From assembly GCA_015494395.1 (NCBI GenBank), contig WGBG01000162.1, forward strand, positions 1 through 38,054: a stretch of 38,054 bases of DNA. The letters run 5' to 3'. The notes beneath the pieces were generated by a model. The model did no database searches. It worked only from the letters and a program-made list of their open reading frames with translations, and was not told where the DNA came from. Positions 1 to 38,054 of the stretch are shown here, in pieces (position 1 is the first letter of the stretch; every line of letters begins with the position of its first letter). A program made the translations under genes and the position numbers. The DNA comes from Deltaproteobacteria bacterium. Its GTDB lineage: Bacteria > Desulfobacterota > Dissulfuribacteria > Dissulfuribacterales > QOAL01.

Positions 1-1
1 T

Positions 2-379
2 AACAATGACCTTGATCTCATGAGCGAGATGGATACAGCCGCAAAGCTTCCAAAGGGCATAACTCTTAATCCCGAGGTTGTTTCAGCACGGGAGGCACTG
101 GCAATGGCAACGTGCCGGGCTGCTGATGCCATGCACAGGAGTGATCTTGGAAGACTTGAGCCAGGGTGTATAGCCGATCTTGCCATCATTGACCTTGATC
201 AAGCCCATTTGAGGCCCTGCTATAACCCCATGTCCCAGGTTGTGTATGCGGCAAGGAGCGGTGATGTGCAGGATGTTATGGTTGGAGGCAGGTTCCTGAT
301 GCATGACAGAAACCTGCTCACCATAGATGAGGCTGGAGTACTGCAGAGCCTTGATGAGGCCTGCAGGAAATGGCGTTGA
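2..379 (+). CDS. C-terminal part of an amidohydrolase (SAH/MTA deaminase-like), truncated by window edge
   Basis: Frame continues upstream of the listed ATG (NNDLDLMSEMDTAAKL); LEPGCIADLAIIDLD and VMVGGRFLM are typical of the amidohydrolase C-terminus. Confidence 0.75.
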   Translation, partial: NNDLDLMSEMDTAAKLPKGITLNPEVVSAREALAMATCRAADAMHRSDLGRLEPGCIADLAIIDLDQAHLRPCYNPMSQVVYAARSGDVQDVMVGGRFLMHDRNLLTIDEAGVLQSLDEACRKWR

Positions 380-461
380 GTTATGGATGGAATTTTACCC
401 TCTCCGGCTGTGTGCCGGGCAGGGCTTTCAGGCGTCAGCCCTCCTGGCTGGATGTATCCAG

Positions 462-1073
462 TTATGCCTGCTCATCCAGCTTGGCCTGGACCATCTTTAT
501 CACCTCAGCCGGCGTGTCTTTTTTAAGCAGTTCGTTAAACTGGGTCCGGTAGTTTTTGATAAGGCTGATCCCCTCCACCAGCACATCATACCCCTTCCAT
601 TCATTTCCGTTTTTGTAGAGCCTGTAGGTGATGGGTATTTTCTTGCCCTGATAGGTTACAGTTGTTTCAATAAGTGCCTTTTTGGGTGTCAGTATCCTCT
701 CTTTATCAAAGCTGACCTTGGCATCTTTATATGTATCTATCCGGCTGATATAAGTGTTCTGAAGCAGTTTGGCAAACAGTGTAGCAAACTGATCAAATTC
801 GTCCTTTTTGAACTTTCTGGCATTTCTGCCCAGGGCAAGCAGTGAAACCTTGCGGAAATCAAAGATCCTGTTTGCAAGCTCTTTCAACTTTTCCTGGCGC
901 CTGGCCTCTGCCTCTTTGCCCTGGTATGCAGGGTCATTCAGAACGCTTAGAAGCTCGTTATAGGCGTTTTCAATTACTTTCATGGGGGACTGGGCAGTCT
1001 GCGCAACGGCGTTTCCAGAAGAAATGAAAAATACCAGCATCAGCGAAGCCAGAGGAATGATCAGTCTGTGCAT
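462..1073 (-). CDS. mlaC: MlaC/Ttg2D-type periplasmic phospholipid-binding protein
   Basis: Signal peptide, NRIFDFRKVSLLALGRNARKF, YKNGNEWKGYDVLVEGISLIKNYRTQF; sits downstream of mlaEFD. Confidence 0.88.
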   Translation of the reverse strand: MHRLIIPLASLMLVFFISSGNAVAQTAQSPMKVIENAYNELLSVLNDPAYQGKEAEARRQEKLKELANRIFDFRKVSLLALGRNARKFKKDEFDQFATLFAKLLQNTYISRIDTYKDAKVSFDKERILTPKKALIETTVTYQGKKIPITYRLYKNGNEWKGYDVLVEGISLIKNYRTQFNELLKKDTPAEVIKMVQAKLDEQA

Positions 1074-1149
1074 TTTAAAACTCCATGTACATTCAGGTTT
1101 TGAGGAAATGTTTTTTATTCCTTTCGTTCATTTGGCCGCCTGACTTGAA

Positions 1150-1357
1150 TCTAAATTGGGCGATTGTCAGATTTGCTGCATATCCGCGAAAGAGGGCTTC
1201 CCACTATAGTAGGCTATGTGGGAAGACCGATGACAAAGGAGATGCAGTGAAGCTGGCAATCCCGAAGGGTTTCAAATTTGGAAAGCTATAATCAATATAA
1301 CTCCTTTTAATTTCATGAAAAAAATAATTTTCCGCATTTTGAAACGCTCAATTTAGG
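1150..1357. repeat. MITE-like element copy A (208 bp), flanked by TTGAA direct repeats
   Basis: TIR tCTAAATTGGGCG ... CGCTCAATTTAGG; 5-bp direct repeat TTGAA at 1145-1149 and 1358-1362; shares sequence with copies B-F. Confidence 0.88.
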
Positions 1358-1392
1358 TTGAAATAATTCCTGACAATCGGCATAAAGCCCGA

Positions 1393-1845
1393 TTATTTCT
1401 TTACACTTCCAAATACATATTTCCCAAGGAGACTTTCAATATCAATGGGCGGTTCTGTGTCTGTGAGGACATCTCCGTCACCAAGGAGGTCTTCAGAACC
1501 GCCTGGCGAAATGCTTACATACTTGTCCCCAATCAGTCCATTGGTCTTGACTGATGCAATGGCATCCTCCTGAATGGGCACGCCCTTTCGTATCTTCATG
1601 GCTATGCGAGCGGTGAGAGAGTCAATATCAAGCTTGATCTCCCCGACTCTTCCGATTTCAACCCCTGCCATGCGGACACTGCTGTCTTTTTTCAGGCCGC
1701 CAATGGTGTCAAAGTTGGCAAATATGGTGTAGTAATTACTGCCCACAAGTTCCATTTTGCCCAGTTTGACAGTGAGATATCCTACGAACAGAAGCCCAAT
1801 GAAGATGAAGATACCAACCGTTACTTCCATTGAATATTTTTTCAT
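1393..1845 (-). CDS. mlaD: MlaD (MCE-domain) substrate-binding protein
   Basis: Single TM then MCE domain: FANFDTIGGLKKDSSVRMAGVEIGRVGEIKLD, KTNGLIGDKYVSISPGG. Confidence 0.93.
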   Translation of the reverse strand: MKKYSMEVTVGIFIFIGLLFVGYLTVKLGKMELVGSNYYTIFANFDTIGGLKKDSSVRMAGVEIGRVGEIKLDIDSLTARIAMKIRKGVPIQEDAIASVKTNGLIGDKYVSISPGGSEDLLGDGDVLTDTEPPIDIESLLGKYVFGSVKK

Positions 1846-3092
1846 TCTTTTACTCCGTTGCCGCTGCAGGATAACCTTGCCATGAGCTGCTGTTCATTTT
1901 TTGCCTCACGGACAAGGCTTTCTATTGTAACCGGCCTGTCTGTGCTTGCTATCCCTGCCATTACAGATATGTCAACACAGCTTTTGGGATACTTGTCAGC
2001 CTTGAGCAGGGCCATCTCCTGCATCTCCTTCTTCAGGCGTTCAAGGTGTTTGACTGCCCGTTCCTTGTCTGTGTGGGGCAGTACGGTGACTATGCTGCAT
2101 GTATCATATCTTGCAGAGGTGCCGATCATGCCAAAGTGTTTCTTGAGCATCATTCCCAGGCACTGCACAAGCCTCTGTTCAAGTATGTAGCCGATTTTTT
2201 CCCTTACCTGCTTGAGATCGTTTATGGTAAAGAGAATCAGTGTAAGCCTGTTCTGGTACTGGCCCATTCTTGCAAGCTCGGAGTTAAGCAGCCTCTCAAG
2301 CTCATGCTTTGTAAGCAGACCGGTAAGCTCATCCTTCAGGCTCTCCTGGCCAAGCAGGAACTGTCTTACCACCTCATTGTCAGACTGCTCGAGCTCAACA
2401 GGCGTACCCTGAAAGGGCACCTTTTTGTTTTCTATGATGGCTACCCGGTTAGAGATGAAAAAAACATCAGGAATGTCGTGACTTACCATGACTGCGGTAA
2501 ATCCGATTTCGCGCTGATGGTGTGCAATCATGGCAAGGACTGCATTTTTCCGCAAGGGATCAAGGCCTGTTGTTGGCTCGTCAAAGAGTATGATCTCAGG
2601 GTCTGTCACCAGCGCCCTTGCAAGGGCAACCCTTTTCTGCATCCCGCCTGAAATCTGGGAAGGGTACTTGTCCAGCACCTCCTCGATTTCAAACTGTTCC
2701 AGTTTCTGCTGAACCTTCTCCCTGATCTCCCTGTCTTTCATGCTTGTGCGTTCCCTAAGGGGAAGGGCAATATTCTCAAAGACATTCAGGGAGTCAAAGA
2801 GGGCGTTCTGCTGGAACATGTAGCTTACACTCCTCTTGAAAGCGGTCCACTCATTGCGCTTCATGCCGGCAAGCGGCCTGCCTTCAAACAGGATCTCCCC
2901 GCTGTCCGGCTTCATAAGGCCGATAATGTGTTTCAGAAAAACACTCTTGCCAACACCGCTTTTGCCGATAATGGCAGTAATCTCACCCCGGTAAATGGAT
3001 ACGTTGACATTGTCCAGTATGGTGCGGTCTCCGAAACGCTTGGTGACATTCCGGAACTCTATAAATGGTTTTTTGGCGGTGTTATCTGTCAT
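1842..3092 (-). CDS. mlaF: MlaF-type ABC ATPase with C-terminal degenerate GGDEF-like domain
   Basis: Walker A GKSGVGKS, signature SGGMQKR, Walker B ILFDEPTTGLDP; residues ~254-408 follow the GGDEF-domain pattern (DELTGLLTKHELERLLNSEL...LILFTINDLKQV...GTSARYDTCSIVTVLPHTDKERAVKHLERLK...ISVMAGIAS). Confidence 0.92.
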   Translation of the reverse strand: MTDNTAKKPFIEFRNVTKRFGDRTILDNVNVSIYRGEITAIIGKSGVGKSVFLKHIIGLMKPDSGEILFEGRPLAGMKRNEWTAFKRSVSYMFQQNALFDSLNVFENIALPLRERTSMKDREIREKVQQKLEQFEIEEVLDKYPSQISGGMQKRVALARALVTDPEIILFDEPTTGLDPLRKNAVLAMIAHHQREIGFTAVMVSHDIPDVFFISNRVAIIENKKVPFQGTPVELEQSDNEVVRQFLLGQESLKDELTGLLTKHELERLLNSELARMGQYQNRLTLILFTINDLKQVREKIGYILEQRLVQCLGMMLKKHFGMIGTSARYDTCSIVTVLPHTDKERAVKHLERLKKEMQEMALLKADKYPKSCVDISVMAGIASTDRPVTIESLVREAKNEQQLMARLSCSGNGVKE

Positions 3093-3913
3093 TACATGAG
3101 AAATGATGTAAGCACATAGTCAGCAATAAGGACAAGGACACAGGAGATTACCACGGCAGACGTGGTTGCAAGGCTTACTCCCCTTGCACCAAATCCCCCT
3201 GGTCTCATGTGTGTAAAATATCCCTCATAGCAGCAAATTGTGGAAACTATTGCAGCAAAAACAAATGATTTGATAAATCCCTCGCTGACATCCGCCCACT
3301 CAACACTGCTGTAGATGCTGTTCATGAAGATGCCGGAGTTTATCTGCAGCATTACGACACCTGTAAGATAGCCTCCAACTATTCCAATTACGTCAAAAAA
3401 GGCAGTAAGCAGTGGAAAGACGATGATTGATGCTGCGATCCTGGGGCTTATGAGGTATCTCACAGGGTTGATGTCCATGGTGTCAAGGGCATCAATCTGT
3501 TCGGAGATGCGCATTATGCCTATTTCGGCAGCTATGGATGAGCCTGCCCTGCCGATAATCATGAGCGCTGCCAGAACCGGCCCAAGCTCCCTGATAAGGG
3601 ATAGTGCCACGGCAGCGCCAAGTAGCCCTTCAGAGCCGAATTTAACAAGGGAGTAATAACCCTGAAGGCCCAGCACCATGCCGGTAAACAGCCCGATCAG
3701 CGAGATTATCAGGACGGATTTCACACCTATGAAATAGATGTGCTGTACGATTTTTTTGAACTGGAAGGGCAGTGAAAAGATCAGGAACAGCCCGTGCAAA
3801 AAGAATATGGTTACTGCACCCAACTCACCTATGAAATTGAAGGCCCTGCGGCCAATTCCGGCAAAAAAGTCAAGGGGTGCAGAAGTTGCGGACTGTTCCT
3901 GTGGCTGCATCAT
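3092..3913 (-). CDS. mlaE: MlaE-type ABC permease
   Basis: LSLIRELGPVLAALMIIGRAGSSIAAEIGIMRISEQIDALDTMDINPVRYL is the MlaE family core. Confidence 0.94.
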   Translation of the reverse strand: MMQPQEQSATSAPLDFFAGIGRRAFNFIGELGAVTIFFLHGLFLIFSLPFQFKKIVQHIYFIGVKSVLIISLIGLFTGMVLGLQGYYSLVKFGSEGLLGAAVALSLIRELGPVLAALMIIGRAGSSIAAEIGIMRISEQIDALDTMDINPVRYLISPRIAASIIVFPLLTAFFDVIGIVGGYLTGVVMLQINSGIFMNSIYSSVEWADVSEGFIKSFVFAAIVSTICCYEGYFTHMRPGGFGARGVSLATTSAVVISCVLVLIADYVLTSFLM

Positions 3914-3917
3914 GATT

Positions 3918-4574
3918 TTAGCCGAGTACTGCCTTTTTCAGGCTGTCAATACCTTCCCTGCTGATAACACGGCTCATCCTGTCCATCTTCTTGGCATGAT
4001 CCTTGTAGAAAGTCAGGATGCGCTCTGTAATTTCAAGTGCATCTTCTGTGCTGACGCCGGAAACCAGCTCCTGGGCAAGTGCAGGCCTGGAGCCTCCGTT
4101 TCCGCCTACCTGTATGACCCAGCCATCCGCCTTGCCTGTAAAAGCAAGGTCCTTGATGCAGTTTTCTGCGCACTGGTTTATGCAGCCGGATACGCCCATT
4201 TTGAACTTGGCAGGCAGGCTGAAGCCGTGATACCGCTTGTCAAGCTCCTGGGCAAGGGCAATTGAGTCCTGTTTGCCAAGCCTGCAGAAGGTTGAGCCAG
4301 GGCATGCCTTGACACTTCTGACACATGCACCTACTGCAGCCCCGGGGTCAGTGCCTATCTGCTCCCATGCACTGTCAATATCCTCTTCCTTGAGTCCAAC
4401 AATGGCAATGCGGGACGCACTTGTTATCTTAAGGGCAGCGCCGTATTTTTCAGCAACATCGGCAATGTTACGAAGGATTTGAGGGTCAGCTAGTCCCAGA
4501 GGAAAGTGTGGTACAATGGCATAGCTTTCCTTGTCACGCTGGAGCACAGCTCCTTTCTCTCCATCCTTTAGCAT
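3918..4574 (-). CDS. Small (218 aa) assimilatory-type siroheme-[4Fe-4S] sulfite/nitrite reductase-like protein
   Basis: CPGSTFC...CINQCAENC siroheme/4Fe-4S ligand motifs; size like the 218-aa low-spin enzyme known from Desulfovibrio vulgaris. Confidence 0.8.
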   Translation of the reverse strand: MLKDGEKGAVLQRDKESYAIVPHFPLGLADPQILRNIADVAEKYGAALKITSASRIAIVGLKEEDIDSAWEQIGTDPGAAVGACVRSVKACPGSTFCRLGKQDSIALAQELDKRYHGFSLPAKFKMGVSGCINQCAENCIKDLAFTGKADGWVIQVGGNGGSRPALAQELVSGVSTEDALEITERILTFYKDHAKKMDRMSRVISREGIDSLKKAVLG

Positions 4575-4576
4575 GG

Positions 4577-4786
4577 TTATTTCTCCTCTTCTTCAGTGGT
4601 TACTTCTATACATTTGGTGGGGCACATGGCGGCTGAAAGTTCCACTGTTTCCTGTTCAGTGGTTTCATCCTTGAGAAGGTTTGCCTTGTCTCCTGTCTCG
4701 TCCATTTCAAAGACGTCAGGGGCAACTTCAGCACATGCTCCACATCCCTTGCAGTGAAATTTGTCAAGTTCTACTTTTATTTTCAT
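4577..4786 (-). CDS. Single-cluster ferredoxin
   Basis: CKGCGACAEVAPDVFEMDE...CPTKCI. Confidence 0.88.
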   Translation of the reverse strand: MKIKVELDKFHCKGCGACAEVAPDVFEMDETGDKANLLKDETTEQETVELSAAMCPTKCIEVTTEEEEK

Positions 4787-4880
4787 AATAATTTTGGTGG
4801 ATTTGAATATGGTACAGACTTATAAAATTACCGTCAGCAGGCTGCACTGTCAACATGTTCCGAGGTGGTGCTGACTATTT

Positions 4881-5981
4881 TTAAGGTTGAGACTCATCAC
4901 ATTCCTCTTTTTCCGTGCTGACGGTTCCAACCGCCGGAAGATACTTGTGAAACGAGTTGCCGTAAAGCTCCCATACGGTTATGAAAAGCGCTGCTATTAT
5001 GGGGCCAACGATAATGCCCTTGATGCCAAACATGCTTATGCCGCCAAGCGTTCCGAACAGTACAAAGAGGTCATGCATCTGGGTATCCCTGCCAACAAGC
5101 CTTGGGCGGAGCAGGTTGTCCAGGTTGCCTGCCACGAGGGCGCAGGATACCACCAGTATGGAAATGCCTTTCCAGTCCCCCTGGAGTGCCAGTATAACAA
5201 GGGCAGGTCCCCATATTATGGCAGTGCCTACCGCAGGGACAATGGACATTACTGCCATGACTGTTCCCCAGAATACCGGACCCTTTATGCCGGCAAGGTA
5301 AAAGCCCAGACCGCACAGGAAACCCTGGAGCATGCCGATAATAAACGTGCTTTTGATTGTTGCCCCGGCAACTGTGGTAAAACGGTTGAGCAGGAGCTGT
5401 TCATCCCTGTCTTCAAGGGGCAGGTAATAGAGTATCTTGTTCAGGAGTGTGTTTCCCATTGTGAGAAAATAGAACATGACGTAGAGCATGATAAGGGTAT
5501 TCAGAAGGGCGGTTATGGTGAGGCTTGTAACAGATGAGAGGCTGTCTATGAGAAATGACGACACAGTGCCCACGAGTTGTCCTGCCTTCTGAATGATAAA
5601 GTCCCTGTATGGCAGTATCTGATCGTAGAATGGGAGATTGTGCAGGTAGGTTGATATGATGGACGGTTTGTTCATGAAGGAGTGTATCCAGGGGCTCACG
5701 GACTGTCCTACTGTAATTGCCTGTGAGACCACGATGGTTATAAGGGCAGAGAGCGGAATGATTATGAGCAGAACGATTGCTGTTACCGTTATTCCTGATG
5801 CCAGGTTCTCCCGTCCGTTAAGCCTCGCAGTAAGCCAGGTGTAAACCGGATGCACAAGCGCCGCAAAGAGCCCTGCCATGAAAATTGGCATGATAAAATT
5901 CCTGATCATGAACAGAAAAAGAATAGATATGGCAAAAACCAGTAAAAGCAGTGCGGCTGTGTGTACGGTTTCTCTTTTCAT
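4881..5981 (-). CDS. AI-2E family transporter (PerM/YdiK-like permease)
   Basis: Multiple TM; FLTMGNTLLNKILYYLPL, GPVFWGTVMAVMSIVPAVGTAIIWGPA, LFVLFGTLGGISMFGIKGIIVGPIIAALF. Confidence 0.87.
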   Translation of the reverse strand: MKRETVHTAALLLLVFAISILFLFMIRNFIMPIFMAGLFAALVHPVYTWLTARLNGRENLASGITVTAIVLLIIIPLSALITIVVSQAITVGQSVSPWIHSFMNKPSIISTYLHNLPFYDQILPYRDFIIQKAGQLVGTVSSFLIDSLSSVTSLTITALLNTLIMLYVMFYFLTMGNTLLNKILYYLPLEDRDEQLLLNRFTTVAGATIKSTFIIGMLQGFLCGLGFYLAGIKGPVFWGTVMAVMSIVPAVGTAIIWGPALVILALQGDWKGISILVVSCALVAGNLDNLLRPRLVGRDTQMHDLFVLFGTLGGISMFGIKGIIVGPIIAALFITVWELYGNSFHKYLPAVGTVSTEKEECDESQP

Positions 5982-6010
5982 GAATGACCCTTTTAAAGTA
6001 TGATTTTTAG

Positions 6011-6236
6011 TATCTATTCAGCGTAGTGAATGGTCTTGTTTTGGAGTGACTATGAAGAATTTCGTAGTTTTTCTTGGCGAAGCGCAGCCATAAAAATCGC
6101 GTCTGTCTGAGCGAGGGACGAGCGAGTTTCGCGATTTTGGCAGAGCAAGCCTTAGAAAAACAAGAAATTGTTCACCGGAACGGAAAAACAAGGCCATTCA
6201 CTACCCTCAATTACCATCAATACGCTGAACAGTTAC
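6011..6236. repeat. Long palindromic element, family 2 copy 1 (~226 bp)
   Basis: CGTAGTGAATGGTCTTGTTTT (about 6022) pairs with AAAACAAGGCCATTCACTAC (about 6184-6203); central AAAAATCGCG...CGCGATTTT hairpin; flanked by 9-bp direct repeats GATTTTTAG (6002-6010, 6237-6245). Confidence 0.8.
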
Positions 6237-6248
6237 GATTTTTAGCAG

Positions 6249-7187
6249 TCAGCCGGTATGCGTCATCGCCATAAACCATCCTGTTACAGGTAGAATAACT
6301 GATATGGCAATAAGAATGAAATTTACGTTCCTGCCGGGAGTACCGTATTTCGAAACAATGATTCCTGCAATGGCACCAAAGACAAGACCTGATATAAAGC
6401 CAAATGCATGTGCCCCAAGGTCTGTATGTTTTCCTGACGACCCTGTAAACCCCAAAAGGGCAATGCCTGCCCCAAGTGGAAGCATGTAGTCCCTGATTCT
6501 GTCTGATTTCTGGAGCACTGCTCTGAAGGCAGTTACCGAGCCAATAAGCCCGAATATGGCAGTAGAGCTTCCTACAGATACATGGGCAGGAGGTTGAATA
6601 AGCGCGTTAAGCAGGTTTCCGGCAACTCCTGATATAACTGTCAGAAACCATGCCAGCCCCGAGCCCATGTACCAGCATGCATGTACCATTATAAAACCTC
6701 CTGTCAGCATGTTTCCCAGGAGGTGGGCAGGGTCGCTGTGAATGGTCAGGGCTGTGATTGCACGCCACCACTGACCATGAAGGATCTTGTCAGCCCAGGC
6801 AGCACCATTCCACCTTGCTGTTTCAAACTCGGGAGAAAGTGCAAAGCCCATGATGGCACACAGTGTCATCAGAACAAACATGCAGGTTTCCGTGTTTTGG
6901 CAGGTGGCTGGCAGAATGCGTTCATTTGGCCAGTTCCGGTTCTCAGCCTCATATTCCCTGATCTCTGTCTCTGCTTTTTCGCGGAAATGTCCTGCCACTT
7001 CAATGCAAGTGGAGTTTTGGCAATTTCTCCATTTGTGCGGAATGCCCCTTGCCGTAAGAACCAGGGACCACTCGGAAGCCTTTTTGTTATCAGGGGCAGT
7101 AATTAGACAAAATGGTGCCTTTTCTGTCTCCTTGGAGGAGACAGTGGCAGCATCACTGTATGCAGGGTGTTTGTCAGTGGTGGACAC
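6249..7187 (-). CDS. Rhomboid-family intramembrane serine protease with N-terminal cytosolic domain
   Basis: HSDPAHLLGNMLTGGF, VGSSTAIFGLIGS (GxS motif), LGAHAFGFISGLVFG (catalytic His region). Confidence 0.88.
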   Translation of the reverse strand: MSTTDKHPAYSDAATVSSKETEKAPFCLITAPDNKKASEWSLVLTARGIPHKWRNCQNSTCIEVAGHFREKAETEIREYEAENRNWPNERILPATCQNTETCMFVLMTLCAIMGFALSPEFETARWNGAAWADKILHGQWWRAITALTIHSDPAHLLGNMLTGGFIMVHACWYMGSGLAWFLTVISGVAGNLLNALIQPPAHVSVGSSTAIFGLIGSVTAFRAVLQKSDRIRDYMLPLGAGIALLGFTGSSGKHTDLGAHAFGFISGLVFGAIAGIIVSKYGTPGRNVNFILIAISVILPVTGWFMAMTHTG

Positions 7188-7215
7188 CGAGGCTTCCGGG
7201 GATTCTTTGAATGGT

Positions 7216-8082
7216 TTAATGGGCTTCAGGCCGGTCTTCCACCCTGTCGTAACGCATCTGGGTTATCTGCTCTGATATCAGCCCCATAAGAAAGACTATC
7301 ATGCCATTTATGAAGAGAAGGGCCGACATGTTGGTAAAGCGGTGCTGGGTCATAAAAGTATAGCTATAGTAGCCCAACCCCACAAGAAAGAAGAAGAGAC
7401 TTAAGGGGATAAAAATTCTAAGCGGGGAGAACAGGGTTGCGATCTTTATGATTATTATCACAAAACGGCTTCCGTCCTGCAGGATTTTTATCTTGCTTTT
7501 GCCTATCCTTGCTTTAGCCGTTATGGGCACGTACTTGATTGTAAGCCCGCTTCGAAGATAGGCAAGGGTGCTTGTGGTTGGGTATGAAAAGGTGTTTGGA
7601 AACAGGTAGAGATATCGCATTACTGTTGCCCTTCTGAATACCCTGAATCCAGATGTCAGATCCTTTATAGGAAACTTTCCAACATAGGAGGCAAGCCTGT
7701 TATAGAGCCAGTTTGCTATGCGGCGCTGAACAGATGCCTGACTGGCTGCGCTTCTTGCCCCCACCACAAGGTCATATTCCCCTGCATGTTTAAGGAGTTT
7801 TGCTATATCTTCCGGTGCATGCTGACCATCTCCATCCATGAGTACTACAAAATCGCCCCTGGCATTTCTTATACCTGTCTTTACTGCCGCACCGTTACCG
7901 ATGTTATAGGGGTGTACCACCACCCTTGCACCAGCATTTTTTGCCCTCTCCCCGGTCCTGTCTGTACTTCCGTCATCCACAACCACAATCTCATATTCCG
8001 GGTACATCTCTTTTATGCGGGAGACTGTGCTGCCAATAGCGCCTTCTTCGTTGTATGCAGGTATTACAACAGATACTTTCAT
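7216..8082 (-). CDS. GT2 family glycosyltransferase (dolichyl/undecaprenyl-phosphate sugar synthase-like)
   Basis: SVVIPAYNEEGAIGSTV, IVVVDDGSTDRT, VVLMDGDGQHAPEDI, two C-terminal TM segments. Confidence 0.88.
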   Translation of the reverse strand: MKVSVVIPAYNEEGAIGSTVSRIKEMYPEYEIVVVDDGSTDRTGERAKNAGARVVVHPYNIGNGAAVKTGIRNARGDFVVLMDGDGQHAPEDIAKLLKHAGEYDLVVGARSAASQASVQRRIANWLYNRLASYVGKFPIKDLTSGFRVFRRATVMRYLYLFPNTFSYPTTSTLAYLRSGLTIKYVPITAKARIGKSKIKILQDGSRFVIIIIKIATLFSPLRIFIPLSLFFFLVGLGYYSYTFMTQHRFTNMSALLFINGMIVFLMGLISEQITQMRYDRVEDRPEAH

Positions 8083-8117
8083 AAGGTGATTCCGGGGTGA
8101 TGGGGCTTATAATTTTT

Positions 8118-10439
8118 TTATCTGTAAAATTTGGTCCAGTCGATCCTGTCCCCCGTTACCTTCCAGATCTGGTAAGACGGTGTCCTGAGGGCAACAGGAG
8201 AGAAGTAGGGCCGTGCGTTAATGTGCCTGATAAAGAGTTTGTTAAAGACCGATTCTGCAATGGTACTGTCCTCAAGGGCACCAAAGCCTGCAGGGGCAAG
8301 AATTTCAAAGTCATATCCTTTTTCATGTTCAAATGAGAATCTTTTCAGTTTTCTTCCGTAGTTTATCAGCCCCTTTTTAAGCATAACCTGCCTGCGCCCC
8401 TTCTTTGCGATTCCCCTTTTGAAATCAACCGAGATCATGCGGTTGGCATAGGTAAGATCATTTTTCTTTTTAAGCCCATAATATGCCTTGTAAACCGGGT
8501 GGATCCCCTCATGTTTTTTAATGTCCCAGGAACCGAGCCAGAACCACCAGTAACTGGTAAGCGTTAACCGCCAGTCAACGAAAAGATAGACAGGTCGTGC
8601 ATCTGAAGGAAAGAAGAACCGTAGCCAGTCCTCAGGGGTTTTATACTGTTCGGTTGGTTTCAACCCTGCCTGAGCAATTAAAAAACGTGACTTTTCGGGC
8701 CCCAAAGCCATGACCTTTTTTATCATGGCAAGCCCCTTTGCCTTGCCCTTGCCAAGGGCGTTGTAAAACATGTTGATTCCACTCATGCCCCGTGCAACGT
8801 AAAACTGCATGAAGTTGGCAGAGAGCCGGAGGTTATGCGTGGTATAGGGTATTGCATTATATACAGAGCGCTCCGGATTGTGCACGGAACCGTCATTTAC
8901 CGTGCCCCGACGTGCCCAGTAGATCATGTTGTAGCCATGATCCCACCATGCCCAGATAACCGCATCCTTTGGTGTCTTTTTGCCTGCCTCAACCATTCCC
9001 CCTATGAGGTGAGGGGGCTCTTTGGGCCAGAAGGTCTTTTTCATGCCCTTGCTGTAGGCAGGATAGGCAAGTACCAGTACAAGCAGCGGCGCCACAATGG
9101 CAAGCCAACTGAACTTTTTCTTCCACTGCCATATCTCGGATATAAGGAATCCCGTTCCAAGCGCCAGCACAGGTGCAAGAAAGATAATGAAGCGTTTGGC
9201 AAACAGGAACGAGAGACAGCCAAGTATCAAAGGGACTGAGAGAAATAGGCTTTCCTTTGGTTTCCTGTAAAAGAGAAACAGCAAACCGGCCACACCAAAC
9301 AGGAATACAGGCAGGCTGTCCGTGGTTTTCTGGATTATTTCCTTGAAACTTGGTCGTGCCTGTTCTGAAATTGTGACACCTATGTTTGGAAAATCACTGG
9401 ATGCCTCTTTTGATATATATTGATACTGGGAAACAACCCCCTTGATAATTTTTACCGGCAGGTCAAATCCCTTCCATGCAAGCAGCAGGAACAGTGCAGA
9501 AGCGGCAATGCCAGCCAATATCAGACCTTCTCGCCTGGGAGGGCGGTAAAAAAACAGCAGGGCCACTACCAACGGCAGCAATGTAATGGTGATAGTTACC
9601 TGGGGGGTCTGATCCCACCACCACAAAAAGAGACCCAGTACCACAAATCCTCCTGCAAGATAGAAATATCTCCTTCGTGTCTGTTCAACCCCGAACTTGA
9701 GGAAGCAGAACACAGCACAGGTTGCCCAGGTTACGTTCATGCAGTCTGTATCAAACCACCCGACATTGCTCCTGTATATGTAATAGAAGGAGAGAAGACT
9801 CATCAGAGCGGCAGTTAGCCCCATTGACGGGCCTCCGTAAAATCTTCCCAGGGCATACACAGGCAGGGCAAGGAGGATACCCAGGATCGGTGGCATGAAT
9901 GCCCCGATCCAGTTCAGGGAAAGGTGGGTGATTTTGGCAGCAGTAGCGGCAAGAACCGATATAAGCGGCGGCGGTTCCGGCCGTTTGGGATAGTCAGGGA
10001 CCGCCCTTAATGTATCTACCGGGGTATAGGTGCCGTCAACCAGGTCCTTGGCAAGACTCAGATAATAGTACCCATCAAAGGTGGTGAGAAGCGGCTCTCC
10101 CTTGTAAAATGCCCTTGCAGGGTTGGATTTCCAGTCCTGGTAGTCTTCAACCCTTACAAGCATACCCACTGATATAACAAGGCAGAGGGTGATGATTTCA
10201 AGAAGCAGTGTTCTTGTCTTGATCCAGTTATAGCATAATACCATGGGAGGGGTTATGGGTGTCTTGTCTCCGGATTCCTCTTGATTTGAAAGCACAGCCT
10301 CTGTGTTTTGCTGGACAGCCTGTTTCTTATTGGCCCTGTCCTGCCTTATTTTGCGTTTTGCCAAAATTTGCTCCTTAGGTATGTCCGGTTTGGTTATTGC
10401 ATTTGAAGCAAGTGTTAAAAGCACAGCCAGGTCACGCAA
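8118..10439 (-). CDS. STT3/PglB-type oligosaccharyltransferase
   Basis: Multi-TM N-terminus, GWFDTDCMN DxD motif, TISE loop motif, WAWWDHGY (WWDYG-like) catalytic motif. Confidence 0.87.
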   Translation of the reverse strand: MRDLAVLLTLASNAITKPDIPKEQILAKRKIRQDRANKKQAVQQNTEAVLSNQEESGDKTPITPPMVLCYNWIKTRTLLLEIITLCLVISVGMLVRVEDYQDWKSNPARAFYKGEPLLTTFDGYYYLSLAKDLVDGTYTPVDTLRAVPDYPKRPEPPPLISVLAATAAKITHLSLNWIGAFMPPILGILLALPVYALGRFYGGPSMGLTAALMSLLSFYYIYRSNVGWFDTDCMNVTWATCAVFCFLKFGVEQTRRRYFYLAGGFVVLGLFLWWWDQTPQVTITITLLPLVVALLFFYRPPRREGLILAGIAASALFLLLAWKGFDLPVKIIKGVVSQYQYISKEASSDFPNIGVTISEQARPSFKEIIQKTTDSLPVFLFGVAGLLFLFYRKPKESLFLSVPLILGCLSFLFAKRFIIFLAPVLALGTGFLISEIWQWKKKFSWLAIVAPLLVLVLAYPAYSKGMKKTFWPKEPPHLIGGMVEAGKKTPKDAVIWAWWDHGYNMIYWARRGTVNDGSVHNPERSVYNAIPYTTHNLRLSANFMQFYVARGMSGINMFYNALGKGKAKGLAMIKKVMALGPEKSRFLIAQAGLKPTEQYKTPEDWLRFFFPSDARPVYLFVDWRLTLTSYWWFWLGSWDIKKHEGIHPVYKAYYGLKKKNDLTYANRMISVDFKRGIAKKGRRQVMLKKGLINYGRKLKRFSFEHEKGYDFEILAPAGFGALEDSTIAESVFNKLFIRHINARPYFSPVALRTPSYQIWKVTGDRIDWTKFYR

Positions 10440-10541
10440 TAATCAGAAGAAATCTATCACAAAGCAGATGGAAACGCCACTTGTGCAGCACAAAAAAACG
10501 TGTTGAGCACTTTGGATATCCGTAAAACGGGCAAAGTTTTA

Positions 10542-10570
10542 TTGAATAGCCATTCATCATGGTGTAAAAA
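10542..10570 (+). promoter_or_regulatory. Candidate sigma-70-like promoter for outer-membrane protein/trpB2 operon
   Basis: TTGAAT (10542-10547), 17-nt spacer, TAAAAA (10565-10570). Confidence 0.4.
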
Positions 10571-10587
10571 TACGGAATTATTGACCT

Positions 10588-10699
10588 TGTGACCCGGTAC
10601 TTCAAATCTGAGTGAAAGGTGGTTTAATTACCCTTGGGGAGACCGTACAGCTATGCTGTAAGGTTAGGGGTTGGTTCACTTCCATTGAAGCTGGTCACA
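10588..10699 (+). ncRNA. Candidate structured 5' leader / orphan cis-regulatory RNA
   Basis: Nested pairings TGTGACC/GGTCACA, CTTC/GAAG, AGTGAA/TTCACT, internal ACC-GT-ACAGC-TAT-GCTGT-AA-GGT hairpin, just upstream of RBS. Confidence 0.4.
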
Positions 10700-10725
10700 G
10701 GAACTTAATCAAGGGAGGGAATTTT

Positions 10726-11727
10726 ATGTTCAGTTCAAGTATTTTCAGACGCTTTGGAATAGTTCTGCCAGTTCTAATGGCACTTGTTGGGTGGCTTATG
10801 CCTTCATCTGTTTTGGCAGGAGGAGGCCAGGCATACCCCAATGGCGCTGAGGCCTTTATGCCGGGAGCCGCGCCCCCGCCAGGGCTTACCATGATAAATT
10901 ACTTTTTCTGGGGTCATGGAGAGAACTGGAAGGATGATAACGGTGATACAATGAAACCTGGAGGCACAAAGCTGCTCAACAGAGTGGATGCAGTGGGTGA
11001 CCTTGTGAGGCTGATCTGGATCTCCAAGTTCCAGCTTCTTGGGGGCAACTACGGCCAGCATTTTTTTGCCGGCCTCCTCTATACCGGTTCCAATTTTAAT
11101 ATGCCTGTGGGAACCATGTCAAAAGAGTCCTACTATGACTTTAACTCTCCATACTTCATTTATTCTCCGTTTCTGCTTACCTGGCACCTGATGCAGGGGC
11201 AGCTTCATATAGCAACAAGCATGTGTGATATTTATTTCCCCTTTGACAATGAGGACGAAGACAACCCCACCTCTGTGGGACGCAATTTCTGGACATTCGA
11301 GCCTGTGCTTGCAATTACATACATGCCCACCCCTGCATGGGAATTTTCAACAAAGTTCATGTATGACATAAATACCCGTCAGAACGATTATGTCTCTCCG
11401 CTTCCGGTTACAGCAGACCGCACACCTGGCCAGGAGTTTCACATGGATTTCAATGTCTCCTACATGGTGATTGATAACCTGCGTGTTGGCATAAACGGTT
11501 ATTACTACCAGCAGGTTACGGATGATGATTTTGGCGGAGTGCCTTCAGGATTTGAGTCCCTATTTGATGCTATGGAAGAGGAACATTCAAGGGCAGTTGC
11601 TCTTGGTCCGGGTATCTTTTATCAGCATAAGAACATGATGTTTACACTTCGCTACCAGCACGAATTTGCAGTGCGCAACAAGGCGGAGATGCAGAACGTC
11701 TGGTGCAAATTCATATATGTATTTTAG
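10726..11727 (+). CDS. Outer-membrane channel/transporter-like protein (phenol MetA-degradation/SphA-like)
   Basis: Start moved from 10612 to 10726 (aagggagggaattttATG, then a signal peptide ending VLAGGGQAYPNGAEAFMPGAAPPPG); aromatic-rich beta-barrel-like pattern with C-terminal aromatic residue. Confidence 0.65.
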   Translation: MFSSSIFRRFGIVLPVLMALVGWLMPSSVLAGGGQAYPNGAEAFMPGAAPPPGLTMINYFFWGHGENWKDDNGDTMKPGGTKLLNRVDAVGDLVRLIWISKFQLLGGNYGQHFFAGLLYTGSNFNMPVGTMSKESYYDFNSPYFIYSPFLLTWHLMQGQLHIATSMCDIYFPFDNEDEDNPTSVGRNFWTFEPVLAITYMPTPAWEFSTKFMYDINTRQNDYVSPLPVTADRTPGQEFHMDFNVSYMVIDNLRVGINGYYYQQVTDDDFGGVPSGFESLFDAMEEEHSRAVALGPGIFYQHKNMMFTLRYQHEFAVRNKAEMQNVWCKFIYVF

Positions 11728-11736
11728 GAGAAGATA

Positions 11737-13107
11737 ATGAGTGACAGTTACAGAATCGTACTTGACGACAAGGATATGCCAAAGGCGTGGTACAACATCC
11801 TGCCGCACCTTCCAGAGCCCCTTGCCCCGCCCATCAGCCCAGCCACGGGTAAACCAGTAACCCCTGATGAGCTTAAGGCAATATTCCCTGATGCCCTTAT
11901 AGAGCAGGAGATGAGCCCTGAGCCGTGGATCGAGATTCCTGAGGAGGTCCAGGAGATATACAGGCTCTGGAGGCCAAGTCCGCTTCACAGGGCGCGAAAT
12001 CTTGAAAAGGCACTGGGCACCCCGGCAAGGCTATACTACAAGAATGAGGGTGTAAGCCCTCCAGGCAGTCATAAGCCGAATACTGCAGTGCCGCAGGCGT
12101 ATTACAACAAGAAGGCAGGCATCAGCAAGTTGTCAACAGAAACAGGAGCGGGCCAGTGGGGAAGCGCTTTGTCATTTGCCTGCAATTTCTTTGACATGAC
12201 CTGCACTGTTTACATGGTTAAGATAAGCTTTGAGCAGAAACCTTACAGGCGCGTTCTCATGCACACCTGGGGCGGCGAGGTTTATCCATCCCCAACAGAC
12301 AGAACAAATGCAGGCAGGGAGGCGCTGAAGAAAAACCCTGACTCCCTTGGAAGTCTTGGCCTTGCCATTTCAGAGGCAGTAGAGGCTGCTGCTACATCTG
12401 AAGACACCAACTATGCCCTTGGAAGTGTTCTGAACCATGTGCTGCTCCATCAGACTGTAATCGGCCTTGAGACCCAGAAACAGCTTGAGCTTGCCGGGGA
12501 CAAGGCAGATGTTGTTCTTGGCTGTGTTGGTGGCGGTTCCAATTTCGGCGGCATGGTGGCGCCCTTTGCCAAGGAGAAGATGGATGGCAAGAGCGATGTT
12601 GAAATTATAGCCATTGAGCCAAAGAGCTGCCCAACCCTTACAAAGGGAAAGTATGAGTATGATTTTGGTGATACCATGGGGCTTACTCCCATGATGCTCA
12701 TGTACACCCTGGGTCATACATTTGAGCCTCCTGGCATCCATGCCGGTGGCCTCAGGTATCATGGTGATGCCCCAATCCTTTGCAACCTGGTGAAGAACAG
12801 GGTGGTTGAGGCAAGGGCATATACCCAGAATCCCGTGTTTGAGGCAGCGGTGCTCTTTGCACGCACAGAAGGCATTATTCCGGCGCCGGAAACCTCCCAT
12901 GCCATAAGGGGGCTGGTGGATGAGGCATTAAAGTGCAAGGAAACCGGCGAGGAAAAGGCAATCGTGTGCTGCTTCAGCGGTCATGGCCATTTTGACCTTG
13001 CAGCCTATGACGCATACCTTGAGGGCAAGTTGCAGGATTACGAATATCCGGAGGAGAAGATACTTGAAGCCCTGAAGGATGTACCCAAGGTGGAAATGCC
13101 TAAGTAA
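11737..13107 (+). CDS. trpB: TrpB2-type tryptophan synthase beta-like protein
   Basis: [58 protein letters not shown]. Confidence 0.95.
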
Positions 13108-13200
13108 AGTGAGTTTTGTTTTGCAGGTTTCCGAACTCCAGTTTGGGAACTCGAAACCGGAAGTTCCTGCTTCCTTGTTTTTAAAGTGAGCTAATATCTG

Positions 13201-13239
13201 TGCAGGAAACCGGCATTGTCCTGGTTTCCTGCATTTTTT
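13201..13239 (+). terminator. Intrinsic terminator downstream of trpB2
   Basis: TGCAGGAAACC / GGTTTCCTGCA 11-bp perfect stem followed by TTTTTT. Confidence 0.85.
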
Positions 13240-13290
13240 ATGTGCAGAAAATGCAGCTGAACGTGTGATGTATAAGAGGGATGAAGCATT

Positions 13291-13824
13291 ATGACAGTAA
13301 CAGGTTCAGGCACATGCAGTGACAAGATAGAAGTTATCCAGGGCGATATTACAGCCCTTGATGTGGATGCCATTGTGAATGCAGCCAATACCAGGCTTCT
13401 TGGCGGCGGCGGAGTGGATGGAGCAATTCACAGGGCTGCGGGCCCTGAGCTTCTTGAAGAGTGCAGGGGCATTGGCGGCTGCCCAACCGGTGAGGCCAGA
13501 ATAACCAGGGGCTACAGACTTCCTGCACGCTGGGTAATACATACCGTGGGCCCGGTATGGAGTGGCGGGAAACGGCGTGAACCGGAACTCCTTGCCTCAT
13601 GTTATCGCAGTGTGTTCCAGATAGCCAGTGAGAAGGGCATCAAAACCCTGGCCTTTCCTGCAATAAGCACAGGTGCCTATCGGTTTCCACCAGACCATGC
13701 TGCATCCATTGCAGTGCAGGAAACATGTGCGGCACTGGAAAGGTATCCAGAGATTGAAAAGGTGCTGTTTGTCTGCTTTGACAGCAGATGCCTTGATGCG
13801 TACAAAAAGGCCCTGGCTGGCTAA
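13291..13824 (+). CDS. Macro-domain protein (O-acetyl-ADP-ribose deacetylase-like)
   Basis: GDITALDVDAIVNAANTRLLGGGGVDGAIHRAAG, IHTVGPVW, AFPAISTGAYRFP. Confidence 0.93.
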   Translation: MTVTGSGTCSDKIEVIQGDITALDVDAIVNAANTRLLGGGGVDGAIHRAAGPELLEECRGIGGCPTGEARITRGYRLPARWVIHTVGPVWSGGKRREPELLASCYRSVFQIASEKGIKTLAFPAISTGAYRFPPDHAASIAVQETCAALERYPEIEKVLFVCFDSRCLDAYKKALAG

Positions 13825-13840
13825 CTGCTCACAGAGCAGA

Positions 13841-14308
13841 TTAAATATCCTCCTCCGGCCAGTCCACAGGTACACATAGTACAGGGCAGGGGAGCAGCCT
13901 GATTACCTTTTCCACAGTGCTTCCAAAGAATATTTCATCAATCTGCCCCTTGCCTCTGCTGCCATAGCCTCCCATAATCACCATATCTGCCTGGATCTCG
14001 CGTGCCTTTATTGCTATTTCCTGAAATGGAGGGCCGCATGATACAATGGTGTCAGTGATGCGTGATGTATGCTCCACCGGTTTCAGAAAGCGCCTGAACA
14101 TCTGCATGGCCTGATTTTTAAGCCTTTCAGTCACATGATCTATGGGAGTTTTGGTGTATTCTGCTATGCGCTTTACCTCAGCAGAGTTGATTACATGAAG
14201 CAGGACAATGGAAGAGTCATTATCTTCTGCTGCTTCAATGGCAAATTTAAGAGAGTTCAGGGCGCAGTCAGAAAAATCTATGGGTACAAGTATCATGGAT
14301 ATATTCAT
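13841..14308 (-). CDS. Universal stress protein (UspA family)
   Basis: ILVPIDFSDCALNSLKFAIEAA, VIMGGYGSRGKGQIDEIFFGSTVEKVIRLLPCPVLCV. Confidence 0.92.
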   Translation of the reverse strand: MNISMILVPIDFSDCALNSLKFAIEAAEDNDSSIVLLHVINSAEVKRIAEYTKTPIDHVTERLKNQAMQMFRRFLKPVEHTSRITDTIVSCGPPFQEIAIKAREIQADMVIMGGYGSRGKGQIDEIFFGSTVEKVIRLLPCPVLCVPVDWPEEDI

Positions 14309-14420
14309 TGGTGATGCGTCAACTCCTGGTCACGTGTTCTTTTCCGTTTGATTCTTCGGCACGGTTGATAAGGATCATCAATGGTCTTGTGGTTTCAGTA
14401 GAGTGGCAGATACACAGTAC

Positions 14421-15170
14421 TCATCCAATGGTATCAACAGAAGCAAATTCAGGTTCGTGAAGGGGTAGAAGTATGTCGGCCTCCTCCTTTATCCTGACCA
14501 TTATATCGTATGCCTCATATACATTTACATGGGTCCCCGGAGGTATCACTTCCATCTCCATGCCTGTAATACTCGGGGGCGGAAAGAAGTTTTCCTTAAG
14601 ACAGCAGAAACCTGTAATTATAGCCTTGCCCTTTGCGGTAGTGATGATAATGGACATGCCTCCTGGTGTATGGGCAGGGGTGTGTACCATCTCAATTCCC
14701 GGCACTATTTCCATCTTTTCCGCTGTGATTGTCCGGATTTGTCCAGCGTCGCGTATTTCATAAATAAAATCCTCCAGATATCTGAAATCCAGTGGATGAG
14801 GGTTTGAGACATGCTCCATTTCCGCCTCATGTACATAAAATGTGGCGTTAGGGCATTTGTAGTCGTTTTCACAGTGGTCATTGTGAAGATGGGTATGGAG
14901 GACTATGTCAATGTCTTCAGGTTTAAGCCCCCATTTTGCAAGGCCATCCTCAAATGTCATTATATTTCCGCCTATGGCCTGTTCCCTGTCCTGCGACTGA
15001 ATGGGATGCATCTCTCCGGTATCCACAAGAATCTTTTTGTCAGGGCCTTCAATATACCAGGAGTAAATGGGAATGGTGTAGGGTTTGCCGTAATCATGCT
15101 GGTAGGTCATCATTCCCTTGTCAAATACCTTGGTTCCCATAACCATTGGATGAATTTTCCATGTAGCCAT
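14421..15170 (-). CDS. Metallo-beta-lactamase-fold hydrolase (N-acyl homoserine lactonase-like)
   Basis: HTHLHNDHCEND (HxHxDH), VHTPAHTPGG; start chosen at MATWKIHP (15170) with AGGAGT RBS rather than 15230. Confidence 0.85.
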   Translation of the reverse strand: MATWKIHPMVMGTKVFDKGMMTYQHDYGKPYTIPIYSWYIEGPDKKILVDTGEMHPIQSQDREQAIGGNIMTFEDGLAKWGLKPEDIDIVLHTHLHNDHCENDYKCPNATFYVHEAEMEHVSNPHPLDFRYLEDFIYEIRDAGQIRTITAEKMEIVPGIEMVHTPAHTPGGMSIIITTAKGKAIITGFCCLKENFFPPPSITGMEMEVIPPGTHVNVYEAYDIMVRIKEEADILLPLHEPEFASVDTIG

Positions 15171-15301
15171 AGCGGTAACTCCTGCAAAAAAAACGGGATC
15201 CAGATCGTTATGGACCGGGAACCCGTGCATTAGTGCTAATCTATTTCTTTACCTGAAATTTTCATTTCAGCAAATTGGAAAGATGGAAGTCTTTACTGAA
15301 C

Positions 15302-15470
15302 CCTAGATTGAGCGATTGTCGGATTTGCTGCATATCCGCGAAAGAGGAATTCCCATAATAGTCGGCTATATGGGGATTCCTCTGACAAAGGAGATGCAGT
15401 AAATACGGCAATCCCGAAGGGTTTCAAAACCGGAAAACAATTTTCCAGATTTTGAAACGCTCAGTCTAGG
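15302..15470. repeat. MITE-like element copy B (169 bp), flanked by TGAAC direct repeats
   Basis: CCTAGATTGAGCG ... CGCTCAGTCTAGG; TGAAC at 15297-15301 and 15471-15475. Confidence 0.92.
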
Positions 15471-15488
15471 TGAACAGCAGTTCAGTGT

Positions 15489-16703
15489 CTATTTAGCAGC
15501 CTTTAGTCTTTTGATCTCCGCCCTCTGCTGCCTTATCTGATCAAGAAGTGCTTCGGTATTCTTTTTGTACTCCTGAAGTTCCTTTTCCTTTGCCGCTATT
15601 TCTGCCTTAAGCTTGGCAACATCATCATTTGCTGTGGTCAGTTTAAGGTCAGCAGGGGGGGGAAGCGGTTTTACCGTGGTACTGGATATCGTGGAGTTTG
15701 CTGAAACGCCGTTTTTTGAGGCGATTGCCTTTTTTAGCTGCGCAATTTCCTCAAGGTATCTTGCTCCTGACTCCTTGAACTGCTTCTGAAGGCTGTCCAG
15801 TCGTGTGCTGCATGCATCAAGCTGCATCTTGAGTCTTTTAAGCTCCATGCAGTTTTGCATGTTTTTACATTTGCACCCTGGCTTTCCTGCTGCCTCCTCT
15901 TGCATGGCCGATGCCTTCTTGCATTTGCCCATGCATTTGAAATTTTCCTTGCCCTGCCCCGGCGTCGCTGCAGAGCCAGCCCCTGGACTTGCTGCATTCA
16001 TAAGCTGTCTGGTGCATGCATCAAGGTCAGCAGAAAGGCTCAGGCGGGTATTCCAGAGCTCCTGGGTCCTGTCAGCAAGCTGGCTTTCAAGCTCTCTGAT
16101 CCTGGAACGCAGTCTGTCTGCATCCCGTTTTTCCTCTTCAAGACGGCTCATGCGCTCCCGGCAGTATCTCAACTGACTTTCAAGCTCGGTGAGTTTAAGA
16201 GAGGCTGAGAAAGAGTTTTGCTGCTCACTTCTCAGCTGGGTCTGGAGCTCTTCACGCTGACGGATAAGCTGGGTTATCCTTGCTTCAAGCTCCTGGAGCC
16301 TGAACTGGCTGCCTGAAGCTGATGCCGCAGTAACGGCAGCCACAGTGCTTCCACGGGGAGCTGTTTTTGCCGAATCTGCCTTGGTTTCTGCCTGCTCCCT
16401 GAGCTTTTTTTCTTTTTCAAGTTCTGCCTTGAGCTCTTTATTTAATTTCTGGAGTTCCTGGTTTTTTGCCTTCAGCTCTGCAATCTGCTCCTGGAGCTTG
16501 GCAAGCTTTCGCTGTAATTCAAGCTGGCTTGAAGCAGCCTTGGCATAACTGGCGCGTGTTTCGTCAACAAGCGATGCCAGTTCCGCATTTTCTGCTTCCA
16601 GCACCTCTTTTATATGAAGTCTCTTGCCATCAAGTACTGATCCCCATATCATGAGAATGATACAGAGGACGGCAAGATATAACGTGGTCTTCCTGTCATC
16701 CAT
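15489..16703 (-). CDS. Membrane-anchored coiled-coil protein with internal Cys cluster
   Basis: N-terminal TM (TLYLAVLCIILMIWGSVL), long heptad-rich segments, internal CMGKC...CKCKNMQNC. Confidence 0.7.
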   Translation of the reverse strand: MDDRKTTLYLAVLCIILMIWGSVLDGKRLHIKEVLEAENAELASLVDETRASYAKAASSQLELQRKLAKLQEQIAELKAKNQELQKLNKELKAELEKEKKLREQAETKADSAKTAPRGSTVAAVTAASASGSQFRLQELEARITQLIRQREELQTQLRSEQQNSFSASLKLTELESQLRYCRERMSRLEEEKRDADRLRSRIRELESQLADRTQELWNTRLSLSADLDACTRQLMNAASPGAGSAATPGQGKENFKCMGKCKKASAMQEEAAGKPGCKCKNMQNCMELKRLKMQLDACSTRLDSLQKQFKESGARYLEEIAQLKKAIASKNGVSANSTISSTTVKPLPPPADLKLTTANDDVAKLKAEIAAKEKELQEYKKNTEALLDQIRQQRAEIKRLKAAK

Positions 16704-16772
16704 GGGTTTTCTCCTCCGGATGTATCTGGATCGCTGAGGCCTTATTCAACTTTATGAAAAGCAGTTTGGCTG

Positions 16773-17387
16773 CTATTCGTCGTCATCCTCGTCTGCATTG
16801 TGCTGCGATACCCACTTGTCATGCACCTCAAGGGCCATGTTGAAGATACCCTTGGCTGTATCAATATCAATGTCGGCAACGTTCATGGTGACAATTCCGT
16901 TCAGGATGTTCTGGGTGAACTCATCATAGAATTCAGTATCCATATCCTTGAGGCGTGTGTAAAGAATGGCAATCTTGTATTCATTCTCCATTGCCTCTTT
17001 TTCCTGACGGATTTCATTCATGGTAGCACTGGCCTCTTCAAGAGCCCTGGTAAGCTTGAGAAGTTCTGCATCTTTCTCATTGATGAGGGCAGCCTGCTCG
17101 GTAATTTTCTGGTCGCATTCGTCAAATTTTGCGTTCAGTTCACGAATTTTGGTATCTCTCTCGCTTATTTCGTCGTCTTTCTGCTGAATCTGCTCCTGGA
17201 GCTCTGCAATACGGCTCTCCTTTTCTGTGAGACGATCAGTGCAGTCCTTGAGCTGGGCCTTGGTCTTCTCCAGGTCTGACCCCTTTTTTGTCAGAAGCAG
17301 GACAGTCAAGATAAAAAGTCCACATGAAATTCCTCCGAAAGCCAGAACTGTCTGTGCATTTTGCTGGGCCCAAGTAATAAGATCCAT
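16773..17387 (-). CDS. Membrane-anchored coiled-coil protein
   Basis: N-terminal TM (TVLAFGGISCGLFILTVLLL) followed by coiled coil; acidic C-terminus. Confidence 0.7.
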   Translation of the reverse strand: MDLITWAQQNAQTVLAFGGISCGLFILTVLLLTKKGSDLEKTKAQLKDCTDRLTEKESRIAELQEQIQQKDDEISERDTKIRELNAKFDECDQKITEQAALINEKDAELLKLTRALEEASATMNEIRQEKEAMENEYKIAILYTRLKDMDTEFYDEFTQNILNGIVTMNVADIDIDTAKGIFNMALEVHDKWVSQHNADEDDDE

Positions 17388-17802
17388 TTTTCCCCCTTTC
17401 TCCTGTAAGGAAACTGAGTATTTTAATGTTTTTGCTATGCTTAAACAGTACAGATCAAAGCTGTACCTTTGTTAACCTGAATGTGATTCAATGGGCAACA
17501 TGACCCTTTGCATTGCCAGAATATACTCCCCAAACACTCTGGCCGGGCTGGCCGCATTTTATAAATAATGGGCCTCCAGTCTAGTGCTGAATTTCTGGAA
17601 TTAAACTGGATAACATTGAACAGCCATTCAGTCAACCAGATAAGCAGGGTTACATCCCCGTTCTTAATCGCATTTTTGAGAATTTTTCAAGTTTAATCAA
17701 AAAGATGACTGTTCAGGAACAGAGTTAATTTTTAATTTGGTTTGAAAAATGGTCTTCATGTTTTGAAACACCCAAACCCGGCTTTTTGAAGATAGCTGGA
17801 GT

Positions 17803-19116
17803 TCAGGGAGAACGCTGATCAATGGGTACAAACGGACGGCTTCTGGGCCCGGTGTAGATCTGCCGCGGTCTTCCGATGCGCCTGCCGGGATCTTCCATCA
17901 TCTCCTTCCAGTGGGCAATCCACCCGGGAAGGCGTCCAAGTGCGAACATTACGGTAAACATATTTGTTGGTATGCCTATTGCCCGGTAAATGATTCCACT
18001 GTAAAAATCCACATTTGGATAGAGATTTCGCTCCAGGAAATATTCATCGTTAAGGGCGATCTCCTCAATTTCCCTGGCAATATCAAGAAGCGGGTCGTTA
18101 ATGTTCATGACCTTGAGCACCTCGTCGCACGCCTCCTTGATAAGCAGTGCCCTTGGGTCATAGGTCTTGTAAACACGGTGTCCGAAACCTGAAAGACGGA
18201 AGGGGTCATTGCGGTCCTTTGCCTTCTCGATGTATTTCTGGAGGTTGCCCTTGTCATCGTGGATGCGCTGAAGCATATTTATTACTGCCTCGTTAGCCCC
18301 GCCGTGCAACGGGCCCCATAGTGCATTGATCCCTGCGGATATCGAAGAGTACAGGTTTACACCGGCACTTCCTACAAGCCTTACTGTTGAGGTGGAGCAG
18401 TTCTGTTCATGATCAGCATGGAGTATCAGAAGCTTGTTAAGTGTGACCACAACCTCGGGTCTTACAACGTAAGGCCGTACAGGGCTGTCAAACATCATGT
18501 TCAGAAAGTTGCCGCAGTATGAGAGGTCTGCCTTCGGGTACACCAGTGGCTGGCCAATTGATTTTTTGTAGGAAAAGGCGGCAATCGTTCGTATCTTTGA
18601 GATAAGCCTGGCACTGGTTACATCAATGTCTCTCAGAGGGTCTTCACTCATCTCCGGATAAAAATTGCAGAGCACATTCACCATTGATGAGAGAATGGAC
18701 ATTGGAGTTGCATTTGGAGGAAAATGATCAAAGAAGTGGATCATGTCCTCGTGAATCAGAGCGTAGGAGCCTAAAAGGTGCCTGAAACGGTCCAGTTGTT
18801 CGGTTGTTGGCAGATGGCCGTGAAGCAGCAGGTACGCCACCTCAACAAACGTGCACTTTTCTGCCAGGTCCCTGATGTCGTATCCCCTGTAATTCAGGAT
18901 GCCCTGTTCTCCGTCAAGATAAGTAATGCTGCTGAAGCATGAACCTGTATTGGTGTAGCCATTATCAATTGTTATATATCCCGTATCCTTGCGCAGGGAG
19001 CGAATGTCAATGGCTTTTTCCCCTTCAGAGCCTTCAATTATGGGGAGATGGTGATTTTTACCATCTATATTGAGAATCGCTGTTTTGCCAGTAATGTATT
19101 TTTCAGGTTTTGTCAT
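17803..19116 (-). CDS. gltA: Citrate synthase
   Basis: SSITYLDGEQGILNYRGYDI, INALWGPLHGGANEAV, RLSGFGHRVYKTYDPRA. Confidence 0.95.
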   Translation of the reverse strand: MTKPEKYITGKTAILNIDGKNHHLPIIEGSEGEKAIDIRSLRKDTGYITIDNGYTNTGSCFSSITYLDGEQGILNYRGYDIRDLAEKCTFVEVAYLLLHGHLPTTEQLDRFRHLLGSYALIHEDMIHFFDHFPPNATPMSILSSMVNVLCNFYPEMSEDPLRDIDVTSARLISKIRTIAAFSYKKSIGQPLVYPKADLSYCGNFLNMMFDSPVRPYVVRPEVVVTLNKLLILHADHEQNCSTSTVRLVGSAGVNLYSSISAGINALWGPLHGGANEAVINMLQRIHDDKGNLQKYIEKAKDRNDPFRLSGFGHRVYKTYDPRALLIKEACDEVLKVMNINDPLLDIAREIEEIALNDEYFLERNLYPNVDFYSGIIYRAIGIPTNMFTVMFALGRLPGWIAHWKEMMEDPGRRIGRPRQIYTGPRSRPFVPIDQRSP

Positions 19117-19465
19117 GAATCGTACCTCTAAAGTTGTCGGTGCGGTTCGTAAAATGCCCAGGGCAATAAAAAACAGGTACAGTACAGCCCTGTATCTGGA
19201 TTGTATAGCCCTGCAATGTTAATGTTTGGTGTTTAGAGTAGCAGATTTAACCTTGACCTTAGTGTAAAATAAGGCCGGATTGTCCGGATCAGATTGTTTG
19301 GCAGCAAGCGGATTGTCAGCCAACAGCAGCATAACATAGCTTAAAAAGCCTCAAGTTGCAAAGTTTTCATGCCCCCTCAGCTTGTAAACTGGAAAGTGCT
19401 TTGGTTCCGGAGTTCATTGTTAATATTTGCTTAAAAAACACCTCACGGTATATTTGTATCAGTTA

Positions 19466-19604
19466 CCTAGATTGAGCGATTGTCGGATCTGCAGTAAATA
19501 CGGCAATCCCGAAGGGTTTCAAAACTGGAAAGCTATGATCGACATAACTCCTTTTAATTTCGTTGAAAAAACAATTTTCCAGATTTTGAAACGCTCAATC
19601 TAGG
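19466..19604. repeat. MITE-like element copy C (139 bp), flanked by AGTTA direct repeats
   Basis: CCTAGATTGAGCG ... CGCTCAATCTAGG; AGTTA at 19461-19465 and 19605-19609. Confidence 0.92.
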
Positions 19605-19660
19605 AGTTATCCTTTTGAAATTAGAACGCCATTTTGGGCCGCACCGTAAGGAGTTTGGAA

Positions 19661-19999
19661 ATGATGAAGAGATTTGCAGAGTTTATGGACAGGAAGGTTT
19701 TGCATGACAGGGTCAAGCAGGCAGAAGAACTTGGGCAGATGGGGATTACCCGCCGCTATCTTCCTGATCCGCCAGAAGATTTTGACGAATACGAGTTTGG
19801 AATTGATTATCTTGGAAGCCAGGACAGGGCTGTTGCCGTTACCATTGAAAAGGGAGAGATAAAGCGGATGCTTTTTGGTGCAACAGTGCCGGATAACCCT
19901 GACATGCTGAAGCCTCTGAGTGACGAGGAGCTTGGCGCCTTGCTTGACAGGAAGGGTGATGACCTGGTGAAATTTTTCAAATTTATCACAGGTTCGTAA
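19661..19999 (+). CDS. Conserved-looking hypothetical protein
   Basis: RBS taaggag upstream of ATGATG at 19661; compact acidic ORF. Confidence 0.6.
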   Translation: MMKRFAEFMDRKVLHDRVKQAEELGQMGITRRYLPDPPEDFDEYEFGIDYLGSQDRAVAVTIEKGEIKRMLFGATVPDNPDMLKPLSDEELGALLDRKGDDLVKFFKFITGS

Positions 20000-20016
20000 A
20001 GATCAGGACATCAAAG

Positions 20017-20478
20017 ATGCAAAGAATTGGCGTGATCTCTGACACCCACGGACAGCTTCGTTCAGAGGCAATTGATGTCCTTGAGGGGGTGGATCTCATA
20101 ATACATGCCGGTGATTCCGGGGGAGAGGCGATTCTGTCCGAACTTGCCCGCATTGCCCCGCTTCATGCCGTAAGGGGGAATTGTGATTTTGGACCGCTAT
20201 CGTCCCTTCCTCCTGACCTGGTGGTGGAAACAGCGGCAGGCATGTTTTATGTGCTTCATGACCTTTATCAGCTGCGTCTTGACCCTGCGGCGGCTGAAAT
20301 GGTAGCAGTGATTCATGGTCACACCCACATGCCTGATATCAGGCATAAAGACGGGGTGCTTTACTTAAACCCCGGAAGTGCAGGTCCAATCAGGAGGGGA
20401 AGGCCAGTTACCATGGCATTGGTGGATATTGATGATCAGGGGAAGGTATCACCTTCGATTATTACTCTGGTTCAGTAA
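20017..20478 (+). CDS. YfcE/MJ0936-type metallophosphoesterase
   Basis: IGVISDTHGQL, IIHAGDSG, VRGNCDFG, VIHGHTHMP, NPGSAGPIRRG. Confidence 0.92.
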   Translation: MQRIGVISDTHGQLRSEAIDVLEGVDLIIHAGDSGGEAILSELARIAPLHAVRGNCDFGPLSSLPPDLVVETAAGMFYVLHDLYQLRLDPAAAEMVAVIHGHTHMPDIRHKDGVLYLNPGSAGPIRRGRPVTMALVDIDDQGKVSPSIITLVQ

Positions 20479-20499
20479 AATCATATCGTGAGCATTATT

Positions 20500-20724
20500 T
20501 CAGGATTCGTTAAGTGCCTTGACCCCTAGCTTGTGAAGAAGGACAGCCATGGGGCAGAAGCCTGTAAGCGCAAATATTATCATGTTGCACCCTGCAAGTA
20601 CCGGAAGGATAAACCAGTAGGGGTTGACCAGTAATCCCAGGGTTACCCCGCAAGTCACTACTGTTCCGGCAATAAGCCATATAAAACGTTCAAGATACCA
20701 GTGATCTGTCACAGCTTTCCACAT
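20500..20724 (-). CDS. DUF2892-like inner-membrane protein
   Basis: Short two-TM protein, RFIWLIAGTVVTCGVTLGLLVNPYWFILPVLAGCNMIIFALTGFCPM. Confidence 0.8.
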   Translation of the reverse strand: MWKAVTDHWYLERFIWLIAGTVVTCGVTLGLLVNPYWFILPVLAGCNMIIFALTGFCPMAVLLHKLGVKALNES

Positions 20725-20742
20725 AATATAACCTCCTTATTT

Positions 20743-21738
20743 TTACATTCCAGCCAGTTTCTTGACCTTTTCCAGCCCTTTCCTTGTGCCCATTGCAACA
20801 ATTATGTCTCCCGCCAGGATTTTTTCATCTGGCCCAAGCTCCACTGAGAGCCCTGTGTCCTTGCGTCTGATTCCAAGCACGTTTACCCCTGTCCTCTCCC
20901 TGAGGCCAATCCCCTTGAGGGTTACGCCATCAAGCTCTGAACCTGTCTGGATGGTAATCTGCTCTATGCTTAGGTCCATGCCGCATGTTTCTGTGGCAAG
21001 GTCCAGAAACTCCGTGACTGTTGGGGAGAGCACGGCAAGGACCATGCGTTTTGCACCTATTTCATAAGGTGTGATAACCTTGTCAGCACCTGCCTGAACC
21101 ATTCTCTTTTCGGCTGACATATCACTTGCACGGGTGAGTATGAATATGTCCCTGTTCATTGACCGTGCCGTAAGCACAACATAAACATTGGCAGCATCCG
21201 AGTTAAGGGTACATATTATACTCTTTGCCCTTTTGACCCCTGCTTCCTCAAGCACATCATCGTTTGTGGCATCTCCCTGAATGAACAGGAGTTTCTTTGC
21301 CTGGAGGCTCTTTATTATTTCAGGGTCTTTCTCAATTACTACAAGTGGAAGCCCGCGGGCAGAAAAATTTTCTGCAATGGTATGCCCCAGACGGCCATGG
21401 CCGCAGAGGATGTAATGTGAAGAGAGGCTGGATATTTTTTTGTACATTTTTTTCTTTTCGAAATACCCCCTTAAATGTCCCTCTATAAGTGCTTCAGACA
21501 GCAGGGTGAGGGCATAGAAGAAGAGCCCCACACCTGACATGATAAGTATGATGGTAAAGACCTTTCCACTGGCAGACAGGGGATGCACCACTGCATAACC
21601 AACGGTGGTAAGGGAAATTGCTGTCATAAAGGCGGAATCCAGAAAATCCCAGTCCTCTATGACCATATAACCCGCTACCCCGGTTATGCAGAGGACATTA
21701 AGCAGGATAAAAACTACCAGCAGTTTTGCTCTTGGCAT
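20743..21738 (-). CDS. Two-TM K+ channel with RCK (TrkA-N/TrkA-C) domains
   Basis: Pore TTVGYAVVHPLS; ILCGHGRLGHTIAENF Rossmann motif; TrkA-C at C-terminus. Confidence 0.9.
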   Translation of the reverse strand: MPRAKLLVVFILLNVLCITGVAGYMVIEDWDFLDSAFMTAISLTTVGYAVVHPLSASGKVFTIILIMSGVGLFFYALTLLSEALIEGHLRGYFEKKKMYKKISSLSSHYILCGHGRLGHTIAENFSARGLPLVVIEKDPEIIKSLQAKKLLFIQGDATNDDVLEEAGVKRAKSIICTLNSDAANVYVVLTARSMNRDIFILTRASDMSAEKRMVQAGADKVITPYEIGAKRMVLAVLSPTVTEFLDLATETCGMDLSIEQITIQTGSELDGVTLKGIGLRERTGVNVLGIRRKDTGLSVELGPDEKILAGDIIVAMGTRKGLEKVKKLAGM

Positions 21739-21800
21739 GTCAGGTCTGGTCAGAACAGGGATGCCGGAAAGCCTTAATCGGCATCCCCTGATATTTTTGG

Positions 21801-23486
21801 TTACTGAAGCCTTGCGGCACGGGAGAGCACTTTTGTAAAGCTCTTCATGCCGAGCATGTAATCAGAGGGGAGGTGAACATGAACCACCCGTCTGTTTATT
21901 GATTCAAGGGCTTCAAAGTCTCCAACCGCCTGGGCGAACTGAAGGTGCCAGAACGACACGCCAAACCCTGGAATCTCCGGGTAGTCCTTGTTCCTTTTAC
22001 GCGTGAATATGATGAAACCGGCTGAAATTGGACCTCCCTTGTAAGCCTGGCCTGAAGAGTGCAGGTACCTGGGCCCATAACCCATTACCGTAGCGCATCC
22101 ACGTTCCTGCCTCACCAGGTGCCTCATTTCAAGTATGAGTTCATCAAGTTCCGGGTCATAGGGCAAATACGGGAGAAATCCCACATATCCCCAGGTAGGA
22201 AGCACCAGGAACATGTCCCTAAGGGTGCGGGTGAGTCCCTTCATGGATGCTGCCAGGATTTTTGAGGGCCTGAATGTTATCTTGCTCTGCGGGTCAACCC
22301 AGAAGTTGACCGGCATCTTCCCATCCTTCTTGTAGCGTTCAAGGACTTCCACAGTCTTCTTCTTGGCTATTATTACATCCGGTTCATCAAAGGGGTTGAT
22401 GCCTTCAAAATAGCATACCAGGGCAGTGGCAAGCTCCCACATGAAGAACAGCCCCCCAAAATCGTAAATATCATTTAACTCTATTAAATATGTAGGAAAT
22501 TCCGCCTCACGAAGCTCCCTGGTGAATGTGTCCAGAGATGCCTCCTCCGGCGTGTCTTTAAGCCTCATGTATATGAATGTGCGTTCGCTGCCGTAAAAGC
22601 TCGGAATCCCGGTTGTTTCACCCACAATGGGTATAAAGCCAACGGTGTTTTTGCCGGTGCTTTCTGCCACAAGCTGCTCTATCCACAGTGTAACAGGCTT
22701 TATTCCCGGGTCTGCCATCAGGGTCAGCTTGTCACGGTTAAGGGCAACGCACTCGCCAAGAAATTCGGCAAGCTGAAATGCAGGATTTGATGCAAGGTCT
22801 GAACCTGGAGCACATTTTTCCTGCATTGCCGCGGCATTTTCAAGGAGGTTTTTGATGTCTATGCCCATAAGTGCTGCTGGCACAAGGCCAAAGTAGGAGA
22901 GCACTGAGTAACGCCCGCCTATGTCAGAGGCATTTATGAAGATTTTTCTGAATCCCTTTTCCCTGGCAAGTTTTTCAAGCGGAGTGCCGCTATCTGTTAT
23001 GGCCAAGAAGTGGCTGCCAGGGTTTTCAACGGAATTTGCCATGTGCTCATAGAAAAAATTGAAAAGGGCATTCGGCTCAACAGTAGTCCCTGATTTGCTT
23101 GAGACAATGAACATGGTTTTGTCTTTTTCAATACTCTCAATGGTATCTTCAACTACCTTGGGGTCTGTGGTGTCCAGAACCGTAAGGCTTGGATAGCCCT
23201 CTGCGCATGGGAATACCTTGCTGAATACAAGCGGAGCAAGGCTTGAGCCTCCCATGCCAAGAAGGATTACTTCTTCAATGCCGGACTTTCTGGTTTCATC
23301 TGCAAAGCCGGTAATGTCATCTGTAACCTTCTGCATGGCCTGAACGCAGTCAAGCCAGCCAAGACGGTTCCTTATTTTTTCCTGGGTTTCAGCATCATCG
23401 CTCCATAATGTGGCATCCTTGTCCCAGATACGTTTCAACAGCTCCTGTTTCTCTTCATCGCTAAGGCGGCTTGGATAGACCTTCAC
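21801..23486 (-). CDS. pgi: Glucose-6-phosphate isomerase
   Basis: VILLGMGGSSLAP, FIVSSKSGTTVEPNALF, GGRYSVLSYFGLVPAALMGID. Confidence 0.9.
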   Translation of the reverse strand: MKVYPSRLSDEEKQELLKRIWDKDATLWSDDAETQEKIRNRLGWLDCVQAMQKVTDDITGFADETRKSGIEEVILLGMGGSSLAPLVFSKVFPCAEGYPSLTVLDTTDPKVVEDTIESIEKDKTMFIVSSKSGTTVEPNALFNFFYEHMANSVENPGSHFLAITDSGTPLEKLAREKGFRKIFINASDIGGRYSVLSYFGLVPAALMGIDIKNLLENAAAMQEKCAPGSDLASNPAFQLAEFLGECVALNRDKLTLMADPGIKPVTLWIEQLVAESTGKNTVGFIPIVGETTGIPSFYGSERTFIYMRLKDTPEEASLDTFTRELREAEFPTYLIELNDIYDFGGLFFMWELATALVCYFEGINPFDEPDVIIAKKKTVEVLERYKKDGKMPVNFWVDPQSKITFRPSKILAASMKGLTRTLRDMFLVLPTWGYVGFLPYLPYDPELDELILEMRHLVRQERGCATVMGYGPRYLHSSGQAYKGGPISAGFIIFTRKRNKDYPEIPGFGVSFWHLQFAQAVGDFEALESINRRVVHVHLPSDYMLGMKSFTKVLSRAARLQ

Positions 23487-23856
23487 TTGTGTGAACTCCT
23501 CTTTAAGATTTTTATGTGATCTGATTTAACCCATTTGACTTTAATGGTGCCATTAATTTTAGGCCTGGTTTCAAAATTTGGGTGGAATTTACCAGAAAAA
23601 GTAAATAAACAAAACATATAAATTGAAGGCAGGTTTTGCAACATGCACCTTTTTCTGCAGCAGCATCTTGTCAACCCAGGTGTTTAATGTTAAAGAAACA
23701 CGATTTTGTAACCTTAAACATGGTGTGCCTTGATACAGTCACACCTTTTCAAAACTGCACGCCTGAGGTCCCTGTGGTGCCTCCCTGTTTTCAGGATGGT
23801 CTTGGGGCGTCTGCTATGCAGGCCAGGCGGATGATTAACCACATAACGGAGGAATT

Positions 23857-24642
23857 ATGGCTTACGTTACAATGAAACAGCTGCTTGAGGCAGGTGTACA
23901 CTTCGGACATCAGACCAGGCGGTGGAATCCCAAGATGAAGCCCTATATTTTCGGGGCGAGAAACGGCATCTACATTATTGACCTGCAGAAGACAGTTAGG
24001 CTCTTCAAGGTTGCATACGAGTTTGTGGTTGAGACCGTGGCTCAGGGCGGTGAGCTGCTGTTTGTAGGTACCAAGAAGCAGGCCCAGGAGTCAATTTTTG
24101 AAGAGGCAACCAGGGCCGGCATGCCCTATGTGAACCATCGCTGGCTTGGTGGGATGCTTACCAACTTTCATACCATCAAGCAGGGGATAGAACGCCTTAA
24201 AAAGATTGAAAGCATGTTCGAGGACGGTTCCGTTGAGCGCTTCCCTAAAAAAGAGATACTGCGCATGGACCGTATGCGTCAGAAACTTGAGCGCAACATC
24301 GGCGGAATCAAGAATATGTCCGGTCCACCTGCAGCGGTGTTCATAGTTGATGCCCGTCAGGAGCATATTGCCGTCAAGGAGGCCAACAAGCTGGGTATCC
24401 CGGTTGTGGCAATAGTTGACACAAACTGCGACCCGGACGGAATTGATTATATTATTCCTGGAAACGATGACGCCATCAGGGCTATCAGGCTTATATCTTC
24501 TCTCATGGCAAATGCCTGTATAAAGGGCAAGCAGCTTCACGAGGAGAGGATGCAGGCAGAAAAAGACAAGGAAGAGGCTGAGGAGGCTGCCACAGAACCG
24601 GTATCAGCCGCAGAGGCAGAGGCCGGAGCCGCTTCAGCCTGA
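23857..24642 (+). CDS. rpsB: 30S ribosomal protein S2
   Basis: [41 protein letters not shown]. Confidence 0.98.
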
Positions 24643-24658
24643 GCTTAAACAGCCAAGA

Positions 24659-24825
24659 CCTGAACTGAGCGTTTCAAAATCCGGAAAATGTTTTTCCGGT
24701 TTTGAAACGCCTCTTGATTGTCAAATTCACCGCATATCCCTATGTCATCGGTCTTTCCGCATAGCATGCGGGAATGGGAAGATTCCTCTGCGGATATGCG
24801 GCAAGTCTGACAACAGTCGTTTAGA
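24659..24825. repeat. MITE-like element copy D (diverged, inverted relative to A-C)
   Basis: CCTGAACTGAGCGTTTCAAAATCCGGAAAA ... reverse complement aligns with copies A/B through GCATATCCGC, GACCGATGACA and GTTTTGAAACGC blocks; no convincing target duplication. Confidence 0.8.
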
Positions 24826-24972
24826 CTGAACACAATGTCCCCGGAAAAATAAAAAAACCACCGTTACCGGCTGGTAATTTTAACATGTAATTTTTAAATA
24901 GTTCATTGCCACTGTTATGGATTTTTTTCAGAGTACAGCAGGTGATGCGTAGAATATGGAGGATTCAAGAAA

Positions 24973-25569
24973 ATGGCACAGATTAGCGCTGCTATGGTTA
25001 AGGAGTTAAGAGAGCGTACTGACGCTGGCATGATGGATTGTAAAAAGGCACTTGTCGAGTGCGATGGCGATATGGAAAAGGCTGTTGACTTCCTCAGAAA
25101 AAAGGGCCTTGCTGTTGCTGCAAAGAGGGCAGGGCGCGAGACATCTGAGGGTACAGTCCAGTGTTATATTCATGCCGGAAGCAAGCTTGGCGTAATGGTT
25201 GAGCTTGACTGTGAGACAGACTTTGTGGCCAAGACCGATCAGTTTATTGAATTCGCAAAGGATCTTGCCATGCATATTGCCGCTACCAATCCTATATGCA
25301 TAAGGCGTGAAGATGCTCCCCAGGATCTCCTTGACAAGGAGAGAGAGATTTACGCCCAGCAGGCAAAGGAGTCTGGCAAGCCTGAAAATATTATTGACAA
25401 GATTGTTGAGGGCAGAATTGAGAAGTACCTCAAGGAAAATTGCCTGTTAGAGCAGCCCTTTGTCAAAAATCCGGATGTCACCATACAGGATATGCTGAAT
25501 GAGCTTGTGGGAAAAATGGGCGAAAATATCACTGTTAAGAGATTTGCCCGCTTCCAGGTAGGGAGCTGA
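24973..25569 (+). CDS. tsf: Elongation factor Ts
   Basis: [41 protein letters not shown]. Confidence 0.97.
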
Positions 25570-25577
25570 TCAGTTTC

Positions 25578-26303
25578 ATGGGTAGCTCAGGCTCAAACAT
25601 AGTTTACCGCAGGGTACTGCTTAAACTCAGCGGCGAGGCACTTCTGGGAGATGCCCCCTACGGTATCTCCACTGAGGTAATGGACGATCTTGCAGCACAG
25701 ATCAGAGACGTGCACGCCCTGGGTGTGGAGCTTGGACTTGTTGTTGGTGGCGGTAACATCTTCAGGGGGGTGGCAGGCTCTGCCAAAGGTATGGACAGAG
25801 CCTCTGCCGACCAGATGGGCATGCTTGCCACTGTTATGAATGCCCTGGCACTGCAGGATGCCCTTACTCGAAAGGGTGTTGAGGCAAGGGTCCTGTCTGC
25901 AATTGAGCTTGGACGCATGGCTGAGCATTTTGTGAGAGGCAGGGCACTTAAGCATCTGGCCGCCGGCAGGGTGGTGATATTTGCTGCAGGCACTGGAAAT
26001 CCTTTCTTTACCACAGACACTGCTGCTGCCCTTCGTGCACTTGAGATAAATGCCCAGGCACTTTTCAAGGCCACCAAGGTGGATGGCGTGTATGATAAAG
26101 ACCCGGCTCAGTACCCGGATGCGCATAAATTTGATGAACTTACATATCAGGAAGTGCTTGAAAAGGATCTCAGGGTTATGGATGCTGCTGCTATTGCACT
26201 GGCAAGGGATGCTGGCCTCCCTGTGGTGGTTTTCAACATGCAGAAGCCTGGTAACATAGAGAAAGTCCTTGCAGGAAAGAAAATAGGTACTACTGTTAGA
26301 TAG
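25578..26303 (+). CDS. pyrH: UMP kinase
   Basis: [43 protein letters not shown]. Confidence 0.97.
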
Positions 26304-26387
26304 TGGTAGTATTCATCTGTTTCTGCCATGTTTAAGTGCTTGTCATGATTAAGGGTATAGCTTGATTTTTTTACAAGTTCGTGGAGG

Positions 26388-26951
26388 TTGAAAATGAGCA
26401 ATCCGGTTTTGAAAGAAGCTGACCAGAAGATGGACAAGGCCATTGAGGCCTTCAAAAGAGAACTTTCCCATGTAAGGACAGGCAGGGCAACCGCTGCCCT
26501 CCTTGATGGAGTTATGGTGGATTACTATGGAACTTCGATGCCTGTTAACCAGGTTGCCTCTATATCTGTCCCTGAGAGCAGGCTTATAACAGTTCAGCCC
26601 TGGGATGCAAACATTCTTGGTGAGCTTGAGAAGGCAATCCTCAAGTCGGATCTTGGCCTTACACCGTCCAATGATGGAAAGATTATCCGTGTAAGTGTTC
26701 CGCCGCTTACTGAAGAACGGAGGAAAGAGCTTGTAAAACGGGTCAAAAAGATGGCTGAGGACAGCAGGGTTGCGGTGCGCAACATCCGCAGGGATGCCAT
26801 TGAAAAGCTGAAGACCCAGAAGAAGGACAAGGAAATATCAGAGGACGACATGTTCAAGCTGCAGGACGAAGTCCAGAAACTTACTGATAACCACATCAAG
26901 GAAATTGAGAAGATTCTTGAGGAAAAAGAGAAGGAGATAATGGAGTTTTAA
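26388..26951 (+). CDS. frr: Ribosome recycling factor
   Basis: LSHVRTGRATAALLDGVMVDYYGTSMPVNQVASISVPE. Confidence 0.97.
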   Translation: MKMSNPVLKEADQKMDKAIEAFKRELSHVRTGRATAALLDGVMVDYYGTSMPVNQVASISVPESRLITVQPWDANILGELEKAILKSDLGLTPSNDGKIIRVSVPPLTEERRKELVKRVKKMAEDSRVAVRNIRRDAIEKLKTQKKDKEISEDDMFKLQDEVQKLTDNHIKEIEKILEEKEKEIMEF

Positions 26952-27055
26952 GCTGTTTCCTTCCTGTTTGATTTTTTTGGCCTCCTTGCCCATGTTCATT
27001 CAGGCCTTAACTGGCCGCATGGCAAGGTATCTCTTTCAAATTTTGGTGCCTGCTA

Positions 27056-27811
27056 GTGTACGCTCCTCCTGAACTTAAAATAATCCCAAAGCATGTTGCC
27101 ATTATCATGGATGGCAACGGCAGATGGGCTAAAAAACGCGGCCTTCCCCGTGTCATGGGGCACAGGGAGGGTGTAAAGCGTGTGCGTGAGGTGGTCACTG
27201 CAGCCCGTGAGCTTGGTATTGAGGTCCTAACCCTCTACGCATTTTCCCAGGAGAACTGGGCCCGCCCCAAGTCTGAGGTAAGCGCATTGATGGAGCTTCT
27301 TCAGACATATCTTGTAAATCAGTTGAATGACATGCTCACCAACCGTATATCATTGCGGGCAATGGGGGATCTTGAAAGGCTCCCTGATGTAGTAAGAAAG
27401 ACCCTTGATGAAACCATTGAGCGCACTTCAGGCAACAGCGAGATGATACTGAACCTGGCATTGAGCTATTCAGGGCGGTACGAAATCGCCCAGGCGGCAC
27501 GGCGCATTGCACAGGACTGTCTGGATGGGGTGTTGAGTCCGGACAAGATAAATGAAAAGCTCTTTTCCTCCTATCTGTTTACTGCCGAATACCCTGACCC
27601 TGACCTTGTGATCAGGACCAGTGGGGAGCAGCGTCTGAGTAACTTTCTCCTGTTTCAGGCAGCTTATTCCGAGCTCTACATAACGCCTGTTCTCTGGCCT
27701 GATTTTAACCGTGATGAGTTTGTAAAGGCATTGGTGGATCTGCAGCGCAGGGAGAGGCGTTTCGGCATGATAAGCGAACAGCTCAAACCATGCACCGTCA
27801 ACGGCTCCTGA
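27056..27811 (+). CDS. uppS: Isoprenyl (undecaprenyl) diphosphate synthase; GTG start
   Basis: HVAIIMDGNGRWAKKRGLPRVMGHREGV, DLVIRTSGEQRLSNFLLFQAAYSELY. Confidence 0.95.
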   Translation: MYAPPELKIIPKHVAIIMDGNGRWAKKRGLPRVMGHREGVKRVREVVTAARELGIEVLTLYAFSQENWARPKSEVSALMELLQTYLVNQLNDMLTNRISLRAMGDLERLPDVVRKTLDETIERTSGNSEMILNLALSYSGRYEIAQAARRIAQDCLDGVLSPDKINEKLFSSYLFTAEYPDPDLVIRTSGEQRLSNFLLFQAAYSELYITPVLWPDFNRDEFVKALVDLQRRERRFGMISEQLKPCTVNGS

Positions 27812-28632
27812 CCGCTCTGGTAATTGGTCCGCTTCTGCTCTGTGCCATACTATGGGGCGGAAGCAGCCTTTTTAACATCATCATCTGCCTTATGGCAGGG
27901 CTCTGTCTCTATGAGTATTACCATGCGGTTTTTCGGAATAACCGTCTTGTTCTGGCTGCGGGCCTTGTGCTTGGAATGCTTCCGGTGCTCTCGGTAATTA
28001 TCTGGCCCGGAACTGCTGCTGTTGCCCCTGCTGTGTATCTGGTCTTTCTCTTCAGTGTTGCACTGTTCCTCTTTACCTATTCACGGTGGGAAAACTGCCT
28101 GGAGGCATGGGCGTTGTTTGTTTTAGGTGCCCTTTATATAAGTATTTGTGCACTGCATCTTGTCCTGATCCGGGGTTTCTCTGATGGCGTGGCATGGGTG
28201 CTGTTCCTGATGGTGGTAATCTTCAGTGGGGATTCAGGTGCATATTATGTTGGGAAGGGGCTTGGAAACCGCAAACTTTGCCCTTCCATAAGCGCGGGCA
28301 AGACCGTAGCCGGCTCAGTTGGAGGGCTGGTCATTAACCTCCTTGCCGGTGTAATAATGTGGTTCATGGTTCTGAGGTATGTGGACCCCAGGTTTATACT
28401 CCCCCTCGTACTCCTCCTGGGTGCTGTTGGACAGATTGGAGATCTTGCAGAATCTGTAATAAAGCGGGCGAGCGGGGTTAAGGATTCAGGGCTCATACTG
28501 CCGGGGCACGGAGGGGTGTTTGACAGGGTGGATGCACTTCTGCTTGCAGCTCCCCTGCTTTACTGGATACTGGTGGTGGCTGGAAAATATCATCTCTTTG
28601 GCATTACTGAAAGGCTCTATTATGGCACCTGA
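27790..28632 (+). CDS. cdsA: Phosphatidate cytidylyltransferase
   Basis: FSGDSGAYYVGKGLGNRKLCPSISAGKTVAGSVGG, GQIGDLAESVIKRASGVKDSGLILPGHGGVFDRVDALL. Confidence 0.95.
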   Translation: MHRQRLLTALVIGPLLLCAILWGGSSLFNIIICLMAGLCLYEYYHAVFRNNRLVLAAGLVLGMLPVLSVIIWPGTAAVAPAVYLVFLFSVALFLFTYSRWENCLEAWALFVLGALYISICALHLVLIRGFSDGVAWVLFLMVVIFSGDSGAYYVGKGLGNRKLCPSISAGKTVAGSVGGLVINLLAGVIMWFMVLRYVDPRFILPLVLLLGAVGQIGDLAESVIKRASGVKDSGLILPGHGGVFDRVDALLLAAPLLYWILVVAGKYHLFGITERLYYGT

Positions 28633-29794
28633 AAAAAAGATTCTGTCTGTTCTTGGTTCAACCGGTTCCATTGGTACCAGTGTTATGGATGTGGTTCGGC
28701 GCTCTGAAGGCCGGTTTGAGATTGAGGCCCTTGCTGCAGGGCAGAACCTTGAACTGCTCTCTGAGCAGATAAGGGAGTTTTCGCCCCGAGTCGCAGCGGT
28801 TATGACAGAGGAGCTTGCTGAATCACTCTCCGAAATGGTGCAGGGTTGTGACGTTGAAATAGTTTGGGGCAAGCAGGGTTATAAGAAGGTTGCTGTTGCC
28901 GAGAATGCAAACCTGGTGGTCTCTTCAATGGTGGGTGCCGCTGGCCTCATTCCCACTGTGGCGGCCCTTGAGGCAGGTAAGGATGTTGCCCTTGCCAACA
29001 AGGAGTCTCTGGTGACCGCTGGTCCCCTGGTGACACGGCTTGCCAGGGAGAAGAATCTTGCCCTCCTTCCAATTGACAGCGAGCACTCTGCCATCTTCCA
29101 GTGCCTTCAGGGAAGCCGAAGGGAAGAGATGAGGCGTATCCTGCTTACTGCTTCCGGAGGGCCTTTTAGGAAGCATGATCCGGCTGACCTTGAAGATATC
29201 ACACCTGAACAGGCAATAGCCCATCCCAACTGGTCAATGGGCACCAAGATTTCAGTTGATTCAGCTACCTTGATGAACAAGGGGCTTGAGGTCATTGAGG
29301 CAATGTGGCTCTTTGACTGCACTCCCGATGATATCACAGTGCTTGTTCATCCGCAGTCAATCGTTCACTCAATGGTGGAATTTTTTGATGGTTCTGTAAT
29401 AGCCCAGATGGGTATCCCGGACATGAGGGTGCCCATAGCGTATGCGCTCTCCTACCCTGACCGCATGGAGCTTGAGCTTCCCTCTCTTGATCTCTTTTCA
29501 ACCGGGCCCTTGACCTTTGAGCCTCCAAAGCTGGATATGTTCCCGTGTCTTGATTATGCATTTCAGGCAGCGCGCAAGGGCGGCACTGCAACAACTGCCC
29601 TTAATGCTGCCAATGAGATAGCAGTCGATGCATTTGTGAACAGGCGTATAGGTTTTATGGATATCCCAAGGGTTGTGGGCGGGGTGCTTGAACAGTTTCC
29701 TGTTGAAGAAATCAACACGCTTGATGATGTGCTCAGGGCAGATGCACTTGCAAGGGTTCAGGCCGAGGGTGTTGTGTCCGATATAACAGGGTAG
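28622..29794 (+). CDS. dxr: 1-deoxy-D-xylulose 5-phosphate reductoisomerase
   Basis: SVLGSTGSIGTSVMDVV, NKESLVTAG, DSEHSAIFQCL; start moved from 28520 to MAPEKK at 28622. Confidence 0.95.
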   Translation: MAPEKKILSVLGSTGSIGTSVMDVVRRSEGRFEIEALAAGQNLELLSEQIREFSPRVAAVMTEELAESLSEMVQGCDVEIVWGKQGYKKVAVAENANLVVSSMVGAAGLIPTVAALEAGKDVALANKESLVTAGPLVTRLAREKNLALLPIDSEHSAIFQCLQGSRREEMRRILLTASGGPFRKHDPADLEDITPEQAIAHPNWSMGTKISVDSATLMNKGLEVIEAMWLFDCTPDDITVLVHPQSIVHSMVEFFDGSVIAQMGIPDMRVPIAYALSYPDRMELELPSLDLFSTGPLTFEPPKLDMFPCLDYAFQAARKGGTATTALNAANEIAVDAFVNRRIGFMDIPRVVGGVLEQFPVEEINTLDDVLRADALARVQAEGVVSDITG

Positions 29795-29819
29795 GCAGTG
29801 CCAAGTTTTAGAGTTTTGG

Positions 29820-29910
29820 TGTCTGTTCAGTGTAGTGAATGGTTTTGTTCTTGAGTGACTTTGAATAGTTTCGTAAGTGCGGTTAATCAGTCGAACAGTT
29901 ACGATTTTTT
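29820..29910. repeat. Palindromic element family 2 copy 2 (internally deleted, ~91 bp)
   Basis: TCTGTTCAGTGTAGTGAATGGTTTTGTTCTTGAGTGACTTTGAATAGTTTCGTA ... GAACAGTTACGATTTTTT matches both ends of the 6011-6245 copy. Confidence 0.78.
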
Positions 29911-29929
29911 CTGCAAAACGGAGTAATAA

Positions 29930-31015
29930 ATGACCACATTATGGTCTTTCGTCCTTGTTCTAAGTGGCCTTATATTTGTCCACGAGTTAGGTCATTTCCT
30001 GGTTGCCCGGGGGCTGGGCATCAGGGTTTTGAAGTTTTCCATAGGTTTTGGTCCAAGGGTGTGGGGCATTATCAAAAATAAAACCGATTACTGCATATCC
30101 GCAGTGCCCCTTGGTGGATTTGTCAAGATGCTGGGTGAGGTCCCTGATGAGCCTGTGGATGAGGCGGATATCCCTGTGTCGTTTTCTCACCGTCCTGTCT
30201 GGCACAGGGCAGCGGTTGTAATAGCTGGCCCCCTTTTTAACCTGCTTTTTGCGTGGCTTGTCTTCGTGCTGATTCTCCTGTTCTATGGTGACCCGGTGAT
30301 GTTGCCGGAGATCGGACAGGTACAGCCCGACTCTCCGGCAGCGGCAGCAGGCATAACTGCAGGGGATCGCATCCTCTCGGTTAATGGAGTTGAGGTAAAG
30401 TCGTGGGATGATGTTTCAGACCGGATAAAGGGCTCTGACGGCCGACCTGTTACCCTGCTGCTTGATCGAAAGGGTAGGGCTGTTTCTGTCACAGTGGTCC
30501 CAAAGCTGAAGACTTTAAAAAACGTGTTTGGAGAAGATGTCCAGGTGCCGGTAATCGGGGTCGTTGCCTCAGGAAACCTTGTGGTTGAGAAGGTAAATCC
30601 ATTTTCTGCACTGTGGAAGGGCTTTGTCCGCACCTGGGACATGATTGTCCTGACTGTTGAAGGTTTTATAAAGATATTTGAAAATGTGGTGCCTGTTTCC
30701 TCTCTTGGAGGCCCAATAATGATTGCCCAGATGGCAGGGCAGCAGGCTGAACAGGGGATGCTGAATCTCTTCTTCTTTATGGCAATTCTCAGCATTAATC
30801 TTGGAATACTTAACCTGCTTCCTGTGCCGGTTCTGGATGGTGGCCACCTGGTATTTTTCCTGATTGAGGCAATTATAGGCCACCCTCTTTCTGTAAAACA
30901 GATGCAGTTTGCCCAGCAGGTGGGGTTTGCAATTCTTGGCTCACTTATGCTTCTTGTGTTTTATAATGACATAGCGCGGGTATTCGGCCTGCTTCCACCA
31001 ATAGGTACGCCCTGA
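29930..31015 (+). CDS. rseP: RIP metalloprotease RseP (site-2 protease)
   Basis: HELGHFLVARGLGIRV, PDZ domain, NLLPVPVLDGGHLVFFLIEAIIG. Confidence 0.95.
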   Translation: MTTLWSFVLVLSGLIFVHELGHFLVARGLGIRVLKFSIGFGPRVWGIIKNKTDYCISAVPLGGFVKMLGEVPDEPVDEADIPVSFSHRPVWHRAAVVIAGPLFNLLFAWLVFVLILLFYGDPVMLPEIGQVQPDSPAAAAGITAGDRILSVNGVEVKSWDDVSDRIKGSDGRPVTLLLDRKGRAVSVTVVPKLKTLKNVFGEDVQVPVIGVVASGNLVVEKVNPFSALWKGFVRTWDMIVLTVEGFIKIFENVVPVSSLGGPIMIAQMAGQQAEQGMLNLFFFMAILSINLGILNLLPVPVLDGGHLVFFLIEAIIGHPLSVKQMQFAQQVGFAILGSLMLLVFYNDIARVFGLLPPIGTP

Positions 31016-31021
31016 TATTTC

Positions 31022-31750
31022 ATGCCGGTTCTTGCCATTGAAACAACGGGTACAAGCGGTGGCCTGGCGCTTTGGCACAATGGTTCACTCCTTGCCGAGT
31101 TGGCTGTTTCAAGCAGAGAGACCCATTCCCGCAGGCTGATCCCCTCCATAAAATGGCTGCTTGAAAGGGCGGAAGTTGATATGCAGGAGCTTGAGCATAT
31201 TGCTGTGAGTCTTGGGCCAGGAAGTTTTACAGGCATACGTATTGGCCTTGCCACTGCCAGGGGAATTTCCCTTGCCCTCTCAGTGCCCCTTGCAGGGGTT
31301 CCTACCCTTGATATCCTTGCCGCATCCTTTCCGCCCATGCCTGGGGTTGTTGTGTGTCCGGTTATTGATGCCAGAAACAACCGTTTTTACAGTGCATGTT
31401 ACTTTGCACAGCCCGGGGTTGATAAATGGAAGCGCATAAAGCCCTTTACCCTGGGAGATGCTTCTGAACTTTTGGCCCAGGTTACTGAAGCCGGTGTGCT
31501 TGAGGGGGCAGAGTCCATTATATTTTCAGGCAGCGCTCTTAAACAGTGCCAGGAGGATTTGGCCCGGGAATTTTCTGCCTTTAATCCGATCTTTGCCCCT
31601 GAATGGATGTGGCTTCCGGATGCGGCAACTCTTGCTGCAATATCATTCCGTTATCTTTCAGAATCAGGCGACAGTTCCACAATCTCCCCTGTTTATGTCA
31701 AACTTTCCCAGGCAGAGGAGATGAAGCTTGCGCGCCAGGGAAGGGTCTAA
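31022..31750 (+). CDS. tsaB: tRNA threonylcarbamoyladenosine biosynthesis protein TsaB
   Basis: MPVLAIETTGTSGGLAL, VSLGPGSFTGIRIGLATARGISLALSVPLAGV. Confidence 0.93.
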   Translation: MPVLAIETTGTSGGLALWHNGSLLAELAVSSRETHSRRLIPSIKWLLERAEVDMQELEHIAVSLGPGSFTGIRIGLATARGISLALSVPLAGVPTLDILAASFPPMPGVVVCPVIDARNNRFYSACYFAQPGVDKWKRIKPFTLGDASELLAQVTEAGVLEGAESIIFSGSALKQCQEDLAREFSAFNPIFAPEWMWLPDAATLAAISFRYLSESGDSSTISPVYVKLSQAEEMKLARQGRV

Positions 31751-31761
31751 ATTAATTCTAG

Positions 31762-31862
31762 CCTAAATTGAGTGTTTCAAAATTGGAAAGCTATAATCAA
31801 TATAACGCCTTTTAATTTCATGAGAAAAATGATTTTCCGCATTTTGAAACGCTCAATTTAGG
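31762..31862. repeat. MITE-like element copy E (101-bp deletion derivative with intact ends)
   Basis: CCTAAATTGAGTGTTTCAAAA ... TTTTGAAACGCTCAATTTAGG; near-match flanks TCTAG (31757-31761) / TCCAG (31863-31867). Confidence 0.88.
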
Positions 31863-31975
31863 TCCAGTCCTGTTATCCATTGTTCCGTTCCATTTTCGTC
31901 CTTGATTTTGCGATTCTTTATTAATTTTCCCGTTTTATCAGATAATTAAAGGAGATAGAGAGCTTCCGTATTGCC

Positions 31976-32701
31976 ATGAAGCCAAAAAGATTATTGAAAA
32001 TTAACTGGGATGCCGAAGGAATATTCAAAGAGAGACTTAACCGGTTTGTAGGGATAGTTGATCTGCCAGAGGAATATGGCGGTCCTGCCCGGCCCGTGCA
32101 TGTGCATGATCCGGGAAGACTTAGGGAACTGCTGTATCCAGGGGCAAGGGTGGCTCTAAAAAGAGCGGAAAAGCCGGGGCGTAAAACATCCTGGACCCTG
32201 ATTGCGGCAAGGCATCACGGGGAATGGGTGCTGGTTAATTCCGGGCTGCACAGGCAAATTTCCCAAAGCCTCCTGACTGACCCTGACATATCGCCCTTTG
32301 GCCCGGTTGCAGGGATTGTCCCTGAGGTACGGCTTGGGAAAAGCCGGCTGGATTACCGACTTGATTTTGATGAGGGACCTTCGGTTTTTGTAGAGGTCAA
32401 GGGGTGCACACTGGCAGTTGATGGAATTGCCCTTTTTCCTGATGCCCCCACAGCCAGGGGCAGCCGTCATATCCAGGAGCTGATGGCCATAATGGATGAG
32501 GGTTTTAGGGCAGGACTTGTGATTCTGATATTCAGAAGAAATGTCAGGTGTTTTTCAGCCAATGGCAAGACAGACCCGGGCTTTGCACAGGTGTTTAGAG
32601 ATGCCCTGAACGCCGGAGTTGAGGTCTATCCCGTGGCATGTGCCGTTGAGCAAAATGCCGTCTGGTATGAAGGAATGGTTGATATTTGTGACCTAACTTG
32701 A
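31976..32701 (+). CDS. sfsA: DNA/RNA nuclease SfsA family protein
   Basis: FKERLNRFVGIVDL, HVHDPGRLRELLYPGARVAL, VFVEVKGCTLAVDGIALFPDAPTARGSRHIQEL. Confidence 0.93.
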   Translation: MKPKRLLKINWDAEGIFKERLNRFVGIVDLPEEYGGPARPVHVHDPGRLRELLYPGARVALKRAEKPGRKTSWTLIAARHHGEWVLVNSGLHRQISQSLLTDPDISPFGPVAGIVPEVRLGKSRLDYRLDFDEGPSVFVEVKGCTLAVDGIALFPDAPTARGSRHIQELMAIMDEGFRAGLVILIFRRNVRCFSANGKTDPGFAQVFRDALNAGVEVYPVACAVEQNAVWYEGMVDICDLT

Positions 32702-32708
32702 GCGATTG
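32692..32708. repeat. MITE terminus remnant overlapping the sfsA stop codon
   Basis: CCTAACTTGAGCGATTGT matches one MITE end (CCTAGATTGAGCGATTGT) with one or two mismatches; no partner end nearby. Confidence 0.6.
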
Positions 32709-32733
32709 TAAATAACAGCAGAGGTGAAAGAAT

Positions 32734-33414
32734 ATGGCAAGATTAAGTACTATCAATCATGTGGCAAAGATCTTTTGTGAGGCAGTCAAGGAGGTGCTGG
32801 AGACATCAACTGCGTCAAAAATTATCTTTTCTCCTACAATTCAAAACATCCCGTCCATAAGCCTGAAACCTGACGTAGGCTGCTTTGTTCAGTTTGCAGG
32901 TGATTATTCCGGGCTTTTTATTATGAATCTGTCCGGAGAGGCTGCCCTTGAAATTTACAGGCGAAGCATGACCTATATGGGTTTTCCTGAAGAGGAGCTT
33001 GCCAGGGACTATTCCTCTGATGACGTGGTAAACTGCATAGGCGAGCTTATAAATCAGATTATTGGAAAGGCGAGGAGCAAGGTTGAACAGGAGTATGGCC
33101 TTACTGCAGACAACAATCAGCCCAGGGCCATTACAATCTCTACTGCCATTACACTATCAGTAGCCACAATGCTTGATAAGCCCAAGTGTCGCCGCCTGTC
33201 ATTCAAGACTGAGGACAATAAGCCCTTTTACGTTGAGATGAACATGGAGCAGACTGAATTTATCAAGCTTTTTGATGTGGAGAAAAATGGCGCAGGCAGC
33301 CAGGATAATATTGATGCCATGCTGGAAGGTATGGATGGCGGAGATGATACGCCGGAGCCCGATGGTGCTGAAGAAGTAGATATTGATGCAATCATGGCAG
33401 AATTTTCAAAATGA
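32734..33414 (+). CDS. DUF3334 / CheX-like protein with C-terminal acidic tail
   Basis: SLKPDVGCFVQFAGDYSGLFIMNLSGEAALEIYRRSMTYMGFPEEELA; CheX-like ExxN in GELINQIIG; tail with SQDNIDAMLEGM and DIDAIMAEF. Confidence 0.75.
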   Translation: MARLSTINHVAKIFCEAVKEVLETSTASKIIFSPTIQNIPSISLKPDVGCFVQFAGDYSGLFIMNLSGEAALEIYRRSMTYMGFPEEELARDYSSDDVVNCIGELINQIIGKARSKVEQEYGLTADNNQPRAITISTAITLSVATMLDKPKCRRLSFKTEDNKPFYVEMNMEQTEFIKLFDVEKNGAGSQDNIDAMLEGMDGGDDTPEPDGAEEVDIDAIMAEFSK

Positions 33415-33484
33415 GTTATTATGGGGTGTAAATTATTGGGTTGAGGGTTAACCCAAGTCCTGATCACCAGGAGTAAACAGATTC

Positions 33485-34339
33485 ATGTATGCCATGAAAA
33501 ATAATCTGCACCTCATGTTTGTCTTTGTACTGTTCAGCCTGTTTGTCTCAGGGTGTGCAGCCCCGCGTTTTGAAAAACGGGAGATTGTAAGAGAACCCGA
33601 GTTTGAGGTGCTGCTTACCAGGATGGTTAATGATGACAAGGGGGAGCCTGCAAACTTTGACCACCCCTGGTATGTGGATGAAATTACCCTGGAAGGCATA
33701 CTCTCCTCTGTTACTTTTCATTACATCTCATTAGTGGGTGATAAACAGCCCATTGCCGCATTCCCCCAGGTGATGAGGACCGCCCTTGTTCCATATCTGG
33801 TTGATGCCTTTTCCAAGGCAGGCCCTGATGAGATGGTCTATTTTGCCTACATAGGCCGGCGTACCTACCTTTATATTGCCGGCAAAAACTATTTCACAAA
33901 CGGAGTAATGTTCGTCAAAAACAACCGTTTGAATATCTGTTTCCGGTACCTTTCACTTGAAGGCCCGGACAGGATCAGTGACATGCCAGGGGCATGGAGG
34001 CTTGATCCAAGGAGAAAACCCCTGTCTGCGGGCTGGACACTTAACGAAGGTCCGGGCATGACCCTGGTAAGGCCTGTAAATACTTCAGGTCTGTTTGCAA
34101 TGAAGGTTTATCCAAACTGGATACGCATAGAGCTTGATGAGGACTGGAAATCAAGAGTATCCACGAAACGGCGCAGGAAGATAAGGGCAATCTCTGGTGG
34201 GGGTACAGGGGGTGCAGTTTATACCTCACCCGCCTCAAAACCAGCGCCGGCAAAAGAAGATGATGAAGAGGAAATTATTATCAGGCCGCCCAAGGGATAT
34301 TTTTCCATCAAGCAGTATCCTGAGATGAAGTCAAAGTAG
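33485..34339 (+). CDS. Putative lipoprotein of unknown function
   Basis: Signal peptide with lipobox LFVSGCAAP. Confidence 0.7.
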   Translation: MYAMKNNLHLMFVFVLFSLFVSGCAAPRFEKREIVREPEFEVLLTRMVNDDKGEPANFDHPWYVDEITLEGILSSVTFHYISLVGDKQPIAAFPQVMRTALVPYLVDAFSKAGPDEMVYFAYIGRRTYLYIAGKNYFTNGVMFVKNNRLNICFRYLSLEGPDRISDMPGAWRLDPRRKPLSAGWTLNEGPGMTLVRPVNTSGLFAMKVYPNWIRIELDEDWKSRVSTKRRRKIRAISGGGTGGAVYTSPASKPAPAKEDDEEEIIIRPPKGYFSIKQYPEMKSK

Positions 34340-34420
34340 GGAGGGGACGGTTTCAGTCTGTTTTAGGAATTTCAGGTCTGTTGACGGATTGTGCGAAACC
34401 TGGAATGCGTGATTGCGGGA

Positions 34421-34810
34421 TCAGGTGAAAAAACCGTGGATCAGCTTAAACGCCCTTCCTGCCGTTGAATAGGCGTTTTCCGCCTTGATCCTGATATCGG
34501 CATCTTTAAGGTCTGGCATGTTGTCACGGAGTCTTCTTATCTCTGCAATCAGTGCTGCTGCCTCCTTTGCATCATCAGGGTCTTCTGCCAGGTCACTTGC
34601 ATATTTTGCCAGGGCCTTCTCCTCAAGGGCAAGGAAATCTTTTTTTACTGTTGGCAGTGCTGCTGCAAGTGCCTTTACAAGTGAGTCACCAACATCTGCC
34701 AGGCGCTTGAAACATATATCGTGCCTGTCTTCCTGCAGCGCTGCCTCTGCCTCCTGAAGCTGAATCCTCCCGTACTTGATGAATGTATGGACGCGTATCA
34801 TTGATATCAT
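34421..34810 (-). CDS. Small helical hypothetical protein
   Basis: 129-aa ORF, predicted all-helical composition, downstream of ftsB and a 63-aa ORF. Confidence 0.55.
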   Translation of the reverse strand: MISMIRVHTFIKYGRIQLQEAEAALQEDRHDICFKRLADVGDSLVKALAAALPTVKKDFLALEEKALAKYASDLAEDPDDAKEAAALIAEIRRLRDNMPDLKDADIRIKAENAYSTAGRAFKLIHGFFT

Positions 34811-34869
34811 GTGGTGTTATTGGGGGTGTTGCTGTAACAAGAGGTGTTGATAGGAAAAATTACCCTGGT

Positions 34870-35061
34870 TTAACTGCCGGACATGTTCTGATACAGCCGC
34901 TTGGTAAGTACCTCGTCTGCAAGTTCGCATAGCTCAAAAAGCGATTCCATGAAGTCCAGCATCTCTGCCTGTCCATCAGGGGTGCGATATCCAAAATCCT
35001 CATCCCATCTGCCGCTTGAAATATACTCCTTGAACTCCTCAATCTGCCTTGCGGTAATCAT
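34870..35061 (-). CDS. Small hypothetical protein, 4-bp overlap with ftsB
   Basis: 63-aa ORF whose ATG overlaps the ftsB stop (ATGA). Confidence 0.55.
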   Translation of the reverse strand: MITARQIEEFKEYISSGRWDEDFGYRTPDGQAEMLDFMESLFELCELADEVLTKRLYQNMSGS

Positions 35062-35426
35062 GGTTTTGATTTATCTTCTCCTACGAATCTGAAAAGGATT
35101 TCGTTGTCCCTGACCCAGCCAAGTTTGCTTCGTACCATAAGGGCCTGATACTGATGGTCTGTCTGAATACGCCTTATTTCTTCCTCAAGCTGGGTATTCT
35201 TGATGGCCATTTGCATGTTTGATGCATAGAGGGCTTCACGTTTTTTGAGCATACGGTTTTTTGCCCACAGTCCATACGGCCCTGCAATGTCCCACAGGAT
35301 CAGACAGGATATTACAGCAATAAGGATTTTCAGGACAATGGTATTTTGCTGCCTGGAAGCATGAATGCCTGTCCTGCGTGCGGTTCCTGTGGATTGCATT
35401 TTTTGTGTCCTTGGGGAATAAACCAT
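35058..35426 (-). CDS. FtsB/DivIC-like septum formation initiator
   Basis: Single TM then coiled coil NTQLEEEIRRIQTDHQYQALMVRSKLGWVRDNEILFRF. Confidence 0.8.
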   Translation of the reverse strand: MVYSPRTQKMQSTGTARRTGIHASRQQNTIVLKILIAVISCLILWDIAGPYGLWAKNRMLKKREALYASNMQMAIKNTQLEEEIRRIQTDHQYQALMVRSKLGWVRDNEILFRFVGEDKSKP

Positions 35427-35541
35427 CTTTAGGGTTCAGGTATATACAAAATGAACAGATTTGGCCTTTATAACAAATAGATAATGTAGAATAAACTTTC
35501 ACCCGCCAATGAGTCAAGGGGTAAAGGGAAAAAACGAGGGG

Positions 35542-37365
35542 TCAATTTGCTGTTTGTGGAAGGTACGCGTAGCTACCCTTTCTAATATTGATGAAGAAGA
35601 GTTCAGGTACACTGAACAGTGCGCCAAGTGCGCCTGATTTTATGGTTGTGCCAGAATCAAATGGTATTAAAAAAATCCCTGCGGCACTTCTTCCAACTCC
35701 CCAGGCAAGGTTGATTGCCCCAAACAGAGGCCGTGCCAGTGCCAGGTTATCTGTAAAGAACAGAAATGCACTGTCCTGTCTGCCATGTTTGTATGTGAGC
35801 GCTGTCAGGGTGTTACACTCCTTAAGAAAGACATTTACGGGGTTGTTGTCAGCATACATTGAAGCGAGTTTTCTCTGCCGCCAGGAAGGATAATATTTTA
35901 TGTTTTGGGAGTGAGCCGTAACTTGCTGAAACATCCTCCACGGAACAAATGAAATTTTTTTGAAGGTTTTTAATAATTCAGGATTAATCTGCTTCCCTGT
36001 TTGTCCGGATGAAATAGCCTCGCTGATGTTACTGAATATAGCAGTTACACAGTTGTTTGTGAAAAGATTATAGCCCATGCTGTTTTCAAGTTTTGTCTCA
36101 AGCCTTTTCAAGGTTTTTTTTGAGCTGGTCATGGCCTGTTCTGTCCAGTGTTTTGCAGGCCTGGCAGCAAAAGGGATGTATCCGGTCTTTTCCGGAATTA
36201 CGTTTTCCGGATAAATCCGCATCCTGTATGGCTTTTTTGCTGCTGCTTCAAGTTCTGCATATCTCGATCCCATGTTTTCAAGTATGCACCACCTGTATTC
36301 GTCCTTGTCTCCATTTAGCAGGTCTCGTGTTTTTTGTCTGATTTTTTGCCTGGCAGCCCTGTGAAGTTCATTAAGTGTCTCGGCATCACCGGCCATCTGG
36401 ATGGCATCGGTGGTTTCCAATCCTTCAGGAAAAGTACTGAGCAAAAAGAGCCTGCCTGTTCTTATTGAATTTTCCGCACAGAGATAGCGTGCACATGACA
36501 ACATTAGTGGAAAGCCACGATCCGGTCTTTTTGACTCAAGAAGCAATAAGACGGAATTTTCAAAGGTCTTTTCCCACAGTTTCAGCGCTGTGATTTCATC
36601 AGACGTAAGCTTTTCCATAGAGGCATTGTTTTCATCAAGCAAGACAATGGCATCCGGATTAAGAGCACGTCTTTCACTTATTATGGAAAGTGCGGCAAAT
36701 ATGGAAAACTGCTCCTGCCACCTGGGAATGTCTGCCGGTGCTGCGTTTTGAATACGGGAAAGCCTGGCTTTTGTCTTTGCAAGCTCCTTGTGGATAAAAC
36801 CTGGCCCAAGAGAGCCATCTATGAGTCTGCATAAAGAATCCCATGCGCTGCTGTCTGAATCATTCTGAAAAAAACCTGCACCTTTTACCGGAAGACTACT
36901 AGCATTGCTCTTAATTGATTCAAGCAGCCTCAAACTGTTTTGGAGATCATTCAGCCTTGCAAGACTGTCACCCTGCCAGGTCAGCAGTTTTATAAAGTGC
37001 TTCCAGACTGCATCTGACGCATCTATGGAGAGCCCTAGAGCTGCCTCATACATGCTGCGGTTTCCAAGGTCATTGTAGAAAAACCGGAATTTCTGAAAAT
37101 TTTCCCTCTTTAGCTCAAGAAGCCCGCGTTCAGAGTGTTGAAAGTGAAAAACGGTCTGTCCCCTCCTGAGCGCTGCATGCCCTCCGCTTGAGTCCCCTGT
37201 GTTGGCCTGGATATAGATGATGGCAAGCGAGGACGGGTTTAAGCCCTGCTCAGCCTGTACCAGGGCTGAAAAAAGCAGAAACATGACGAGAAGGCATGAT
37301 ACCCTGACTGCATGCCTTACTACAGTCATGCAGAGACAGTTTGCATCAGGAGTCATACCCTTCAA
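35542..37365 (-). CDS. DUF4105-like exported protein (circularly permuted NlpC/P60-type fold)
   Basis: Signal peptide; SSGGHAALRRG (His motif) near N-terminus and YNLFTNNCVTAIF (Cys motif) later. Confidence 0.65.
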   Translation of the reverse strand: MKGMTPDANCLCMTVVRHAVRVSCLLVMFLLFSALVQAEQGLNPSSLAIIYIQANTGDSSGGHAALRRGQTVFHFQHSERGLLELKRENFQKFRFFYNDLGNRSMYEAALGLSIDASDAVWKHFIKLLTWQGDSLARLNDLQNSLRLLESIKSNASSLPVKGAGFFQNDSDSSAWDSLCRLIDGSLGPGFIHKELAKTKARLSRIQNAAPADIPRWQEQFSIFAALSIISERRALNPDAIVLLDENNASMEKLTSDEITALKLWEKTFENSVLLLLESKRPDRGFPLMLSCARYLCAENSIRTGRLFLLSTFPEGLETTDAIQMAGDAETLNELHRAARQKIRQKTRDLLNGDKDEYRWCILENMGSRYAELEAAAKKPYRMRIYPENVIPEKTGYIPFAARPAKHWTEQAMTSSKKTLKRLETKLENSMGYNLFTNNCVTAIFSNISEAISSGQTGKQINPELLKTFKKISFVPWRMFQQVTAHSQNIKYYPSWRQRKLASMYADNNPVNVFLKECNTLTALTYKHGRQDSAFLFFTDNLALARPLFGAINLAWGVGRSAAGIFLIPFDSGTTIKSGALGALFSVPELFFINIRKGSYAYLPQTAN

Positions 37366-37795
37366 TTATGTAACTTTTCATGGCAGTCCGGGGACCGGTC
37401 ATGTCCTGAAGTATTTTAAGGGAGTCTATTTCCTCTTTCTTTACGCCGGCATGTTTCAGTCCCTTTCCTATTGCAATGTAGGTCTCTTTCAGGAATTCCC
37501 AGTTAGTAATTTTGTACCGTTCAGCAATCCTTGATATGCCGCGCATAAAATCAACAGAGCTTATCTGGGTATGGACCATGCTGTCTGTAAAGAGCATGAT
37601 TTCGTTCATGTAGCTTTGCTTGTCCTCTTCAGATATTTCGTCTCCGGAGCTTGATGTGCAGATGGATGACGAGGAGTCAGAGAAAGATTTTGATGAATCC
37701 GATATTGAACATGATGCAAGCAGTAAACATATTGTTGCCGCCAGCAGTGCTTTCAGTGCAAGACTGAAGATTTTCAGTGGGTTGGTTTTAGTCAT
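37346..37795 (-). CDS. Putative lipoprotein, translationally overlapping the DUF4105-like gene
   Basis: Start at MTKTNPLK with AGGAGG RBS; lipobox LLLASCS; Ser-rich N-terminus. Confidence 0.68.
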   Translation of the reverse strand: MTKTNPLKIFSLALKALLAATICLLLASCSISDSSKSFSDSSSSICTSSSGDEISEEDKQSYMNEIMLFTDSMVHTQISSVDFMRGISRIAERYKITNWEFLKETYIAIGKGLKHAGVKKEEIDSLKILQDMTGPRTAMKSYIIEGYDS

Positions 37796-37903
37796 GGCTT
37801 TGTTCCTCCTGCCCCAGGTTTTGTTTTGATAGCTTAGGTATAGCATGGAATAATGGCGTTTGCACTATAGTTGGTCTGTGAGTTAAAACTGAAGTTCCAT
37901 CTT

Positions 37904-38054
37904 CCTAGATTGAGCGTTTCAAAATCTGGAAAATTATTTTTTCAATGAAATTAAAAGGAGTTATGTCGATTATAGCTTTCCAGTTTTGAAACCCTTCGGG
38001 ATTGCCGTATTTACTGCATCTCCTTTGTCAGAGGAATCCCCATATAGCCGACTA
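37904..38054. repeat. MITE-like element copy F (inverted; truncated by window end)
   Basis: CCTAGATTGAGCGTTTCAAAATCTGGAAAAT...CAGTTTTGAAACCCTTCGGGATTGCCGTATTTACTGCATCTCCTTTGTCAGAGGAATCCCCATATAGCCGACTA is the reverse complement of copies A/B. Confidence 0.9.

Follow-up and report, generated by a model that had tools for sequence, protein, structure and literature searches.

In Escherichia coli, MlaF ends in a C-terminal extension (residues 247–269) that wraps around the other MlaF subunit and forms a dimer “handshake” (PMC7367683). Removal of this extension abolishes both function and complex assembly, and function is largely restored when a GCN4 dimeriser is put in its place (PMC7367683). The same study cites the dimeric regulatory domains of MetNI and describes the rescue of an E. 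coli mlaB deletion by MlaF overexpression (PMC7367683). The regulation of Mla systems is debated, in that the role of MlaB in E. coli is disputed and most diderms lack this protein. A different kind of precedent is provided by PopA and SgmT, which are c-di-GMP receptors whose GGDEF domains have a dead A-site and an intact I-site (PMC3509222).

The locus described here lies in a stretch of 38,054 nucleotides from a Deltaproteobacteria bacterium (hereafter the window), and it encodes an MlaF relative with a degenerate GGDEF-fold domain as its C-terminal tail. The mlaF-dGGDEF gene (1842..3092, minus strand) is a single open frame with an ATG start that encodes 416 amino acids plus a stop, and it overlaps both of its neighbors by a few bases or less. 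These neighbors are mlaE (3092..3913, minus strand), which encodes a permease of 273 amino acids (PF02405, E = 6.4e-79) without a fused STAS domain, and a short form of mlaD (1393..1845, minus strand; 150 amino acids; PF02470). With mlaC (462..1073, minus strand; 203 amino acids; PF05494), the gene order on the minus strand is mlaE-mlaF-mlaD-mlaC. A gene for MlaA was also detected in this genome, outside the mlaEFDC operon, so that the system consists of MlaA, C, D, E, and F without B.

Several other features of the window were recorded. Directly upstream of mlaE is a gene for a small nitrite/sulfite reductase-like protein (3918..4574, minus strand). An STT3/PglB-type oligosaccharyltransferase of 773 amino acids (8118..10439, minus strand) and a glycosyltransferase-like ORF downstream of its gene (7216..8082) together suggest N-glycosylation in this organism. 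Two overlapping ORFs of 607 and 166 amino acids (35542..37846, minus strand) have signal-like N-termini and no Pfam match, and an adjacent pair of coiled-coil-like proteins of 404 and 204 amino acids (15489..17387, minus strand), with an N-terminal hydrophobic segment, belongs to no clear family.

The N-terminal part of the window protein is an ABC ATPase domain (residues 8–248; 2349..3071, minus strand) with the Walker A motif GKSGVGKS and the signature SGGMQKR, and it gives an ABC_tran match at residues 26–175 (E = 8.5e-38). MlaF was the top-ranked match of this ATPase in both sequence and structure searches. The core aligns to residues 8–246 of E. coli MlaF (6xbd, E = 7.8e-55) and also to Acinetobacter baumannii MlaF (7d06, E = 4.4e-56). 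The signature carries Met in place of Gln (SGGM), a feature of Mla-type ATPases (PMC7367683), and this residue, M151, is invariant in 63 sequences. Against NF008809, the equivalog model for E. coli-type MlaF, the window protein scored 213.7 bits, below the curated cut-off of 441. This score identifies it, at the level of sequence, as an MlaF relative other than the E. coli equivalog.

Beyond the ATPase, the same frame continues into the degenerate GGDEF-fold domain (residues 253–399; 1896..2336, minus strand). A sequence-only reading of this DNA had proposed such a fusion, and the proposal is borne out by Pfam, TIGR00254, a profile of the tail, AlphaFold models, and structure searches. PF00990 matched these residues with scores of 48–51 bits against a cut-off of 23.8 (E = 1.5e-12 for the whole protein, 2e-13 for the tail alone), and TIGR00254 scored 51.2 on the window protein, over its cut-off of 37.4. 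A profile of 63 homologous tails retrieved GGDEF proteins from among PDB sequences (best E = 9.6e-16). The AlphaFold2 models reached a pLDDT of 85 and a pTM of 0.78 at full length, and 82 and 0.79 for the tail alone. When the tail model was used for a structure search, GGDEF structures occupied all of the top 50 ranks, with PleD matched at E = 7e-10 and a TM score of 0.72. The comparison with PF00990 and the structure prediction had been named beforehand as possible refutations, and both found the GGDEF fold. All motifs that had been quoted are present, including RYDTCSI at residues 328–334, and the interval first assigned to the domain (1869–2333, residues 408–254) agrees with the Pfam domain start to within one codon. 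Within the tail, Pfam also gave FANC_SAP and PCI matches, which were sub-threshold and were set aside.

A profile covering the end of the ATPase and the tail found the fusion in 31 of the 46 genomes of the window's class, one of these fusions being split over two contigs. Across the phylum, 36 full-length fusions occur in 35 of 297 Desulfobacterota genomes, and their scores are clearly separated from those of tailless MlaF. In a scan of named genomes, all 80 returned loci were fused, with ORFs of 407–431 amino acids, and they include uncultured Deltaproteobacteria, Syntrophaceae, Smithella, Syntrophus, Desulfobacterales, and Desulfopila aestuarii DSM 18488. The context of the fused loci is nearly always mlaE-mlaF-mlaD(short)-mlaC. 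In two cases from Desulfobacterales (L053 and L067), none of mlaE, mlaD, and mlaC lies within about 4 kb of the fused mlaF gene. Another genome (G176) carries two different fused genes near each other (L185; contig C15, 477..1829 and 4731..6032), one in an mla operon and the second downstream of mlaC without an mlaE of its own; it is possible that this pair forms a heterodimeric ATPase.

An assembly or frameshift artefact was considered and rejected, since more than 100 independent assemblies show the fused ORF as an open frame, that of D. aestuarii DSM 18488 included. These assemblies refute one half of the explanation that the tail is a misassembled fusion or a decaying relic without function. 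Loss of the domain in at least some lineages would agree with decay, but dN/dS values of 0.06–0.22 for the tail in 13 sister pairs demonstrate that it is under purifying selection. We therefore consider this explanation extremely improbable.

In a tree of the ATPase part, all fused proteins fall in one clade (support 100/99), within which five tailless proteins are nested (from genomes G225, G132, G269, G251, and G312). Because the fused proteins form a single clade and a single origin of the fusion was not rejected (p-AU 0.138), one fusion followed by several losses fits as the simplest reading. Both subgroups of fused proteins, the basal one and the crown group to which the window belongs, share a change from Asp to Gln at position 306 and a last helix that is shorter, by a net of about eight residues, than in the genome's own cyclases, and these shared features fit a single origin. 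The tailless MlaF relatives of G251 and G312 (L172 on G312:C1 and L171 on G251:C69) come from related genomes and lack an adjoining mlaE.

Functional sites in the crown group were counted in an alignment of 86 distinct sequences, the window's included. The remnant of the RYGGDEF signature, RYDTCSI (2091..2111, minus strand), keeps Arg328, which is present in 86/86 tails, whereas the Gly-Gly is present in none. Thr289 (2226..2228, minus strand) replaces the metal-binding Asp, which is likewise found in 0/86, and Thr or Ser occupies this position in 70 tails. Gln306 (2175..2177, minus strand) replaces the guanine-binding Asp, again found in 0/86, with Gln in 75 crown-group tails and in all basal tails. 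The window tail thus departs from an active diguanylate cyclase at DTCSI, T289, R297, and Q306, and the cyclase site is dead in each of the 95 homologous tails that were read. Residual cyclase activity is ruled out by all signature positions, as the sequence-only reading had anticipated.

The same residues bear on the idea of a ligand-sensing tail, in which the remodelled old pocket (Thr/Ser289, Gln306, Arg328, and often Glu333) binds a new small molecule and gates the ATPase, as an amino acid does in MetN. The prevalence of Gln306 (75/86) and Arg328 (86/86) indicates a pocket that was altered uniformly rather than simply eroded, and MetN has a similar ATPase-plus-sensor layout. However, the active-site positions are no better conserved than the rest of the tail (1.87 versus 1.92 bits), the GGDEF turn ranks near the bottom in conservation (2.23 bits, compared to 1.91 for the tail), and Arg328 and Gly301 are conserved in ordinary GGDEF domains too. 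A sensor of this type is, in our judgement, unlikely.

The c-di-GMP inhibitory site has been lost as well. Where an RxxD motif would be expected at the canonical spacing (residues 321–324; 2121..2132, minus strand), the window protein reads GMIG, and in the crown group the I-site Arg at position 321 occurs in 0/86 tails and the I-site Asp is nearly always missing. Given this loss, canonical c-di-GMP binding by the window tail appears unlikely. An earlier suggestion that the domain acts as a c-di-GMP-responsive brake therefore does not suit the window protein or the rest of the crown group, in which RxxD is found in 0/86 tails and the GTP-site residues are replaced, but it does fit the basal relatives, where five of nine tails (L208, L209, L211, L213, and L214) retain an RxxD motif that is canonically spaced from the signature. 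More generally, the tail might be a c-di-GMP receptor in the manner of PopA and SgmT, binding through the I-site beside a dead A-site and coupling lipid transport to the sessile/motile switch. The RxxD of these basal homologs and the precedent itself (PMC3509222) speak for a receptor, as do about ten other strong GGDEF domains in the window genome. Several of the latter have intact GGDEF signatures, which makes it likely that the cell contains c-di-GMP. Nonetheless, the I-site Arg is gone in the window and in all 86 crown-group tails, usually together with the Asp, and we regard a receptor function for this tail as quite improbable.

Because RxxD persists in the basal tails, the ancestral tail was probably a GGDEF domain with a dead A-site and an intact I-site, which suggests that the ancestor may have been a c-di-GMP receptor. 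The I-site was then probably lost later, in the crown group holding the window. A more speculative extension is that MlaF-dGGDEF began as a c-di-GMP-gated transporter, in which c-di-GMP at the I-site of the dead cyclase would have controlled MlaF dimerisation and thereby inter-membrane lipid traffic. The basal members (G080, G201, G246, G288, and G310) would still operate in this way, and the crown group would have retained the domain as a dimer clamp without a ligand or with different gating. We put this forward tentatively and consider it somewhat doubtful; the basal members would offer a possible direct link of c-di-GMP to outer-membrane lipid balance.

No STAS or mlaB gene is seen in the mla operon of the window, as had been noted from the sequence, and this result extends to the whole assembly (92% complete), where a PF13466 search found no STAS domain, although a very divergent MlaB could be missed and the MAG assemblies are incomplete. 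A search with PF01740 returned two STAS genes, one RsbR-like (PAS-STAS) and one RsbS-like (small STAS). These were rejected as mlaB candidates because their neighbors are RsbT/RsbW- and RsbU-like genes, the translations having been judged by eye. The Rsb/stressosome-like cluster in which they occur (L227; G000:C158, 32000..37500) lies beside an alaS-like gene and comprises a PAS-STAS protein, a STAS protein, two kinase-like ATPases, and a phosphatase.

Of the PF13466 matches listed, none lies closer than 20 kb to a fused mlaF. MlaF is tailless in all seven STAS-bearing systems that were examined, and in a second Mla system of relatives the STAS domain is fused to MlaE and MlaF is again tailless. 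No system was seen to combine a STAS domain with the dGGDEF tail, and the two thus seem to exclude each other. This pattern, along with the lack of mlaB in the operon and assembly, favors the proposal that the tail replaces MlaB, docking on the helical subdomain of MlaF and stabilising the ATPase like the E. coli STAS protein. However, many mlaE-mlaF-mlaD-mlaC operons of the class (L176 to L182) have neither a tail nor a nearby STAS gene, and lineages that lost the tail (G225 and G269) show no gain of mlaB. The rescue of an E. coli mlaB deletion by overexpressed MlaF (PMC7367683) also speaks against it. Since such operons exist and MlaB is only sparsely distributed in diderms (PMC10665443), the missing mlaB cannot carry the claim of replacement, and we view replacement as distinctly unlikely.

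The handshake extension is a better-fitting counterpart of the tail than MlaB. The alignable core ends at window residue 248 (E. coli 246) and the tail starts at 249 (E. coli 247), so the GGDEF module begins where the E. coli handshake extension begins. Tailless relatives end 5–32 residues after window residue 246. The junction (residues 249–261, QESLKDELTGLLT; 2310..2348, minus strand) is the best-kept segment of the tail, with a mean entropy of 1.03 bits compared to 1.91 for the whole tail, which diverges faster than the ATPase (0.86). A conserved junction combined with a variable GGDEF turn is as expected of a scaffold domain. The conservation of the junction and of the long helix 301–320, in a domain with no catalytic role left, would also suit a platform on which another cytoplasmic protein docks, a role that degenerate GGDEF domains have in several signalling complexes. 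Such a platform is very unlikely, however, given that no extra operon gene is co-conserved, the constant partners among those looked for being mlaE, mlaD, and mlaC.

A structure search with the full model ranked MlaF entries first and then MetN (3tui), which aligned over 364 columns spanning the ATPase and the C-terminal domain; the rmsd of 7.6 Å signifies a similar layout rather than a similar domain placement. As in proteins of the MetN and MalK kind, a compact C-terminal domain follows the ATPase core. From the position of the tail at the handshake site and this MetN-like layout, we infer a dimerising or regulatory tail, including its dimerisation and its effect on transport. By this analogy, we give roughly even chances to the reading that the tail is a folded and rigidly attached dimerising or regulatory module, which would pair with its twin and stabilise the MlaF dimer on MlaE independently of MlaB. 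It counts against a dimer that GGDEF domains alone often dimerise weakly. Moreover, the tail is not generally essential, as there are tailless relatives that manage with short extensions (5–32 residues).

Under the dimerising-module reading, we propose a single fusion event in an ancestor of part of the Desulfobacterota, which joined a GGDEF domain precisely to the end of the ATPase core, where the domain would have taken the place of the short handshake extension. The cyclase site would already have been dead in the common ancestor, with the metal Asp lost and Gln standing in for the guanine-binding Asp in either branch. This ancestor would still have had the c-di-GMP inhibitory site, with its loss following in the window's crown group. 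In the present-day protein, the two tails of an MlaF dimer would pair with each other, stabilise this dimer on MlaE, and so set transporter activity without MlaB. The tail would do the handshake's job and may perhaps tune it.

We found no earlier report of an MlaF-GGDEF or ABC ATPase-GGDEF fusion in the largely open-access literature searched, and this is apparently an undescribed, conserved domain fusion in a known transporter family. Two of ten family proteins scanned (L056 and L163) fall just under the Pfam GGDEF cut-off. Such members would carry a plain ABC ATPase annotation, which may partly explain why the fusion has gone unnoticed. The fusion is carried by many sulfur-cycle and syntrophic bacteria. 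In this lineage, a signalling domain is built permanently into the ATPase at the residue that accepts a working artificial dimeriser in E. coli, and these natural fused proteins make the dimerisation model of MlaF control testable.

Compared to the MlaF proteins of E. coli, A. baumannii, and Pseudomonas aeruginosa (6xgy, 6xbd, 7d06, and 7cha), the window protein has a similar ABC core (36–39% identical in the structural match), the same signature Met, and the same partners mlaE, mlaD, and mlaC. However, those proteins have an extension of about 25 amino acids plus MlaB, whereas the window has a 160-amino-acid GGDEF fold and no MlaB. MetN of the MetNI importer (3tui and 3dhw) likewise carries a compact regulatory domain at the C-terminal side of its ATPase; this domain is ACT-like and binds methionine in MetN and is GGDEF-homologous in the window protein. 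MceG of mycobacterial Mce1 (8fed), an ATPase related to MlaF, also serves an MCE lipid transporter that lacks MlaB, but its C-terminal region is, to our knowledge, not a GGDEF domain. PopA and SgmT share with the window protein a GGDEF domain with a dead A-site that is fused to another functional module, and they share RxxD with the basal MlaF fusions; by contrast, the window tail has lost the I-site, and its partner is a transporter ATPase rather than a kinase or receiver. Finally, an ammonium transporter with a C-terminal GGDEF domain (8qj3), which was matched by the tail profile with E = 2.4e-9, resembles the window protein in combining a transporter with this fold, but there the domain is carried by a channel-type permease and here by the ATPase.
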